Source of the DNA: Sneathiella sp. P13V-1
GTDB lineage: Bacteria > Pseudomonadota > Alphaproteobacteria > Sneathiellales > Sneathiellaceae
Assembly: GCF_015143595.1 (NCBI RefSeq)
Contig: NZ_WYEU01000003.1
Coordinates: 248,001-312,000, forward strand
Direction: 5' to 3'
Length of the DNA: 64,000 bases
The notes below the pieces were generated by a model that had not been told where the DNA came from, did no database searches, and was given only the letters and a program-made list of their open reading frames with translations. Shown one piece after another: positions 1-64,000 of the stretch. Every line of letters starts with the position of its first letter. The stretch's first letter is position 1. The translations under genes and the position numbers were made by a program.

Positions 1-1937
1 GTCACGGAGAATTGCTGACCAACCTCTTCCAGAGTGTGATCCGTATTCATGCCGATACCAAAGCGCATCCGCAGAACACGTTCCTCACGTGGTGTCAGAG
101 ACGCCAGAACGCGGGTTGTTGTTTCACGCAAGTTGGACTGGATCGCCGCATCAAGTGGCTGAACCGCATTTTCATCCTGAATGAAGTCGCCCAAGTGGCT
201 GTCTTCCTCGTCACCGATCGGTGTTTCAAGACTGATCGGCTCTTTTGCGATCTTCATAACTTTACGCACTTTTTCAAGTGGCATACCCAGCTTGACCGCC
301 AGTTCTTCCGGTGTTGGCTCACGGCCAATTTCGTGAAGCATCTGACGGGATGTCCGGACCAGTTTGTTGATCGTCTCAATCATATGCACTGGAATACGGA
401 TAGTACGGGCCTGATCCGCGATGGAGCGGGTAATGGCCTGACGGATCCACCATGTGGCGTAAGTTGAGAATTTATAACCGCGGCGATATTCGAATTTGTC
501 CACTGCCTTCATCAGGCCGATGTTACCTTCCTGAATAAGATCCAGGAACTGAAGACCACGGTTTGTATATTTCTTCGCGATGGAAATCACGAGACGCAAG
601 TTGGCCTCTACCATTTCCTTTTTCGCGCGGCTTGCTTCACGCTCGCCGGTTTGAACAGTGCTGACGATCCGGCGGAATTCAGTCATTGGCATCCCGAATT
701 CGGAGGAGATCTTGATGATCTCTGTGCGCGTTTCGTCAATGTTTTCAATTTCTAGTTTGGTAAAGTCGGCCCAGCCTTTTGCTTTCAGCTTGGACACTTT
801 TTCAACCCAGCCCGGGTCCAGCTCGGAACCGAAATAGTTCTCAAGGAAGCTGGCACGGGAGACTTTATGACGCTCCGCAAGGCGAAGAAGTTTACCTTCA
901 AGACTCATCAAGCGACGATTAATACCGTAAAGCTGGTCGACCAAAGCCTCAATGCGGTTGTTGGTCAGGTGGACATCATCCATCAATTTAACCAATTCGC
1001 CTTTCAGCTTTTCGTATTTCTTTTCCTGCGCCTTAGGAATGACTTCATTTTCAAGGGCAGCCGTCAGACGGGCTTCCTGAAGTTTATGAAGTTTCTTGTA
1101 TGTTTTTGCAATTTCATCGAAACGCTCAAACACTTGTGGCTTCAGTGTTTCTTCCAGCGCAGCGAGAGACATGGTGTTTTCTTCAATATCATCACCATCG
1201 TCATCATCGTCACGATTTACAGGATTGCCTTCTTCGTCATATTCCTGTTCTTCTTCGCTATCGTCATCACCGTCATCATCATCATCAAGCCCGGCAGCTG
1301 GTAGATCATCATCGCTTTCTTCATCGAAGCCTTCTTCCAGTGCTTTCTCGGCAGCCGCACCGGCACCATAAGTAGCATCCAGATCAATCACATCACGCAA
1401 CAAGAGTTGTTCTTGCAGCATCAATTCACGCCAGTTCAGGATTGCACGGATGGTCAACGGGCTTTCGCAAATTGCGCCGATCATCTTGCCACGACCAGCC
1501 TCGATGCGTTTCGCGATCGCAATCTCGCCCTCACGGGAAAGAAGCTCCACAGTACCCATTTCACGAAGATACATGCGAACAGGATCGTCTGTACGATCGC
1601 CGGTTGTCGTTGCTTTTTCCGGCGTTTTCTCTGGCGCGCTTTCGTCTTCGTCGTCAGCATCATCTTCAGAACTGCTGGCGTCTTCGCCTGCTTCATCGTT
1701 CTCCACAACATTAATGCCCATTTCAGACAGCAAAGACATCGTGTCTTCAATCTGTTCTGATGACATCTGGTCTTGAGGCAGAACATCGTTCAGTTCATCA
1801 AATGTGACGAAACCTTTTTCCTTCGCCTTGGCCAGCATTTTCTTAACTGCTGCCTGTGAGGCATCAATCAGTGGGCTATCTGGAGCATCCTCTCCTTGAT
1901 CGGGTGCTTCTGCAGCCTCTGCGCCTTTCATTGCCAT
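1..1937 (-). CDS. rpoD: RNA polymerase primary sigma factor RpoD (3' end cut by window edge)
   Basis: Housekeeping sigma-70 that directs core RNA polymerase to -35/-10 promoters. About 645 residues are visible. Region 1.1 is near residues 15-80, region 1.2 ([11 protein letters not shown]) near 116, and region 2 ([15 protein letters not shown], then [13 protein letters not shown]) near 440-495. Region 4.1/4.2 ([16 protein letters not shown]) runs off the edge at [10 protein letters not shown], so roughly 30 C-terminal residues are missing. A very acidic Asp/Glu tract near residues 209-252 sits in the non-conserved region, as in many alphaproteobacterial RpoDs. The start is ATG at 1937, with AGGAG 11 bases upstream; a second ATG at 1931 is possible. 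It lies 71 bases downstream of dnaG on the same strand, the classic macromolecular-synthesis order. Confidence 0.97.
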
Positions 1938-2008
1938 ATGGATATAATACTCCTAGGTTTTTTTCGCCTTCGCCTTCCCCGCGGAGGAAGGTGGGGTGAA
2001 TTTCTAAC

Positions 2009-3895
2009 TCAAAAACCGGTACTCCGGCCCGATGCAACACCAAAACCATCAAGATCCGCCTCATTGCCCTCCGCCTCAGCCAGGGCTTTCTGTGCTATTT
2101 TTAAGCGTTCGAGGTTTTCAGGTGTCAAATCTTCTCCTAATAACGTTTCTGCAATCTTGACTTCATCTTGCAACATTTTCCGTTTAAGACGGGCGACAAG
2201 ATGCTTCCATCCGCTACGAGCATCGTCGAATGCCGCCTCTTTATCAGCGAACCAATCCAGATCTCCCTGCGCTGATTTTTCCAACCTATCTATTTGCTGT
2301 GCAAATCCCCGCTTAGATAAGTGGTGCTTCAACCCTTCTTCGTCAAGATCTGATTCGGAAGAAGCAATTTCTATGATTGCACTATGCAGCCTGTCAAGCA
2401 TTGCAGAGGAAAGCTGAAGCGCGGCAAACTCATCAAAGTCAGATTCGAGGATTTTCGGGTGATTGAGCACTGTCAAAAGCAGTAATTCGCCGCCACGCCC
2501 CATCCCTGCATTCGGAACATTAGTCACTTGTAGACGTGTATTCTGTCCAGATTTGCGTTGATTCGCGAATCGTCCGAATCGTTTATCGCCAGCCCTTCCC
2601 TTATCAAAAGACTTTTTGCCACCACCTGAACTCCGCCCAAGCTCCCATAAACGGTTGCGAAAATGCTTTTGGTAATACCCTCGGACCGTCTGATCCTGAA
2701 TCTGCTGCGTGACCTCTTCCAGCGCCGCTTCAAAGGCTGCTTTTTGCTCTGGCGTCTCCATCGACCGGCCGGCCAGCGTATTCTCCCAAAGCAGAGTAGA
2801 TAATGGCTTCGCAGCTGCCAGAAGTTCCTGCATTGCCGCAGCCCCCCTCTGTTTAATCAGATCATCGGGATCAAGCCCTTCTGGCAACATGGCAAACTTT
2901 AAAGAATAGCCAGGCTTCAAAAGCGGGAGTACGCGCTCTGCGGCACGAACGGCAGCCCGAACACCCGCACTATCACCATCCAAACATAATGTTGGCTCAG
3001 GCGCCATTTTCCACAAGATACGTATCTGATCTTCCGTCACCGCTGTCCCGAGCGGTGCAACAGCATGTTCAAAACCTGCTTCGGCCAGAGCGATCACATC
3101 CATATACCCCTCGGCCACCAGAACTTCCCCCACATTGAATGCCTGGCTTCGCGCCTTCGCCATATTGTAAAGCACATGCCCTTTATGAAAGAGCGGCGTA
3201 TCAGGAGAGTTCAGATATTTCGCAGGCGCATCGCCCAGGGCCCTTCCGCCGAAAGCGATCACGCGCCCCCGCGCATCAGTTATAGGAAACATCAAACGAT
3301 CACGAAAACGGTCATAACTATCACGGCCATTATCCGGCTTAATGACAAGCCCCGCCTCAATCAGCAAATTCTCCGGAATTTTCCGCGCCAGCATGGCTTC
3401 TTTCATGGCTGTACGGCTATCTGGCGCGAATCCAATACGGAAAAGCTGTTGCGCAAGAGGGCTTACTTGACGTCTTTCCAAATATTCCCGAGCGATCAGT
3501 CCAGACTGTGTCGACATCTGGGCGGTGAACCATTGGGCAGCAACTTCCATTACATCGTGCAAGGTTGCCGACTTTTCACGCCTTACCCGCTCCTGCGGCC
3601 GTTCAACAGGCATCTGCATACCTGCCATATCTGCAAGACGCTCAATGGTTTCACGAAAGTTCAGACCCTCCGTTTGTTTAACAAACTCCACCTGATCACC
3701 GTGGGCACCACAGCCAAAACAGTGATAGAAGCCTTTTTCTTCATTTACCGTGAAAGAAGGGGTTTTTTCGTTATGAAACGGACATAGGCCTGAATACTCC
3801 CGTCCCTTTTTGACAAGTTTGGTCCGACGGCCAATGAGCTCGCTTAAGCTGACCCGGTTTCTAATCTCATCCAGAAATTGTGGCGGGAAAGCCAT
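2009..3895 (-). CDS. dnaG: DNA primase DnaG
   Basis: Synthesises RNA primers for Okazaki fragments, working with DnaB helicase. The 628-residue product has the N-terminal zinc ribbon (C38-P-F-H41 and C59-F-G-C62). The TOPRIM catalytic core follows, with EGYMDVIALAEAGF near residue 265 and the acidic LDGDSAGVRAA motif. The C-terminal helicase-binding domain is less conserved. I chose ATG at 3895 (MAFPPQFLDE) because AAGGGG lies 5 bases upstream; two further start codons at 3898 and 3901 sit too close to that site. It is followed by rpoD and preceded by yqeY, all leftward and probably cotranscribed. Confidence 0.97.
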   Translation of the reverse strand: MAFPPQFLDEIRNRVSLSELIGRRTKLVKKGREYSGLCPFHNEKTPSFTVNEEKGFYHCFGCGAHGDQVEFVKQTEGLNFRETIERLADMAGMQMPVERPQERVRREKSATLHDVMEVAAQWFTAQMSTQSGLIAREYLERRQVSPLAQQLFRIGFAPDSRTAMKEAMLARKIPENLLIEAGLVIKPDNGRDSYDRFRDRLMFPITDARGRVIAFGGRALGDAPAKYLNSPDTPLFHKGHVLYNMAKARSQAFNVGEVLVAEGYMDVIALAEAGFEHAVAPLGTAVTEDQIRILWKMAPEPTLCLDGDSAGVRAAVRAAERVLPLLKPGYSLKFAMLPEGLDPDDLIKQRGAAAMQELLAAAKPLSTLLWENTLAGRSMETPEQKAAFEAALEEVTQQIQDQTVRGYYQKHFRNRLWELGRSSGGGKKSFDKGRAGDKRFGRFANQRKSGQNTRLQVTNVPNAGMGRGGELLLLTVLNHPKILESDFDEFAALQLSSAMLDRLHSAIIEIASSESDLDEEGLKHHLSKRGFAQQIDRLEKSAQGDLDWFADKEAAFDDARSGWKHLVARLKRKMLQDEVKIAETLLGEDLTPENLERLKIAQKALAEAEGNEADLDGFGVASGRSTGF

Positions 3896-3944
3896 CATCA
3901 CCCCTTATTGCTCGAGGCGGTTACCCGCCACCGAAAATGACAAA

Positions 3945-4403
3945 TCAGCCGTTCAGCGCCGCTTTCACCATGCCACTTGCTTTGGCAAAGTCCATACGCC
4001 CTGTATATTTTTCTTTTAGTGCGCCCATGGTTTTTCCCATATCTTTCAAGCCTTCGGCACCAATATCAGTAATGGTCTCCTCAATTGCTTGCTTCATTTC
4101 AACTTCGTCAAACTGCTTTGGCAAAAACTCGGAGATGATTTCAATCTCTTCCTGCTCAGACGCGGCGAGATCATCCCGACCACCGTTCTTGTATGCAGCG
4201 ATAGAATCTCTGCGCTGCCTTACCATCGTCGTCAACATCTGAAGAAGCTCGGAATCGCTGATTCCTTCATCAGACCCACCTTCTCGAGATGCAATATCAC
4301 GGTCATGAAGGGTCGCAAGAATCAATCTCAAAGTGGAAATTTTCCGCTTATCCTTTGATTTCATTGCTTCTTTTAATGTGTCCTTTAGGCGGGTGCGTAG
4401 CAT
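3945..4403 (-). CDS. yqeY: GatB/YqeY domain protein
   Basis: Small, highly charged helical protein of 152 residues belonging to the YqeY family. The family shares a domain with the tail of GatB, the tRNA-binding subunit of Asp/Glu-tRNA amidotransferase; its exact role is unclear. Family hallmarks seen are KSKDKRKISTLRLILA near the start, the middle EIEIISEFLPKQ, and the C-terminal GKTMGALKEKYTGRMDFAKAS. ATG at 4403 is preferred; an upstream GTG at 4409 is also possible. It lies 49 bases upstream of dnaG, an arrangement common in bacteria where YqeY, primase and sigma-70 are linked. Confidence 0.9.
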   Translation of the reverse strand: MLRTRLKDTLKEAMKSKDKRKISTLRLILATLHDRDIASREGGSDEGISDSELLQMLTTMVRQRRDSIAAYKNGGRDDLAASEQEEIEIISEFLPKQFDEVEMKQAIEETITDIGAEGLKDMGKTMGALKEKYTGRMDFAKASGMVKAALNG

Positions 4404-4521
4404 AGTCACTTTAATTCGTTGTGAAACAAAGGAGCCATACTAACTGAACGGGGGCCCGAAAGCAACGAAAATAAATTACGTAAGTCATTGATTTTAAAGG
4501 AAAATTTTTGAAACCAAACTC

Positions 4522-4550
4522 TTGACGCTTTGGCTTATATACCCTATTGT
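4522..4550 (+). promoter_or_regulatory. Probable carAB promoter
   Basis: TTGACG (4522-4527) and TATTGT (4545-4550) are separated by 17 bases and lie about 70 bases before the carA start. The -35 matches sigma-70 in five of six positions, the -10 in four. A short palindrome GGGGCCCC (4603-4610) lies just ahead of the start codon. This is inferred from sequence only. Confidence 0.45.
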
Positions 4551-4617
4551 CGCGCCCCAACATTTAAATGGCGGAAGGAATGCGGCCCAGCGATTATCGC
4601 AAGGGGCCCCAATTGGC

Positions 4618-5793
4618 ATGTCTAAATCAAACTTAGTATCACATATTCATGAACCAAGAACAGCCACCGCTGTATTGGTTTTAGCCGATGGATCTGTCTT
4701 TCACGGATTTGGTGTTGGACAGGAAGGCGAAACTGTCGGTGAGGTTTGCTTCAACACCTCCATGACTGGTTATCAGGAAAGCCTGACTGACCCCTCATTC
4801 GCAGGGCAGATGATCACCTTTACATTCCCTCATATCGGGAATGTTGGCTTTAACGATGAAGATATCGAAACCAGCGGCATTGCAGCCAACGGCCTTATTA
4901 TTAAGGCGGATATCACTGATCAGGCAAACTGGCGCGCAGCCGGCCACCTTGATGAGTGGCTGAAGGAACGCGAACTGGTGGGAATTTCTGGAATCGACAC
5001 CCGACGCTTGACACATGTCATCCGTGAGAGCGGTGCCCCTAACGGGATCATCGCCCACAATAAAGACGGCAAGTTTGATCTGGAAGATCTCAAAAAGAAG
5101 GCGGCTGAATGGCCGGGCCTTGAAGGAATGGATCTTGCGATCAAGGTTACCTGTAAAGAGCCTTACAAATGGTCCGAAACGAGCTGGAATATTAAAGAAG
5201 GCTTTGGGGAACAGACCGAACCTAAACGTCACATCGTTGCCGTAGATTACGGCGTAAAACGTAACATCCTTCGCTGCCTTGCTGATCATGGCTGTGATAT
5301 CACGGTAGTGCCTGCAAATAGCAGCTTCGACGACATCATGTCTCACAATCCAGATGGTATTTTCCTGGCGAATGGCCCGGGCGATCCTGCGGCAACTGGT
5401 GAATATGCTGTACCAGTGATTAAGCAGTGCATTGAAAGTGGAGTTCCAACTTTCGGCATTTGCCTTGGTCATCAGATGCTGGCCCTCGCGGTTGGTGCTG
5501 AAACCATGAAAATGCAACAGGGTCACCGCGGTGCAAACCAACCTGTGAAAGACCTAACCACAGGCAGGGTTGAGATCACTTCACAGAACCATGGTTTTGT
5601 GGTGAAACGCGAAAGCCTGCCAGACGGTGTAACCGAAACACATAAATCCCTGTTTGATGGTGTAGTCGAAGGGATCGCACTGGACGGCAAACCGGTTTTC
5701 TCTGTTCAATATCACCCTGAGGCCAACCCTGGGCCTCAAGACAGTTACTATTTGTTCAAGCGCTTTGTAGATATGGTGGACGCAAATGCCTAA
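4618..5793 (+). CDS. carA: Carbamoyl-phosphate synthase small subunit
   Basis: Glutaminase subunit that releases ammonia from glutamine and passes it to CarB, for arginine and pyrimidine synthesis. The product is 391 residues. The N-terminal CarA domain ([14 protein letters not shown]...[14 protein letters not shown]) is followed by a class I glutamine amidotransferase domain. That domain has the nucleophile motif FGICLGHQ and the His-Glu pair in [13 protein letters not shown] at 4618 (MSKSNLV) is chosen over an upstream in-frame ATG at 4522, because the latter overlaps the predicted promoter and adds a non-conserved 32-residue tail. The stop overlaps the carB start by 8 bases, indicating translational coupling. 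Confidence 0.97.
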
Positions 5794-8700
5794 ACGTACC
5801 GATATTCAGTCCATTATGATCATTGGTGCTGGCCCGATAATCATCGGCCAGGCCTGCGAATTTGACTATTCCGGAACTCAAGCCTGTAAAGCCCTAAAAG
5901 AAGAAGGCTACCGAGTTATTCTGGTAAACTCCAACCCAGCGACGATTATGACAGATCCGGAATTGGCCGATGCGACTTATATCGAGCCGATCACACCGGA
6001 TGTTGTCGAGAGAATTCTTGAAAAAGAACGTCCCGATGCAGTTCTGCCAACAATGGGGGGCCAGACAGCGCTTAACACCGCATTGGCTCTGGCTGAGCGT
6101 GGTGCACTCGATCGTCTAGGCGTTCAGCTCATCGGTGCTAAAGAAGAAGCGATTGAAAAGGCAGAAGATCGCGACAAATTCCGCACAGCCATGCAGAAAA
6201 TTGGCCTCGACATGCCGATCAGTGACGTGGCCCACACGATGGAAGAAGCCTGGAAGGTTCTGGAAACTGTTGGCCTACCTTGTATTATTCGCCCATCCTT
6301 CACATTGGGCGGAACCGGTGGTGGCCTTGCCTACAACCGAGAAGAATTTGAAGACATTGTGACTGGCGGTCTTGATGCTTCCCCAACAACAGAAGTGTTG
6401 ATCGAGGAAAGCATCGTTGGCTGGAAAGAATATGAAATGGAAGTTGTTCGTGACAAAGCGGACAATTGCATCATTATCTGTTCTATCGAAAATGTGGACC
6501 CAATGGGCGTTCATACAGGTGATTCCATCACAGTGGCCCCTGCCCTTACATTGACGGATAAAGAATACCAGATCATGCGGAACGCTTCGATTGCAGTTCT
6601 CCGTGAAATTGGTGTTGAAACGGGCGGATCAAACGTTCAGTTTGCTGTAAATCCTGAAACGGGCCGTCTGATCGTCATCGAGATGAACCCGCGTGTGTCC
6701 CGCTCAAGTGCACTCGCCTCCAAAGCAACTGGTTTCCCAATTGCAAAAATCGCGGCAAAGCTGGCGGTCGGTTACACGTTGGATGAATTGGACAATGACA
6801 TCACGGGCGTAACACCAGCCTCGTTCGAGCCAACAATTGACTATGTTGTCACGAAGATCCCTCGCTTCACGTTCGAAAAATTCCCAGGCGCAGAGCCTAT
6901 GCTCGGCACAGCGATGAAATCTGTTGGCGAAGCAATGGCCGTTGGTCGTACATTTGCGGAATCCCTGCAAAAAGCACTTCGCTCTTTGGAAACAGGCCTA
7001 ACCGGTCTCAACGAAACCAACATCGGTGATGACAAGCAAGGCATTCTAAGCACGCTGACAAAAAGCACACCGGATCGCCTTCTCAACATTGCACAAGCCT
7101 TCCGCGCAGGTCTGGAATTTGAAGAAATCCGCGCCGCAAGTAAGTTTGAGCCATGGTTCCTTCAACAGATCCAAGCGCTTGTTGCAGCAGAAGAAGCCGT
7201 TCGTGAAAAAGGTCTACCAACCCATAAGGGTGGCCTACTTTCCCTGAAACGCATGGGCTTCTCTGATGCACGTTTGTCTGAACTGAGCGGTCAGTCCGAA
7301 GCAGATATTCTTCGTATCCGCAATCAGCTGGATATCCATCCGGTCTACAAACTGATCGATACTTGCGCAGGCGAATTTACATCACAAACACCATACCTTT
7401 ATTCCACTTACGAAGGGAATGAATGGGATGCGCCTGTCTGTGAAGCAAACCCGAGTGATCGCAAAAAAGTAGCCATCCTTGGAGGCGGCCCAAACCGTAT
7501 TGGTCAAGGTATCGAATTTGACTATTGCTGCGTTCACGCAGCTTACGCTTTGGCAGAAGTCGGTTATGAGACCATTATGGTCAACTGTAACCCGGAAACT
7601 GTATCTACCGACTATGACACTTCTGATCGCCTGTATTTCGAACCGCTCACGGTTGAAGATACTCTTGAAATCCTCAAGAAAGAACAGAGCAACGGAACAC
7701 TTCATGGTGTGATCGTCCAGTTTGGCGGTCAAACACCGTTGAAACTGGCTGCCGGTCTGGAAGCTGCAGGTATCCCTATTCTGGGAACATCTCCAGACGC
7801 CATCGACCTTGCAGAAGATCGCGAACGTTTCCAGCAATTGCTGCACAAATTAGACTTGATCCAACCTAAGAACGGTATTGCCCGGACTGTGGAAGAAGCC
7901 TTCGACGCAGCCGAGCAGATCGGTTATCCGGTTGTTGTGCGCCCATCCTATGTTTTGGGTGGCCGTGCCATGGAAATCGTCCGTGACGGCGAAGCACTTG
8001 ACCGCTACATGCGCGAAGCAGTGCAGGTATCAGGTGACAATCCGGTTCTGGTTGATGGTTACCTTCAGAACGCCATTGAGGTTGACGTTGACTGCCTTTG
8101 TGATGGCGAGGAAGTTTACGTCGCCGGCATTATGGAGCATATTGAAGAGGCAGGTATTCACTCCGGTGACAGCGCTTGTTCATTGCCACCATATTCTCTG
8201 AAAGACAGCGTGATTGAAGAAATCACACGTCAATCTAAAGCATTGGCGCTTGAGCTTAACGTAATCGGTTTGATGAATGTTCAGTTCGCAGTGAAAGACG
8301 ATGTTGTCTACATTCTTGAAGTGAACCCACGGGCCAGCCGTACAGTTCCGTTCGTTGCCAAAAGCATCAACTACCCGATTGCCAAAATCGCATCTCGCCT
8401 GATGGCTGGTGAGAAACTGGCAAGTTTTGGCCTTGAGAAACGTGAACTCGACCATATTACAGTAAAAGAAGCTGTCTTCCCGTTCACTCGCTTCCCAGGT
8501 GTTGACGTGGTTCTGGGTCCGGAAATGCGCTCCACCGGTGAAGTTATGGGCATTGACCGTGACTTTGCGTCAGCATTCCTGAAGTCCCAGATGGCTGCTG
8601 GTGTCACCCTGCCAACTGAAGGAAAGGTCTTTGTCTCCGTTAAGGATCTGGACAAAGCACTCCTTTTGGAAACGGCTGCCAAGCTCATTGAACTTGGGTT

Positions 8701-9010
8701 CGAGATTGTTTCTACTTCCGGTACTGCCCAGTATCTTTTGGACCAGGGCCTGAAAGTTGAAAAGGTCAACAAAGTGATGGAAGGACGTCCGAACATTGTT
8801 GATCTGATGAAAAATGGTGAAATCGCTATGGTGATCAATACGACCGAAGGGGCGCAAGCCCTGAAGGATAGTTATGACATCCGCCGTACGGCACTGATGA
8901 TGAAAACACCATACTCAACTACCGTTGCGGGTGCACGTGCAACGGCATTGGCGATTGAAAAAATTAAAACAGGAACTCTTGAAGTATATCCACTTCAATC
9001 CTATTCTTAA
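5786..9010 (+). CDS. carB: Carbamoyl-phosphate synthase large subunit
   Basis: Makes carbamoyl phosphate from bicarbonate, ammonia and two ATP. At 1074 residues it is full length for the family. Two homologous ATP-grasp halves are visible, each starting with a nucleotide-binding motif: [21 protein letters not shown] at residue 10 and [19 protein letters not shown] near 563. Allosteric-domain sequence ([15 protein letters not shown]...[15 protein letters not shown]) forms the C-terminus. It is cotranscribed with carA. The spacer to greA (9011-9104) contains a perfect 7-bp hairpin at 9046-9063 without a U-tract. Confidence 0.98.
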
Positions 9011-9104
9011 TCTTTTGGTTACGCCGAATAAGATAAAACAGCTTGCTCCGGGCTTGCCCGGAGTAGAACAATTTACCCTGACAGGGAACAGACAGAGATT
9101 TTAA

Positions 9105-9578
9105 ATGGATAGACTACCGATTACCGCAAACGGCTTTGCGATGCTGGAAGCCGAATTGAAAAATTTGAAAACCAACGCACGCCCGAACGTTATTCAGGCC
9201 ATTGCCACAGCGCGTGAACATGGTGATCTATCTGAAAATGCTGAATATCATGCAGCCAAAGAACAACAATCCCTTATTGAAGGTCGCATTGCTGAACTTG
9301 AAGACAAGCTCGGTCGATGCGAAGTGATTGATGTCACGGCTATGTCAGGCCGAACCATCAAGTTCGGCGCAACGGTTCTTCTTGTGGATGAAGACACAGA
9401 CGAAGAAACCACTTACCAAATTGTTGGTGAAGACGAGAGCAACATCGAAGAAGGAAGGATTTCCATCTCAGCCCCTCTTGCACGCGCCCTTATCAACAAA
9501 GAACAAGGCGACAGCATCGAGGTGACTACACCAGGTGGATCAAAAGCCTATGAAGTATTGGACGTGAAGTTCGTCTAA
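9105..9578 (+). CDS. greA: Transcription elongation factor GreA
   Basis: Rescues backtracked RNA polymerase by stimulating cleavage of the nascent 3' end. The 157-residue length is typical. The N-terminal coiled coil (residues 1-75) carries the acidic tip motif [16 protein letters not shown], and the C-terminal FKBP-like domain ends with [14 protein letters not shown]. It follows carAB on the same strand, a linkage frequent in alphaproteobacteria, and is closed by a strong bidirectional terminator. Confidence 0.97.
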
Positions 9579-9594
9579 GGCAAAGTCTAATCAT

Positions 9595-9628
9595 AAAAAA
9601 GCCCCGGAAATACTCCGGGGCTTTTTTA
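9595..9628. terminator. Bidirectional intrinsic terminator between greA and prpE
   Basis: A perfect 8-bp stem, GCCCCGGA (9601-9608) with TCCGGGGC (9614-9621), has loop AATAC. It is flanked by an A-tract on the left and a T-tract on the right. It therefore works for greA (rightward) and prpE (leftward), which converge here. Confidence 0.9.
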
Positions 9629-9632
9629 TTGC

Positions 9633-11534
9633 TTATTTTTCGTGGGGGTAACCAACTGCTTTCAAATCAGCTGTTATCTCATCCAGAATGGCTGGATCAT
9701 CAATCGTTGCAGGGAAACGATACTCCTCCCCATCAGCGATCTTTCTCATGATGGCACGCAGGATTTTACCTGAGCGTGTCTTTGGGAGCCGTTTTACAAC
9801 AAGAACATGCTTAAAGGCCGCAACGGGGCCGATCATTTCACGTACGCGCGCTACAATTTCCTTAGAAATCTCGCTACTATCACGGTTCACACCTGCATTC
9901 AGCACTACAAAGCCAAATGGAATTTGACCTTTCAGTTCATCCTGCACGCCGATAACAGCGCATTCAGCAACATCCTTATGACCAGCAACGACCTCTTCCA
10001 TCCCACCAGTGGAAAGGCGATGGCCTGCCACGTTAATAATGTCATCGGTACGTGCCATGATGAACAGATACCCGTCTTCATCCACATATCCAGCATCACC
10101 GGTTTTGTAATAACCCGGCACATCTTCCATATAGGATTTTTTGAAACCTTCATCATTCTGCCAAAGTGTTGGCAATGTACCGGGAGGCAATGGCAACTTC
10201 ACAGCAATAACACCGATTTCGCCTTGTGGCATTTCACGGCTTGGATCTTCCTCATCCATGATGCGGATATCATATCCTGGAACTGGAAGTGTTGGACTAC
10301 CCAGCTTAACGGGCTTAATGCCATATCCGGTGCAGTTGGCCCCCATCGGCCAACCCGTTTCCGTCTGCCACCAGTGATCCAGAACGGGCACTTTTAATGT
10401 ATTCTGAGCCCAAATAATTGTATCTGGATCCGCACGTTCGCCCGCCAAAAACAGCGTTTCAAAATGCGACAGATCATAATCCGCAATCAGTTTCGCCTCT
10501 GGATCATGCTGTTTAATCGCACGGAACGCTGTCGGTGCTGTAAAGAGTGCACGAACTTTATGATCTTGAATAACCCGCCAGAATGTTCCGGCATCAGGTG
10601 TACCAATTGGCTTTCCTTCAAATAGGATAGATGTGTTTCCATGGAGCAAGGGCGCATACACAATGTAAGAGTGACCAACGACCCATCCCACATCTGATGC
10701 CGCCCAGAAAACATCTCCGGGATCCATTCCATAGACACCCTTCATAGACCAGTGAAGAGCCACGGCATGACCACCATTATCACGAACAACACCTTTTGGA
10801 ACACCAGTCGTACCAGATGTATAAAGGACATATAACGGGTCGGTTGCCGCAACGGGCACCGGATCAATTGGGTCTGCGGCTGCCACTTCTGACCAATCAA
10901 AGTCGCGACCATCGGTCATTGCAGCCGCACATTCTGGACGCTGCAAAACAACACATGTGTGCGGCTTATGAGTGGAAATCTCAATCGCCTCATCCAGAAG
11001 CGGCTTATATTCTACGACCCTGCCAGGTTCCAATCCACAGGAAGCCGCTATAATCGCTACAGGTTTCGCATCATCAATGCGGGTTGCAAGCTCATTAGCA
11101 GCGAAACCACCGAAAACAACCGAATGAATGGCGCCAATTCGTGAACAGGCCAACATAGCGATAGCAGCTTCTGGCACCATTGGCATATAGATGATCACCC
11201 GATCACCTTTGCGGATACCCTTAGCGTGCAGACCACCTGCAAACCGGGCGACCAGATCTGTCAACTCAGCATATGAGAATTTCTGAACCTGACCCGTCAT
11301 CGGGCTATCATAAATCAGTGCAGTTTGATCCCCACGCCCTGCTTCCACATGGCGATCCAGGCAATTATAACAGGTGTTCAGTTCCCCACCTGAGAACCAT
11401 TTGTTAAACGGGTTATTGCTGGCATCCAGCACCTTGTCCCATTTCTTGTACCAAGTAATACCTTCTGCGGCTTCACCCCAGAAACCTTCTGGATCGTTCA
11501 ACGAGCGCGCGTAATCTTCTTCATACGTCGCCAT
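9633..11534 (-). CDS. prpE: Propionate--CoA ligase (PrpE-type acyl-CoA synthetase)
   Basis: ATP-dependent ligase that activates propionate, and often acetate, through an acyl-adenylate. The 633-residue product has the acetyl-CoA-synthetase N-terminal cap (YEEDYARSLNDPEGFWGEAA). The AMP-binding P-loop is YTSGTTGVPKGVVRDNGGH near residue 240, and the C-terminal catalytic lysine lies in PKTRSGKILR. The stretch ASCGLEPGRVVEYKPLLDEA is characteristic of PrpE rather than Acs. The gene stands alone: no methylcitrate-cycle genes are beside it. Substrate choice between propionate and acetate is inferred from family resemblance. Confidence 0.9.
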   Translation of the reverse strand: MATYEEDYARSLNDPEGFWGEAAEGITWYKKWDKVLDASNNPFNKWFSGGELNTCYNCLDRHVEAGRGDQTALIYDSPMTGQVQKFSYAELTDLVARFAGGLHAKGIRKGDRVIIYMPMVPEAAIAMLACSRIGAIHSVVFGGFAANELATRIDDAKPVAIIAASCGLEPGRVVEYKPLLDEAIEISTHKPHTCVVLQRPECAAAMTDGRDFDWSEVAAADPIDPVPVAATDPLYVLYTSGTTGVPKGVVRDNGGHAVALHWSMKGVYGMDPGDVFWAASDVGWVVGHSYIVYAPLLHGNTSILFEGKPIGTPDAGTFWRVIQDHKVRALFTAPTAFRAIKQHDPEAKLIADYDLSHFETLFLAGERADPDTIIWAQNTLKVPVLDHWWQTETGWPMGANCTGYGIKPVKLGSPTLPVPGYDIRIMDEEDPSREMPQGEIGVIAVKLPLPPGTLPTLWQNDEGFKKSYMEDVPGYYKTGDAGYVDEDGYLFIMARTDDIINVAGHRLSTGGMEEVVAGHKDVAECAVIGVQDELKGQIPFGFVVLNAGVNRDSSEISKEIVARVREMIGPVAAFKHVLVVKRLPKTRSGKILRAIMRKIADGEEYRFPATIDDPAILDEITADLKAVGYPHEK

Positions 11535-11619
11535 AATGTACTCCTCCCGTACAGCAAGCTGTTAATTTAGCAATGACACAGACTGCTTTACTGCAGACTT
11601 TTTATTGTGGCTGTGGAGA

Positions 11620-11646
11620 TAAAAAAGCCGCGAACGGATCGCGGCT
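11620..11646 (-). terminator. Intrinsic terminator of trcR
   Basis: The stem AGCCGCG (11626-11632) and CGCGGCT (11640-11646) has a 7-base loop. On the minus strand it is followed by six U residues (A-tract 11620-11625). It lies 32 bases past the stop of the leftward trcR gene. Confidence 0.85.
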
Positions 11647-11677
11647 TTATGTCGAAAGAAATGCTAGACCCAACCGA

Positions 11678-12445
11678 TTAATCGTTGGATTTAAACAATT
11701 CCTCGAAATTCTTAACCGCTTCGGCTTTCGCCTTGGAAGCGTCTTCTTTTTCAGAAGATTTACTGCTTCCAAATACGGCTTCGGCTTCAGCCATTGGATC
11801 GTATTCCTCTTCTTGCTGCATTTCCTGCTTCTTACGTTCATATGGCGTAAGTGGAACAGATGCGGCATCCGCAGCAACAGCAGCAGCTACTTCTTCCATA
11901 AGCTTGTCTGTATTATCTTCATCACGCAGGTGAGCAGATTTTTTCACAACTTCGTCAAGTTCCATCTGCGTGCAGATACCAAGACTAACTGGATCTCGTG
12001 GCTTAATTGCTTGTGTGTTCCAATGTGTTTTGTCACGAACAGCATTAATTGTTGTTTTCGTTGTTCCGACCAGCTTACCGATCTGCGCGTCCGAAAGCTC
12101 CGGATGGAACTTCAGCAACCATGAAATGGCATCAGGGCGATCCCCCCGGCGAGATACGGGTGTGTAACGACCACCGCTGCGGCGTGGTTGAGGTACATCC
12201 CCTACAGGCTTACTCAACTGCAAAAGTGCTGCCGGATCTTTCTCACAACGGTCAATTTCCTCTTGCGTGAGCTGACCCGTTGCAAGCGGGCTCTGCCCAA
12301 CAATTCCCATAGCCACTTCGCCATCAGCAATGCCCTGTACTTCCAAGGCATGTAGACCGCAAAATTCACCGATCTGACGGAATGTCAGGCCTGTATTATC
12401 AACCAGCCAAACGGCCGTTGCTTTTGGCATCAATGGTGTTGCCAT
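11678..12445 (-). CDS. trcR: Cell-cycle transcriptional regulator TrcR (DUF1013)
   Basis: DNA-binding regulator nearly confined to Alphaproteobacteria and formerly annotated DUF1013. The 255-residue product has two helix-turn-helix-like parts. One is N-terminal (KATAVWLVDNTGLTFRQIGEFCGLHALEVQGIADGE); the other is central (AISWLLKFHPELSDAQIGKLVGTTKTTINAVRDKTHW). An acidic, low-complexity tail follows, with many Lys/Glu and FGSSKSSEKED. Family work links it to control of cell-cycle genes; the targets here are unknown. It is monocistronic with its own terminator. Confidence 0.9.
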   Translation of the reverse strand: MATPLMPKATAVWLVDNTGLTFRQIGEFCGLHALEVQGIADGEVAMGIVGQSPLATGQLTQEEIDRCEKDPAALLQLSKPVGDVPQPRRSGGRYTPVSRRGDRPDAISWLLKFHPELSDAQIGKLVGTTKTTINAVRDKTHWNTQAIKPRDPVSLGICTQMELDEVVKKSAHLRDEDNTDKLMEEVAAAVAADAASVPLTPYERKKQEMQQEEEYDPMAEAEAVFGSSKSSEKEDASKAKAEAVKNFEELFKSND

Positions 12446-12563
12446 TTTAACTCCTTAAAAGAGGGACGGCCTTATACCGTCCGACTCACAATTCTCTAAC
12501 TGCATATATGGCGGAAAAACGCCCTCAAGTCTAGCTTGTAAACTCAAATACAGGCTTCAAACA

Positions 12564-13562
12564 TTAAACCTCTAGAACGATTTTACCGATATGACCTGAA
12601 TCATCAATTCTCTCATGAGCTTTATTTGCCTGATCCAGCGGAAAGACACTATCGATAATCGGCTTTACAGTCCCCGCATTCAGCAATGGCCATACTTTTT
12701 CTTCCAGACTTTTACCAATGGCAGCTTTTGCTTCAATTGACTGGGGCCGCAAAGTTGACCCAGTTATGGTAAGGCGTTTCAACATAACCGGTGCGAAATT
12801 CACATCGGCCTTTGGTCCGCCCAAAAACGCGATATAAACAAGGCGCCCTTCAACAGCCAAGGCTGAAATGTTTCGTTGGATATAAGACCCGCCAACCATG
12901 TCCAAGATCAGGTTTACACCCTCGCCACCGGTAAGCTCTTTCACAACTTCAACATAATCTTCACTTTTGTAATTAATCCCTCGCTCAGCACCCAAGGCTT
13001 CAATTTCACGGCATTTCTCATCGGTGGACGCCGTTGCGAAAACACGAGCCCCGAAAGATTTAGCCAACTGAATCGCAGTTGTACCAATACCGCTGGCACC
13101 ACCATGAACAAGGAAACTTTCCCCGCCTGTTAGGCGGCCACGGTCAAACACATTTGTCCATACGGTGAAATATGTTTCCGGAACGGCGGCTGCTTTCACC
13201 ATGTCATAACCGTTAGGAACCGCCAGACATTGTGCTTCTGGCGCGACGCAATATTCTGCGTATCCACCGCCTGCAACAAGCGCACAGAGAGTATCCCCAA
13301 CCTTGAAACGAGTCACTCCGTCTCCTACGGCAACAACTTCACCTGCAACTTCAAGTCCTGGAATATCAGAAGCGCCTGGAGGCGGTGCGTATCCCCCCAT
13401 TCTTTGCAAGACGTCCGGACGATTCACGCCCGCAGCGGCAACTTTGATTAGCACCTCTCCAAGGGCAGGTTCCGGAACCGGGCGAATTGTAGGCACGAGA
13501 TTTTCAGGCCCACCGAATTCTTTAATTTCAATCGCTGTCATCTGCGAGGGGATTGTACTCAT
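12564..13562 (-). CDS. NAD(P)H-quinone oxidoreductase, zinc-free MDR family (PIG3-like)
   Basis: Medium-chain dehydrogenase/reductase of 332 residues that probably reduces quinones with NADPH. It has an N-terminal GroES-like domain (GEVLIKVAAAGVNRPDVLQRMGGY...GLEVAGEVVAVG). The Rossmann motif HGGASGIGTTAIQLAKSFGA is near residue 153. No catalytic zinc cysteines are visible, which fits the TP53I3/PIG3-type quinone oxidoreductases. The gene is monocistronic and divergent from the DUF1192 gene. The physiological substrate is not known. Confidence 0.88.
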   Translation of the reverse strand: MSTIPSQMTAIEIKEFGGPENLVPTIRPVPEPALGEVLIKVAAAGVNRPDVLQRMGGYAPPPGASDIPGLEVAGEVVAVGDGVTRFKVGDTLCALVAGGGYAEYCVAPEAQCLAVPNGYDMVKAAAVPETYFTVWTNVFDRGRLTGGESFLVHGGASGIGTTAIQLAKSFGARVFATASTDEKCREIEALGAERGINYKSEDYVEVVKELTGGEGVNLILDMVGGSYIQRNISALAVEGRLVYIAFLGGPKADVNFAPVMLKRLTITGSTLRPQSIEAKAAIGKSLEEKVWPLLNAGTVKPIIDSVFPLDQANKAHERIDDSGHIGKIVLEV

Positions 13563-13685
13563 GATTTTGCTCCTGGGTTTCGTTCTTCTTATGTAATATC
13601 AGGGTAACCAGTAATCGGGTTGCGCCGAAACCAATACTGCAAGTCTGGGTAATCCAGCGCTACAAACATATTAAGGATCTACAAA

Positions 13686-13868
13686 ATGGCAAGTGACGAG
13701 GAAGAATTTCCCATTTTATCCAGTGAGGGGAAAAAATTTGATGAAATGTCCATCTATGAACTTGAAGAATATCTGGAAGAGCTAGCTCAGGAGATTCGGA
13801 AAGTCGAAAAACTTATTGAAACCAAGAAGAAAGCACAGAACGCCGCTGAGAGTTTCTTTAAAAACTAA
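13686..13868 (+). CDS. DUF1192 family small acidic protein
   Basis: A 60-residue protein of the DUF1192 family, common in alphaproteobacteria and without an assigned function. The conserved core is the helical FDEMSIYELEEYLEELAQEIRKVEKLIETKK (residues 18-48), likely a short coiled coil with alternating acidic and basic faces. The start ATG at 13686 follows AAGGATCTACAAA. It is followed by a 487-base intergenic region holding a small RNA and the metY leader. Confidence 0.88.
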   Translation: MASDEEEFPILSSEGKKFDEMSIYELEEYLEELAQEIRKVEKLIETKKKAQNAAESFFKN

Positions 13869-13982
13869 AGACGAAATTCATACCGCCCAAGTAATCATTC
13901 CAATAAAGAAAATGTATATTTTGTGGATTTTTTTATATACGTTAATTGTAATTTAATAAAATCCCCCTAAATTCACATGTAT

Positions 13983-14072
13983 CAACCCGCGTCGGGTTGT
14001 CGATTGGAACCTATCCAATCTATTTGACGCCTCCCTGTTGACTTGAGCCGCCTTTTGGCGGCTCTTTTTTTG
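13983..14072 (+). ncRNA. Candidate small RNA with CUCCCUGUU box (AbcR-like unit 0)
   Basis: No open frame covers this stretch, but it folds cleanly. CAACCCG (13983-13989) pairs with CGGGTTG (13993-13999), and GATTGG (14002-14007) pairs with CCAATC (14015-14020). A single-stranded CCTCCCTGTT (14030-14039) follows, then the terminator GAGCCGCC (14045-14052) with GGCGGCTC (14057-14064) and seven U. The CUCCCUGUU box plus ACTTG plus terminator recurs in the three units at 22.3-22.9 kb, so it is probably a paralogous copy. The 5' end is not defined; AT-rich sequence at 13915-13970 could hold its promoter. Confidence 0.6.
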
Positions 14073-14132
14073 TTTGCCCATTTGTCAAGAAAACTTTTTC
14101 ACTATTTGTTACTGCATTATTACAAACTGATC

Positions 14133-14161
14133 TTGACTCATGCCCGTTTTCAGAGTTTTAT
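14133..14161 (+). promoter_or_regulatory. Possible metY leader promoter
   Basis: TTGACT (14133-14138) and TTTTAT (14156-14161) are 17 bases apart. A transcript from here would begin near 14168 and carry a leader of about 190 bases before metY. The -10 is weak (four of six). Confidence 0.35.
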
Positions 14162-14244
14162 GCTGCCAACAGGTCAAGTTTGACAGGTTGAGGTATCAAA
14201 ATAGAAGGGGGCGCTGGTATCTGGCAGCCCCCTCATTTGTTTCT
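14162..14244 (+). promoter_or_regulatory. Structured metY leader with alternative terminator (riboswitch/attenuator-like)
   Basis: GCTGCCA (14162-14168) can pair perfectly with TGGCAGC (14222-14228), closing a domain of about 67 bases. The 3' part of that stem (CAGC, 14225-14228) is also needed for a competing hairpin. In that hairpin GGGG-c-GCTG (14208-14216) pairs with CAGCCCCC (14225-14232), followed by U-rich TCATTTGTTT. The two folds exclude each other, as in transcriptional riboswitches. I could not match the interior to a known SAM or other riboswitch consensus. An alternative reading is a short separate RNA ending at this terminator. Confidence 0.4.
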
Positions 14245-14293
14245 AGATCCCCTCTTCGGTAATCCCATAAAAGTCATGTGAATTAAGCTGGAC

Positions 14294-14321
14294 CTGCCAA
14301 GCCTCACAAGGTAGCTTGCAG
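14294..14321 (+). promoter_or_regulatory. Second hairpin in the metY 5' UTR
   Basis: CTG-c-CAAGC (14294-14302) pairs with GCTTGCAG (14314-14321) with one bulged base and an 11-base loop. It lies 35 bases before metY and may be extended by TGG/CCA flanks. The ribosome site GGGAG lies beyond it and is not enclosed. Role unknown. Confidence 0.3.
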
Positions 14322-14355
14322 CCAACTAATTAATACGTGCTGTGGGAGTTGCTGA

Positions 14356-15672
14356 ATGGCCGATCCAAACTTTCTGAAATTTGACACCCTTAGTCTTCAT
14401 GCGGGACAACGCCCTGACCCGGTAACCGGTGCACGAGCGGTCCCTATTTATCAGACAACCTCCTATGTGTTCCGCGATGCCGATCACGCCGCCTCTCTTT
14501 TCAATCTGGAAAGTACAGGTCACATCTACAGCCGCCTGTCCAACCCAACGACAGCAGTATTGGAAGAACGCCTTGCCAGCCTTGAAGGTGGCGTTGGGGC
14601 GATTTGCACAGCATCTGGTCACGCCGCCATGCATCTTGCCATCGTCACGTTGATGAGTGCAGGCAACCATATCGTCTGCTCCCAATCTGTCTATGGCGGC
14701 ACATACAACTTCCTGAAACACACAATGCCGCGCTTTGGCATTGAAACAACATTTGTGAACCCGCAGGACCCGGAAAACTTCAAAGCAGCGATCAAAGAAG
14801 AAACGCGTCTTGTGATCTCAGAAACGCTGGGCAATCCTGGTCTCGAAGTAACCGACATTCCAAAAGTTGCGGATATTGCACATGCTGCGGGCATTCCGCT
14901 TTTGATCGACAATACCTTTGCCACCCCATATCTGTGCCGCCCACTGGATCTCGGCGCGGATCTTGTGATGCATTCTGCCACCAAGTTTCTGGGTGGCCAC
15001 GGGATCGCCATGGGCGGTGCGCTGATCGATGGTGGGCGTTTCGATTGGGCGAAAAGCGGCAAATTCCCGACATTGACCGAGCCATATGAAGGCTATCACG
15101 GCATTCAATATGAAGAAGAGTTTGGACCACTTGCCTTCCTGATGCGCGCCCGGACAGAAGGTCTTCGCGATTTTGGCGCCTGTATCAGCCCAACAAATGC
15201 GTTTCAAATCTTGCAGGGTGTGGAAACTCTTTCCGTACGCATGGAAAAGCATGTTGCAAATGCCCGGAAAGTCATTGAGTTCCTGAATGCAAACGATGCT
15301 GTGGAAAGTGTTTCATCACCTGAACTTGAAAGCCATCCAGACCATGCACTTGCGAAAGAGCTTCTGCCAAAGGGGTGCGGTTCTATCTTCAGTTTCACTG
15401 TAAAAGGCGGCCGCGAGGCAGGTAAGGCCTTTATCGGCCAGCTGCAGGTGTTCTCTCACCTTGCCAATGTAGGGGATGCGAAAAGCCTGGTTATTCACCC
15501 AGCGTCAACCACTCATCAGCAAATGGATAAGGAAGCCCTTGAAAACGCAGGTATCTCAGAAGGCATGATCCGATTGTCTGTGGGTATCGAAGATGTCGAC
15601 GATCTTATCAAGGATCTGAAAGGTGGCCTGCGGGCGGCTGCAAAAGTTGCTGAAAAAGCAGCAGCACAATAA
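14356..15672 (+). CDS. metY: O-acetylhomoserine aminocarboxypropyltransferase (O-acetylhomoserine sulfhydrylase)
   Basis: PLP enzyme that makes homocysteine directly from O-acetylhomoserine and sulfide. The product is 438 residues, longer than the ~390 of MetB/MetZ-type enzymes and usual for MetY. The PLP lysine is K210 in MHSATKFLGGHG. The family N-terminus (TLSLHAGQRPDPVTGARAVPIYQTTSYVF) and the C-terminal LVIHPASTTHQQ are present. GGGAG lies 8 bases before ATG 14356. It is followed 10 bases later by an alpha/beta hydrolase, probably in one operon. Its long structured leader suggests control by methionine or SAM, but that is inference. Confidence 0.93.
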   Translation: MADPNFLKFDTLSLHAGQRPDPVTGARAVPIYQTTSYVFRDADHAASLFNLESTGHIYSRLSNPTTAVLEERLASLEGGVGAICTASGHAAMHLAIVTLMSAGNHIVCSQSVYGGTYNFLKHTMPRFGIETTFVNPQDPENFKAAIKEETRLVISETLGNPGLEVTDIPKVADIAHAAGIPLLIDNTFATPYLCRPLDLGADLVMHSATKFLGGHGIAMGGALIDGGRFDWAKSGKFPTLTEPYEGYHGIQYEEEFGPLAFLMRARTEGLRDFGACISPTNAFQILQGVETLSVRMEKHVANARKVIEFLNANDAVESVSSPELESHPDHALAKELLPKGCGSIFSFTVKGGREAGKAFIGQLQVFSHLANVGDAKSLVIHPASTTHQQMDKEALENAGISEGMIRLSVGIEDVDDLIKDLKGGLRAAAKVAEKAAAQ

Positions 15673-15682
15673 GGGGGCGAAA

Positions 15683-16471
15683 ATGTTTGTCACAGTAAAT
15701 AACACCGAGATTTTCGCAGCAACTGGTGGTCAGAAATTTGACCCTGCCAAGCCAAACCTTATTTTCCTGCATGGCGCCGCCATGGATCACACCGCATGGG
15801 CCTTGCAAAGCCGTTACTTTGCCCATCACGGATATAATGTATTTGCGTTGGATCTTCCGGGACATGGCAAAAGCGGCGGCGACATTCCTGCAAGCATTGA
15901 TGACATGGCGGATTGGGTTGTTGCCTTTATGGATGCGGCGGGTCTTGAAAATGCAGCCCTCACAGGGCACAGCATGGGCTCTTTGACGGCATTGTCATTG
16001 GCTGGTCGCTATCCTGACCGTGTGACTAAATTGGTAATGATCGGCACAGCTTTCCCAATGGTGGTTGGGGAGTTCTTCCTGAACAAAGCCAAAGAAAATG
16101 ATCCCGCGGCTTTCCAGATGATGATCGACTGGTCACACGCCCGCCCCTCCCACATGGGCGCTTCAGAGGTTCCGGGACTGTGGATGATCGGAAACGCGCT
16201 ACGTACGGTGGAGAATTCAGGTGATGGCACCCTGTTTAAGGGTCTATCCATGTGCAACGATTATAAAGGTGGCTTCGAAGCAGCCGAAGCACTCACCTGT
16301 CCTGTTCTATTTATTCTCGGTGACAATGACATGATGACAATGCCACGGGCTGCACAAAAGCTTATCGCGGCGATAGAGGGATCAACAACCGTGATGTTAA
16401 ATGATTGTGGTCACATGCAAATGATTGAAAAGGCGGATGAAGTCCGCGCTTCTATGAAATCATTCCTTTAA
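15683..16471 (+). CDS. Alpha/beta hydrolase
   Basis: Serine hydrolase of 262 residues, substrate unknown. The nucleophile elbow is GHSMG with S97. An acid residue is likely in FILGDNDMMT, and the catalytic histidine in NDCGHMQMIEKA near the C-terminus. The oxyanion-hole HG is in IFLHGAAMDHTAW. The start ATG at 15683 is preceded by GGGGG and is preferred over upstream codons that overlap metY. Placement 10 bases after metY suggests co-expression; a role clearing an ester or thioester by-product of methionine metabolism would be a guess. Confidence 0.85.
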   Translation: MFVTVNNTEIFAATGGQKFDPAKPNLIFLHGAAMDHTAWALQSRYFAHHGYNVFALDLPGHGKSGGDIPASIDDMADWVVAFMDAAGLENAALTGHSMGSLTALSLAGRYPDRVTKLVMIGTAFPMVVGEFFLNKAKENDPAAFQMMIDWSHARPSHMGASEVPGLWMIGNALRTVENSGDGTLFKGLSMCNDYKGGFEAAEALTCPVLFILGDNDMMTMPRAAQKLIAAIEGSTTVMLNDCGHMQMIEKADEVRASMKSFL

Positions 16472-16488
16472 AATATAGGATCGCCGCG

Positions 16489-16758
16489 CTATACACCAAT
16501 GCGCGGCGGCCCGCCTTTTGCGGTCTGGCTTGGACCGAACGCCTTATCAAGCACTTGCGTGCTGTCCTGCGCCAGCTTAATTGCGTCTGTCAGCGCGTTC
16601 AGTATCAGCATATTATTATTCAGCACATGCTGTGCTTCTGGACGTACATCGTCAGTGATTTTTGTGCAGCGGAGAACGACATCCGCGCGCACTTTCATAA
16701 GAACGTCTTCAAGACGTTGACCGTTCGGGTTTTCCTCTGTGACCAGAAAATGTGTCAT
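16489..16758 (-). CDS. Conserved-type hypothetical protein, 89 aa
   Basis: I do not recognise a named family. The product starts MTHFLVTEENPNGQRLEDVLMKVRADV, is helix-rich, and has a central run of Asn/Leu (VLNNNMLILNALTDAI). No membrane segment or signal peptide is visible. It is probably real: AAGGGAAG lies 7 bases before ATG 16758, and it fills the gap between convergent and codirectional neighbours. An 8-bp GC-rich hairpin (16482-16489 with 16501-16508) overlaps its stop codon and separates it from the convergent hydrolase. Confidence 0.6.
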   Translation of the reverse strand: MTHFLVTEENPNGQRLEDVLMKVRADVVLRCTKITDDVRPEAQHVLNNNMLILNALTDAIKLAQDSTQVLDKAFGPSQTAKGGPPRIGV

Positions 16759-16825
16759 TTAGCTTCCCTTTGTTTGGGCCGTAATGACAACAGTTTGGGT
16801 GACCTTTGGTTAAAATAAAGCTAAT

Positions 16826-18445
16826 TTACAGGTTCTTGGCCCGCTCACGTAGTACGAATTTCTGTACCTTCCCTGTGGACGTCTTCGGCAAGTCTTCAAA
16901 AACAACCGTTTTTGGACACTTGAAATGGGCCATGTTATCCCGGCAAAACGCAATAATTTCCGCTTCGGTAGGGGTTGCGCCTTCCCTGAGCTCAATGAAA
17001 GCACATGGGGTTTCGCCCCATTTGTCATCAGGCCTTGCAACCACAGCGGCCTCCATGACAGCAGGATGCTTATAGAGAACCCCCTCCACTTCAATGGTCG
17101 AGATATTCTCCCCCCCGGAAATAATGATGTCTTTTGATCGATCCCTGAGCTCCAGATATCCATCTTCATGAACAACACCCAGATCACCAGTGTGGAACCA
17201 CCCATCTTTCAACGACTTTTCAGTAGTCGCAGGATTCTTTAAATACCCTTTCATGACCATGTTGCCGCGCATCATGACCTCACCCATGGTGTTGCCGTCA
17301 CTGGGAACAGGGGTCATGGTCTCAGGATCCATAACTTCAAGACCACCAAGGGCATGATACCGCACCCCTTGACGGGCTTTAAGTGCGGCACGATCTTCAA
17401 CAGATTTCGCATCCCATTCAGCTTGCCAATCGCAATAGACAGATGGGCCATAACATTCCGTCAAACCATAGACATGGGTTACATCAAAGCCCATACGATC
17501 CATCTCAGCCAGAACTGGTGCTGGCGGCGGTGCAGCTGCAACCATCACCTTCAAACCAGACGCTGCTTTGGACTTGTTTTCATCAGTTGTGTTGATCAGC
17601 ATGGAAAGAACAATGGGCGCACCGCACATGTGGTCCACGCCATATTTTTCCATCGCATCATAAATGGGGGTTGCTTCAACTTTACGAAGACAGACATGGG
17701 TTCCCCCTACTGCTGTAATGGTCCAAGGAAAGCACCAGCCGTTGCAGTGGAACATGGGCAACGTCCAAAGGTAGGTCGGGTGTTTCCCCATCTGCCACGA
17801 CATTGTATTACCGGTCGCTGCCAGATAAGCACCCCTGTGATGATAAACCACGCCCTTTGGGTCACCTGTTGTGCCTGATGTGTAGTTCAGCGCAATGGCC
17901 TGCCACTCATCATCTGGACCACCCCACTCATAATTTACATCCCCGACTTGCAGGAAGGCCTCATAATCCATGTCACCGATCAAATCTCCGCCGCCTGCAA
18001 GCGGGTCATCAATATCGATAACAATCGGCTCTACGCTGGCAATCTTAAGGGCTTTGGAGATAACATCTGAATGTTCGCGATCTGTGAACAGAAGTTTGCA
18101 TTCACCATGATCAAGAATAAAGGCAATGGTTTCCGCATCGAGTCGGGTATTGAGCGCATTAAGAACAGCCCCCGTCACCGGCACACCGAAATGAGCCTCC
18201 AGCAAAGCAGGAATATTGGGTGCCATTACAGAAACAGTGTCACCTTTACCAATGCCCCGCTTTTCCAACGCACTGGCCAGCCGCTTTGCCCGTTCATAAA
18301 ATTCAGCGTAGGTGTAAGTCCAGTCACCATGACGCATCGCGACCTGGTTGGGATAGACCGCGGCGGATCTGGGCAGAAAAGAAAGAGGTGTTAGCGCCTC
18401 AAAGTTAGCCGGATTTGCTTCCAAACCAAGTTCGTACTTTTCCAT
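16826..18445 (-). CDS. AMP-dependent acyl-CoA synthetase (medium/long-chain or DmdB-like)
   Basis: Adenylate-forming ligase of 539 residues that activates a carboxylic acid to its CoA thioester. The AMP-binding P-loop NYTSGTTGDPKGVVYHHRG is near residue 185. The GLTECYGPSVYCDW motif, the hinge DRSKDIIISGGENIS and the catalytic lysine region PKTSTGKVQKFVLRERA follow. The stretch PMFHCNGWCFPW resembles the AlkK/DmdB group, so the substrate may be medium-chain or methylmercaptopropionate. ATG 18445 is chosen because GGAGGG lies 4-5 bases upstream; a GTG at 18460 precedes that site. Lrp sits 42 bases upstream on the same strand. Confidence 0.88.
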   Translation of the reverse strand: MEKYELGLEANPANFEALTPLSFLPRSAAVYPNQVAMRHGDWTYTYAEFYERAKRLASALEKRGIGKGDTVSVMAPNIPALLEAHFGVPVTGAVLNALNTRLDAETIAFILDHGECKLLFTDREHSDVISKALKIASVEPIVIDIDDPLAGGGDLIGDMDYEAFLQVGDVNYEWGGPDDEWQAIALNYTSGTTGDPKGVVYHHRGAYLAATGNTMSWQMGKHPTYLWTLPMFHCNGWCFPWTITAVGGTHVCLRKVEATPIYDAMEKYGVDHMCGAPIVLSMLINTTDENKSKAASGLKVMVAAAPPPAPVLAEMDRMGFDVTHVYGLTECYGPSVYCDWQAEWDAKSVEDRAALKARQGVRYHALGGLEVMDPETMTPVPSDGNTMGEVMMRGNMVMKGYLKNPATTEKSLKDGWFHTGDLGVVHEDGYLELRDRSKDIIISGGENISTIEVEGVLYKHPAVMEAAVVARPDDKWGETPCAFIELREGATPTEAEIIAFCRDNMAHFKCPKTVVFEDLPKTSTGKVQKFVLRERAKNL

Positions 18446-18487
18446 GACACCCTCCGCCACGTCTTCAATATCTATAATGGGTGAGTT

Positions 18488-18985
18488 TTACCGTTCACCG
18501 CCGTCTTGACCTTCAAGTTCCACAGGAACACCAGGCAAGTGCTTGGACACGCGAATACCAAGAGAGGTTTTCACATGCTCCACATTCGGGGCTGCGGTCA
18601 GTTCATGCGTCAGGAACTGTTGATAAGAATCCCAGTCCTTGGCAACCACTTTCAAAATGAAATCGCTGTCGCCTGCCAACATGTAACATTCACGCACCAT
18701 CGGCCACTCACGCACTTTTTCTTCAAAAGCGTTGAGATCGGGCTCTGCCTGGCTGTGAAGGCCTACCATGGCAAACACGGTAACTTTAAACCCCAAACTT
18801 TCGGAATTTAATTGCGCGTGATAGCCTTCAATGAAGCCAGATTCTTCCAAAGCCCGGACCCTTCTCAGGCACGGCGGTGCAGAAATCCCGGCATTTTTCG
18901 CCAGTTCTACATTGGTTGTCCGTCCATTTTCCTGCAAATCGTGCAGAATTCGTCGATCTATGTCATCGAGCTTAACGCGTTGCAT
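18488..18985 (-). CDS. Lrp/AsnC family transcriptional regulator
   Basis: Feast/famine regulator of 165 residues. It has an N-terminal winged helix-turn-helix (LDDIDRRILHDLQENGRTTNVELAKNAGISAPPCLRRVRALEESG, residues 6-50). The C-terminal RAM ligand domain includes CYMLAGDSDFILKVVAKD. It is upstream of, and codirectional with, the acyl-CoA synthetase gene, and divergent from the ELM1-like gene. Lrp members commonly bind amino acids; the ligand and targets here are not evident. Confidence 0.92.
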   Translation of the reverse strand: MQRVKLDDIDRRILHDLQENGRTTNVELAKNAGISAPPCLRRVRALEESGFIEGYHAQLNSESLGFKVTVFAMVGLHSQAEPDLNAFEEKVREWPMVRECYMLAGDSDFILKVVAKDWDSYQQFLTHELTAAPNVEHVKTSLGIRVSKHLPGVPVELEGQDGGER

Positions 18986-19093
18986 ACATTACCTCCAACA
19001 GTCTGTTGCGCGCAATATTATTACAACGCGCAGCCTAGGCCAAGTGCCAGTTCGCCATTTTTTGTAAAAAAATTACCTTGACCTTGCCTTTTT

Positions 19094-20116
19094 ATGTCAT
19101 TTAGTGCCAAAAAAAGCCCCATGACGACTTTATCCCCCAATGCAGTCCCTGCATTTGAGAAAGAAAATAACGCCTGTTGGGTGATCACGGATGGTAGCGC
19201 TGGAATGGAAAACCAGTGCGTAGGCCTAGCCGAGGCGATGGGGTGTATACCGATTGTCAAAAGAATACAAACGAAAAAGCCGTGGCGATGGTTACCCCCT
19301 CAGCTTTGGATCAATCCGTTGGGTCAATTGAAAAGCACAGGTGATCAACTGGAAGCCCCGTGGCCTGATCTTATCATCACATGCGGCAGACAAGCTATCC
19401 CCATGAGCATTGCCATTCGGCGCGCAAGTAAAGGCAAAACATTTACTGTTCACATTCAAAGCCCGAACGCAGATATTAGCAATTTTGATCTGGTAGTAGT
19501 TCCGGAGCATGATAAGTTGCGCGGTAATAATGTTCTTGTCAGTAAAGGTTCCCTGACCCGTATTAATGACGCCAAACTGCGCGATGAGAAATCTAAATTC
19601 CTATCAGAACTTGAGGGATTACAAGGCCCAATCTACACGGTTTTGGTGGGTGGTCCAAACCGTTGCTATGATGTAACCCCGGATACCATGAGGCTACTGT
19701 GTACGAGACTGGAAAATCTACACAAACAAACAAGCGGGCATTTTCTGGTAACCACTTCCAGACGGACTGGCGAAGACAACGAAGCCATATTGAAAGAAAC
19801 TCTGACCAGACTGCCTCACACCTTGTGGGATGGGACAGGTGCGAACCCTTACTTTGCCTATCTGGCCGCAGCAGACGCCATTATTGTAACCGCCGATTCG
19901 GTCAATATGATTTGCGAAGCAGCAACAGCAGGGAAACCCGTGTTTGTCTTCGAACTTCCAGGTGGTAACAGAAAGTTCAACGCTTTCCATCAAGAAATGC
20001 AGAAAGCTGGATTTACAAAACCGTTTTCGGACAATCTTCTATTGTGGTCGCCCCCTAAATTAGATGAAACAAATCGCATCGCAACAGAAGTTCTTGCGTC
20101 GTTCAAAAAAAGGTAA
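19094..20116 (+). CDS. Mitochondrial fission ELM1-like family protein
   Basis: A 340-residue protein resembling the ELM1 family (named for a plant mitochondrial fission factor), widespread in alphaproteobacteria and unassigned biochemically. It has a GT-B glycosyltransferase-like layout. The N-terminal WVITDGSAGMENQCVGLAEAMG is followed by a C-terminal AADAIIVTADSVNMICEAATAGKPVFVFELPGG, which resembles sugar-nucleotide binding sites. There is no signal peptide. Start is uncertain: ATG 19094 has no clear ribosome site and ATG 19121 is an alternative. Enzymatic role is inference from fold. Confidence 0.8.
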   Translation: MSFSAKKSPMTTLSPNAVPAFEKENNACWVITDGSAGMENQCVGLAEAMGCIPIVKRIQTKKPWRWLPPQLWINPLGQLKSTGDQLEAPWPDLIITCGRQAIPMSIAIRRASKGKTFTVHIQSPNADISNFDLVVVPEHDKLRGNNVLVSKGSLTRINDAKLRDEKSKFLSELEGLQGPIYTVLVGGPNRCYDVTPDTMRLLCTRLENLHKQTSGHFLVTTSRRTGEDNEAILKETLTRLPHTLWDGTGANPYFAYLAAADAIIVTADSVNMICEAATAGKPVFVFELPGGNRKFNAFHQEMQKAGFTKPFSDNLLLWSPPKLDETNRIATEVLASFKKR

Positions 20117-20214
20117 AGAAGTCCTCATTTGACCCTGCCTATTGCACTTGGGCCTTCGCCATAATAAATACATTTGCACTTATTTTTTACCGCCACCGCG
20201 TTCAGGAGCAATCC

Positions 20215-21183
20215 ATGGCTGAAACATTTACAACAAGCACCCTTATCATCGGTTCCGGTCCGGCTGGATGTACCGCGGCAATTTACGCGGCTCGTGCCTC
20301 CTTAAAACCGATCATGGTGCATGGAATTCAGCCAGGTGGTCAGCTTACCATCACCACAGAAGTCGAAAACTACCCGGGCTTCGCAGATCCTATTCAGGGT
20401 CCCTGGTTGATGGAGCAAATGGAAGCTCAGGCCAGAAATGTTGGCACAGAAATCCACAATGATGTGATTACCGATTTAGACACTTCAAAGCGCCCGTTCG
20501 TCGTAACCGCTGATTCCGGCAACACATACGTGGCTGATACGGTGATTATTTCAACAGGTGCCTCCGCAAAATGGTTGGGATTACCGTCCGAGCAGGAATT
20601 CATGGGCTTTGGTGTTTCTGCCTGCGCCACATGCGATGGATTCTTCTACCGCGGAAAAGAGGTCATGGTTGTGGGCGGTGGCAATACGGCCGTTGAGGAA
20701 GCGCTGTATCTCACAAACCACGCCGACAAGGTGACCATCATTCATCGCCGTGACAGCTTCCGTGCGGAAAAAATTCTGGTGAACCGTCTGATGAAGAATC
20801 CTAAAATCGAAGTGATTTGGGATACGGTTCTGGATGAGATTGTTGGTGAACATCCTGCAGGTGTGACCGCCGGGCGTGTCCGCAACGTCAAAACAGATGA
20901 AGTTCGTGACATTCCGGTTCACGGTGTTTTCATTGCAATCGGTCATTCCCCGAATACTGACCTGTTCAAGGGGAAAATCGATATGGACGACGAAAGCTAT
21001 ATCGTAACCGCACCTGATTCCACAGCCACCAATGTGGAAGGCGTGTTCGCATGCGGTGATGTTCAAGATAAAACTTACCGGCAGGCGGTAACCGCTGCAG
21101 GTACTGGCTGTATGGCGGCACTGGAGGCTGAACGCTTCATTGCGGAACAGGAAGATGCGGCATCTTCCGTCGCTGCGGAATAG
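20215..21183 (+). CDS. trxB: Thioredoxin-disulfide reductase
   Basis: FAD- and NADPH-dependent reductase that keeps thioredoxin reduced. At 322 residues it is normal. It shows the FAD-binding GSGPAGCTAAIYAARA (residues 13-28) and the redox-active C137-A-T-C140. NADPH binding is at VVGGGNTAVEEALYL, and the C-terminal FACGDVQDKTYRQAVTAAGTGC is present. AGGAG lies 7 bases before the ATG. It is directly upstream of an LsrB-like LysR gene, an order conserved in Rhizobiales and linked there to oxidative-stress control. Confidence 0.97.
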   Translation: MAETFTTSTLIIGSGPAGCTAAIYAARASLKPIMVHGIQPGGQLTITTEVENYPGFADPIQGPWLMEQMEAQARNVGTEIHNDVITDLDTSKRPFVVTADSGNTYVADTVIISTGASAKWLGLPSEQEFMGFGVSACATCDGFFYRGKEVMVVGGGNTAVEEALYLTNHADKVTIIHRRDSFRAEKILVNRLMKNPKIEVIWDTVLDEIVGEHPAGVTAGRVRNVKTDEVRDIPVHGVFIAIGHSPNTDLFKGKIDMDDESYIVTAPDSTATNVEGVFACGDVQDKTYRQAVTAAGTGCMAALEAERFIAEQEDAASSVAAE

Positions 21184-21311
21184 CCCAAACAGAATAAATC
21201 CATTCCCGGTCTGGAAAATACTCTCACAAATGACTAACCTATCAAGTTATAGGGAGTGATAATAAATCGATCGAGGTTCCAAACCTCGATAACTTGAGGG
21301 AACCAGATCGG

Positions 21312-22202
21312 ATGGATTGGGATAAGTTACGTATATTCCATGCGGTGGCTGAGGCTGGAAGCTTCACACACGCAGGCGAGACGCTGCACTTAAGTCAATC
21401 TGCGGTTAGCAGACAAATCAGTGCGTTAGAAGACAGTCTCAACCTTTCTCTATTTCACCGACACGCCCGCGGATTGCTCCTCACAGAGCAGGGCGAACTC
21501 CTCTACCGCACGGCCCATGAGATTTTCGCCAAGCTCGCCATGACGGAAGCAATACTTGCGGATAGTAAGGAAAAACCATCAGGTGAGATCAAGGTTACTT
21601 CCACTGTTGGTCTTGGATCAAATTGGCTCACCCCCCGTATTCGTGAGTTCATTGAACTTTACCCTGATATTCGGGTGAACCTGATTTTGGCTGACCGGGA
21701 ATTGGATCTTGGAATGCGGGAAGCAGACGTTGCTATTCGTCTACGCTCCCCCGTTCAACCAGATCTGATCCAACGAAAATTGGCAACAGTTCGGCATCAT
21801 CTCTACGCTTCCACCGAATATATCGAGAAATATGGCACCCCCAGATCATTGGAAGATTTGGCAAAAAGGAACATTCTCATTTATGGAGATGAAGCGCCTT
21901 CAAATATCTCCAATATTAATTGGATCATTGAAAAACTTCATCAAATGGACCCTTCGATCACCCCTGTATTCAAGGTGAATAATGTGTATGGTCTTTTGCT
22001 GGCCATCCAAAGCGGTCTGGGGATTGGCAGTCTACCCGATTACATTACAGAAGGTCAGAAAAACATCGTGCGTGTCATGCCAGAGCTCGAGGGACCTGAA
22101 TTTGATACCTATTACGTTTACCCGGAGGAATTACGGAAATCCAAGCGTGTCACAATTTTCAGGGATTTCCTTATTCGAAAAGTAGCGGAGTCTAGTTTTT
22201 AG
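21312..22202 (+). CDS. lsrB: LysR-family regulator, LsrB-like by sequence position
   Basis: A 296-residue LysR regulator. The N-terminal winged HTH is MDWDKLRIFHAVAEAGSFTHAGETLHLSQSAVSRQISALEDSL, followed by an effector domain starting GEIKVTSTVGLGSNWL. ATG 21312 (MDWDK) matches family starts; an upstream TTG at 21294 is less likely. The trxB-lsrB order, followed by small RNAs, mirrors the Sinorhizobium/Agrobacterium trxB-lsrB-abcR locus. There LsrB responds to redox state and controls stress genes. Orthology is inferred from synteny, so the symbol is tentative. Confidence 0.85.
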   Translation: MDWDKLRIFHAVAEAGSFTHAGETLHLSQSAVSRQISALEDSLNLSLFHRHARGLLLTEQGELLYRTAHEIFAKLAMTEAILADSKEKPSGEIKVTSTVGLGSNWLTPRIREFIELYPDIRVNLILADRELDLGMREADVAIRLRSPVQPDLIQRKLATVRHHLYASTEYIEKYGTPRSLEDLAKRNILIYGDEAPSNISNINWIIEKLHQMDPSITPVFKVNNVYGLLLAIQSGLGIGSLPDYITEGQKNIVRVMPELEGPEFDTYYVYPEELRKSKRVTIFRDFLIRKVAESSF

Positions 22203-22329
22203 GCACTTGATATTTTTAGCTTTTCTCAAGCTATGCATCTGACGCATGTCGGCCTTGAAATTTTTAAACTACTCCTTAATGTCATTTTTATCTAAATAAG
22301 AATTGTGCAGAGCAATAAAGCACTTTTTT

Positions 22330-22460
22330 CCAACGATCTCCCTTTAAGTTGGTGAAATAAGCTATTTTGTTTCTCCCAGACAAAATAGCATTCATGTATG
22401 AACATGAACTCCCTGTTAGTAGGCCAGCCTTCCCCCCTCTAGGCTGGCCTTTACTATTTT
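22330..22460 (+). ncRNA. AbcR/alpha-r15-like small RNA, tandem unit 1
   Basis: CCAAC (22330-22334) pairs with GTTGG (22348-22352), with CTCCC in the loop. GCTATTTTG (22361-22369) pairs with CAAAATAGC (22381-22389) around TTTCTCCCAGA. A short TTCATG/CATGAA stem follows. CTCCCTGTT (22409-22417) precedes a 9-bp terminator stem (22421-22429 with 22442-22450) whose loop is TTCCCCCCTCTA. The U-tract is interrupted (TTACTATTTT), so termination may be leaky. Multiple C/U-rich unpaired motifs fit antisense pairing to ribosome-binding sites. It is the first unit after lsrB. Confidence 0.65.
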
Positions 22461-22551
22461 CAGCCTATGCAATTCGATCACATCTGCTTTGTTTGCATAG
22501 TTGCGCCTTTTGCCATGCGTTTATCGCATAGGTGCACTGCAAAAAATATTC

Positions 22552-22580
22552 TGGAAAAATAAAAGGCATTTGCCTATATT
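22552..22580 (+). promoter_or_regulatory. Possible promoter of tandem small RNA unit 2
   Basis: TGGAAA (22552-22557) and TATATT (22575-22580), spaced by 17 bases, would start a transcript near 22587. That is just before the first hairpin of unit 2. Four and five of six positions match sigma-70 boxes. Confidence 0.4.
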
Positions 22581-22586
22581 CCAATC

Positions 22587-22742
22587 ATCAACGCTGCACT
22601 GCAGCATTGATCGAATATCGACCCCCCTTATCGATATTCCCGTTACTTGTTTTCCTCCCAGATGCAAGTAACCATATCATCTCCTAGATGATATACCTCC
22701 CTGTTAGACTTGCCAGCCTCTTTACAGAGGCTGGTCTTTTTT
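22587..22742 (+). ncRNA. AbcR/alpha-r15-like small RNA, tandem unit 2
   Basis: Four perfect stems lie in a row. GCTGC/GCAGC is at 22593-22605. GAATATCGA (22613-22621) pairs with TCGATATTC (22631-22639), loop CCCCCCTTA. GTTACTTG (22642-22649) pairs with CAAGTAAC (22665-22672), with CCTCCC in the loop. ATATCATCT (22674-22682) pairs with AGATGATAT (22686-22694) around CCT. The shared box CCTCCCTGTT (22696-22705) and terminator CCAGCCTC (22713-22720) with GAGGCTGG (22727-22734) plus U7 end it. The CCTCCCAG loop is the kind of motif described for AbcR RNAs. Confidence 0.7.
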
Positions 22743-22817
22743 TGCCATGATGGCAACGCATAGCAGCTATTCGCCATTAACAATTCAACTCAGGGAAACG
22801 CACCCCATATCCAAAAT

Positions 22818-22936
22818 GTTCGGAACAACCTCCCTTAAGTTCTGGACTGCGGTCAGTTCCCTGTAGACCGCGCAGCCGATCTACTCGGCTAACCTCCCTG
22901 TTGAACTTGCCGGCCATTATTGGCCGGCTTTTTTTT
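22818..22936 (+). ncRNA. AbcR/alpha-r15-like small RNA, tandem unit 3
   Basis: CGGAAC (22821-22826) pairs with GTTCTG (22839-22844) around AACCTCCCTTAA, nearly the same loop as in unit 1. GCGGTC (22849-22854) pairs with GACCGC (22866-22871) around AGTTCCCTGTA. AGCCGA (22874-22879) pairs with TCGGCT (22885-22890). CCTCCCTGTT (22893-22902) leads to terminator GCCGGCC (22909-22915) with GGCCGGC (22922-22928) and U8. About 119 bases, the usual AbcR size. Its terminator abuts the convergent msrP stop codon. Confidence 0.7.
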
Positions 22937-23909
22937 ACATAAAGAGACGTTCTCTCTTACCAAGTTCTTTGTAGAGGTGCGCAACCTCTTCGGCGTAGCC
23001 ATTATACATCTGGGTCGGAATGCGCTCTTCCGTGCGAAGATCACGCTCTGTCGCTTGTGACCAGCGTGGATGGCGTACTTCCGGGTTCACATTTGCCCAG
23101 AAACCATATTCAGACGCGTTCAGTTTTTCCCAGAAACTGACCGGGCGTTCTTCAGTAAAACTGAAACGGACAATAGATTTGATATGTTTGAAACCATACT
23201 TCCAAGGAACGGCCAGCCTTAACGGCGCACCACTTTGCTTGGGGAGTGGCTTGCCATAAAGTCCGGTTACCATAAAGGCCAGATCATTGGTTGCCTCTTC
23301 AATTGTGAGGCCCTCAGTGTAAGGCCATGGATACCAGAACTGCTTTTGACCCGGCGCAACAGTTTTGTCTTCAAAGGTCTGCATAATCAGATATTTAGCT
23401 TTTGAGGTTGGCTTGGCAAACGCCACCAGATCTTTTAACGCAAAGCCACTCCAGGGAACGACCATGGACCAGGCTTCAACGCATCGATGACGGTAAATCC
23501 GCTCTTCCAGTTGCATCTTGGCCAACAGGTCATCGACGCCAATTTCCATTTCCTGCTCGACTTCGCCATCTATTTTGACCGTCCAAGGGCGGATTTTCAG
23601 CGCCTGCGCCGCTTCGGAAATGCTTTTGTGAGATCCAAATTCATAGAAATTGTTATAGGTGGTTGCAATTTTCTCAGGTGTTAGGGGGCGGCCTCCAACG
23701 TAAGATTCATTGCGTGGTACGGGATAAAGTGACGCAGAAGGATCCGCCTCAGCAGCTGCGAAGGCGCGACTTCCCATTGATGAAATCGTAGATGCCGCAA
23801 TCCCGCCAAGACCTAACGCTTTTAGTATCTGTCGGCGGTTCGCATACGTCGTTTCTGACAGAACTTCAGATTCTTTCAGTTCCCAGCTTTTTTTAATCTT
23901 GATGAGCAT
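22935..23909 (-). CDS. msrP: Protein-methionine-sulfoxide reductase catalytic subunit MsrP
   Basis: Periplasmic molybdenum enzyme that repairs oxidised methionines in envelope proteins. The 324-residue precursor has a twin-arginine signal (R25-R26 in NRRQILKAL, then a hydrophobic stretch to about residue 53), for Tat export of the folded molybdopterin protein. The molybdenum-ligating cysteine is C143 in YRHRCVEAWSM, and the sulfite-oxidase-fold signature GFALKDLVAF follows. The usual haem partner msrQ is not adjacent. The gene is near the molybdopterin genes at 37.4-39.9 kb on the genome, but not linked to them. Confidence 0.93.
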   Translation of the reverse strand: MLIKIKKSWELKESEVLSETTYANRRQILKALGLGGIAASTISSMGSRAFAAAEADPSASLYPVPRNESYVGGRPLTPEKIATTYNNFYEFGSHKSISEAAQALKIRPWTVKIDGEVEQEMEIGVDDLLAKMQLEERIYRHRCVEAWSMVVPWSGFALKDLVAFAKPTSKAKYLIMQTFEDKTVAPGQKQFWYPWPYTEGLTIEEATNDLAFMVTGLYGKPLPKQSGAPLRLAVPWKYGFKHIKSIVRFSFTEERPVSFWEKLNASEYGFWANVNPEVRHPRWSQATERDLRTEERIPTQMYNGYAEEVAHLYKELGKRERLFM

Positions 23910-23990
23910 TCTTTCACCTTAGTTGCTGCATTTACCCAATATTAGGATGACCGTTAATGAAGCTCCGCTCAAGTCAAGTCTATGTGAAGC

Positions 23991-26012
23991 TCATTCACCT
24001 TTTTGTTGTTGAACGATCTTATCAGCCTCCTGCCCGGTAAGTTCCTGAAGGTGGTCAAACTCGTAACTAAAGGTACCAACCCCTTGCGTGGCGGACCTAA
24101 GCTCAGTGATCATGTCGCGAATTTCACTCTCTGGCAGCAATACATTGAGCGTATCCCATCCGGGCCACCCTTCGCGACCTTCGAACCCGAGAATTTGACC
24201 TCTCCTCGCACTTACAAGACTGTTCACACGTGAGGTAAATTCGGACGGCATCACCACCTCCACTTTAACAATGGGCTCAAGCAAAACGGGCGAACAGTTC
24301 ACCATCCCTTCGCTCATCGCAAGGCGAGCCGCCGATCTAAAGGCATTCTCCGAACTATCAACCGAATGATGCTGTCCATCTACCAGTGTCACACTTATAT
24401 CCACCACTGGAAACCCTAATGGCCCTTTTACAAGATAATCCTTTACCCCATGCTCTACCGCTGGAATGAACTGCCGTGGCACAGATCCGCCAACGATTGT
24501 ATCCTGAAATGCAAATCCCGATCCTCTGGGAAGGGGGGCGATTTCGATTTTCACATCTCCGAACTGACCATGGCCACCACTTTGCTTTTTATAGCGGGAA
24601 TGCTGCGTTGTCCCTTTTCGGATTGCCTCGTGATAGGCAACTTTTGGAATTTCAGAATGAACCTTTAATCCATATTTGCTGTCTAATTTATCCAGCGCCA
24701 CACGAAGATGAATAGCTCCTTGCCCTTTTAAAACAAGCTCTTGCGTTGTTTGTCGATGTTCTGCCACCAGGGATGGATCCTCTTCAGTGAGTTTGTTAAG
24801 CGCAGCCGTTAGCTTCACCTCTTCTTCCTGTTTATCCACATGTAATGACATGTCGAACACGGGTGTAAGCGGCTTATCCACACCATTTAATGTCACACCA
24901 TTGTCTGTGAGATATTCTCCTGTATGGAGATCATCCAACCGTCCAAAAGCGACAATCTCCCCTGCCTTCGCAGATTTTAATTTTTCACTTTTGCCGCCCT
25001 GCAATCTGAAGATGCCACCTATTCTACCCTTCTGCAGATGGTCCCCATCATGAAATTCGCCAGACCAGACACGGCACAGTGACAATTTCCCTGCTTGCGG
25101 CGAAATATAGGTTTTTAGAACCTGCGCAATATTGGCATTCGCCGCCGCAGCTATTTTTCGTGCCTTGATGGTTTCGTCATTGTCCGGCACCTCATGCCGT
25201 AGCGCTTTCAGCAAGCGTCTGACGCCAAATCCATTTAAGGCAGATCCGACAAATACGGGGAGAACACTCCCATCCTTCAAGTCTTTTTGAAGGAGGTCGT
25301 AAATTTCCTCTTTTTCCGGACTAATGTCTTCTAGAAGCTCTTCCATTAAATGATCATCATAATCTGCAAGAGTTTCCAGCATTGTAAATCTGGAGGTCCC
25401 TTCCTGCTCCGCCATATCTGCAGGCATATCAATGATCTGGGAGGGGCGACCTTCTTTATAGACATAGGTTCTCTCTGACGCGAGGTCCACATATCCTGTC
25501 ACTGTTCCGTCCGTCACGATCGGCATTTGCCGCAAAACAAGGTCCCGATGAGAGACTTCTTCCAGCGCTTGAAATAAATCGTAAACGGATCCCCGCGCCC
25601 GATCGATCTTGTTCACAAAAAAGAAAGTGGGGATATGGTGGTCTTCAAGAGTTTTAATAAAGGGAAGCAGTGTTATATTTCTTGTTGGATCCGGCTCACA
25701 TACGAGAATCGCAGCATCTACACCGGATATCATACTTCTTGTTTCCTGCAGGAACTCGATCGATCCTGGACAATCCAGAACAGAAAACTCTTCATCCATA
25801 AATGAAAAATGAGCGGAGTTGACCTCAACGCTCATTTTTCGGCTTCTCGCTTCAGCGCTATGATCCCCAACAGAGGTCCCAGCTTCAACTGTTCCTTTGC
25901 GGTCAATTTCCCCGCAGATATGTAAAATGGATTCAAGTAGCGTGGTCTTACCGCTGGAATACGGCCCGATAAGCGCAATGTTGCGGGGCCCCTTCAATTG
26001 ATGAGTAGACAT
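23991..26012 (-). CDS. EF-G paralogue (elongation factor G-like translational GTPase)
   Basis: A 673-residue protein with EF-G domain order: G domain, beta barrel, domains III, IV and V. G1 is GPYSSGKTT (residues 16-24), G3 is D80-C-P-G instead of DTPG, and G4 is NKID (134-137). The G2 element that reads RGIT in canonical EF-G is RKMS here. Domain IV is present (KQSGGHGQFGDVKIEI). It is a divergent paralogue, not the str-operon fusA. Start ATG 26012 follows AGGAGG by 7 bases. Function is unknown: translocation, ribosome recycling or stress-ribosome roles are possible. Confidence 0.85.
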   Translation of the reverse strand: MSTHQLKGPRNIALIGPYSSGKTTLLESILHICGEIDRKGTVEAGTSVGDHSAEARSRKMSVEVNSAHFSFMDEEFSVLDCPGSIEFLQETRSMISGVDAAILVCEPDPTRNITLLPFIKTLEDHHIPTFFFVNKIDRARGSVYDLFQALEEVSHRDLVLRQMPIVTDGTVTGYVDLASERTYVYKEGRPSQIIDMPADMAEQEGTSRFTMLETLADYDDHLMEELLEDISPEKEEIYDLLQKDLKDGSVLPVFVGSALNGFGVRRLLKALRHEVPDNDETIKARKIAAAANANIAQVLKTYISPQAGKLSLCRVWSGEFHDGDHLQKGRIGGIFRLQGGKSEKLKSAKAGEIVAFGRLDDLHTGEYLTDNGVTLNGVDKPLTPVFDMSLHVDKQEEEVKLTAALNKLTEEDPSLVAEHRQTTQELVLKGQGAIHLRVALDKLDSKYGLKVHSEIPKVAYHEAIRKGTTQHSRYKKQSGGHGQFGDVKIEIAPLPRGSGFAFQDTIVGGSVPRQFIPAVEHGVKDYLVKGPLGFPVVDISVTLVDGQHHSVDSSENAFRSAARLAMSEGMVNCSPVLLEPIVKVEVVMPSEFTSRVNSLVSARRGQILGFEGREGWPGWDTLNVLLPESEIRDMITELRSATQGVGTFSYEFDHLQELTGQEADKIVQQQKGE

Positions 26013-26152
26013 CAGCACACCTCCTTCGCTTTTACATTATGTTTTCGCGATGAGACGTGAAGTTCAAGTATATTTAAGTTTTTTCTTAATTACTGCGCAG
26101 TTTTCAGAGCTCGGAAGCTGAAATTTAGTTCACATTTACTATCTAAAACAAA

Positions 26153-26184
26153 AAAAGCGGCCGAATCATCGACCGCTTTTCTTT
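26153..26184 (-). terminator. Intrinsic terminator of aspC
   Basis: AAAAGCGG (26153-26160) pairs with CCGCTTTT (26173-26180). On the minus strand the stem is followed by a U-tract encoded by the A-run at 26149-26155. It lies 18 bases past the aspC stop. Confidence 0.75.
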
Positions 26185-26197
26185 AGAAAATTTCTAC

Positions 26198-27454
<1,257 letters not shown>

Positions 27455-27551
27455 TCAAGCTACGCCTGTCTGACCTCTGTTTCAATAAAAACAGTCAAAA
27501 ACAGGTGTTCTGAAGCGAAAAAGTTGGTCTTTAGTCACACAGACCCGTAAA

Positions 27552-28463
27552 TCAGTCTGGTGTCGACATAAAACGGCCCGGATTTATCTGGGCTTCCTCA
27601 AACAACCATTCACGAAAAACCTGAATATTTGGATCATTTATCCGCTCTGGCGGGAAGATGATGTAATAGGCGTGATGCCCCTTCAATTCCATATCAAACA
27701 ACTTCACCAACCTGCCTGCAGCCAAATCCTGCTCGGCAAGCGTGCTTCGGCCGAGCGCAACGCCCTGCCCCTCCATTGCCGCCATCAGCAACATGGAACT
27801 ATCATTAAAGGTAAGCCCCTTCTTGGAATCGACGCCGCTTACATTCGCAGCCGCCAACCACATTTCCCAATCAACCCGCATATCATCATGAAGCAAAGTG
27901 TGGTGGACCAGGTCCTCAGGCTTTTCAAGCGGTCGCGCGCCCTTCAACAACGCAGGGCTACATACAGGAAACAAACTGTCTTCATTTAGAAGCAGTTCTG
28001 AATGCAAGTCAGGATAGTTTCCGTGACCATAGCGAATAACCAGATCCACATCCTCTCTGGCAAAATCCGTTAAATGATCTGATGCTGACAGACGAACATC
28101 CATATCCGGGTATTTTTCCCGAAACCGGCTGAGACGGGGTAACAACCAGCGTGCCGCAAATGAAGGCAAGGTCGAGACAGTTAGCGCGCCTCCCGCTTCA
28201 CGATTAAGAATGCGCTCGGTCCCATCGGAAAGCGTCTCCAAACCATCTCTGACCGACTTTAGATATGTTTGCCCAACGTCCGTTAAAATAACTGATCTGT
28301 TTAGCCTTCTGAACAACTGAATTCCTAGCCATTCCTCCAACCCCTTGATCTGATGGCTCACCGCAGCCGGTGTCACATAAAGTTCTTCCGCAGCTTTTGA
28401 AAAACTCAAATGCCGAGCGGCGGCTTCAAACGCACGTAATGAATTAAGAGGAGGTAACTTCAT
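27552..28463 (-). CDS. GcvA-type LysR transcriptional regulator
   Basis: A 303-residue LysR regulator starting MKLPPLNSLRAFEAAARHLSFSKAAEELYVTPAAVSHQIKGLEEWLG, the typical opening of the GcvA/AmpR-like branch. The effector domain begins ALTVSTLPSFAARWLLPRL. Ribosome site GAGGAGG lies 7-8 bases upstream of ATG 28463. It is divergent from the DUF1127 gene across 146 bases that contain two 9-bp direct repeats, likely operators. Confidence 0.9.
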   Translation of the reverse strand: MKLPPLNSLRAFEAAARHLSFSKAAEELYVTPAAVSHQIKGLEEWLGIQLFRRLNRSVILTDVGQTYLKSVRDGLETLSDGTERILNREAGGALTVSTLPSFAARWLLPRLSRFREKYPDMDVRLSASDHLTDFAREDVDLVIRYGHGNYPDLHSELLLNEDSLFPVCSPALLKGARPLEKPEDLVHHTLLHDDMRVDWEMWLAAANVSGVDSKKGLTFNDSSMLLMAAMEGQGVALGRSTLAEQDLAAGRLVKLFDMELKGHHAYYIIFPPERINDPNIQVFREWLFEEAQINPGRFMSTPD

Positions 28464-28476
28464 GTTAATATTTCAG

Positions 28477-28507
28477 ATTAGTTTTCCTAAACCATCATAT
28501 TAGTTTT
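28477..28507. promoter_or_regulatory. Two direct repeats, possible LysR operator
   Basis: ATTAGTTTT occurs at 28477-28485 and again at 28499-28507, 22 bases apart (about two helical turns). The site lies just upstream of the LysR start and in the regulatory region of the divergent DUF1127 gene. The reading as autoregulatory and target operator is inference. Confidence 0.4.
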
Positions 28508-28609
28508 TATCGTTTGTAATCAACTTATTTTTCCATCATCTTCCTATCATCGAAAACGAGACTGTTTTATCCCCTCAAACAAACAGTTTTTTAGGAAAGG
28601 AGTTTTCAG

Positions 28610-28837
28610 ATGGCTTACAAAACTTTGCATACAGGACATCACGGCATTTCCAACACAACTGTGCCTATGACGAAACGTGGCATCGTGAACACGCTTCTGA
28701 ATACACTTCTTGTTTGGCAAGAGCGTTCAAACATGCGCCGTCACTTGGCAAACTTGGATGAGCGTAACTTAAACGATATTGGCATAACTTATGCCGAAAT
28801 GTCTGCGGAAGCCTCCAAACCTTTTTGGCAAGCTTAA
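28610..28837 (+). CDS. DUF1127 small basic protein
   Basis: A 75-residue protein with a C-terminal DUF1127 motif (MRRHLANLDERNLNDIGITYAEMSAEASKPFW, residues 42-73), arginine-rich and helical. Alphaproteobacterial DUF1127 proteins are small, often stress-induced, and some (CcaF1 in Rhodobacter) bind RNA and affect maturation of the attached small RNA. GGAAAGGAG lies 6-7 bases before the ATG, a strong ribosome site. It is followed immediately by a structured C/U-rich 3' UTR and is divergent from a LysR gene. Confidence 0.92.
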   Translation: MAYKTLHTGHHGISNTTVPMTKRGIVNTLLNTLLVWQERSNMRRHLANLDERNLNDIGITYAEMSAEASKPFWQA

Positions 28838-28852
28838 AAATCAGTTTCCCAA

Positions 28853-28950
28853 GCCATCTGAAGTTTTTATTGAGACCTTCCTGTCCCATAGGTTTACTTC
28901 AGATGGCACCCAAGAAGCCCGGCCCTCCTTCCCAAGGTTCCGGGCTTTAT
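28853..28950 (+). ncRNA. Candidate 3'-UTR small RNA of the DUF1127 transcript (CcsR-like layout)
   Basis: A perfect 12-bp stem, GCCATCTGAAGT (28853-28864) with ACTTCAGATGGC (28896-28907), encloses a 31-base loop containing CCTTCCTGTCCC. A terminator follows: AAGCCCGG (28915-28922) with CCGGGCTT (28940-28947), with CCCTCCTTCCC in its loop. Both loops carry C/U-rich anti-Shine-Dalgarno-like runs. In Rhodobacter the CcsR RNAs are processed from a DUF1127 mRNA and carry CCUCCUCCC loops, so the layout is analogous. Homology is not proven. Confidence 0.55.
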
Positions 28951-29013
28951 TTATTTTGGGGACACCCCATATGATCTGCTTGGCAAGGCCCTCAAAAAAA
29001 CGTATAAGCAGCT

Positions 29014-31167
29014 ATGACAAAAGAGAACAAAAACGCAACATCTGAGGAATTCATTCCTCATCGTCCTGTTCGCCCCGAAAAGACAGAGGGCGGCATCCCT
29101 TTTGAAGTTGTCTCAGAATTTGAACCCGCAGGAGATCAACCAGAAGCCATCAAGCAATTGGTGGATGGGATGATTGAAGGGGAAAAAGACCAGGTTCTCT
29201 TAGGCGTCACGGGTTCTGGTAAAACCTTCACCATGGCCAAAGTGATTGAAAAGCTCCAACGCCCTGCACTTATTCTGGCTCACAACAAAACACTCGCGGC
29301 CCAGCTTTATGGAGAAATGAAGAGTTTCTTCCCCAATAACGCCGTGGAGTATTTTGTTTCCTACTACGATTACTATCAGCCAGAAGCCTATGTGCCACGC
29401 ACTGATACTTATATTGAAAAAGACGCGTCGATTAACGAGCAAATCGATCGACTGCGCCACTCTGCGACCCGCGCCCTGCTTGAACGGGATGACGTGATCA
29501 TCGTCGCCTCCGTTTCCTGTATCTATGGTATTGGATCCGTTGAGACCTATAGCGAGATGACCCTTACCTTCAAAAAAGGGGATCGCATTGACAGGCAGAC
29601 ACTCCTCAAACAGCTCGTCGAAATTCAGTATCGCCGAAATGACGCCAGCTTCACCCGCGGCACCTTCCGGGTGCGCGGCGACACTGTTGAAATTTTCCCG
29701 GCTCACTATGAAGACCGAGCGTGGCGCTTGTCTCTTTTCGGCGACGAGTTGGAAGACATAACCGAATTTGATCCCCTAACCGGAGAGAAGAGCGGAAAAC
29801 TCAATGAGATTCGTGTCTACGCCAACAGTCACTATGTCACACCGAAGCCCACCCTTCGCCAAGCACAGATTAAAATCAAGGAAGAGCTGAAAGATCGACT
29901 GGCTGAGTTTGAAACCCAGAATAAACTTCTTGAAGCACAGAGGCTGGAGCAGCGCACCACATTTGATCTGGAAATGATGGAAGCGACAGGAAGTTGCGCG
30001 GGTATTGAAAATTACTCCCGTTATTTGTCCGGTCGTAATCCTGGCGATCCACCGCCAACTTTGTTTGAATATCTGCCCGACAATGCGGTCATCATGGTGG
30101 ATGAAAGTCACGTAACGGTCAGTCAACTTGGCGCCATGTATAAAGGGGACGCAAGCCGGAAATCAACGCTGTCAGATTTCGGCTTCCGTCTGCCGTCATG
30201 TCGTGACAACCGCCCCCTCAAATTTGAAGAGTGGGACGCCATGCGCCCGCAAAGCATCTTTGTATCCGCAACCCCTGGGCAGTGGGAATTGGAACATACC
30301 GGTGGCGTTTTCGCAGAACAGGTTATTCGCCCAACTGGTCTTGTGGACCCTCCTTGCCTTATTCGTCCGGTTGAAAGTCAGGTTGATGACCTGATGGCAG
30401 AGTGCCGCGAATGTGCCGAAAAAGGGCAGCGGGTTCTGGTCACCACGCTTACCAAGAAAATGGCGGAAGACCTTACAGAATACTTCCATGAAAATGGGAT
30501 CAAGGTTCGATATCTGCATTCTGACATTGATACGTTGGAGCGGATCGAAATCATTCGCGACCTGCGTCTTGGCACCTTTGATGTGCTTGTTGGCATTAAC
30601 TTACTTCGGGAAGGTTTGGATATTCCGGAATGTGCCCTTGTTGCCATTCTGGATGCGGATAAAGAAGGATTTTTGAGATCTGAAACATCCCTAATCCAGA
30701 CCATTGGCCGCGCCGCCCGAAACGCGGAAGGCCGGGTTATTCTCTATGCGGATAAAATCACCGGCAGCATGGACCGCGCCCTTAAAGAAACGCAGCGCCG
30801 CCGCGACAAACAGGAAGCCTATAATAAAGAGCATGGGATCACCCCGGCATCTGTTCGCAAAAACATCGACGACATCATGGAAAGCGTTTACGAGCAGGAT
30901 CATGTTACTGTCGACACGGGCGTTGAAGGCGCGAAAACTATGGTTGGCAACAACCTCGCCTCTCATATCGAAGCGCTTGAAAAACAGATGAAGGAAGCTG
31001 CTGCAGATCTTGAATTTGAAGAAGCCGCCCGCCTTCGCGATGAAATTCAAAAACTACAAAACAAAGAGCTTGGCATTGGAAACGCCGGCAAAGGTCAACC
31101 CCTTGGTCGTTCGAAAGCCGGTCGCGCCGGAAGCGGTAAAGCCCTCAGCAGCCGAGGCACCCGATAA
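29014..31167 (+). CDS. uvrB: Excinuclease ABC subunit B
   Basis: Damage-verifying helicase-like subunit of nucleotide excision repair. At 717 residues it is somewhat longer than average because of a charged N-terminal extension and a Gly/Ser/Arg-rich tail. It shows Walker [11 protein letters not shown] near residue 66, the beta-hairpin region [18 protein letters not shown], and helicase motifs [18 protein letters not shown] and QTIGRAARN. The C-terminal UVR domain ([24 protein letters not shown]) binds UvrC. uvrC is 3.7 kb downstream. Confidence 0.98.
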
Positions 31168-31234
31168 AAAACACATTTTGTTTTCATAAATGTTTTCGCG
31201 CTATTGTGGTGCGAAACATTTGAACGGGGACATC

Positions 31235-32146
31235 ATGCGACAAAAATTTGGACTTTGGCTTCCGGTATTTCTGATCACGATTTTCTTTATGCTGTCGGCG
31301 CAAGTCGCCCTCGCGAAGGAACCTGATGCTTGCCCGGATTTGGCCTATGGCAAGGGCCGCCTTTTTGAGGTTCGCAAAGACAACCTCCCCGCCTCTTATA
31401 TATTTGGCACCATGCATACCAATGACCCGAGAGTTCTGCAGATGCCCGGTATTATTATGCAGGCTTTTCAGGTAAGCCGCGTCATTTCAGTAGAGGTTTC
31501 CATCCGCGACAAAAAAATGCGCGAAGCAATGTCTTTAATGTTTTTACCTCATGGCGACCAATTACAAAACATTATCGGAAAGCCAAAATTTGATCGCTTG
31601 GCTGTCATGGCCAGAGATTACGATATCCCGAAACAGAATTTGGACCGCATGAAGCCCTGGGCAGCGGCAACCATTTTTTCTCAGCCCCCTGAACGAGTTA
31701 GAGCCAATATCGTTCTTGATCAGGAAATAGAAAAAATGGGCTTCAACAGAGGCAAGAAAATTGTCCCGCTGGAGACGATGTTGGAGCAAATGGGCCTTTT
31801 CAATAGCCTAAGCCCTGAACAGCAAATTGAGTTTCTGGATAGCGCCATCAATAACTATTCCGGCCTGCAAGGGGAAATCAGTCGCATTACCGATATGTAT
31901 CTGAAAGGTGATACCGGGCCTCTTCTTTGTCACATTCGCACGACCATGACTGAATATAGTGCTGACCTCAGATCTTTCACCCTCGACCTTCTGATAACGG
32001 CGCGTAATCATGTGATGAAAGACCGTATGCAACCCCTGTTTAAAGAGGGGGCTTTTATCGCAATTGGCGCAGCACACCTGCCGGGGCAAGAGGGCGTATT
32101 GAACCTGCTTCACCAAGAAGGCTATCGTGTTAAGAGGCTTTTTTGA
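31235..32146 (+). CDS. TraB/GumN family protein, exported
   Basis: A 303-residue protein with a cleavable signal (MRQKFGLWLPVFLITIFFMLSAQVALA), then the TraB/GumN signature GTMHTNDPRV near residue 50 and the C-terminal pair GAAHLPGQEGVLNLLHQEGYRVKRL. Family members are Tiki/TraB-like putative metalloproteases with conserved His and Glu; activity here is not shown. ATG 31235 has GGGGA 5 bases upstream and yields the signal peptide; an earlier ATG at 31190 does not. It is 68 bases after uvrB. Confidence 0.85.
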   Translation: MRQKFGLWLPVFLITIFFMLSAQVALAKEPDACPDLAYGKGRLFEVRKDNLPASYIFGTMHTNDPRVLQMPGIIMQAFQVSRVISVEVSIRDKKMREAMSLMFLPHGDQLQNIIGKPKFDRLAVMARDYDIPKQNLDRMKPWAAATIFSQPPERVRANIVLDQEIEKMGFNRGKKIVPLETMLEQMGLFNSLSPEQQIEFLDSAINNYSGLQGEISRITDMYLKGDTGPLLCHIRTTMTEYSADLRSFTLDLLITARNHVMKDRMQPLFKEGAFIAIGAAHLPGQEGVLNLLHQEGYRVKRLF

Positions 32147-32297
32147 CCCATATGCCTCAAAAAACGGGCAAAATATGTGAAAAAAAATGGATTAGCCCTT
32201 TTACAACATTTACCCCATGTCTATATACACACAGATCTGTATTCGAGCTTGAGGACACAATTGTCAGTATGATGAACGGACAAGGTATATATACGGC

Positions 32298-33278
32298 ATG
32301 ATGTATCTACAAGTTGCCGCCGGCTTGGTCATCTTGCTGGTCTGTGGCGAATTACTGGTCAGGGGATCCGTGGCCCTTGCTGAACGATTTAATATTTCCA
32401 AACTTGTCATTGGCTTTACTATTGTTGCCTTTGGCACATCTGCACCCGAACTTGTCGTGTGTATTCAGGCTGCGCTTGATGGCGCCTCTGGAATTTCAAT
32501 TGGTAACGTGGTTGGCAGCAACATCGCCAATATCCTTCTGGTTCTCGGCGCTCCTGCCCTCATTTATCCCCTTACATATGACGAGCGTTCCGCGTTTCGT
32601 GACAGCCTGATTGTTGCGGGAGGTGCAGCTCTGTTCACAGCCTTCGCCTGGCTTGGGGTCATCGCGTTTTGGCAGGGATTTATTCTGACTGCAACATTGG
32701 CACTTGTCATTTATGCCGCCTATCGCCGGGCAAGAACAGAAGGTGATGACGCGGCCGATGAAGCCCTTGAAGAGTATGAAGAGAACATGCCGAAAACAGT
32801 ATGGGTAAGTACTCTCTTTATTATTATAGGCCTGCTGGGCCTTACGGCTGGTGCCCGCCTTCTGGTCCATGGCGCTGTCGATATCGCGACGGAAGCGGGT
32901 GTCCCGGAAGAAATTATCGGCCTTACACTTGTGGCACTGGGCACGTCGCTTCCAGAACTTGCAACTTCCCTTATTGCAGCGTTTCGCCATCATGGGGATG
33001 TGGCGATTGGTAACGTCCTTGGATCAAACCTGTTCAACATCACCGGCATCATTGGCATTACCGCGATGATCCAGCCCATGGAAGCACCAGCCCAAATACT
33101 CAACTTTGATCTGATGATCATGCTGGCGGCCTCTGTTTTGCTGATTTTTCTTTTCTATGTCAAACAACCTATTGGACGTGTGATGGGCGCGCTGTTCCTG
33201 GCAGCCTATGTTGGGTATATTGCCTCTCAGTTCTTGGGGATGTCAGGTGTTCACTCAATGGCGATGCTGGCCAGTTGA
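32298..33278 (+). CDS. Calcium/sodium antiporter (CaCA family)
   Basis: Inner-membrane cation exchanger of 326 residues with about ten hydrophobic segments in two inverted halves. Each half holds an alpha repeat: GFTIVAFGTSAPELVVC (near residue 40) and GLTLVALGTSLPELATS (near residue 210), each followed by GNVVGSNIAN or GNVLGSNLFN. The acidic residues in the two PEL motifs bind the ions. A cytoplasmic acidic loop (EGDDAADEALEEYEEN) separates the halves. It belongs to the YrbG-like group. Start ATG 32298 or 32301. Confidence 0.93.
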   Translation: MMYLQVAAGLVILLVCGELLVRGSVALAERFNISKLVIGFTIVAFGTSAPELVVCIQAALDGASGISIGNVVGSNIANILLVLGAPALIYPLTYDERSAFRDSLIVAGGAALFTAFAWLGVIAFWQGFILTATLALVIYAAYRRARTEGDDAADEALEEYEENMPKTVWVSTLFIIIGLLGLTAGARLLVHGAVDIATEAGVPEEIIGLTLVALGTSLPELATSLIAAFRHHGDVAIGNVLGSNLFNITGIIGITAMIQPMEAPAQILNFDLMIMLAASVLLIFLFYVKQPIGRVMGALFLAAYVGYIASQFLGMSGVHSMAMLAS

Positions 33279-33308
33279 TCCCGTAATTTCTTTCCGGAGA
33301 TTTTTGAA

Positions 33309-34070
33309 ATGTCTGGTGATACTAAAAACGCACTCATTACAGGAGCGGGAAAACGTATAGGCCGTGCTATTGCCCTGCGGCTCGCCAAAGACGGTTGGAA
33401 TATTGCCATCCATTACCGCAACTCGCAAAACGAGGCTGATGCTCTTCGCAGCGAAGTTGAAGCCTTAGGATCAAAGGCCGTTGCTATTCAGGCCGATCTG
33501 GAAGATGCCTCTCAAACCCGACGGTTATTTGAGCAAGCCGTAACGCAGTTCAAAACCGTTCACTGCCTCATAAATAATGCGTCTCTTTTCGAACCTGACG
33601 CGATCAGCAACGTTACCGATGATAGCTTCCATCAGCATATTAATGCCAACCTTTACGCGCCCTTGATATTGACACGTGAAATGGCAAAGCAGCGGAATAA
33701 ACAACCCGAGCTAAAAGGAAATATCGTCAATATAGTCGATCAGCGGGTCCTTAACCTGAGGCCCGATTTTGTTTCCTATACTCTAAGTAAATCTGCGCTT
33801 TGGACACTCACACAAACATCAGCCATGGATCTTGCGCCGCATATCCGTGTAAATGCCATTGGGCCGGGACCAACCCTCCCCAACAGTCGGCAAAGTCAGG
33901 AATTATTTGAAAAACAGCTGCAAGGGATTCCCCTTCAAAAAGGACCGTGCCCGGATGAAATTGCCGAAGGTGTCCTTTTTCTGATAAACAGCAATTCTAT
34001 TACCGGTGAATTTATTGCGATGGATGGCGGACAACATCTTCCCACATCCACCGCAGTTGAGGAATTTTAA
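33309..34070 (+). CDS. Short-chain dehydrogenase, FolM/pteridine-reductase-like
   Basis: A 253-residue SDR. The cofactor motif is TGAGKRIGRAIA, i.e. TGxxxRxG rather than the usual TGxxxGxG, a hallmark of pteridine reductases (PTR1) and FolM dihydromonapterin reductase. Other landmarks are INNAS and the Y-x3-K in SYTLSKSALW. It is followed immediately by folB (stop and start one base apart), which supports a role in pterin reduction. The usual active-site Ser is replaced (VDQRVL), as is common in PTR1-like SDRs. Confidence 0.82.
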   Translation: MSGDTKNALITGAGKRIGRAIALRLAKDGWNIAIHYRNSQNEADALRSEVEALGSKAVAIQADLEDASQTRRLFEQAVTQFKTVHCLINNASLFEPDAISNVTDDSFHQHINANLYAPLILTREMAKQRNKQPELKGNIVNIVDQRVLNLRPDFVSYTLSKSALWTLTQTSAMDLAPHIRVNAIGPGPTLPNSRQSQELFEKQLQGIPLQKGPCPDEIAEGVLFLINSNSITGEFIAMDGGQHLPTSTAVEEF

Positions 34071-34071
34071 G

Positions 34072-34485
34072 ATGACGACATCAGATATGACAAATGTAAC
34101 CCCGCTTCCAGGAGCAGAAGAAGCTGTTGCTACGCATCTGATATTCATTACCGATCTCGTTATCGACATGTCCATCGGGGTCTATGATCATGAAAAGACC
34201 ATTACCCAACCTGTCCGCTTTAATATTGAAGTGACGGCGAGAGACAATATTGGGCCGCTTGATGATAATTACGAAAATGTTCTTTGCTACGAAGCCATTG
34301 CAAATGCAATCAAATCACTCGCAATACAAGAACATATCAATCTTGTTGAAACCCTTGCGGAGAAAGTTGCCGATATTTGCCTGAAAGCTGATCAAGCAGT
34401 TCAGGCAATTGTGAAAGTTGAAAAACTTGCCGCCATCAAGGAAGCCGCCAGTGTTGGTGTACAAATAACGAGAACAAAAGGATAA
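34072..34485 (+). CDS. folB: Dihydroneopterin aldolase
   Basis: Folate-pathway enzyme that cleaves 7,8-dihydroneopterin to 6-hydroxymethyl-dihydropterin and glycolaldehyde. The product is 137 residues. The FolB fold is seen as ITDLVIDMSIGVYDHEKTITQPVRFNIEV, then CYEAIANAI and the catalytic-site NLVETLAEKVADICL. The N-terminal about 20 residues extend beyond the family core. ATG 34072 has GAGG 8 bases upstream. It forms a two-gene unit with the FolM-like reductase. Confidence 0.92.
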   Translation: MTTSDMTNVTPLPGAEEAVATHLIFITDLVIDMSIGVYDHEKTITQPVRFNIEVTARDNIGPLDDNYENVLCYEAIANAIKSLAIQEHINLVETLAEKVADICLKADQAVQAIVKVEKLAAIKEAASVGVQITRTKG

Positions 34486-34895
34486 CGTCTGGAGTTTTCT
34501 CTTATTTATTAACTTTTTGCGACTCAGGCGCCTAGTTGTACACAGAACCCTAAAGCAACAAAAAAAAGTGCCTTATTTATAAAAAAAAGTCGCATTTTTT
34601 GTAAGAGCCCCTGTTGACATTTAGTTTTATCAATAAAATCAACATGTTGCTAAATTGCACATTTTTTGGGCAGTTAGTAGAAAGTCTAGGTTTTGCCCCA
34701 CATCGGGCCATTACTCAACTACTTACACACAAAGTTATCCACAGGTTCGGTGGATATTGTCAAATTTCTGTAAAACTTCAAAATGGAGCTTGAACAGGAT
34801 CTCTAATGTTGCTTACTTCTAAAGAGGTTAGGCTTGATTGTTGAAAATAATTCTTCATGATCACCTGCAAGTAACCCCTGTGAATCGATAGTCTC
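34486..34895. other. AT-rich intergenic region with a perfect DnaA box upstream of uvrC
   Basis: No gene is seen in these 410 bases. Contents: an 8-bp palindrome AGGCGCCT (34526-34533), two A-tracts of eight (near 34558-34589), and a TTGACA (34614-34619). TGTTGA (34612-34617) and TCAACA (34639-34644) form an inverted repeat. A perfect DnaA box TTATCCACA lies at 34735-34743, with two one-mismatch relatives at 34536-34544 and 34723-34731. It may hold the uvrC promoter; a replication role is unproven. Confidence 0.5.
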
Positions 34896-36794
34896 ATGAC
34901 AGAATCAACACAAGAAAAACAAGAATCACCGTTCCAACGCGGGGCTGGTGTCATTACAAAATTTCTGAAGACACTTCCGCCTGCCCCGGGAGTATATCGG
35001 ATGATCGATGAGAACGAGCAGATTCTCTATGTGGGTAAAGCCAAGAACCTCCGCAACAGGGTCAGCAGTTACACAAAGCCAACTGGCCAGTCGACGCGCA
35101 TCATGCGGATGGTGTCCCTCACCCACGCCATGGAGTTTGTCAGAACCCACACAGAAGTAGAGGCTCTTCTTCTTGAAGCCAACCTCATCAAGAAACTGAA
35201 ACCGCGATACAATATCATCCTAAGGGACGATAAATCATTTCCTTACATCTTGATCACCAGTGACCATAAATGGCCTCAGATAACGAAACATCGTGGGAAA
35301 CGGAACAAAAAGGGTGAATATTTTGGTCCATTTGCTTCTGCGGGGGCCGTCAATGAAACACTCGCCACCTTCCAGCGCCTCTTCCCCTTGCGCTCCTGCA
35401 GTGATTCTGATTTCGAAACACGCACCCGCCCTTGCCTTCAATATCAGATCAAACGGTGCTCTGCCCCTTGTGTGGATCGGATTACAGAAGATGATTATCA
35501 GGCGGTTGTGCAGGAAGCTCGTGATTTTCTGTCTGGAAAAAGCCATGTCATTCAACAGGCACTTGCGGACAAAATGCACAAAGCCAGTGATGAACTGGAT
35601 TTTGAACAGGCTGCCATTTATCGCGATCGCCTTAAAGCTATGGCACATATCCAATCCAAACAGACCATTAACCTGACAGATACGGTTGAAGTGGATGTGA
35701 TCGCCGCTCACCAGGAAGGTGGTCAGACATGTGTGCAGGTCTTTTTTATCCGCTCTGGCCAGAATTTGGGGAACAGGGCCCACTATCCGTCGCATAACAA
35801 GGACATGTCTCCGGATGAGGTGCTTTCCGCCTTCATTGGTCAGTTCTATGACAGCCGTCCCGCGCCAAAGCAGATTTGGGTCAGCCATATTCCTGAAGAA
35901 AGCGACTTGCTGTCAGAAGCCCTTTCGATTTCAGCCGGTCACAAAGTTCAGCTGATGAAGCCTCAGCGTGGTGACAAGAAAGAAATGCTGGATCACGCCA
36001 TCATGAATGCCAAAGGCGCCCTGCAACGGAAGATGGCAGAAAACGCCTCACAGCTCAGACAGCTTAAAGCTGTTGGAGAGCTGTTTGAAATGGAGAAAAT
36101 GCCGGAGCGCATTGAGGTCTACGATAATAGTCATATCTCAGGTACCCATCAGGTCGGCGCAATGATTGTTGCCACCAAAGAAGGGTTCGAGAAAAAAGGA
36201 TATCGAAAATTCAACATCAAGGACAAAGACCTGGCCCCAGGGGATGACTATGGGATGATGCGTGAAGTTCTCACTCGACGTTTCAGCCGCCTTAAAAAAG
36301 AAGATCCCAATAAAATCGGTGAAGGATCCGGCTCGCGCGAACTATGGCCCGACCTTGTTCTCATTGACGGCGGTGCAGGGCAACTCTCCGCCGCGGTAGA
36401 AACCTTTCAGAAACTAGAGATTGATGATGTTACTCTGGTTGGGATTGCGAAAGGCCCTGACCGTAATGCGGGACGGGAGCGGTTCTTCCTGCCGGGCAAA
36501 CCTGCCTTTTCCATGCCGGAGAAAGACCCAACGCTTTATTTCCTGCAGCGTCTTCGGGATGAAGTTCACCATTTCGCCATCACATCTCACAGAGCCCGAA
36601 GATCTCAAGCTATCGGCAAGTCGCCATTGGACGATATTGAGGGTATTGGCGGAAAAAGAAAGAAGGCCCTGCTCAACAGATTTGGCTCCGCCAAAGGGGT
36701 CGCCGGGGCGGCTCTTGCTGATCTGGAACAGGTGGAGGGGATCTCTGAACGTCTGGCCCGTGTGATCTTTGACCATTTTCATGAGGAAAGATGA
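34896..36794 (+). CDS. uvrC: Excinuclease ABC subunit C
   Basis: Dual-incision nuclease of nucleotide excision repair, 632 residues. It has an N-terminal GIY-YIG nuclease (PGVYRMIDENEQILYVGKAKNLRNR, residues 29-53) and a cysteine cluster (CLQYQIKRCSAPC). The UVR domain is DELDFEQAAIYRDRLKAM near residue 230, followed by the RNase-H-like nuclease (EVYDNSHISGTHQVGAMIV...LVLIDGGAGQLSAA). Tandem helix-hairpin-helix motifs end it (DIEGIGGKRKKALLNRFGS, LEQVEGISERLARVIFDHF). It starts the uvrC-pgsA-mobB-moeA-moaD-moaE run, an order common in alphaproteobacteria. Confidence 0.98.
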   Translation: MTESTQEKQESPFQRGAGVITKFLKTLPPAPGVYRMIDENEQILYVGKAKNLRNRVSSYTKPTGQSTRIMRMVSLTHAMEFVRTHTEVEALLLEANLIKKLKPRYNIILRDDKSFPYILITSDHKWPQITKHRGKRNKKGEYFGPFASAGAVNETLATFQRLFPLRSCSDSDFETRTRPCLQYQIKRCSAPCVDRITEDDYQAVVQEARDFLSGKSHVIQQALADKMHKASDELDFEQAAIYRDRLKAMAHIQSKQTINLTDTVEVDVIAAHQEGGQTCVQVFFIRSGQNLGNRAHYPSHNKDMSPDEVLSAFIGQFYDSRPAPKQIWVSHIPEESDLLSEALSISAGHKVQLMKPQRGDKKEMLDHAIMNAKGALQRKMAENASQLRQLKAVGELFEMEKMPERIEVYDNSHISGTHQVGAMIVATKEGFEKKGYRKFNIKDKDLAPGDDYGMMREVLTRRFSRLKKEDPNKIGEGSGSRELWPDLVLIDGGAGQLSAAVETFQKLEIDDVTLVGIAKGPDRNAGRERFFLPGKPAFSMPEKDPTLYFLQRLRDEVHHFAITSHRARRSQAIGKSPLDDIEGIGGKRKKALLNRFGSAKGVAGAALADLEQVEGISERLARVIFDHFHEER

Positions 36795-36870
36795 TATGAG
36801 CGCTTCCTCTTGTCGGGGTGTCTGAATATACTCACCGCAATAAATGCGTCTGAGCCACAGGATACCCGGC

Positions 36871-37434
36871 ATGTTATTTCGTTTGCCAAATTTGCTTACC
36901 CTTTCGCGGATTGCTGTTATTCCGCTTTTACTTGCCTCTTTCTACTTGCCGGGGGACGCATCAAGCTGGGTGCCGCTTGGCCTGTTTATCGCCGCGGGTA
37001 TAACCGACTTCTTTGATGGATATCTTGCCAGACGCAACAAACAAACATCTAACCTCGGTCGTTTTCTAGACCCGGTCGCAGACAAGCTTCTCGTTTCAGC
37101 TGCTATTTTGTTTTTGGTGGGCGTTGATCGTATTCAAGGTTGGTCCCTTATCCCTGCTGTTATCATCCTTTGCAGGGAGATCATGGTATCGGGCTTAAGA
37201 GAATATCTCGCTGAACTCCGTGTTGGAATGCCGGTGAGCCGCCTTGCCAAATGGAAAACGGCGGCGCAGATTTTTTCACTGTGCTTTTTGCTGGGAGGCC
37301 CGGCGGTTCAGGAGAGCTTCGATGCCATGCTAGTTGGTCATGTTTTGCTCTGGCTTGCAGGCATTCTGACCATGTGGACGGGGTACGACTATTTGCGATT
37401 GGGTCTGCAACATATGATGAAAGAGGACGGCTAG
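36871..37434 (+). CDS. pgsA: CDP-diacylglycerol--glycerol-3-phosphate 3-phosphatidyltransferase
   Basis: Membrane enzyme making phosphatidylglycerophosphate, the precursor of phosphatidylglycerol and cardiolipin. The product is 187 residues with about four to five membrane segments. The CDP-alcohol phosphotransferase signature DG-x2-AR-x8-G-x3-D-x3-D is complete in FFDGYLARRNKQTSNLGRFLD. ATG 36871 (MLFRLPNLLTLSR) fits the family with AGGATA upstream; ATG 36844 would add nine residues. Confidence 0.93.
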   Translation: MLFRLPNLLTLSRIAVIPLLLASFYLPGDASSWVPLGLFIAAGITDFFDGYLARRNKQTSNLGRFLDPVADKLLVSAAILFLVGVDRIQGWSLIPAVIILCREIMVSGLREYLAELRVGMPVSRLAKWKTAAQIFSLCFLLGGPAVQESFDAMLVGHVLLWLAGILTMWTGYDYLRLGLQHMMKEDG

Positions 37435-37438
37435 AATT

Positions 37439-37948
37439 ATGAAGATCGTTGGTATTTCCGGGTGGAGTGGAAATGGCAAAACAACTTTACTTGTTCAGGT
37501 AATACCGGCGCTCATCGCGCGCGGATATACGGTCTCATCAGTTAAGCACGCCCATCACAATTTCGATGTGGACACTCCTGGGAAAGACAGTTATCGGCAC
37601 CGAGAAGCTGGTGCCAAAGAGGTTATGGTTGCCTCAGCTGCCCGCTGGGCGCTTATGCACGAAAACAGAGAAGAAGATGAGCCAGGTATATATGATCTCA
37701 TCAAGCATATGACACCTGTTGATATTCTGCTCGTTGAAGGTTTCAAACGTGAAGATTTCCCCAAAATTGAAGTTTGGCGAGATGAAGGGAGAGGTGAGCC
37801 GCTACACCGGAATGACAAAACAGTGGTAGCAGTTGCCACTAACGATAAAAACCTTCAAACAAGTCTTCCTGTTCTGGATTTAGAAGATGCGGAATCAATT
37901 GCCGACTTTATTGTGGAGATTTTCCTGAAAGAGGATGTCACCAGATGA
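37439..37948 (+). CDS. mobB: Molybdopterin-guanine dinucleotide biosynthesis protein MobB
   Basis: GTP-binding helper of molybdenum cofactor guanylation, 169 residues. P-loop GWSGNGKTTL (residues 7-16), then VSSVKHAHHNFDVDTPGKDSYRHREAGA and the LLVEGFKREDFPKIEVWR motif typical of MobB. The stop overlaps the moeA start by 4 bases. MobA is not in the window. Confidence 0.93.
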   Translation: MKIVGISGWSGNGKTTLLVQVIPALIARGYTVSSVKHAHHNFDVDTPGKDSYRHREAGAKEVMVASAARWALMHENREEDEPGIYDLIKHMTPVDILLVEGFKREDFPKIEVWRDEGRGEPLHRNDKTVVAVATNDKNLQTSLPVLDLEDAESIADFIVEIFLKEDVTR

Positions 37949-39204
37949 CGCGTTTCCCGAATGATTGTTTTTCCGCCCCAGATGAGATGATTACGGTCGA
38001 AGAAGCCCGGTCACTTATCCAAATCTCGATAAAAACAATCGTTGATGAAGAGACTATTTTGCTCCCCAACGCGTGTGGTCGGATTCTATCTTCTGATATC
38101 CAATCGCCCGTCACGTTACCCCCAAAAGATAATTCAGCGGTAGATGGGTATGCTTTCAATTTCTCTGATTATGAAAACGCCCCCGCTGCATCACTGAAAG
38201 TAATGGGCCGCAGTGCCGCGGGCGTCCCCTTCGATGGCGATTATGAAAAAGAAAGTTGCGTCAAAATCTTCACCGGCGCCCTGTTACCTGAGGGTTATGA
38301 CAGTGTCGCCATGATCGAAGATGTGATCGAAACAGCACAAGGAGTTGTTTTGCCAAGCGGTTTGGCGCTGGGTTGCAACAGGCGACGTGCTGGTGAGGAT
38401 GTTAAAACCGGGGACATGGTTCTGAAAGCTGGAACCCGTATCCGCCCTCAGGAAATTGCAAGGTTGGCGTCCCTTGGTTTCAATGAAATCCCGGTTTTTG
38501 CCAAGTTAAAAGTCGGCCTGTTCTCTAACGGGGATGAATTGAATGATCCTGGAGAAGATCTTCCCTTCGGTGGAATCTATGACAGCAACAGATATCTTCT
38601 GAAGGCTCTGTTTGAAAAATTTGGATGCGAAATCGTCGACTATGGAATCGTAAAGGATCAACTTCCTCTCATTCGTGGCGCCCTTCGAAAAGCGTCTGAA
38701 GAATGCGACATGGTCATTTCTTCCGCAGGTGTTTCCATGGGAGATGAAGACCATGTTAAACAGGCTGTTGAAGAATTGGGCACGCTTGATTTTTGGCGTG
38801 TGGCAATCAAGCCCGGTCGGCCTATAGCTCTTGGCACAATCAATAATACAGTTTTCTTGGGTCTGCCCGGCAACCCCGTTGCTGCCATGGTTTGCGCCAT
38901 GCAGTTTGGAACAGCTATCGCAGCCCATCTATCGGGACATAAGAGTTTTAATGGTCTTACACCGCTTCTCGTACCTGCAGCTTTTTCAATGAAGAAAAAA
39001 CCCGGTCGCCGTGAATGGCTCCGCGGTAAATATACCTTGGATAAACAAACAGGTCCAAGGGTGGAGAAATATTATTCTACAGGATCAGGGCTCATTTCAT
39101 CGCTTTCTTGGTCTAATGGTCTTATTGAAATCTGCGAAGATGTTACCGAAATTAAAGAAGGTGATTTGATACGCTTTCTACCTTACGGAGGTCTGTTTGA
39201 ATGA
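37945..39204 (+). CDS. moeA: Molybdopterin molybdenumtransferase MoeA
   Basis: Inserts molybdate into adenylated molybdopterin. The product is 419 residues. It shows LPPKDNSAVDGYAF (residues 53-66), the IFTGALLPEGYDSVAMIED motif, the MogA-like domain with VGLFSNGDELNDPGE and ISSAGVSMGDEDHV, and FLGLPGNPVAAMV near the C-terminal domain. Its stop overlaps moaD by 4 bases. It probably serves, among others, the molybdoenzyme MsrP encoded at 22.9 kb. Confidence 0.95.
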   Translation: MTRFPNDCFSAPDEMITVEEARSLIQISIKTIVDEETILLPNACGRILSSDIQSPVTLPPKDNSAVDGYAFNFSDYENAPAASLKVMGRSAAGVPFDGDYEKESCVKIFTGALLPEGYDSVAMIEDVIETAQGVVLPSGLALGCNRRRAGEDVKTGDMVLKAGTRIRPQEIARLASLGFNEIPVFAKLKVGLFSNGDELNDPGEDLPFGGIYDSNRYLLKALFEKFGCEIVDYGIVKDQLPLIRGALRKASEECDMVISSAGVSMGDEDHVKQAVEELGTLDFWRVAIKPGRPIALGTINNTVFLGLPGNPVAAMVCAMQFGTAIAAHLSGHKSFNGLTPLLVPAAFSMKKKPGRREWLRGKYTLDKQTGPRVEKYYSTGSGLISSLSWSNGLIEICEDVTEIKEGDLIRFLPYGGLFE

Positions 39205-39452
39205 AAATTCTATATTTTGCGTGGCTTAGATCTTCGCTTGGCAAATCAGAAGAAACAATCACACTTCCCGAAGAAGTGACCCACTTAAACGATCTGGTTG
39301 ATTGGCTAAAAAAACGCGGACCGGAGTTTGAAAAAGCGTTTTCCGATATGAGCACTGTGAGAATAGCGCTCAACCAGGAATATGTTACAGACAATCCTGT
39401 CTTAAATGGTGATGAAGAAATTGCCTTCTTCCCTCCAGTAACAGGAGGTTAG
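39201..39452 (+). CDS. moaD: Molybdopterin synthase sulfur carrier subunit MoaD
   Basis: Ubiquitin-like sulfur carrier of 83 residues. Its C-terminal Gly-Gly (PPVTGG) is thiocarboxylated and donates sulfur to precursor Z within the MoaD-MoaE complex. The start overlaps the moeA stop. moaE follows 3 bases later. Confidence 0.95.
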   Translation: MKILYFAWLRSSLGKSEETITLPEEVTHLNDLVDWLKKRGPEFEKAFSDMSTVRIALNQEYVTDNPVLNGDEEIAFFPPVTGG

Positions 39453-39455
39453 CCT

Positions 39456-39914
39456 ATGATTATTGTTCAGGAGGCGCCCTTTGATACAGGGGAGCAAATC
39501 CGGAATATATCCGAAGGAAAAACAGACATCGGCGCGATTGTCAGTTTCACAGGTCTGGTGCGTGATTTTAACGAAGGCAAAGGTGTCGGTGCACTGACAC
39601 TAGAACATTACCCAGGTATGACAGAAAAGCAGCTTGAGAAAATTGAAGCGGAAGCGCGCTCCCGTTGGGAATTAAACGACTGCCTTGTCATCCATCGTTA
39701 TGGTCGGATGGAAGTAAGTGAGCCGATCGTCCTTGTCATCACAACATCCGCGCATCGCAAAGATGCGTTTGCAGCCGCAGAATTTTTAATGGACTGGCTG
39801 AAAACACAAGCACCCTTCTGGAAACTTGAAGAAGGTGACGATGGAAATTCATCCTGGGTGGAAGAGCGGCAAAGCGATGTGGATGCCGCTCAAAAGTGGG
39901 ATCAGGCAGATTAA
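39456..39914 (+). CDS. moaE: Molybdopterin synthase catalytic subunit MoaE
   Basis: Large subunit of molybdopterin synthase, 152 residues. Family motifs are GAIVSFTGLVRDFNEGKGVGALTLEHYPGMTEKQL, VIHRYGRMEVSEPIVLVITTSAHRKDAF, and the catalytic lysine region LKTQAPFWKLEE. It ends the Moco gene run and converges with a Sel1-repeat gene, the two stops overlapping by 4 bases. Confidence 0.95.
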   Translation: MIIVQEAPFDTGEQIRNISEGKTDIGAIVSFTGLVRDFNEGKGVGALTLEHYPGMTEKQLEKIEAEARSRWELNDCLVIHRYGRMEVSEPIVLVITTSAHRKDAFAAAEFLMDWLKTQAPFWKLEEGDDGNSSWVEERQSDVDAAQKWDQAD

Positions 39915-41185
39915 TTCCTTGCCTGACGTTTCATAATCCATTCTGCCGCTTGACGATTTGCTTCGGCAATCTGAGCCTGCGTCATGTTTTTCGTCAAAAT
40001 AGCATTCATGCCACGTGCGCTAGCCTTCCCGCGCGCCGCCGAAATAAGAGACCACTTCAGAGCTGAAATCTCAGTATTCGCCTGTGCGATCTCCGCTTTT
40101 GCCGCCGCATTATCCAAAGGCACAGAGTTTGCAGTAGAGATAATCTCTTTGACCACCTTTGCATCCATACCTCTTGAAATAACCGGCATACGCGTCTTTG
40201 GAGCTTCAACTGCTTTTGCAACAGTCTTAGGCTCAGCCACCGGTTTAGGGGTAGAAGCTGCAGGTTGGAGCTGCTGCGAGGTCGCTGATGGTTGCGCAAC
40301 AGTTTTAGGCGGCGTCGCTGGTTGAGGTACTGGTTGGGCCGCAGGCGCAACAGATGCTACCGGTTTTGTTACGGCAGTCGTGGCCGCTGGCGCTGTGGTT
40401 TCAACAGGTGTCGCTGTCACTGGGGCAAGAGATGTCGACGCAATGGACGGACCTCCGCTAGCTTGCTGTTTACTTTTCAGTTGCTGCAGACGCAGCTTTG
40501 CCGCCGCCAATTTAAGCTGACGCTCCCGCTCTGCCTGTTCATTTGCAAGGCGCTCTTTCTCAGCGCGCGCGGCGTCATCGGCAACCCGTTGCTGTTTTGC
40601 CTGCTCCGCCGCACGTTGAGCGGCCAAAATCGCGGCTTGCCTACTTTGTTCTTTCACACGTTCTTCGCGTTTCGCGGCAGCATCACGCTGTGCAAGGAGC
40701 GCGCGTTGTTGATTAGCCCGGGCTTTTGCAGCTTGCTCCTCTGCTTTTTTACGTGCCTCTATCTGCTGTTCCCGTTGCGCCAGAATCTGCTTATACCGGA
40801 CATCATCAAGGCCAATATTGGTTCGATACCATTTACCGAGAAGTTCAATTGCACGCTTGTTGCCTTCTTCAAGTTGAACTGAAGTCATAAGCGGTTTGAT
40901 GCGACTGAGTGCCTGTTCTGCTGCCACGACATTCTGGGAGGCCGCAAGCCGGAACCAGGCAAAGGCTTCCGGCAGATCTTTCTTTACGCCAGGCACACCT
41001 TTTTCAAAAATAACACCAAGATTATATTGTGCATCCAGATGGCCTTCCGCACCTTCTTTGGACCAAAGAGAAACAGCCGTTCCGAAATCTTCTTGCTGGT
41101 ATGCGGCAAGCCCTTTTTCAAAACTTGCATGGGCGGTATTCCCCATAAGTACCAGTGCCCCTAACATCAACCCGAAACGCTTCAT
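39911..41185 (-). CDS. Exported Sel1-repeat / coiled-coil / Ala-Pro-rich protein
   Basis: A 424-residue protein with a signal peptide (MKRFGLMLGALVLMGNTAHA). Two Sel1/TPR-like repeats follow (FEKGLAAYQQEDFGTAVSLW...AQYNLGVIFEKG...EAFAWFRLAAS, residues 22-95). A long Gln/Ala/Arg/Glu coiled coil spans about residues 135-245, then an Ala/Pro/Thr/Val-rich linker, then a helical C-terminal domain with KWSLISAARGKASARGMNAIL. The layout resembles periplasmic scaffold proteins, but I do not recognise the family. ATG 41185 is preferred over an upstream TTG. Confidence 0.75.
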   Translation of the reverse strand: MKRFGLMLGALVLMGNTAHASFEKGLAAYQQEDFGTAVSLWSKEGAEGHLDAQYNLGVIFEKGVPGVKKDLPEAFAWFRLAASQNVVAAEQALSRIKPLMTSVQLEEGNKRAIELLGKWYRTNIGLDDVRYKQILAQREQQIEARKKAEEQAAKARANQQRALLAQRDAAAKREERVKEQSRQAAILAAQRAAEQAKQQRVADDAARAEKERLANEQAERERQLKLAAAKLRLQQLKSKQQASGGPSIASTSLAPVTATPVETTAPAATTAVTKPVASVAPAAQPVPQPATPPKTVAQPSATSQQLQPAASTPKPVAEPKTVAKAVEAPKTRMPVISRGMDAKVVKEIISTANSVPLDNAAAKAEIAQANTEISALKWSLISAARGKASARGMNAILTKNMTQAQIAEANRQAAEWIMKRQARN

Positions 41186-41304
41186 CTTGCCTGCCAATTC
41201 CCAGAATTCTTCTCAAAGGTGCCTTTGAACACCAATCCGCCCAATTCATTCATCAATAGCGATTTTAACGGCCTTTATAAAGAAAAAATAAGGCAGAAAT
41301 GCAG

Positions 41305-41328
41305 ACAGCCGCCTAAAAAGGCGGCTGT
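41305..41328. repeat. Perfect 10-bp palindromic hairpin downstream of ilvE
   Basis: ACAGCCGCCT (41305-41314) and AGGCGGCTGT (41319-41328) form a 10-bp stem with loop AAAA. There is no immediate U-tract on either strand. It probably ends or stabilises the ilvE mRNA. Confidence 0.6.
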
Positions 41329-41353
41329 TCAACAAACCCTGTTCCAGCAGTGC

Positions 41354-42238
41354 TTAAGCAGCGGCTCTGCGATGAACAATATTCTCATAGTCAGCAATCA
41401 AAGTCTGACACACCGCCCCTGGAGTAAATGTGTAATCATCAATGCACTGTACAGGTGTTACCTCTGCGGCTGTGCCGGTCAGGAAACACTCATCGAAATC
41501 AGCCATTTCCTCTGGTTTGATTGCACGTTCCACAACTTCATACCCACGCGCTTTTGCCAGATCAATAACAGTGCGGCGCGTAATACCGTCCAGGAAGCAG
41601 TCTGGTGTTGGCGTATAAAGAGTCGTCCCTTTTGCGAAGAAGATATTCGCACCTGTTGCTTCGGCAACCAACCCACGATAATCCAGCATTACCGCATCAT
41701 CATAACCTTCTCTTTCCGCAGCATGTTTGCTGAGCGTGCAGATCATATAAAGGCCAGCAGCTTTTGATTCCGTTGGAATGGTTTCAGGGGAAGGACGTTT
41801 CCACTTTGAAAGTTGCAGATGAATACCTTTCATGCGGGCTTCTGGATCGAAGTAGCTTGGCCAAACCCAGGCAGCAACCGCAAAGTTGATTTTATTCTGC
41901 TGAGCTGACACACCCATCATTTCGCTGCCGCGCCACGCAACTGGACGCAGATAACCATTTACGATCTGGTTTGCCGCAACGGTTTCAATACAGGCTTTAT
42001 TGATTTCCTCAACAGTCATCCCGATATCAAATCCCAGGATTTCCGCGGAACGAACAAGGCGCTCACTATGCTCAGTCAGCTTGAAAATTTCACCATCATA
42101 GACACGCACCCCCTCAAACACGCTGCTGGCATAATGAAGGCCATGCGTCAGAACATGTACATTGGCATCTCGCCAATCAACCAGTTTTCCATTAAACCAT
42201 ATATAGCCGTCTCGGTCGGCGAAGGACGTGGTATCCAT
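41354..42238 (-). CDS. ilvE: Branched-chain amino acid aminotransferase
   Basis: Class IV PLP enzyme for the last step of Leu, Ile and Val synthesis. The product is 294 residues. It starts MDTTSFADRDGYIWFNGKLVDWRDANVHVLTHGLHYASSVFEG, with the GLHYASSVFEG motif, and has LMLDYRGLVAEATGANIFF-type sequence near residue 190 (seen as MLDYRGLVAEATGANIFFAK). The upstream 56 codons of open frame are non-conserved and overlap the divergent MarR gene, so ATG 42238 is used. It is divergent from a MarR gene, a neighbourhood kept in several alphaproteobacteria. Confidence 0.95.
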   Translation of the reverse strand: MDTTSFADRDGYIWFNGKLVDWRDANVHVLTHGLHYASSVFEGVRVYDGEIFKLTEHSERLVRSAEILGFDIGMTVEEINKACIETVAANQIVNGYLRPVAWRGSEMMGVSAQQNKINFAVAAWVWPSYFDPEARMKGIHLQLSKWKRPSPETIPTESKAAGLYMICTLSKHAAEREGYDDAVMLDYRGLVAEATGANIFFAKGTTLYTPTPDCFLDGITRRTVIDLAKARGYEVVERAIKPEEMADFDECFLTGTAAEVTPVQCIDDYTFTPGAVCQTLIADYENIVHRRAAA

Positions 42239-42341
42239 TTTAATACACCTTGAGTTATAATATGTCGTATTTTTGCACACAGAGTTCGTTTCTTTCGAAT
42301 CGACGAGATAATTGGTAACATTATGAGAAAAATAAGTCAAC

Positions 42342-42836
42342 ATGACTGACATAAAATCTGCAACAAATCCGCTTTTCCTGCGTGAAGAGGAGCTTAGACA
42401 GTGCATAGAGCTGCTGTTTTTTGCTTACAGGGACTTCACCGCAGGCCCAGATCAGATCTTAAAAGACTACGGATTCGGGCGTGCCCACCACCGTGTTATC
42501 CATTTTGTTGGGCGAAATCCCGGGATAACCGTGTCTGAGCTTCTCGATATTCTGCGGATCACCAAACAAAGCCTGAGCCGCGTCCTTAACGCGCTCGTTG
42601 AACGTGGCTTTGTCGAGCAAAAACCGGGCGCCACAGACAGACGCCAGCGTCTTTTATACCTGACAGCCGATGGTAAAAAGCTCGAACACAAAATCAGTCG
42701 TGTGCAACAGGAACAGGTCGCGCAAGCCTTTCGGGATGCGGGCGGTGATGCGGTTGCTGGGTACCGGAAAGTTCTGGAAGGGCTGATTAACGAAGATGAT
42801 CGGGACATTGCTTTAAAGCGCATTATGGGACAATAG
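42342..42836 (+). CDS. MarR family regulator (PetP-like)
   Basis: A 164-residue winged-helix regulator. Its core is GRAHHRVIHFVGRNPGITVSELLDILRITKQSLSRVLNALVERGFVEQ, followed by the wing GATDRRQRLLYLTADGKKLE. It is 3 bases ahead of an OmpR-type response regulator. The MarR-response regulator pair resembles petP-petR of Rhodobacter, where the pair affects cytochrome bc1 expression. Equivalence here is inferred from order only. Probable autoregulation through the 103-base divergent region shared with ilvE. Confidence 0.88.
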   Translation: MTDIKSATNPLFLREEELRQCIELLFFAYRDFTAGPDQILKDYGFGRAHHRVIHFVGRNPGITVSELLDILRITKQSLSRVLNALVERGFVEQKPGATDRRQRLLYLTADGKKLEHKISRVQQEQVAQAFRDAGGDAVAGYRKVLEGLINEDDRDIALKRIMGQ

Positions 42837-42839
42837 CTT

Positions 42840-43523
42840 ATGCTGGATAACGCGCCGCACATTTTGGTTGTTGACGATGATACGCGTCTTGCTTCCCTAT
42901 TAAAGCAGTATCTGTCTGAAAATAAGTATCGAGTTTCCGTAGCTGGAAACGCAGATGATGCGCGCCAAAAGATGTCAGGGCTGTCTTTCGATCTGCTGGT
43001 TCTTGATAGAATGATGCCCGGTGAGGATGGACTTTCTCTTGCAAAAGCCATCCGAAGCGAAGGTGGCCTTAACAAGTCCGTCGCCATTCTGATGCTCACC
43101 GCCATGGCAGAAACCGATGATCGAATCGACGGACTTGAGGCCGGTGTAGATGATTATCTGACAAAACCTTTTGAACCAAGGGAACTTCTCTTGCGCATTG
43201 ATGCAATATTGCGCCGCGCCCGTCAGGAAACAATGTCTCAGATCAGCTTCGGTGGATTTGAGTTTGATATTACAAAAGGGGAACTATTAAAAGACGGAGC
43301 AATCATCAATCTTACCTCAAGTGAGCAGTTACTGTTAAAAACACTTGCCTCCTCACCCGGTGTCTCCGTAACGCGAGACGAATTAAGCGTAACGAGTGGC
43401 GCGCAAGGGAGAGCGGTAGATGTGCAAATCACCCGTCTTCGCCGGAAAATTGAGGAAGACCCCAAACTCCCCAGATATCTGCAAACAGTCCGTGGCGAGG
43501 GATATGTTTTGTGGGTAGACTGA
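42840..43523 (+). CDS. OmpR-family response regulator (PetR-like)
   Basis: A 227-residue two-component regulator. The receiver domain has the acidic pocket VVDDD (residues 10-14), phospho-acceptor D56 in LLVLDRMMPGEDG and K105-type lysine in DYLTKPFEPREL. A winged-helix DNA-binding domain (INLTSSEQLLLKTL...RAVDVQITRLRRKIEEDPKLPRYLQTVRGEGY) completes it. It is cotranscribed with the MarR gene upstream and the kinase downstream. Confidence 0.95.
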   Translation: MLDNAPHILVVDDDTRLASLLKQYLSENKYRVSVAGNADDARQKMSGLSFDLLVLDRMMPGEDGLSLAKAIRSEGGLNKSVAILMLTAMAETDDRIDGLEAGVDDYLTKPFEPRELLLRIDAILRRARQETMSQISFGGFEFDITKGELLKDGAIINLTSSEQLLLKTLASSPGVSVTRDELSVTSGAQGRAVDVQITRLRRKIEEDPKLPRYLQTVRGEGYVLWVD

Positions 43524-43552
43524 ATTAACAACACGCAAGCAACGGTTATCGG

Positions 43553-44893
43553 ATGAAAATAGCTCTTCCAATTGCGGGATCCATGAAACGCTTTATGCCA
43601 CGGACGCTTTTCGCCCGCTCGCTGCTGATTGTGTTGTTGCCGACTATTTTGCTGCAGATTCTAGCCACATACATTTTCTATGAACGGCACTGGAACAATG
43701 TAGCCAGACGATTGGCCCAGGGTGTGTCTGGTGAAGTGGCTGCTGTCATTTCCTTGACGGACCGTTTCCCTGGAGAAGAGGCCAAGGCGAGTGTTACTAA
43801 AATCGCACGTGATCAGATGCGCCTTACGGTATCCTTTCTGGATGAAGCACTGGGAACTCCCCCTGAAATAGCCGCCCATGATTACGGATTTCTGGAAAGT
43901 CACCTGGCAAATGAACTAAGAAACAGTCTTCCGGGTAGAGAATTTATTGTTCGCACCGCCCCTAAACTGGAGACGGTTATCATCCGTGTGCAACTACCGG
44001 ACGAGATTCTTCAGGTCATTGTCCGAGACAAACGCCTTTTCTCCAGCACGACCTATATCTTTATTATGTGGATGGTGGGCATCTCACTTGCCTTGCTTGG
44101 CATTGCCATTGTGTTTCTGAGAAACCAGATGCGGCCGATCAGGCAACTCGCCAAGGCCGCCGATGAATTCGGTAAGGGGCATGAAATTCCTGATTTTAAA
44201 CCCTCTGGTGCACAGGAAATTCGGCTTGCTTCCAATGCGTTTCATGAAATGAAGCATCGTATCAAACGGCAAATCACACAACGCACAGAAATGCTGGCTG
44301 GCGTAAGTCATGACCTTCGCACCCCCCTTACTCGCATGACATTGCAGCTTGCCATGATGCCGGAGGGAGAGGCCAAATCGAACCTCACTGGTGATGTAGA
44401 AGACATGCGGCACATGGTGGAAGGCTACCTTGCCTTTGCGAAAGGTCAGGAAGCAGAAGCCGTTCAAGAGATTGATCTGGTAACAATCGTTCGGGATGTT
44501 GTTGAAAATGCCCGCAGGCAAGGGGCAAATATCGATCTTATTGTTCCGGCACAAATCGTAACCAAATTGCGCGCCAACAGCATCAAACGCGGCCTTACCA
44601 ATCTGGTAGAAAACGCAAGACGCCATGCCAGCGAAATCCGGGTAACAGTTGGTCACCGAGAAAATCAAATCCTTGTTCTTATTGATGATGATGGCCCTGG
44701 CATTCCCGCAGATCAACGCGATGATGTGTTCAGACCCTTCCATCGCCTTGATAGCTCACGAAATTCAGAAACAGGGGGCAGCGGCCTAGGAATGACTATT
44801 ACCCGCGACATTATAATGGGTCACGGCGGCCATATTGTTCTGGCGGATTCCCCATTTGGCGGCTTGCGGGTTGAAATAACGCTCCCTGCATAA
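43553..44893 (+). CDS. Sensor histidine kinase (EnvZ-like)
   Basis: Membrane kinase of 446 residues, cognate to the upstream regulator. It has a first membrane helix (residues 20-40), a periplasmic domain of about 125 residues and a second helix (IFIMWMVGISLALLGIAIVF). A HAMP linker (RPIRQLAKAADEFGKGHEI) is followed by H-box SHDLRTPLTRMTLQL, N-box LTNLVENARRHA, and G-boxes DDDGPGIP and GGSGLGMTI. The signal is unknown. ATG 43553 is one option; ATG 43583 (MKRFMPRTLFARSL) also fits. Confidence 0.93.
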   Translation: MKIALPIAGSMKRFMPRTLFARSLLIVLLPTILLQILATYIFYERHWNNVARRLAQGVSGEVAAVISLTDRFPGEEAKASVTKIARDQMRLTVSFLDEALGTPPEIAAHDYGFLESHLANELRNSLPGREFIVRTAPKLETVIIRVQLPDEILQVIVRDKRLFSSTTYIFIMWMVGISLALLGIAIVFLRNQMRPIRQLAKAADEFGKGHEIPDFKPSGAQEIRLASNAFHEMKHRIKRQITQRTEMLAGVSHDLRTPLTRMTLQLAMMPEGEAKSNLTGDVEDMRHMVEGYLAFAKGQEAEAVQEIDLVTIVRDVVENARRQGANIDLIVPAQIVTKLRANSIKRGLTNLVENARRHASEIRVTVGHRENQILVLIDDDGPGIPADQRDDVFRPFHRLDSSRNSETGGSGLGMTITRDIIMGHGGHIVLADSPFGGLRVEITLPA

Positions 44894-44895
44894 CG

Positions 44896-45234
44896 TCATT
44901 TCTTGAAGGGGGCGAAAGCTGCTTCAATTTTCGCGTTTACTGCCTGCTCTGTGATCGGCGATTGCGCAAATGCGGTATTAGCTGCCATCAAAACAGGGGG
45001 AACGGCAGCAAGAGCCGTTGGCGGCGTGGTAACACCTTTCGCAATTGTGAAAACCGTCATCAGTTCTTTTTGATAGGTATCCGTCAGTTTTCCGATCAAT
45101 TCATCCCTTTCAGCAAACACAGAAAATGCGGCTTTGACTTTTGCCTGCGCGTCTTTTAAGGTTTTTGATTGCTCTTCGAAAAGCGACGTCAAATCTGGCG
45201 GAGAAGGCATATCATCCTGTAAATCTGAACTCAT
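44896..45234 (-). CDS. Hypothetical protein, 112 aa
   Basis: No family recognised. The sequence MSSDLQDDMPSPPDLTSLFEEQSKTLKDAQAKVKAAFSVFAERDELIGKL suggests an acidic N-terminus then long helices. The middle is rich in Ala, Pro and Val (TTPPTALAAVPPVLMAANTAFA). No signal peptide or obvious membrane segment. It converges on the kinase gene, with 2 bases between the stops, and uses codons like its neighbours, so it is probably real. Confidence 0.6.
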   Translation of the reverse strand: MSSDLQDDMPSPPDLTSLFEEQSKTLKDAQAKVKAAFSVFAERDELIGKLTDTYQKELMTVFTIAKGVTTPPTALAAVPPVLMAANTAFAQSPITEQAVNAKIEAAFAPFKK

Positions 45235-45291
45235 ACCAGTACCTTATTCGTGATGGTCAACAAGAACGCCCCTGGGCACTGTTCTGTGAAA

Positions 45292-45981
45292 TCAAATCAC
45301 TGCTTTCGGAAAACACTTATCGAATTCTTGCGTACCGTTGTTCGAGAAAATAACCAACCGTGTCCCGGTGTCGCGGCGCGCCCAACCCAGCTCGAAAAAC
45401 CGATCCAGAAGAGAGGTTCCCAAAGACCCTGCCAAATGACTTCGTCTCACACTCCAATCAAGGCAGGGCTTGCACAAAGCACGGCGCTGTTTTGTCAAGG
45501 CTTCGATATCTATTCCCAGACCGCGTACGAATGTCTCTCCGCCATCTGTCAGTGAAAGTGCGTCATCATGGACCTTAATAAACTGACGCGCCACCATGCT
45601 GTCATACATCTGCACACCCATGGTGCCCGCGAGATGATTATAGCAAACCCGGCTGTGTTTAAGGGCCGGGTCCTTTGGCCCCGTTCTTAGTCTTGTGTGC
45701 CCCTTGCTTTCTGCAAGGCCCGCAAGGCTTTCCAGAACACTGGCGACTTCATCATCCGCAAGACAGTAATAACGATGCCGTCCTTGCTTCCTTTGAGTTA
45801 GCAAGCCACCCTCTTCAAGCTTTTTGAGATGAGAGCTCGCAGTTTGAGCCGTAATACCAGCCACTCCAGCAAGTTCGGTCGCAGTCAACGCCATGCCGTT
45901 CATCATAGCACTTAACATATTTGCTCTGGTAGGTTCCCCGATAAGGGAAGCGATTAATGCGATATCAGGCCCTTCTTTCAT
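45292..45981 (-). CDS. ArsR-family winged-helix regulator with C-terminal extension
   Basis: A 229-residue regulator. The N-terminal ArsR-type winged helix (IASLIGEPTRANMLSAMMNGMALTATELAGVAGITAQTASSHLKKLEEGGLL, residues 10-62) is followed by RHRYYCLADDEVASVLESL. The C-terminal half has cysteines (RVCYNHLAGTMG, RRALCKPCLDWSVRRSHL) that might bind a metal or sense redox state. Length is about double a simple ArsR. It is divergent from a NIPSNAP/monooxygenase pair, which it may control. Confidence 0.88.
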   Translation of the reverse strand: MKEGPDIALIASLIGEPTRANMLSAMMNGMALTATELAGVAGITAQTASSHLKKLEEGGLLTQRKQGRHRYYCLADDEVASVLESLAGLAESKGHTRLRTGPKDPALKHSRVCYNHLAGTMGVQMYDSMVARQFIKVHDDALSLTDGGETFVRGLGIDIEALTKQRRALCKPCLDWSVRRSHLAGSLGTSLLDRFFELGWARRDTGTRLVIFSNNGTQEFDKCFPKAVI

Positions 45982-46063
45982 ACTTCGACATTAATCGAAA
46001 CATGAAAGCAGTGCAATCACCTATACCTTCACACCTCTCAATCAAGTGGAAAGAAAACTCAAG

Positions 46064-46393
46064 ATGATTACATGCTTTATCCGATACCAAATTGATCCAA
46101 CAAAGAAAGAACAATTCATTCAGTACGCCCAAAACTGGGGGCAAGCCATCCCACGCTGCGGCGCTGATCTGATCGGTTATTACGCCCCGCATGAAGGATC
46201 CAGCACGTTGGCTTACGGTGTGTATTCGATTGAAAATCTAGCTGCCTATGAAGCATATCGAGCACGCCTGTCCCAAGATCCATTGGGTCGGGAAAATTAC
46301 GAATTTGCGCAAAAGGAAAAATTCTTACTTCGTGAGGACCGAACCTTCCTGAAGCTAGCCTCTGCACCTCATGGCATCAAGGTGACGCCATGA
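46064..46393 (+). CDS. NIPSNAP family protein
   Basis: A 109-residue protein of the dimeric alpha/beta-barrel superfamily with a NIPSNAP pattern: ITCFIRYQIDPTKKEQFIQYAQNWGQAIPRCGADLIGYYAPHEGSSTLAYGVYSIENLAAYEAYRARL. Bacterial members are of unknown activity and often sit near stress or detoxification genes. ATG 46064 has GGAAAG 9 bases upstream. The next gene overlaps by 4 bases. Confidence 0.85.
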   Translation: MITCFIRYQIDPTKKEQFIQYAQNWGQAIPRCGADLIGYYAPHEGSSTLAYGVYSIENLAAYEAYRARLSQDPLGRENYEFAQKEKFLLREDRTFLKLASAPHGIKVTP

Positions 46394-46734
46394 TCGCGGT
46401 TATTTTTGAAGTAGAACCCTACCCTGAACATAAGAATGCCTATCTGGACATCGCGTCACAACTCCGCAATCAATTGGAAAAAATTGAAGGATTTATCTCA
46501 GTGGAACGATTTCAAAGCCTGACGAATGCTGACAAAATCCTCTCCCTCTCCTTCTTTGAAAATGAAGAATCTGTCCAACGTTGGCGTAATCTGGAAGCAC
46601 ACCGTAAAGCTCAAGAAGCTGGGCGAAACGAGTTATTCAAAGCATACAGATTAAGAATTGCCTCGGTCGTTCGAGACTATGGAAAAGAGAAACGTAACGA
46701 AGCCCCCCTCGACAGTCTTGATTTCCATGACTGA
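46390..46734 (+). CDS. Antibiotic-biosynthesis-monooxygenase (ABM) family protein
   Basis: A 114-residue single ABM domain: MIAVIFEVEPYPEHKNAYLDIASQLRNQLEKIEGFISVERFQSL...ILSLSFFENEESVQRWRNLEAHRKAQEAGR. Such small ferredoxin-like dimers oxidise quinone-type or aldehyde compounds, or have no known activity. Overlaps the NIPSNAP gene by 4 bases, so the two are translationally coupled. The two proteins share the same superfold. Confidence 0.87.
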   Translation: MIAVIFEVEPYPEHKNAYLDIASQLRNQLEKIEGFISVERFQSLTNADKILSLSFFENEESVQRWRNLEAHRKAQEAGRNELFKAYRLRIASVVRDYGKEKRNEAPLDSLDFHD

Positions 46735-46745
46735 TGTTATCACTT

Positions 46746-47087
46746 TTAGTGCAGACGCTGCCCCGGCGCGACATCATGATCAGGTGAGATCAATGAAATC
46801 GCACCGTCAGCATCACTAAACCCAAGCACCAAAACCTCAGACATCAAAGGGCCTATTTGCCGCGGCGGAAAATTAACGACCGCGGCAATCATTTTACCAA
46901 CCAGTTCTTCGGGAGTGTAATGAACCGTAATTTGCGCAGAGCTCTTCTTCTCCCCAATTTCAGGGCCGAAATCGATCCACAATTTATAAGCAGGTTTGCG
47001 CGCTTCTTTAAAAACCTCGGCTTTAACAATCCGCCCGGTCCGAATATCAACTTTCATGAAGTCATCAAAGGTGATTTCCTCTGACAT
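46746..47087 (-). CDS. csaA: CsaA-like tRNA-binding protein
   Basis: A 113-residue stand-alone EMAP/tRNA-binding OB fold: ITFDDFMKVDIRTGRIVKAEVFKEARKPAYKLWIDFGPEIGEKKSSAQIT...GKMIAAVVNFPPRQIGPLMSEVLVLGF. CsaA proteins have been linked to export chaperone activity in Bacillus and bind tRNA-like folds. ATG 47087 (MSEEITF) has GGGGAAAG upstream; an ATG at 47099 overlaps the previous stop. It follows a phasin-like gene. Confidence 0.9.
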   Translation of the reverse strand: MSEEITFDDFMKVDIRTGRIVKAEVFKEARKPAYKLWIDFGPEIGEKKSSAQITVHYTPEELVGKMIAAVVNFPPRQIGPLMSEVLVLGFSDADGAISLISPDHDVAPGQRLH

Positions 47088-47099
47088 ATCTTTCCCCAT

Positions 47100-47507
47100 C
47101 TATCCACCAGAGAATTTCTTGGCGGTTTCTTCTATTTTTGCCATTGAAGCCGTCACCGACTGGCTCAGTTTTTCATAAGACAGATTTGTTGTTTCCGTCA
47201 TCTTATTCGCCGTCTCAGAGAAATGGCTAACGATTTCCTCGATATTCTGCAAATTCACAATAGGTGGTGCGAAACCGGCAATCGAAGCATTTTGCTTTAT
47301 CGAAGCCTGCAACCCTTCCAGACTTTTCGCAAACACGTCCTGCTGGCTTGCAATGATATGCTGCAAAGCTGCCGCAGCCTCCTGCGACACCTCACCCATC
47401 ACTTGCACATTCTGCATCTGACCTGCTTCGGCAGCAGACATATCTGGAATAAGAACCTTGCCGGCCAAATGTGGAGGCTTGGATCCTCCGGCTTGCTCTT
47501 CTGACAT
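47100..47507 (-). CDS. Small helical protein, phasin-like
   Basis: A 135-residue protein without a firm family. The second half is amphipathic helix (ALQHIIASQQDVFAKSLEGLQASIKQ... NIEEIVSHFSETANKMTETTNLSYEKLSQSVTASMAKIEETAKKF), the pattern of phasins that coat polyhydroxyalkanoate granules. The N-terminus is flexible and Gly/Pro-rich. No PHA genes are in the window, so the phasin call is weak. Its ribosome site lies in the 3' arm of a hairpin (47517-47540). Confidence 0.55.
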   Translation of the reverse strand: MSEEQAGGSKPPHLAGKVLIPDMSAAEAGQMQNVQVMGEVSQEAAAALQHIIASQQDVFAKSLEGLQASIKQNASIAGFAPPIVNLQNIEEIVSHFSETANKMTETTNLSYEKLSQSVTASMAKIEETAKKFSGG

Positions 47508-47516
47508 TAAACTTTC

Positions 47517-47540
47517 CTTTCAGTGGAATTGCACTGAAAG
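47517..47540 (-). promoter_or_regulatory. Hairpin overlapping the ribosome site of the phasin-like gene
   Basis: CTTTCAGTG (47517-47525) and CACTGAAAG (47532-47540) form a perfect 9-bp stem with a 6-base loop. On the minus strand the 3' arm runs into GGAAAG, the likely Shine-Dalgarno 5 bases before the start at 47507. Partial sequestration is possible; it may also be the proC mRNA end. Confidence 0.4.
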
Positions 47541-47570
47541 AAATGACGCCGGTTATCCAAAAAAGGTGAT

Positions 47571-48380
47571 TTACCCTAATTCCTTAGAGCGCACAATTGC
47601 TGCTGCCACAGTTTTCTCCATCAGGGGAGCCAGCCCATCTTCCGCCATCAACACCTGAAGACCCGCAGCTGTCGTCCCGCCTGGGCTTGTTACATTTTCA
47701 CGCAGCTTCGAGACATCCTCTGTTGAATGAATGGCCAATTGCCCTGCCCCTGCGACAGTTGTTTTGGCTAGCAACGTGGAAAGCTCCTCACTTAGCCCTG
47801 CCGCAACACCTGCTTTAATCATGCTTTCGATCATGTAAAATACATACGCAGGTCCGGAGCCAGAGAGGCCGGTCACCCGATCAATGTCATCTTCGTCTTC
47901 CACCCACGCGGTCTCACCGATTGCTTCCATCAAAATATCACAGAGCTTTTTATGCTCTTCAGTGACATGTTCATTTCCGCAAGAAACCATCATGCCCTGA
48001 CGAATAGCTGCAGGTGTATTTGGCATGGTTCGGATAATTGCGGCATCTTGCCCAAGCTGTTCCTGGAATTTCTGGATTTTTGTTCCAGCTGCAATGGAAA
48101 TAATCAGTGCCCCTTCACGTGCAAATTCCTTGTAGCTTTCCATCACATCACCAATCACTTGCGGCTTTACCGCAAAGATAATGACGTCCGGCACATATCC
48201 TTCTTCAATCAATAAAGGAGATGAAAAACTCCGGCAGCCCAATTTCTGGGCTTTCTCCAGATTATCCGGGGAAGGGTCTACAACAACAATATTGTTTGGT
48301 TTGATATTTTGCTCAATCCAGCCACCAAGCATGGCGCCGCCCATATTGCCGCAACCAACCAATAAAACAGACATACTCAT
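47571..48380 (-). CDS. proC: Pyrroline-5-carboxylate reductase
   Basis: Last enzyme of proline synthesis; it reduces pyrroline-5-carboxylate with NADPH. The product is 269 residues. Rossmann motif LLVGCGNMGGAMLGGW (residues 6-21), IFAVKPQVIGDVM, MPNTPAAIRQGM, and the family signature in the C-terminal dimer domain (TVAGAGQLAIHSTEDVSKLRENVTSPGGTTAAGL). It follows ybjN by 2 bases, so it is in one operon. Confidence 0.96.
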   Translation of the reverse strand: MSMSVLLVGCGNMGGAMLGGWIEQNIKPNNIVVVDPSPDNLEKAQKLGCRSFSSPLLIEEGYVPDVIIFAVKPQVIGDVMESYKEFAREGALIISIAAGTKIQKFQEQLGQDAAIIRTMPNTPAAIRQGMMVSCGNEHVTEEHKKLCDILMEAIGETAWVEDEDDIDRVTGLSGSGPAYVFYMIESMIKAGVAAGLSEELSTLLAKTTVAGAGQLAIHSTEDVSKLRENVTSPGGTTAAGLQVLMAEDGLAPLMEKTVAAAIVRSKELG

Positions 48381-48382
48381 TT

Positions 48383-48889
48383 TCAGGCTTCACCCATCGT
48401 TTCTAGCATCGCAGCATCCAACGCTTCTTCTGGGGTTTTACCGCCCCATAAGCAGAACTGAACCGCCGGATAGAATTTTTCTAGTTCTTTCATTCCACAT
48501 TCTACAAGTGAAATGATCTGCTCCTTTTCCACATCCCCTCTTTTGTTAAGTAAAAGAGCATGTCTAAAAAGAAGCATTCCTTCTTCACGCCAGGCATCAA
48601 AGTGACCAACAAACAGCCTCTCGTTCATGCGCGCGAGAAGTTCGTATATGACATCAAATCTTTTCTCCGGGACTTTTACATCGTAAGCACATGAAAAATG
48701 CACCGCACGAATATCCGGTCTCCAAGAAAACCATAAGTGATATTGACACCAGCTTCCTTCAACGCCAACCGTCAGCTCATCAAGGCCTTGCCGCTCAAAG
48801 CTCCAGTCATTTGCATCGATAATATTCTCCACAATATCCAGTGGATTGGAGGCTTCCATTTCATCGAGAGAAATCTGCGTGGTCGTCAT
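48383..48889 (-). CDS. YbjN domain protein
   Basis: A 168-residue YbjN-family protein with a type III-secretion-chaperone-like fold. The N-terminus is ISLDEMEASNPLDIVENIIDANDWSFERQGLDELTVGVEGSWCQYHLWFSW; the core LARMNERLFVGHFDAWREEGMLLFRHALLL is typical of alphaproteobacterial YbjN-proC pairs. Function in this group is not established; E. coli YbjN affects motility and stress. Possibly a helper of protein folding. Confidence 0.85.
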   Translation of the reverse strand: MTTTQISLDEMEASNPLDIVENIIDANDWSFERQGLDELTVGVEGSWCQYHLWFSWRPDIRAVHFSCAYDVKVPEKRFDVIYELLARMNERLFVGHFDAWREEGMLLFRHALLLNKRGDVEKEQIISLVECGMKELEKFYPAVQFCLWGGKTPEEALDAAMLETMGEA

Positions 48890-48956
48890 GGCCGGTCTCC
48901 TTTTAGGAGGGCTTCGCCAGCCAACTAGAGAGCCGCGAACGCCCTATACTCAGTCC

Positions 48957-48994
48957 ACATATGGTGTGAGACACCCCTCTCACCCAATATATGT
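48957..48994. repeat. Interrupted hairpin with CACCCC loop
   Basis: GTGAGA (48966-48971) pairs with TCTCAC (48978-48983) around CACCCC, extended by GG/CC and an outer ACATAT/ATATGT. It sits in the 230-base gap between ybjN and ubiK. No U-tract follows. A perfect DnaA box (TGTGGATAA, 49053-49061) lies in the same gap. Confidence 0.35.
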
Positions 48995-49119
48995 AGCGTA
49001 GCCAGCAAAAACAACGCGCGCAACAATAATCCACTCAGGCACGTAAGTTTCTTGTGGATAATTCGCTCATCTTTACGAAAAAATGAAGGTGGAATGACGA
49101 CCCAGTTATAATCTATCGA

Positions 49120-49413
49120 TTATTCGGCTTTTTTTGTCGTTGCGGCTTTTTTACGAGGTGCGGCTTTTGGTTTTTGAGCAGCTTCCAGCGCAGCGATTTT
49201 CACTTCTTGCGCTTCTACTGTATCTACCAATTTTACGACCATGGCTCTTAAAGCGTCATATTCCTCACGCGGAACCAAGTCCATATCGAAAACCATCTTT
49301 TCGATTTTCTGACGCACCAGATTATCCCACTCTCCTTTCACACCTTGGGCCGTACCAAGAGCGCCAGAGGCCAAACGGGCGAGATCATCAAAAACTTTTG
49401 AATTGGTTTGCAT
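49120..49413 (-). CDS. ubiK: Ubiquinone biosynthesis accessory factor UbiK family
   Basis: A 97-residue membrane-fusogenic (BMFP) protein; in E. coli UbiK aids ubiquinone synthesis by linking Ubi enzymes to lipids. Seen: VFDDLARLASGALGTAQGVKGEWDNLVRQKIEKMVFDMDLVPREEYDALRAMVVKLVDTVEAQEVKIAALEAA, a trimeric coiled coil, then an Ala/Lys tail. ATG 49413 has GGAAAGGAA upstream; the longer frame to 49530 overlaps lgt regulatory sequence. Confidence 0.85.
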   Translation of the reverse strand: MQTNSKVFDDLARLASGALGTAQGVKGEWDNLVRQKIEKMVFDMDLVPREEYDALRAMVVKLVDTVEAQEVKIAALEAAQKPKAAPRKKAATTKKAE

Positions 49414-49548
49414 CAGAAATTCCTTTCCAGTCTTCCTGCAATATGGCGCGCGAACAATATGAATGCAACCGCTTTCCCGACTTTTGAAACGCCATTTATT
49501 GAATTGTTCCGCTTGCGCAAATTCGCTCAAATCTTATATAGATTGCCT

Positions 49549-50352
49549 ATGGAAACAATTACCCAATTTGCCGCACTGGCCTATCCCGAAATTGATCCGA
49601 TCCTGTTCAGCATCGGACCATTTGCTATTCGCTGGTATGCGCTCGCCTACATTGCTGGGTTGATTATTGGCTGGCGCCTCATGATCCATTTCGCCAAAGC
49701 GCCGGGAAGTGCCATCACGCCAGAACAGGTTGATGACTTTCTGGTATGGGCAACATTAGGGGTCGTGCTTGGTGGTCGGCTTGGGTATGTGATTTTCTAC
49801 AAGCCTTCATTCTACCTTGCAAATCCTGGTGAGATTTTCATGGTTTGGCAAGGTGGCATGTCTTTCCACGGTGGCTTTTTGGGCGTCGTTGTCGCAGCGC
49901 TTTTATTTGCCAAACGCAGGAACCTGCCTGTTTTTTCACTCGCGGATTTATTGGCGATTGTGGCTCCAGTCGGATTGTTCTTTGGACGCGTGGCGAATTT
50001 CATCAATGGCGAGCTTTATGGCCGTGTGACTGATGTAGGCTGGGGAATGGTTTTTCCGGGCGGCGGGCCCGAACCGCGTCATCCAAGCCAGCTTTATGAA
50101 GCTATATTGGAAGGGGCGCTTTTGTTTATCGTGCAAATGGTCCTACGAAACACTGAGTTTGGGAAAAAACCAGGCGTTGCAACCGGTGTGTTCCTCATTG
50201 GCTATGCACTGGCGAGAGGCTTTGTAGAACTCTTCCGTCAACCTGATGCCCATCTGGGTTTTCTGATTGGCGGCAGCACAATGGGACAGCTGCTATCCAT
50301 TCCAATGATTCTGGTTGGTGCTTATTTGATCCTGCGCCGGGAACCTAGCTGA
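49549..50352 (+). CDS. lgt: Prolipoprotein diacylglyceryl transferase
   Basis: Inner-membrane enzyme that adds diacylglycerol to the lipobox cysteine of prolipoproteins. The product is 267 residues with about seven hydrophobic segments. The Lgt signature is GRVANFINGELYGRVTD, with HGGFLG and HPSQLYEA motifs. The start ATG 49549 gives METITQFAALAYPEIDPI. The stop overlaps the start of the next gene (TGATG). A lipoprotein gene lies 2 kb downstream. Confidence 0.95.
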   Translation: METITQFAALAYPEIDPILFSIGPFAIRWYALAYIAGLIIGWRLMIHFAKAPGSAITPEQVDDFLVWATLGVVLGGRLGYVIFYKPSFYLANPGEIFMVWQGGMSFHGGFLGVVVAALLFAKRRNLPVFSLADLLAIVAPVGLFFGRVANFINGELYGRVTDVGWGMVFPGGGPEPRHPSQLYEAILEGALLFIVQMVLRNTEFGKKPGVATGVFLIGYALARGFVELFRQPDAHLGFLIGGSTMGQLLSIPMILVGAYLILRREPS

Positions 50353-51440
50353 TGCCGACATTGGAAGATCTGATAACATCAGAGATCATCGCCAATGGCC
50401 CCATGCGTCTAGATACTTATATGGAGCGGGCCCTGCTCCATCCGGAATTTGGATATTATCAAAAACAAATCCCGTTTGGTTCAAAAGGGGACTTTGTCAC
50501 TTCCCCTGAAATCAGTCAGATGTTTGGTGAATTGATCGGACTTTGGTGTGTGGACACATGGGCCAAACTTGGCGCGCCCTCGAAATTTGCTTTTGTAGAA
50601 ATGGGACCCGGACGGGGCATTCTGATGCAAGATGCATTGCGCAGTGCCAAACTGGTCCCTGAATTTCTTGAGGCTGCTGAAATTCATCTTGTTGAAGCAA
50701 GTGATCAACTCATAAAGGTCCAACAAGAAAGGCTTAAAGATCATCCTATTCAGTGGCATTCAGCGTTTCCCGATATCCCAGACGGGATGCCGGTTATTTG
50801 CATCGGCAATGAATTTCTGGATGCCCTGCCAATTAGGCAATTCCAACTGGTGGACGGTGGGTGGCAAGAAAAGAAGGTGACGGTAACAGATGACGGCCTC
50901 ACCTTTGTGACCCCACCATCTGATGAAGCGGATCTCGCAGATCAACTACCTTCCATTTCAGAATGTTCAGACGGTGACATTGCTGAAATCAGCACTCCGG
51001 CGCGTGAGTTCATTTCCTTCCTCGCAAAGAAGATAAAATCAAATCGCGGGGCAGCACTCTTTATTGATTATGGGCCCGCTGAAAACGCTCTTGGTGACAG
51101 TTTTCAAGCCGTTCAACGACATGAATATTCTAACCCCCTTGAAAATCCCGGCGGCAAGGACCTGACAGCACATGTGCATTTTTCCCCTCTTCGGGAAGTT
51201 GCCCTTTCGGCAGGCTGCGCCGCCCCCGCCATAGAAGGGCAAGGCCGGTTTTTGGAACGCCTTGGGATTGAGGCGCGGGTGATGCAGCTTTCCAAGAACG
51301 CAACAGAAAAGCAGCACAAAGATATTGTCGCTGCCCATAAACGATTGGTAAGCGAGCAAGAAATGGGAACTCTATTTAAGGCGTTTTCTTTCTCATCAGG
51401 CCTCGCGGCCCCTGCTGCCGGTTTTGGAGATGCAGAATGA
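50352..51440 (+). CDS. MidA/NDUFAF7-family SAM-dependent methyltransferase
   Basis: A 362-residue class I methyltransferase of the DUF185 family. Human NDUFAF7 methylates an arginine of complex I subunit NDUFS2, so a similar role in complex I assembly is likely in alphaproteobacteria. Seen are the FVTSPEISQMFGELIGLW motif, SAM site FVEMGPGRGILMQDALR (residues 78-95), and GNEFLDALPIRQF. It overlaps lgt by one base and pgeF by 4 bases. Confidence 0.9.
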   Translation: MPTLEDLITSEIIANGPMRLDTYMERALLHPEFGYYQKQIPFGSKGDFVTSPEISQMFGELIGLWCVDTWAKLGAPSKFAFVEMGPGRGILMQDALRSAKLVPEFLEAAEIHLVEASDQLIKVQQERLKDHPIQWHSAFPDIPDGMPVICIGNEFLDALPIRQFQLVDGGWQEKKVTVTDDGLTFVTPPSDEADLADQLPSISECSDGDIAEISTPAREFISFLAKKIKSNRGAALFIDYGPAENALGDSFQAVQRHEYSNPLENPGGKDLTAHVHFSPLREVALSAGCAAPAIEGQGRFLERLGIEARVMQLSKNATEKQHKDIVAAHKRLVSEQEMGTLFKAFSFSSGLAAPAAGFGDAE

Positions 51441-52201
51441 TTACCGCTGATATTCTGGATAACCCTACGATCGCCCATGGTTTCATGACACGCCAAGGGG
51501 GCGTCTCAGAAGGCATATACGAAGGGCTTAATTGCGGGGCCGGGTCAGATGATGATCCCCAAAAGGTGATTGAAAACAAGTCCAGAGCCATGGGATTGCT
51601 GGACCTCCCCGCTTCTGCCCTCAGGACCCTATATCAAATTCACAGCGCTGAAGTGGTTACTGTTGATGAACAAACCGATTTTTCATCACCAATCCAGGCT
51701 GACGCCATGGTCACTAAAACACCGGGGCTTGCGCTTGGCATCTTAACGGCTGACTGCGTGCCTATTCTCTTTGCGGATACTGAAGCTGGTGTTATTGGCG
51801 CGGCGCATTCCGGATGGAAAGGCAGCCTTGGGAATATCGCAAGGCATGTCTTGGCAGCTATGGAAAAGCTCGGCGCAACTAAAGAAAATATTCAGGTCGC
51901 CATTGGCCCTTCTATCCAGCAACCTTCCTATGAGGTAGGGCCAGATTTTCCAGCGCCATTTCTGTTTCAAGATAGAGAACTGGGCTGTTTCTTTATTCCG
52001 TCGAAGAATGAAGGACATTGGATGTTTGATTTGACCGGCTTTGTACAGCATCGCATTGCCCGGGAAGGCGTCACACAAATCGAACGCTTAGGCCACGATA
52101 CATATAAAGATCCGCGGCAGTTTTACAGCTATAGACGCATGTGTCATCAAGGCGAAGCAGATTATGGTAGACAGCTTTCCGCCATTGCATTACGCAAGTG
52201 A
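51437..52201 (+). CDS. pgeF: Peptidoglycan editing factor PgeF (laccase-domain, YfiH family)
   Basis: A 254-residue laccase-domain protein. E. coli PgeF removes L-Ser misincorporated in muropeptides; related enzymes are purine-nucleoside phosphorylases. Motifs: GFMTRQGGVSEGIYEGLNCG, LTADCVPILFAD, GAAHSGWKGSLGNI (zinc-binding His/Cys), and FYSYRRMCHQGEADYGRQLSAIAL. Overlaps the MidA gene by 4 bases. Confidence 0.93.
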   Translation: MITADILDNPTIAHGFMTRQGGVSEGIYEGLNCGAGSDDDPQKVIENKSRAMGLLDLPASALRTLYQIHSAEVVTVDEQTDFSSPIQADAMVTKTPGLALGILTADCVPILFADTEAGVIGAAHSGWKGSLGNIARHVLAAMEKLGATKENIQVAIGPSIQQPSYEVGPDFPAPFLFQDRELGCFFIPSKNEGHWMFDLTGFVQHRIAREGVTQIERLGHDTYKDPRQFYSYRRMCHQGEADYGRQLSAIALRK

Positions 52202-52295
52202 TCAAAAGCTGTTGGAAGTTAAATTAATATTTCTTGAATCGGGCCCACTATGCCTCATTTGATTATATTCCTGTTCATCTGCTTACTAGGGATGC

Positions 52296-53159
52296 TTGCG
52301 ACCTGTGCCTTATAAAAAGCCACTGCTTCTTATCAATGCGATCCTCAGTGCCGCACTGTTACTGACAGGTTGCCAACCGCTAGAGCGTCCGTTTCAACCG
52401 GAACACAAGGCAAGTGTCAGATCTGCGCCCGGCCCAAGGGCAGCCCTTTATATTGCGCCCGTAAAAGATGGCCCTTCCAAACTGGATGAATTGGTTGTGA
52501 AGCAGCTACAGGGTTTAGGAATTGCAGCCTATTTTGGCGAAAAAATCCCCTACCGCTATAGTGTCTCCAGCAAGGTAGAGATCAAGGAGGGTGCCAGTTT
52601 CGTTACTTGGAAAATTCACGACCCTTCAGGCAAAGACCTTAATCTCTCATCCTCCTTGAAAATGGGAGATCTCATTGCAGGGCCATCTATCGAAGGCGTT
52701 GACCTCAACACCATCAGCCTGAAAAGCGCGAGTGATATAGATATTCTATTAGGCGGCACAGGTATAAATTATGCCAAGCTCACGAAGCCCGTTCTATATG
52801 TTCCAATCGTTCAAGGTGCACCTGGTGACGGGGCGGAATCGCTTTCTGCGGCGCTGCAGGATAACCTGTCCAAAATGGGACTGGATGTTTTGACAGAACA
52901 ATGGAAAGCGACTTATGTCGTAAAAGGCACGGTAAGTCTGACACCCCCGCGCGCCGGGACACAGGTTATCTCACTTCTTTGGCAACTGGAACGTCGCAAT
53001 GGTGAGTATGTCGGTAAGATCGAACAGAAAAACAGAATCAGGGCTGGATCGCTGAACGGTCCATGGGGTCCAGTAGCCGAAGCTGCCGCCAGCGGTGCCG
53101 CCAGAGGGCTTATCAAACTGCTGAGAGAAGCTGAACCGGACTATTTCCGTTCCAATTAA
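52296..53159 (+). CDS. Putative lipoprotein of unknown function
   Basis: A 287-residue exported protein with lipobox LLTGC near residue 26, after a hydrophobic stretch (LLLINAILSAALLLTGCQ). The mature part has beta-rich sequence and no recognised domain. AALYIAPVKDGPSKLDELVVKQLQGLGI and a later similar ALQDNLSKMGLDVLTEQWKATYVVKG hint at a duplicated, secretin- or LptE-like alpha/beta module. The start is a TTG at 52296 with AGGGA upstream; GTG 52305 is possible. It lies 94 bases after pgeF. Confidence 0.7.
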   Translation: MRPVPYKKPLLLINAILSAALLLTGCQPLERPFQPEHKASVRSAPGPRAALYIAPVKDGPSKLDELVVKQLQGLGIAAYFGEKIPYRYSVSSKVEIKEGASFVTWKIHDPSGKDLNLSSSLKMGDLIAGPSIEGVDLNTISLKSASDIDILLGGTGINYAKLTKPVLYVPIVQGAPGDGAESLSAALQDNLSKMGLDVLTEQWKATYVVKGTVSLTPPRAGTQVISLLWQLERRNGEYVGKIEQKNRIRAGSLNGPWGPVAEAAASGAARGLIKLLREAEPDYFRSN

Positions 53160-53317
53160 CCATAGCACAGTCGAAAGCTGTCATTTTTCGGTTATAAACC
53201 ATTTACAGAAATGTTTGCCCTTGGTAAGTTCCGCCCCGCTGAAAAGGTGCCCCTCGCAACTTGACAGGCGTTTGTTATTTTATGAAGCCGAGCCCTATAG
53301 GCTAGAGGACTGTTCAT

Positions 53318-54253
53318 ATGAAAATTCTTGCGGGAAACAGTAATCGCCCACTGGCTGAAGATGTTGCAAAATATCTCGACACCCCCCTAACTGAAGCGGC
53401 AGTTCGCCGGTTCTCCGACAAAGAAATTTTTGTCGAAATTCATGAAAATGTGCGTGGCGAGGATCTGTTTATCCTGCAGTCCACTTCTTACCCCACAAAT
53501 GACCATTTGATGGAACTGCTGGTTTGTATTGATGCCCTGAAACGCGCATCAGCAAAACGAATCACTGCAGTGTTGCCTTACTTTGGTTATGCCCGTCAGG
53601 ACAGAAAGCCGGGACCAAGAACCCCGATTTCTGCGAAACTGGTCGCAAACCTGATTACAACCGCTGGCGCGGATCGTGTTTTGACAATGGATCTGCACGC
53701 CGGTCAGATCCAGGGTTTCTTTGATATTCCAACAGATAACCTGTTCTCTGCGCCGGTTATTGTTCCGGACATCGAGAAAAATTATGGTCGCGGCGGAGAT
53801 ATTACGATTGTCTCCCCTGACGTTGGCGGTGTAGTTCGCGCCCGTGCTTTCGCCAAAAGACTTGACGCAAACCTTGTAATCGTTGATAAGCGCCGTGAAA
53901 AAGCTGGTGTTTCAGAGGTGATGAATATCATCGGTGATGTGAAAGGCCAGACCTGTATTCTCGTGGATGATATTGTTGACAGTGCGGGTACTCTTTGCAA
54001 TGCCGCTGGTGCATTGATGGAAAATGGTGCCAAGCGTGTTGTCGGCTATGTCACACATGGTGTTCTCTCAGGCGGGGCTATTGCACGTATCAATTCCTCT
54101 GCCCTGGAAGAAATGGTAACAACCGACAGCATTATTGCGACAGAAGCCTTCAAGGTTTCCAGCAAGATGCGCCAGATTTCAGTTGCCCCCCTTATCGGTG
54201 AGGCGATGAAACGAATTTCACAGGAAACTTCGGTTTCCAGCCTGTTCGACTAA
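53318..54253 (+). CDS. prs: Ribose-phosphate pyrophosphokinase
   Basis: Makes PRPP for purine, pyrimidine, histidine and tryptophan synthesis. The product is 311 residues. PRPP motif [19 protein letters not shown], the [22 protein letters not shown]-terminal motif, and the flexible-loop [16 protein letters not shown] are visible. It precedes rplY-pth-ychF on the same strand. A long 158-base upstream gap contains a TTGACA (53261-53266) but no convincing -10. Confidence 0.97.
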
Positions 54254-54302
54254 TACCGATCAGGTTTTCCCGCGTGGGCACCCCTGGAGGCACACGCATT
54301 AA

Positions 54303-54325
54303 AGTCCGGGCTATATGTCCGGACT
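54303..54325 (+). promoter_or_regulatory. Hairpin in the rplY 5' leader
   Basis: AGTCCGG (54303-54309) pairs with CCGGACT (54319-54325), loop of nine bases. It lies 22 bases before the rplY start. There is no U-tract. It could be a site of L25 autoregulation or an mRNA processing signal; this is inference. Confidence 0.35.
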
Positions 54326-54347
54326 GCTCGTTAATAGGAGTTTTAAA

Positions 54348-54971
54348 ATGAGCGATAATATTTTGATTGCAGAAGAGCGCGATCGGGTAGGAAAGGGGAC
54401 CTCCCGTGCATTGCGTCGTGAAGGCCGCACCCCAGCCGTAATTTATGGTGACAAGAAAGAAGCTATTTCAGTTTCCGTTGAAACAAAAGAGCTGATTAAA
54501 GTTATCAACAAAGGTGGCTTCCTCTCAAACACAATGACTGTCCAGGTTGGCAAAACGAAACACAATGTTCTGCCACGCGACATTCAGTTGCACCCTGTTA
54601 AAGACAGCCCGGTTCACGTTGACTTCCTGCGCGTTTCTGCGAAATCCAAAATCGCAGTTAACGTTCCAGTTGTCTTCCTGAACGAAGGTAAATGTAAAGG
54701 CCTGGTACGCGGTGGCGTTCTGAACGTTGTTCGTCACGAAGTTGAACTGATGGTTCCTGCAGCTGCGATCCCTGAAAATATCGAAATCGATCTGTCTGAT
54801 TTCGATATCGGTGACAGCCTGCACATCTCCAGCTTCAAGCTGCCAGAAGATGTTGAGCCAACTATTACTGACCGTGACTTCACAGTTGCAACAATCGCGG
54901 CTCCAAGCGGTGGCGTTGGCGACTCTTCTTCTGACGAAGAAGGTGAAGAAGGCGCTGAAGGCGAAGAATAA
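54348..54971 (+). CDS. rplY: 50S ribosomal protein L25 (CTC/TL5 family)
   Basis: 5S-rRNA-binding ribosomal protein, 207 residues. It is the long general-stress CTC form with an N-terminal L25 domain ([26 protein letters not shown]) and a C-terminal beta domain ([23 protein letters not shown]...). The acidic tail [14 protein letters not shown] is common in alphaproteobacteria. ATG 54348 has AGGAG 8 bases upstream. pth follows 11 bases later. Confidence 0.96.
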
Positions 54972-54982
54972 GGTAGACCTTA

Positions 54983-55582
54983 ATGTTATTGCTGGTTGGA
55001 CTTGGCAACCCGGGTAAAGGGTATGCAAATAATCGGCATAATCTTGGTTTCATGGCGGTGGATGAGATCATCCGCCGCCATTCCTTTTCTGCTGAACGCA
55101 TTCGTTTTCTGGGCATAACATGTGATGCTACTATCGCTGGCGAAAAAGTCCTTGCCCTAAAGCCAAACACTTATATGAACGAATCCGGCCGTTCCGTGGG
55201 AGAAGCCATGCGCTTTTTCAAGATCCCGCCGGAAAATGTCATTGTTCTTCATGACGAACTGGATTTACCCACTGCTAAGGTTCGGGTGAAAATTGGTGGT
55301 GGTCATGGAGGCAACAATGGTCTCCGCTCCATCGATGCACATATCGGTAAAAACTACCGCCGTGTTCGTATGGGTATTGGGCATCCTGGTGACAAAAACC
55401 TTGTCTCAGGATATGTGCTCCACGATTTTTCCAAATCAGAACTTCCCGCGATTGAAAAAACTATTGATGCAGTTGCACGGCATGTTGCGCTGCTGATTGC
55501 TGGGGATGACGCTGGTTTTATGAACAAGGTGGCCCTTGATACGGCGCCGCCTAAACCTCAAAAACAGAAACAAGATAAATAG
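54983..55582 (+). CDS. pth: Peptidyl-tRNA hydrolase
   Basis: Recycles peptidyl-tRNA drop-off products. The product is 199 residues. Motifs: [27 protein letters not shown] with catalytic His, [23 protein letters not shown], and [30 protein letters not shown]. rplY-pth-ychF is a widely conserved order. Confidence 0.97.
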
Positions 55583-55593
55583 GATCCGGTGCT

Positions 55594-56691
55594 ATGGGTT
55601 TTAAGTGCGGTATTGTTGGACTGCCAAATGTTGGTAAATCCACCCTGTTCAACGCCTTGACACAAACCGCAGATGCGGCTGCGGCAAACTTCCCCTTTTG
55701 CACGATCGAGCCGAACTCAGGTCAGGTTCCTGTTCCCGATCCGCGGATGAATAAGCTCGCGGAACTTGCAAATTCAAAAGAACTGATCCCCACCCGCCTT
55801 GAATTTGTGGATATCGCGGGACTTGTACGCGGTGCCGCGAGCGGTGAGGGCCTCGGCAACAAGTTCCTCTCCCACATCCGTGAAGTGGATGCCATCGTTC
55901 ATGTGGTGCGCTGCTTTGAAGATGGCGACATTACCCATGTGGATGGGCGCGTTGACCCAATTTCAGATGCCGACACCATCGAAACCGAATTGATGCTTGC
56001 AGACCTTGAAAGCCTTGAGAAACGCGCTGAAAATCTGGTTAAGAAAATTCGCGGTGGCGACAAGGAAGCCATTCAACAATCAGAATTGATTGAGCGCGCC
56101 CTCGCCGTCCTTCGCGATGGCAAGCCGGCCCGCACGGTTGAGCTGAGCGACGATGAACAGAAGCCGTTCCGCATGCTGCAGCTTTTAACATCCAAGCCAA
56201 TTCTCTATGTGTGCAATGTAGATGAAGACAGCGCGGCGACAGGCAATGAACTGTCCGAGAAAGTTGCAGAAATGGCGGCCGCTCAAGGGGCTGTCAGCGT
56301 GGTTATTTCTGCAGCCATTGAAGCCGAAGTTGCCTTGCTTGAAGATGATGAACGCGCAGAATTTCTGGCAGACCTAGGTTTAGAGGAAACGGGCTTAAGC
56401 CGCATCATCCGTGCCGGATATGACCTCCTACACCTGATCACTTATTTCACAGTGGGTCCAAAGGAATGCCGCGCCTGGACAATTCAAAAAGGAACACTGG
56501 CCCCGCAAGCTGCGGGCGTGATCCACACTGATTTTGAGAAAGGCTTTATTCGCGCGGAAACCACGTCTTATGATGCCTATGTTGAACATGGCGGCGAGGC
56601 TGGCGCAAAAGCGGCAGGTCTGATGCGCCTAGAAGGTAAAGAATATGAAGTAAAAGACGGAGATGTCCTACATTTCCGCTTTGCAAACTAA
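55594..56691 (+). CDS. ychF: Redox-regulated ATPase/GTPase YchF (OLA1 family)
   Basis: Obg-related P-loop protein of 365 residues that hydrolyses ATP. P-loop [14 protein letters not shown] (residues 9-22), [22 protein letters not shown], the NVDE motif replacing NKxD, and the C-terminal TGS domain ([35 protein letters not shown]). It follows pth by 11 bases. CTCCCTGT occurs just after its stop (56696-56703), without a terminator hairpin. Confidence 0.97.
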
Positions 56692-56733
56692 TTCCTCCCT
56701 GTAGATGTTGAGCGTAAATAAAGAAAGATAACA

Positions 56734-57189
56734 ATGCGCTACTTTGAAGATTTTACTGTTGGCCTGACCGAAGAGTTTGGCCAATATTCCATGACAGAAA
56801 CTGAGATTATCGAATTCGCAACCGAATTCGACCCTCAGTTTTTCCATACAGATCCTGAAGCCGCCAAGGGCCATTTTTTTGGCGGCTTGATCGCTTCCGG
56901 TTGGCATACAGCCTCCGCAATGATGCGGATGATTGCCGACCATCAGTATAAAGATGCGCCCTCTATGGGATCTTCAGGTCTGGATGAGCTTCGTTGGATA
57001 TCGCCTGTTCGACCTGGTGAAGTATTATCGGTAAAAAGTGTCGTGTTGGAGGCAACCCCTCATCCGCGCAAAAACGACCGCGGGTTTGTCAAATTCAAGC
57101 ACACAGTTGTTAATGAAAAAGATGAAGTGAAACTGACAATGGTTTCCAACGTCCTGTTTGGTACAAATCCTGACAAGCGGGAGGGGTAA
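56734..57189 (+). CDS. MaoC-family dehydratase, first of two
   Basis: A 151-residue hot-dog-fold protein of the R-specific enoyl-CoA hydratase group. It has EIIEFATEFDPQFFHTDPEAAKGHFFGGLIASGWHTASAMMRM with the catalytic Asp and His in DPQFFHTD and the GLIASGWH hydration site. The substrate is unknown. It lies 3 bases before a second, similar MaoC gene, likely a tandem duplication. It follows ychF by 42 bases. Confidence 0.9.
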   Translation: MRYFEDFTVGLTEEFGQYSMTETEIIEFATEFDPQFFHTDPEAAKGHFFGGLIASGWHTASAMMRMIADHQYKDAPSMGSSGLDELRWISPVRPGEVLSVKSVVLEATPHPRKNDRGFVKFKHTVVNEKDEVKLTMVSNVLFGTNPDKREG

Positions 57190-57192
57190 GCC

Positions 57193-57651
57193 ATGAGCAC
57201 TGATTATCTTGAAGATATCGTTATCGGGACTGTACTTGAATTTGGCGAAAAAACCATAACCCGCGAAGAGATCATCAACTTCGCAAAAAAATATGACCCG
57301 CAACCGTTTCATATCGATGAAGAAGCCGCGAAGAAAAGCATCTACGGAGATGTCATCGCGTCTGGTTGGCATACGGGCAGTGTCACCATGCGCATGATGG
57401 TAGATCATATGGTCAACGAAAGGGCTGCGCTTGGATCACCTGGATTTAATAACCTCAAATTTCGTCGTCCCGTCAGACCCGGAGACACACTTCGTGTTCG
57501 CTCCACTGTGAAAGATGTCAAACGGTCCAAATCCCGTCCGGATATGGGCACAATCTATGGTCTTGTGGAAGTTTTAAATCAGAATGACGAAGTGGTCATG
57601 TCGTTCGACAGCCTTGGTATGATCAAGGCAAGAACAACCGGCGGACAATAG
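57193..57651 (+). CDS. MaoC-family dehydratase, second of two
   Basis: A 152-residue paralogue of the previous protein. EEIINFAKKYDPQPFHIDEEAAKKSIYGDVIASGWHTGSVTMRMM retains the catalytic Asp/His and the SGWH motif. The two may form a heterodimer, as seen for some two-hot-dog hydratases. Both proteins end with the RRPVRPGDTLRVRSTV-type motif (RRPVRPGDTLRVRS here; SPVRPGEVLSVKS in the first). Confidence 0.9.
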   Translation: MSTDYLEDIVIGTVLEFGEKTITREEIINFAKKYDPQPFHIDEEAAKKSIYGDVIASGWHTGSVTMRMMVDHMVNERAALGSPGFNNLKFRRPVRPGDTLRVRSTVKDVKRSKSRPDMGTIYGLVEVLNQNDEVVMSFDSLGMIKARTTGGQ

Positions 57652-57735
57652 AATCAATTTTCAATTCTCGTAGTCATTTCATTAACTTGTGATATGATAC
57701 CCCCGACTGACTACTTTTATTTCGGGGGGTACGAG

Positions 57736-58725
57736 ATGGATTTGTTATCCGGTTTTGCAGTACTGGTTATTTTTCTGGTGATTTTGGCCGTTGTGGTCAT
57801 CTTCATGGGGGTTACCGTTGTCCCCCAAGGTTATCAATTCACTATTGAACGATTTGGTCGTTACACAAAATCCATGACTCCAGGCCTTGGCTTCCTTGTT
57901 CCTTTCATCGACCGTGTTGGTGAGAAGGTCAACATGATGGAACAGGTCCTGGATATTCCTACACAAGAAGTCATCTCCCGCGATAACGCAATGGTTGCAG
58001 TGGATGGCGTGTTGTTTTTCCAGGTGCTGGATGCCGCCAAATCAGCCTATGAAGTTCGGGATCTATTCCGCGCAATCCAAAATCTTGCGCAAACCAATCT
58101 CAGGACGGTACTTGGCTCGATGGACCTGGATGAGGCGCTCAGCCAACGCGATGATATTAATTCAAGGCTGCTTGCAGTCATTGACCAGGCCTCCACTCCT
58201 TGGGGTATCAAGGTAACACGCGTGGAGATTAAAGACATTACACCACCTACAGATCTGGTTGATGCAATGGCACGTCAGATGAAAGCTGAACGTGAAAAAC
58301 GTGCTGTCGTCCTTGAAGCAGAGGGTATTCGACAGGCAGAAATCTTACGTGCTGAAGGTGAGAAAAAATCCGCCATTCTGGAAGCAGAAGGCCGAAAAGA
58401 AGCCGCCTTCCGTGATGCGGAAGCACGTGAACGTTCTGCCCAAGCAGAGGCTAAAGCGACACAAGACGTATCTGAGGCGATTGCCGCTGGTGACATTCAA
58501 TCTATCAACTACTTCATTGCGCAGAAATATGTGGAAGCCATGAAAGAAATTGGCTCGGCCCGCAACTCAAAAGTTGTTCTGATGCCAATGGAGGCAAGCG
58601 CCCTGGTTGGTAGTTTGGGAGGCATTGGCCAAATCGCTAAGGAAGTTTTCGGCAATGGCGGAGAAGGAACGAGCCGGACGAGAGTTGTGCGCCCAAATAC
58701 TGGCAGCGTCCCGGAAAGCGACTAA
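57736..58725 (+). CDS. SPFH/Band 7 membrane protein (stomatin/QmcA-like)
   Basis: Membrane-anchored SPFH scaffold of 329 residues. N-terminal helix (GFAVLVIFLVILAVVVIFMGV) is followed by the SPFH domain (VPQGYQFTIERFGRYTKSMTPGLGFLVPFIDRVGEKVNMMEQVLDIPTQEV) and a long Ala/Glu/Arg coiled coil (residues 190-260). ATG 57736 has GGGGGG upstream; the preceding frame to 57694 is less likely. It is followed by an NfeD-type gene, the usual partner, which may help membrane-microdomain assembly or protein quality control. Confidence 0.93.
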   Translation: MDLLSGFAVLVIFLVILAVVVIFMGVTVVPQGYQFTIERFGRYTKSMTPGLGFLVPFIDRVGEKVNMMEQVLDIPTQEVISRDNAMVAVDGVLFFQVLDAAKSAYEVRDLFRAIQNLAQTNLRTVLGSMDLDEALSQRDDINSRLLAVIDQASTPWGIKVTRVEIKDITPPTDLVDAMARQMKAEREKRAVVLEAEGIRQAEILRAEGEKKSAILEAEGRKEAAFRDAEARERSAQAEAKATQDVSEAIAAGDIQSINYFIAQKYVEAMKEIGSARNSKVVLMPMEASALVGSLGGIGQIAKEVFGNGGEGTSRTRVVRPNTGSVPESD

Positions 58726-58728
58726 GCC

Positions 58729-59202
58729 ATGGAACAGCTAGTAACCTGGTTTCAGGAATACGGGCACTGGGCTTGGTGGAGCTTCGCCGTCCTTCTGGTA
58801 ATTCTGGAAATCTTTGCGCCAACCTTCTTTATGCTCTGGCTTGGCATTTCAGCAGGGGTTGTGGGCTTTGCCGTTCTTTTGTTTCCGGGCATTGGCTGGG
58901 AATATCAATGGACCCTATTTGCGGTTCTCTCAGTCGTAAGCCTTGTCCTTGCAAGAAACTTCTTAAAGCGCAACCCCGGCGTTGAAGATAACCAGCTCCT
59001 TAACCAGCGTGGTGCGCAATATGTCGGACGCGTATTTACCCTCACCGAAGCCATCGAAAATGGCCGTGGCAAAATCCATGTGGATGATACCATGTGGGGG
59101 GTTAGCGGCCCGGATTTGGACGCCGGCAAAAAAGTAAAGGTGACGGGCACCGATGGTGTCCTGCTGGTGGTAGAAAATGCCGAAGAAGGGGAGGACGCCT
59201 GA
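58729..59202 (+). CDS. NfeD-like membrane protein
   Basis: A 157-residue protein of the short NfeD type. It has three hydrophobic segments (WWSFAVLLVILEIFAPTFFMLWLGISAGVVGFAVLLF, then WTLFAVLSVVSLVLARNFL). The C-terminal OB-fold (QLLNQRGAQYVGRVFTLTEAIENGRGKIHVDDTMWGVSGPDLDAGKKVKVTGTDGVLLVVE) is complete. It lies 3 bases after the SPFH gene. Confidence 0.92.
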   Translation: MEQLVTWFQEYGHWAWWSFAVLLVILEIFAPTFFMLWLGISAGVVGFAVLLFPGIGWEYQWTLFAVLSVVSLVLARNFLKRNPGVEDNQLLNQRGAQYVGRVFTLTEAIENGRGKIHVDDTMWGVSGPDLDAGKKVKVTGTDGVLLVVENAEEGEDA

Positions 59203-59864
59203 TGGGAGATTTTGTTAAACTTACAGCATCTGATGGGCACGAACTTGAGGCCTACGTCGCGAAGGCTTCCGGCGAGGTAAAAGGTGCAATTGTCGTCATT
59301 CAGGAAATCTTTGGCGTTAATACACATATCAGATCTGTATGCGACCGTTTCGCCGACGATGGATACACCGTAATTGCCCCTGCCCTTTTCGATCGATTAG
59401 AGCGCAATATCTATCTGGACTACGATCAAGCTGGTATGGAAAAGGGTATTTCCTTCATGAACCAGATTGCCCCTGATGTCGCGTTAAAAGACATCGAAGC
59501 AGCTTTCGAGCATGTCAAAGACGCTGGTCATGTTTCCGTTATGGGTTTTTGCTGGGGTGGTGCACTTACGTTCATCTCAGCGGCCTCCCCCATCAACTTC
59601 TATAAGGCGATCGGATACTATGGGGGTGGTATTCCAAAATATATCGGCCTCAAGCCGCAAATCCCGACCTTGCTCCATTTCGGAAAAGAAGACCACGCGA
59701 TCCCGCTTGATCAGGTCGAAGAGTTAAAACAGGCCCATCCTGAAATGCAAATTCACCTTTATGATGCGGGGCATGGCTTCAACTGCGATGCAAGAGGAAG
59801 TTATGATAAAGCATCCGCCGACCTTGCAAGGTCACGCAGTCTGGACTTCATCGAAGGGGCGTAA
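59202..59864 (+). CDS. Dienelactone hydrolase family protein
   Basis: A 220-residue alpha/beta hydrolase with Cys nucleophile in GFCWGGALTF (near residue 118). The DLH acid and histidine lie in LLHFGKEDHAIPLDQV and LYDAGHGFNCD. The substrate is unknown; carboxymethylenebutenolide-type activity is a family possibility. It overlaps the NfeD gene by one base. Its stop codon is inside the terminator hairpin at 59855-59872. Confidence 0.9.
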   Translation: MGDFVKLTASDGHELEAYVAKASGEVKGAIVVIQEIFGVNTHIRSVCDRFADDGYTVIAPALFDRLERNIYLDYDQAGMEKGISFMNQIAPDVALKDIEAAFEHVKDAGHVSVMGFCWGGALTFISAASPINFYKAIGYYGGGIPKYIGLKPQIPTLLHFGKEDHAIPLDQVEELKQAHPEMQIHLYDAGHGFNCDARGSYDKASADLARSRSLDFIEGA

Positions 59865-59876
59865 CCGCCCCTTTAT
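59855..59876 (+). terminator. Intrinsic terminator overlapping the dienelactone hydrolase stop
   Basis: AGGGGCG (59855-59861) pairs with CGCCCCT (59866-59872) around the stop codon, then TTTATTTTTG. It ends the SPFH-NfeD-hydrolase operon. On the other strand the stem lies immediately beyond the VOC gene stop. Confidence 0.7.
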
Positions 59877-60736
59877 TTTTGCGCCTGTACAAATTCCAGA
59901 ACAACACCGGATGCGTCAGATGGCTGAACCCTCACCGCTCCATTTGGGACATCCTGAACCTGAATACCTGCACCTTCCAAATAAGTTTTTGTCTTAGCCC
60001 TATCGGATACCGCGATGGACATGGACAAAATGTGAGGAAACTCTGGCATATCCGCGCTAATGAACAAACCGGGGAACAACAAATCCATATCGCTTTCAGT
60101 CACAAAAATAAGATTGAGCTTCCCAATTCGCACCGTCATCGTCTGATCGGTTCTGGTAACATTAATCGCCCCACAAAGTGCCGTATAATGCGCCAGGTAG
60201 GCATCGGGATCATCAACAAGCACGACAACAGACTGAACGTATTGAGCACCATTAGCATGCAATTGCCATTCTGGTGTGCGGATGAGTTCAGGTGTCAAAT
60301 GATGGCAAATAAACAACCCACCAAGCGGCATCCCTTGGTAAGGGTAGCGGATCAATTTGAACTCAGGGATCACATCCCCTTCCGCAAGCTCCAGCTTACG
60401 CTTCAGATCATGTAATCTCGCAGGTCCAAGGCCAGCTTCATCCAGTGATGTGACGGTCGCTTCTGGGGCATCTGTGGAAAGGGCGATCCCCAACATACCG
60501 GGTCCACGCTCTTCCAGTTTTTTATCAAGCCCATTTGTCTCTTTGGTTGGGTCTACAATGCCCAACAATTCGATATAGTCGTCAGGAAACATGATGCAGT
60601 AGTTGGCTGTTCCCCAGCCAATATGTGACCCACGCGGTGTCAGCGTAAATCCAAGTTTCTCATATGTTTCACGTGCTTTTTCTAGATCCTCAACACCAAC
60701 AAGTGTGTGATCCAATCCAACAATATTGTGGGGCAT
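59873..60736 (-). CDS. VOC/glyoxalase-like domain protein
   Basis: A 287-residue vicinal-oxygen-chelate protein with two betaalphabeta modules. It starts HNIVGLDHTLVGVEDLEKARETYEKLGFTLTPRGSHIGWGTANYCIMFPDDYIELLGI; a second module begins near residue 165 (VQSVVVLVDDPDAYLAHYTALCG). It resembles glyoxalase-like domain 3. Metal-binding residues include the N-terminal His. Activity is unknown. It is 14 bases downstream of apt on the same strand. Confidence 0.85.
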   Translation of the reverse strand: MPHNIVGLDHTLVGVEDLEKARETYEKLGFTLTPRGSHIGWGTANYCIMFPDDYIELLGIVDPTKETNGLDKKLEERGPGMLGIALSTDAPEATVTSLDEAGLGPARLHDLKRKLELAEGDVIPEFKLIRYPYQGMPLGGLFICHHLTPELIRTPEWQLHANGAQYVQSVVVLVDDPDAYLAHYTALCGAINVTRTDQTMTVRIGKLNLIFVTESDMDLLFPGLFISADMPEFPHILSMSIAVSDRAKTKTYLEGAGIQVQDVPNGAVRVQPSDASGVVLEFVQAQK

Positions 60737-60750
60737 TGTTATTTTCCTTC

Positions 60751-61278
60751 TTAGTCACCCTCATATTCACAGAGTGTTCTGACATTTACGCCCATTTGTT
60801 CGATCCGTTTGCGTCCACCAATATCCGGCAGATCAATCACAAAGGCAGCCCCGATAACAGTACCGCCGCTTCTGCGGATCAACTTGATCGCGGCTTCGGC
60901 GGTACCTCCAGTTGCGATCAAATCATCTACAATCAGAATATTTTCGCCCTGTTTTATGGCATCTGTATGAATCTCCACGGTGTCTGTGCCGTATTCGAGC
61001 TCATATTCTTCACCAATCGTATCCGCAGGTAGCTTGCCCTTTTTGCGAACAGGCACAAAACCGACACTTAACTGGTGGGCAATGGCACCGCCAAGAACAA
61101 AACCACGCGCCTCGATGCCCGCCACTTTATCGATCCGCACTCCGGCGTAGGGCCACACCAGTTGATCAATGGCTGTGCGCAACCCTGCGGCGTCCTGCCA
61201 AAGGGTCGTAATATCCCGGAACATCACCCCTTCTTTTGGGTAGTTAGGCAGGGTACGAATGTACTTTTTGATATCCAC
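60751..61278 (-). CDS. apt: Adenine phosphoribosyltransferase
   Basis: Salvages adenine to AMP with PRPP. The product is 175 residues. PRPP-binding motif [18 protein letters not shown] near residue 118 and the start [23 protein letters not shown] are typical. It is 15 bases downstream of mtnP, whose reaction yields adenine from methylthioadenosine, so the two act in sequence. Confidence 0.96.
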
Positions 61279-61293
61279 GATTTATTCCTCGTC

Positions 61294-62169
61294 TTAATTC
61301 AATAGGCGTCCAGCAACAGCGTCCAGCTTCGCCAGCAATTCAGGATCCCGCGCTTCTGGTGCGGTAATAAGGGCGTTATCCAAAGCGTTATGGCATCCGC
61401 ATTCGCAGGCATCTTTTCGATTAGCGAGTTCGGGGGCTACATCAGATACCAACCCCCTTGCTTTGTCTGCATTACCCGTGAGAACGGCAATTACCGCGGC
61501 CACATCCACGTTGTCATGATCAGGATGCCAACAGTCATAATCCGTGACCATCGCAACGGTGGCGTAACATATTTCGGCTTCACGGGCCAATTTCGCTTCC
61601 GGCATATTGGTCATACCAATAACCTGACAGCCCCAGTTACGATAAAGTTCTGATTCCGCTCTGGAAGAAAACTGCGGGCCTTCCATCGCAAGATATGTTC
61701 CCCCGCGTATCACATCGATACCTTGTCGCTTGGCAGACTGTTCTATGACATCCCCAAGACGACGGCAGACCGGATCCGCCATGCTGACATGAGCGACCAT
61801 TCCAGAGGTAAAGAAACTTTTATCCCGCGCAAAAGTGCGATCAATAAATTGATCAACAATAACAAAAGTACCGGGTGCCAGTTTTTCTTCAAAAGACCCG
61901 CAAGCACTTACTGAGATGATCTCGGTCACCCCTGCCCGCTTCATTGCATCAATGTTGGCGCGGTAGTTGATCTCAGATGGCGATAAGCGATGACCGCGGC
62001 CGTGGCGTGGCAGGAAAACCATCTGCACACCATCCAGTTCGCCAAACAGTAACTCATCGGACGGTTCCCCAAATGGAGAAGTTACTTGTTCCCATCGGGT
62101 ATTTTGCAGATTATCAAGATCATAAACGCCACTTCCACCAATGACGCCGATTACTGGTTTTTTAGTCAC
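61294..62169 (-). CDS. mtnP: S-methyl-5'-thioadenosine phosphorylase
   Basis: Splits methylthioadenosine, a polyamine by-product, to adenine and methylthioribose-1-phosphate. The product is 291 residues. Motifs: VIGVIGGSGVYDL, FLPRHGRGHRLSPSEINYRANIDAMK, GTYLAMEGPQFSSRAES, and GMTNMPEAKLAREAEICY. The petBC-mtnP-apt order is common in alphaproteobacteria. Confidence 0.96.
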   Translation of the reverse strand: MTKKPVIGVIGGSGVYDLDNLQNTRWEQVTSPFGEPSDELLFGELDGVQMVFLPRHGRGHRLSPSEINYRANIDAMKRAGVTEIISVSACGSFEEKLAPGTFVIVDQFIDRTFARDKSFFTSGMVAHVSMADPVCRRLGDVIEQSAKRQGIDVIRGGTYLAMEGPQFSSRAESELYRNWGCQVIGMTNMPEAKLAREAEICYATVAMVTDYDCWHPDHDNVDVAAVIAVLTGNADKARGLVSDVAPELANRKDACECGCHNALDNALITAPEARDPELLAKLDAVAGRLLN

Positions 62170-62223
62170 CGCAAGCCTCCTTATTGAGCTTGATAATAAC
62201 CTGTTTCAGCACGGCGGAGCCAC

Positions 62224-62254
62224 AAAAAAACCCCGCTCAGTAGCGGGGTTTTTC
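62224..62254 (-). terminator. Intrinsic terminator of the pet operon
   Basis: CCCCGCT (62231-62237) pairs with AGCGGGG (62242-62248), loop CAGT, flanked by A7 on the left and T5 on the right. It lies 32 bases past the petC stop on the minus strand. This would separate the bc1 transcript from mtnP-apt. Confidence 0.88.
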
Positions 62255-62285
62255 AATCTGTGGAAGTTCCCTTCCAGCAAAATTC

Positions 62286-63053
62286 TTAGTGAACGTCAGC
62301 CCAAACTTTACGTTTTGCAGCATAGAACAGCGCGCTGAGAACGATCAGGAACAGGATCACTTTCAGACCCATATTCTTACGCTCTTCCAGCTTAGGCTCA
62401 GCAGCCCACGCAAGGAAAACCGTTACGTCTTTAGCTTGCTGATCAATCGTTGCTTTGGTTCCGTCTGAATATTCAACACCATCTTCCGCAAGAGGGGCTG
62501 GCATCGCAATATTATGGCCGGCGAAGTACGCGTTGTAGTTCATGCCTTCTGGAACTTCAAAGTCAGCAGGTGCATCTGTGTAACCAGTCATTAGAGAGTA
62601 CATGTAGTTCTCAAATCCTGGACGCGCTTTCACCATCAGAGACAGGTCTGGTGGATATGCGCCACCATTTGATGCACGAGCCGCTTTCTCGTTTGCAAAT
62701 GGATCTGGGAATTTGTCGAATGTTTTTCCCGGACGCGTGAACATCTCACCTTCATCATCCGGACCATCAACAAATTCATACTCTGCCGCAATCGCTTTCA
62801 CTTCTGCTTCAGAGAAGCCAAGGTCCTGCAACGTGCGGAAAGCAACTTGATTCAGACCATGACAACCGGCACAAACTTCGCGGTAAACCTGAAGGCCACG
62901 CTGTGCAGCTTCACGATCATAAGTTCCAAAGATACCTGTGTGCTTCCAATCGACTGATTTGTAATCGATGGCGGCACCGGCGGCTTGTGCGCCGGTGAAC
63001 GTCATGACTGACAGAAGAGCAGCGGCGCTAAGTGATTTAATCAATTTAAGCAT
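62286..63053 (-). CDS. petC: Cytochrome c1 of the bc1 complex
   Basis: Periplasmic c-type cytochrome subunit of respiratory complex III, 255 residues. It has a signal peptide ([24 protein letters not shown]), haem motif CAGCH near residue 44, and a C-terminal membrane anchor ([20 protein letters not shown]). ATG 63053 with GGGAG upstream overlaps the end of petB by 8 bases. The longer frame to 63140 overlaps petB and is not used. Confidence 0.96.
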
Positions 63054-64000
63054 TGCTTGCTCCCTCAGCAGAAGGTTTCTTATCCAATACAGCTTCTGAA
63101 ATGCTTGCCGGAAGCGGTTTGTGTTTTTCAAACAGACCAACCAGTGGCAGCAAGAACAGGATATGTACGAAATAGTAGACAGTCGCGATACGTCCGATCA
63201 GGATGTATGGCTCTTCCGCTGGTTTACCACCAACATATGTCAGAACGATACAGTCAATCACGAAGATCCAGAACAGCTGCTTGTAAATCGGACGGAAGCG
63301 CGCAGATTTAACACGACTTTTGTCCAGCCAAGGCAGCGCGAACAGAACAGCGATCGCACCAAACATCAGAAGAACGCCACCAAGTTTATCAGGAACAGCA
63401 CGCAGGATCGCGTAGAATGGCAGGAAGTACCACTCAGGAACGATGTGTGCAGGTGTTACCAGTGGGTTAGCCGGAATGTAGTTGTCCGGGTGACCCAAAT
63501 AGTTTGGTGCGTAGAACAGGAAGGCACAGAAGAAGATCAGGAAGATCCCCAGTCCGAACAGATCCTTGATTGTGTAATAAGGATGGAACGGAATGCTGTC
63601 CTGTTTGTCTTTGATTTCGATACCTGTTGGGTTGTTTGAACCGTGGGTATGAAGCGCCCAGATGTGCAGGATAACCACACCAGCGATTACGAACGGCAGC
63701 AGATAGTGCAGGCTGAAGAAACGGTTCAATGTTGGGTTATCGACAGAGAAACCACCCCAGAGCCATGTTACAATCGGATCACCAACAACCGGCAATGCGC
63801 CGAACAGGTTGGTAATAACTGTCGCACCCCAGAAGCTCATTTGGCCCCAAGGAAGAACGTAACCCATAAAGGCTGTTGCCATCATCAGCAGGAAGATCAC
63901 AAGACCTAACCACCACAACAGTTCACGAGGCGCCTTGTAGGAGCCGTAGTACAACCCGCGGAAAATGTGAAGATACACAACGATAAAGAACATGGACGCG
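63046..64000 (-). CDS. petB: Cytochrome b of the bc1 complex (5' part beyond window)
   Basis: Membrane haem subunit of complex III. About 317 C-terminal residues are present; the first roughly 100 lie beyond the window. Seen are the helix-C region [17 protein letters not shown], the haem-ligand stretch [23 protein letters not shown] with two histidines 14 apart, and the Qo-site PEWYF motif ([21 protein letters not shown]). C-terminal hydrophobic helices follow. It is followed by petC with an 8-base overlap. The Rieske gene petA should lie upstream outside the window. Confidence 0.97.

Follow-up and report, generated by a model that had tools for sequence, protein, structure and literature searches.

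Three AbcR-like small-RNA units with predicted LsrB-type promoters downstream of lsrB in Sneathiella sp. P13V-1

The small RNAs AbcR1 and AbcR2 (alpha-r15, Rfam RF02345) are described in passages of PMC3712013 as a family of the Rhizobiaceae and Brucellaceae. They carry the M1 motif CUCCCA (part of PMC5461406), for which our M1/aSD1 criterion was CUCCCA / CUCCUCCC in the first hairpin. The abcR1 gene is preceded by an LsrB motif at -61 to -49, and its removal causes a more than 22-fold drop (excerpt of PMC8844928); the VtlR/LsrB consensus has been given as GCAT-N3-TG-N3-T (sections of PMC7486931 and PMC8844928). In part of the literature on S. meliloti, where LsrB is reported to sense reactive oxygen, abcR2 is RpoH1-driven, so that the LsrB box criterion applies to abcR1 only. 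NfeR1 is LsrB-activated (passage of PMC10746234). SorY (RF02651) of Rhodobacter targets takP, a transporter mRNA (parts of PMC6238624 and PMC8307010), and both SorY and SorX (RF02784) are controlled by stress sigma factors (part of PMC8307010).

We analysed a stretch of 64,000 nt from Sneathiella sp. P13V-1, referred to here as the window, in which the small-RNA gap occupies positions 22203–22934, 3' of lsrB (Table 1). The ORF list of the window comprised ORFs of at least 80 aa. The LysR gene is presumed to be of the lsrB/vtlR type, a name based on its context; at E<=1e-60 this genome has a single match to it, as do 21 of 23 further genomes of the genus. The gene 5' of it we take to be trxB from its context, and the convergent gene that bounds the gap is presumably msrP/yedY-like. 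A homologue of the latter lies 3', on the same convergent strand, in all 20 other loci of the genus that are long enough (L048 is too short). The placement after trxB-lsrB, which the earlier note had likened to that of AbcR1/AbcR2, agrees with part of PMC7486931 and with the control genome G393.

Table 1. Coordinates of the genes, promoter elements and RNA features at the locus (positions in the window)
Feature	Positions	Strand	Basis or remark
trxB (name presumed), thioredoxin reductase, 5' of lsrB	20215..21183	+	ORF; Pfam Pyr_redox_2 6.5e-53
lsrB/vtlR-type LysR regulator (presumed), presumed activator of units	21294..22202	+	ORF; Pfam HTH_1 and LysR_substrate
Unit 1 LsrB-type box ATGCATCTGACGCAT	22233..22247	+	pattern scan and conservation
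Unit 1 -10 element CTAAAT	22292..22297	+	48 nt after box GCAT
Unit 1 small RNA (predicted)	22305..22455	+	start from AbcR spacing (GCAT+61); end is terminator tail
Unit 1 hairpin, CUCCC loop (AbcR M1-type CUCCCA)	22361..22389	+	folding
Unit 1 module CUCCCUGUU	22409..22417	+	followed by terminator 22421-22450
Unit 2 LsrB-type box ATGCGTTTATCGCAT	22515..22529	+	pattern scan
Unit 2 exact match to published VtlR/LsrB consensus GCAT-N3-TG-N3-T	22526..22538	+	pattern scan
Unit 2 -10 element CTATAT	22574..22579	+	pattern match
Unit 2 small RNA (predicted), four hairpins, module and terminator	22587..22743	+	fold, covariation, blind models
Unit 2 anti-Shine-Dalgarno hairpin, loop UUUUCCUCCCAG	22642..22672	+	loop identity to G393 AbcR
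Unit 2 module CCUCCCUGUU	22696..22705	+	followed by terminator 22712-22735 (terminator scan)
Unit 3 LsrB-type box ATGATGGCAACGCAT, one mismatch	22747..22761	+	pattern scan
Unit 3 -10 element CCATAT	22805..22810	+	47 nt after GCAT
Unit 3 small RNA (predicted), shorter, without 5' GUUGC hairpin in this genome	22819..22936	+	fold, R1/R2
Unit 3 module CCUCCCUGUU	22893..22902	+	followed by terminator 22909-22928 (terminator scan)
msrP/yedY-like molybdopterin oxidoreductase (name presumed), convergent, 3' boundary of locus	22935..23909	-	ORF; Pfam Oxidored_molyb 6.2e-30

The gap after lsrB contains three predicted small-RNA units, each with the same module and then a terminator, as the earlier note had described, and the arrangement is not due to chance. 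Every unit has (C)CUCCCUGUU and a terminator at its 3' end. On the plus strand the 9-mer CTCCCTGTT is found at 22409–22417, 22697–22705 and 22894–22902, and a fourth copy in the window lies inside a BjrC1505 RNA (13935–14071); these four occurrences in 64 kb compare with 0.39 expected by chance, and none of 100 shuffles had at least four. At the terminator of unit 1 the U tail, TTACTATT, is weak; this terminator was found by a custom script after being missed by the terminator scan. Folding gave z scores of -6.4 for unit 1 (22326–22455), -8.0 for unit 2 (22600–22745) and -5.9 for unit 3 (22790–22936), in each case equalled by 0 of 200 shuffles, and the upstream flank (22203–22340) has no notable fold (z +0.7). 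Unit 1 had been taken to begin at 22326, which is about 20 nt 3' of the start that we predict.

C-rich loops (CUCCC, CCUCCC or CCCCCC) are present in all units but not, as had been claimed, in every upstream hairpin: unit 1 has two, plus the terminator loop, unit 2 has two, plus one CUCCU, and unit 3 has one, plus one UUCCCUG. The claimed total of over ten anti-Shine-Dalgarno segments is reached only when CCCCCC, CUCCU and UUCCC are counted as well, since CTCCC alone occurs seven times on the plus strand of the gap. Mononucleotide shuffles contain a mean of 1.0, and 0 of 2000 reach seven; on the minus strand, the first 1000 nt 3' of lsrB contain none. Across the first 720 nt of 21 loci of the genus, CTCCC was counted 139 times on the plus strand and once on the minus strand.

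Each unit also appears to have its own predicted LsrB-type promoter resembling that of abcR1, which goes beyond the earlier reading. All three have a box of the form ATGC-N7-GCAT, with one mismatch in unit 3, and a -10 element 47–48 nt further on. The pattern scan found no exact GCAT-N3-TG-N3-T at units 1 and 3, which have ATGC-N7-GCAT instead. The best CTATAT-like match (0–2 mismatches) stands at offset 47 or 48 from GCAT in all 20 genus rows of unit 2, and at the same offsets in 11 of the 12 rows of unit 3 that have a box. Unit 1 is uneven, the best -10 match being at offset 48 in 8 of 19 rows and at 42–46, with 2–3 mismatches, in 11. The unit 3 box is perfect in L033, L035, L036, L038, L039, L040 and L041, and in 4 of the 16 verified copies of this unit no box within one mismatch is present. 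The ar15-confirmed AbcR locus has the same offset between box and -10 element, GCAT+61 being the first base of its RNA.

In our judgement, the locus very probably encodes three separately transcribed, trans-acting, AbcR-like small RNAs that are switched by LsrB and are predicted to silence transporter mRNAs. LsrB from the upstream gene would activate each unit by binding the ATGC-N7-GCAT/GCAT-N3-TG-N3-T box that lies some 60 nt 5' of its start; box and spacing are observed, and binding and activation are proposed by analogy with abcR1. Folding and covariation show anti-Shine-Dalgarno seeds in the hairpin loops of each RNA and also in the single-stranded CCUCCCUGUU before the terminator. With the help of Hfq, on which AbcR repression of ABC-transporter mRNAs depends, whose gene is present in this genome and whose binding we infer, the seeds may base-pair with ribosome-binding sites of the GGGAG type and prevent translation. 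The repressed mRNAs would be those of nutrient uptake, chiefly of binding proteins of the branched-chain-amino-acid type (Peripla_BP_6) and the TRAP type (DctP), a candidate step suggested by a site enrichment in the window's genome that may not be specific. By means of the three paralogues, one regulator would drive RNAs with differing seed flanks.

The three copies of the earlier note were verified in 14 of 21 same-genus loci, with two units in six others and one in the last, L048 (only 100 nt after lsrB) being left out of these counts. An expansion from two copies is not indicated, because 77 of the 78 lsrB loci outside the family with a verified module have one unit. These 78 are among 147 loci kept after removal of those with less than 150 nt 3' of lsrB and of duplicates judged over the first 250 nt; six of the 147 are shorter than 400 nt, where a module could be missed, and the 69 without a verified module are counted as misses. 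A box with at most one mismatch is found in 72 of the 78 module loci (4.75 expected) and a perfect one in 50 (0.35 expected).

Compensatory changes in the stems of relatives, another point raised earlier, are evident in unit 2: 18 of its 37 base pairs have them on both sides, and 99.5% of cells are paired. On four of five measures 0 of 500 shuffles were as high, no slid structure pairs in more than 46.7% of cells, and the loop core UUCCUCCCA is invariant in 20 of 20 rows. In units 1 and 3 as well, folding is much poorer in the column-shuffled controls. The extra hairpins are conserved and are no quirk of this genome. For 54 of the 55 genus units the nearest neighbour has the same unit number, and for none is it from the same genome. 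In a tree, unit 2 of two clades groups together and units 1 and 3 do not, so the cross-clade orthology of the latter two is based on order. The three paralogues probably existed as distinct units before the genus diversified.

Two blind models were trained outside the family. R1 used 36 of 69 non-redundant rows and has no base pairs, since its terminator stems were misaligned by MAFFT; R2 used seven gapless rows and a structure written by hand. R1 found unit 2 (30.2 bits) and unit 3 (27.9 bits) and missed unit 1, and R2 found all three (unit 2 with 56 bits, unit 3 with 40 bits and unit 1 with 21.3 bits, E 6.8e-5).

The units resemble AbcR in position, promoter and loop and probably in action; their membership of Rfam ar15 is not supported. 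Of the earlier note's reading, position, anti-Shine-Dalgarno loops, three copies, compensatory changes and extra hairpins are supported, and the LsrB-type promoter is an addition to it. The covariance search that the note had proposed gave no ar15 match at the locus (22000–23100) at E up to 5, which is the first of the refuting outcomes that it had listed, and the best match in the whole genome, elsewhere than the locus, had 17.5 bits (cut-off 40). The positive control G393 scored 127, 119 and 112 bits. The third AbcR copy of that genome (L222) has no lsrB within its 3-kb locus. The model is narrow, so its silence at the locus is weak evidence: ten lsrB loci of named Rhizobiales gave no match at E<=0.5, and in the control's order the matches next to lsrB, present in three genomes, scored only 29.9–37.5 bits. 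That order, around G188, holds G393 and seven genomes with sub-threshold ar15 matches, whose 3-kb loci include lsrB in L214, L217 and L219 and lack it in L215, L216, L218 and L220. A search of 289 genomes of the class gave no match, a silence that does not show absence, and 39 chosen genomes gave four sub-threshold matches, one of which, in L210, is really mmgR (72 bits).

That the units are nevertheless true AbcR/alpha-r15 members, an expansion of AbcR1/AbcR2, is somewhat unlikely. They share with AbcR1/AbcR2 the place after trxB-lsrB, the LsrB box and -10 element at equal spacing, tandem copies, likely transporter targets and the hairpin loop of unit 2, UUUUCCUCCCAG, in which 12 nt are identical to the G393 AbcR loop (a length attained by 2 of 300 mononucleotide shuffles), kinship between G393 and this genus being at class level only. 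M1 CUCCCA is found in 13 of 19 copies of unit 1, in 20 of 20 of unit 2, there in the third hairpin, and in 5 of 16 of unit 3. Besides the missing ar15 match, the near absence of the second seed argues against membership: M2/aSD2 GUUCCC occurs in 0 of 19, 0 of 20 and 4 of 16 copies of units 1, 2 and 3 (L030, L031, L039 and L042), and UUCCCCUC (TTCCCCTC) in none of the 55. Unit 3 of the window itself has GUUCCC, inside a hairpin loop and not between hairpins. Unlike AbcR, whose 3' module is GUUCCCCUCUGG (GUUCCCCUCUGGAGG), the units have CCUCCCUGUU, the module of the SorX, SorY and BjrC1505 models, as well as up to four hairpins before it and three copies. Among 12 searched loci with an ar15 match or from named Rhizobiales, R1 found none; R2 was weak in nine (12.3–23.7 bits), matches that we set aside as uninformative, and missed the strong AbcR loci L213 and L222, and L145.

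The best Rfam scores at the locus, all below cut-off, belong to SorX (38.9, 29.9 and 21.3 bits), mmgR (30.2 bits) and SorY (29.6 bits, cut-off 111), the highest being that of SorX for unit 3, with a cut-off of 46.6. They would favour stress-type SorX/SorY/mmgR RNAs that merely adjoin lsrB, as would the RNA 3' of lsrB in a distant genome (L175), a SorY match of 62.1 bits (cut-off 111). The likeness to SorX/SorY lies in the module of the CCUCCCUGUUgGACUU type with a terminator after it, and these models have a single hairpin before the module; all the SorX, SorY and mmgR matches are confined to the last hairpin, module and terminator. With mmgR/suhB (RF00519) and BjrC1505 (RF02356) the units share a CUCCCU element and a terminator, and with BjrC1505 also CCUCCCUGUU, a true copy lying in the window about 8 kb from lsrB; both models are sub-cut-off or absent at the locus, and the 5' parts differ. 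The fixed-spacing LsrB boxes tie the units to LsrB, and we consider mere adjacency unlikely. This explanation overlaps with that of LsrB-switched AbcR-like RNAs. One point against the LsrB-switched reading comes from the SorY-like L175, which has the box, yet whose bases at +48, AAAACT, are no -10 element.

It is very unlikely that the gap is one long transcript or an lsrB 3' UTR that contains structured elements, whether or not it is processed: the strand of lsrB is shared, the spacing is tight and SorX is 3'-UTR-derived (part of PMC6238624), but the units are separated by a terminator and by a promoter-like box that has a -10, and the upstream flank has no fold. Cuckoo/CIN1 RNAs (CcsR, alpha-r14) can hardly account for the locus, since the multiple hairpins, variable stems and conserved anti-Shine-Dalgarno loops seen in these and in NfeR1/alpha-r14 are accompanied here by a terminator for each unit, and their loop CCUCCUCCC is not found in the gap. 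The candidate was dropped because CCTCCTCCC is missing there; a small DUF1127 gene beside the RNAs is typical of CIN1 (passage of PMC10253847).

For LsrB-switched AbcR-like RNAs, one tentative history, which we hold to be possible, is that trxB-lsrB-sRNA is an ancient cassette of the Alphaproteobacteria, in which an ancestral LsrB-switched anti-Shine-Dalgarno RNA may have given rise to AbcR in Rhizobiales, to a SorY-like RNA and to the unnamed CCUCCCUGUU family of this locus, which would have become three lasting paralogues in this genus. Rfam's AbcR model reaches little beyond Rhizobiaceae and Brucellaceae, and the lsrB-linked RNA at this locus is below every Rfam cut-off, yet has module relatives at more than half of the non-family lsrB loci. 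The locus is a candidate evolutionary link between AbcR and SorY and a natural setting in which to test why a single regulator retains two or three sibling RNAs.

As to targets, GGGAG is found in the ribosome-binding sites of 10 of 15 Peripla_BP_6 and 8 of 12 DctP genes of the window's genome, against 16 of 170 controls, and in none of its eight SBP_bac_3 genes. When a Shine-Dalgarno core was required, the proportion was 18 of 27 for all three families (controls 16 of 82, p 1.1e-5) and 18 of 24 without SBP_bac_3 (16 of 82, p 1e-6); start codons were picked by a Shine-Dalgarno-based rule, which favours such sites in both sets. In three relatives GGGAG precedes 14 of 30 DctP genes (those of 57 matches that had loci) and 6 of 54 neighbours (p 4e-4); with a Shine-Dalgarno core required the difference, 14 of 28 against 6 of 17, is not significant (p 0.26), and the enrichment may mean no more than that Shine-Dalgarno sites are strong in transporter genes. 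Of the 29 sites of the full 9-nt complement AACAGGGAG, 4 are 7–9 nt before an ORF start, and none precedes any of the 35 genes tested from the three transporter families.

The C-rich gap between lsrB and the convergent oxidoreductase gene (191 C against 124 G on the + strand) contains no ORF of at least 80 aa but three units. In each, several successive hairpins precede the module (C)CUCCCUGUU, and a terminator comes after a short spacer. Folding z scores are -6.4, -8.0 and -5.9 for units 1, 2 and 3, as against +0.7 for the first 138 nt 3' of lsrB. CTCCC occurs seven times on the + strand of the gap; across 21 loci of the genus, the initial 720 nt contain it 139 times on the + strand versus once on the - strand. 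The tandem arrangement described in the earlier note is thus borne out: the three units are real, conserved and structured. They are very probably three LsrB-controlled small RNAs.

Features of the lsrB locus (-10 candidates are placed relative to GCAT of the box)
Feature	Position	Strand	Remark
lsrB stop	22202	+	5' edge of 732-nt gap
Box ATGC-N7-GCAT, unit 1	22233	+	pattern match
-10 candidate CTAAAT, unit 1			48 nt past GCAT
Box ATGC-N7-GCAT, unit 2	22515	+	pattern match
-10 candidate CTATAT, unit 2			48 nt past GCAT
Box, unit 3	22747	+	one mismatch to ATGC-N7-GCAT
-10 candidate CCATAT, unit 3			47 nt past GCAT
Convergent molybdopterin oxidoreductase gene	22935-23909	-	3' edge of gap

An LsrB match (E<=1e-60) was detected in 21 of the 23 other genomes of the genus; of the 22 loci, including that of the window, L048 was too short and was left out. 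Counted as modules with a verified terminator within 820 nt, three units are present in 14 of the remaining 21 loci, two in six and one in one. In one part of the genus (L043, L044, L045, L050) the module of unit 3 is CTCCCTGTC instead of CTCCCTGTT. L052, from a sister genus in the same family, carries two units plus a third box that lacks a verified module; this region (3035-3120), a perfect LsrB-type box with a GTTGCAGCGCAA remnant, resembles a third unit that has decayed. Outside the family, 78 of 147 unique lsrB loci carry a module with terminator within 750 nt, although close relatives may be double-counted because uniqueness was judged by the first 250 nt; 77 have one module and one (L067) has two. 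Two MAGs titled Rhizobium sp. Q54 (L105, L110) have a CCUCCCUGUU-type, not an AbcR-type, RNA 3' of lsrB, and their species label looks doubtful.

The stems of relatives show compensatory changes, for which the earlier note had asked. Among 20 sequences of unit 2, both sides changed with pairing kept in 18 of 37 pairs, 99.5% of cells are paired, and in the third hairpin, whose loop UUCCUCCCA is invariant, such double changes affect eight of nine pairs. Further pair types, one of five measures, showed no excess for unit 2, as 485 of 500 shuffles reached the count. Divergence is greater in units 1 and 3, with double changes in 15/21 and 8/13 predicted pairs, respectively, across all sequences, and column-shuffled energies were far weaker. 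When 57 units were placed in a tree, 54 of the 55 from the genus had as closest neighbour a unit with their own number, and none had one from its own genome (52 and one, respectively, when only the 3' 75 nt were used), which gives little indication of homogenisation. Unit 2 of both clades clusters together; units 1 and 3 do not, and for them the proposed pre-genus origin therefore rests on conserved order and number.

At gathering level, an Rfam search of the window returned only the BjrC1505 RNA at 13935-14071 (64.5 bits, cut-off 50), which lies some 8 kb 5' of the locus and has the same CCUCCCUGUU module, with a terminator. Two models were trained without any sequence of the window's family. 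R1 (36 rows, sequence only) matched units 2 and 3 and the BjrC1505 RNA in the 64-kb window at E<=1 and nothing more, missing unit 1. R2 (7 rows, 15 pairs) recovered unit 2 (56 bits, E 4.9e-16), unit 3 (40 bits), the BjrC1505 RNA (28.4 bits) and unit 1 (21.3 bits, E 6.8e-5), followed by three weak matches (E 0.019 to 0.45). Among 12 loci that are of AbcR type or come from Rhizobiales, R1 matched none; R2 matched nine at 12.3-23.7 bits, missing L213, L222 and L145.

The best CTATAT-like hexamer at offsets 42-61 from GCAT lies at 47 or 48 in all 20 genus rows of unit 2 (0-2 mismatches) and in 11 of the 12 box-bearing rows of unit 3, whose box is missing in four of 16. The -10 of unit 1 is not uniform, since only 8 of 19 rows have it at 48; the other 11 have it at 42-46 with 2-3 mismatches. 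The LsrB consensus GCAT-N3-TG-N3-T, as given in PMC7486931 and PMC8844928, occurs exactly in unit 2 at 22526-22538, so that its start is predicted, from the published position -61, at 22587. LsrB is reported to sense reactive oxygen in S. meliloti (PMC8844928). In the control genome G393, which appears Rhizobiaceae-like from its ar15 scores, two ar15 RNAs (127 and 119 bits) come after trxB-lsrB; the spacing rule is obeyed there as well, with CCATAT at GCAT+48 and the first RNA base at GCAT+61. Outside the family, 72 of the 78 module loci have the box versus 4.75 expected from shuffling (perfect boxes, 50 versus 0.35), and the commonest offsets of CTATAT, allowing one mismatch, are 48 (19 loci) and 47 (10), ahead of 25 (four). 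The rotated control word TATATC peaks at 49 (12 loci); it picks up the same element shifted by one base and so is not an independent control.

The earlier note had suggested an expanded AbcR locus. Relaxed Rfam limits gave sub-cut-off matches at the locus to SorX, mmgR and SorY, and more weak matches besides, but none to ar15, so by that model the units are not ar15 members. The missing match says little, because ar15 was also silent (E<=0.5) in the ten lsrB loci searched from named Rhizobiales and reached only 29.9-37.5 bits beside lsrB in L214, L217 and L219, from three genomes of the taxonomic order to which G393 belongs. Five of those ten have GTTCCCCTCTGGAAGG 3' of lsrB, four a close variant and L135 neither; the ar15 consensus is GUUCCCCUCUGgAGG. 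Window-type units differ directly from AbcR in nearly lacking the second seed and in their 3' module. The units likely act in an AbcR-like way, and may or may not be AbcR by descent. In the alphaproteobacterial locus L175, a SorY match lies directly 3' of lsrB (990-1079; 62.1 bits, E 3.7e-10, cut-off 111), which suggests that SorY and AbcR hold the same genomic place. Among the open-access titles and abstract openings surveyed, none concerned an lsrB-linked RNA outside Rhizobiales or linked AbcR with SorY; the string CUCCCUGUU turns up in two papers, both unrelated.

Candidate targets were sought among 35 binding-protein genes of the window's genome, with start codons set by a fixed SD-based rule. 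GGGAG is present within 25 nt 5' of the start in 10/15 Peripla_BP_6, 8/12 DctP and 0/8 SBP_bac_3 genes, compared to 8/56 window genes and 8/114 genes elsewhere. When each gene was paired with whichever of seven seeds fitted best, the mean energy was -15.1 versus -10.8 in controls (p 4.5e-9), a stronger contrast than with 16S rRNA (-9.8 versus -8.3, p 0.0011). The site test covered seven words; with an SD core required, GGGAG remained enriched (18/27 versus 16/82, p 1.1e-5). In three relatives the raw contrast recurred (14/30 versus 6/54, p 4e-4) but was no longer significant after SD matching (14/28 versus 6/17, p 0.26). Targets reported in PMC3712013 and PMC6238624, livK for AbcR1 and takP for SorY, are of the same two kinds as here.

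At four of the 29 CTCCCTGTT sites in the genome, the 9-nt complement on the opposite strand sits 7-9 nt upstream of where an ORF (60 aa or longer) starts; these ORFs include those for NapB and for a Bmp-type ABC binding protein, both candidate strong targets. Near 1501 in L022 and L006, the strand opposite CTCCCTGTT reads AACAGGGAG, the full module complement, 8 nt (L022) and 9 nt (L006) before the starts of the Bmp-type protein and NapB. A further CTCCCTGTT, at ~1501 of L012 (G000:C2:1003377), is directly followed by a terminator and T run and is possibly a further small RNA; a DctP-type TRAP binding-protein match (G000:C2:1000569-1001411) lies ~2 kb upstream of it.
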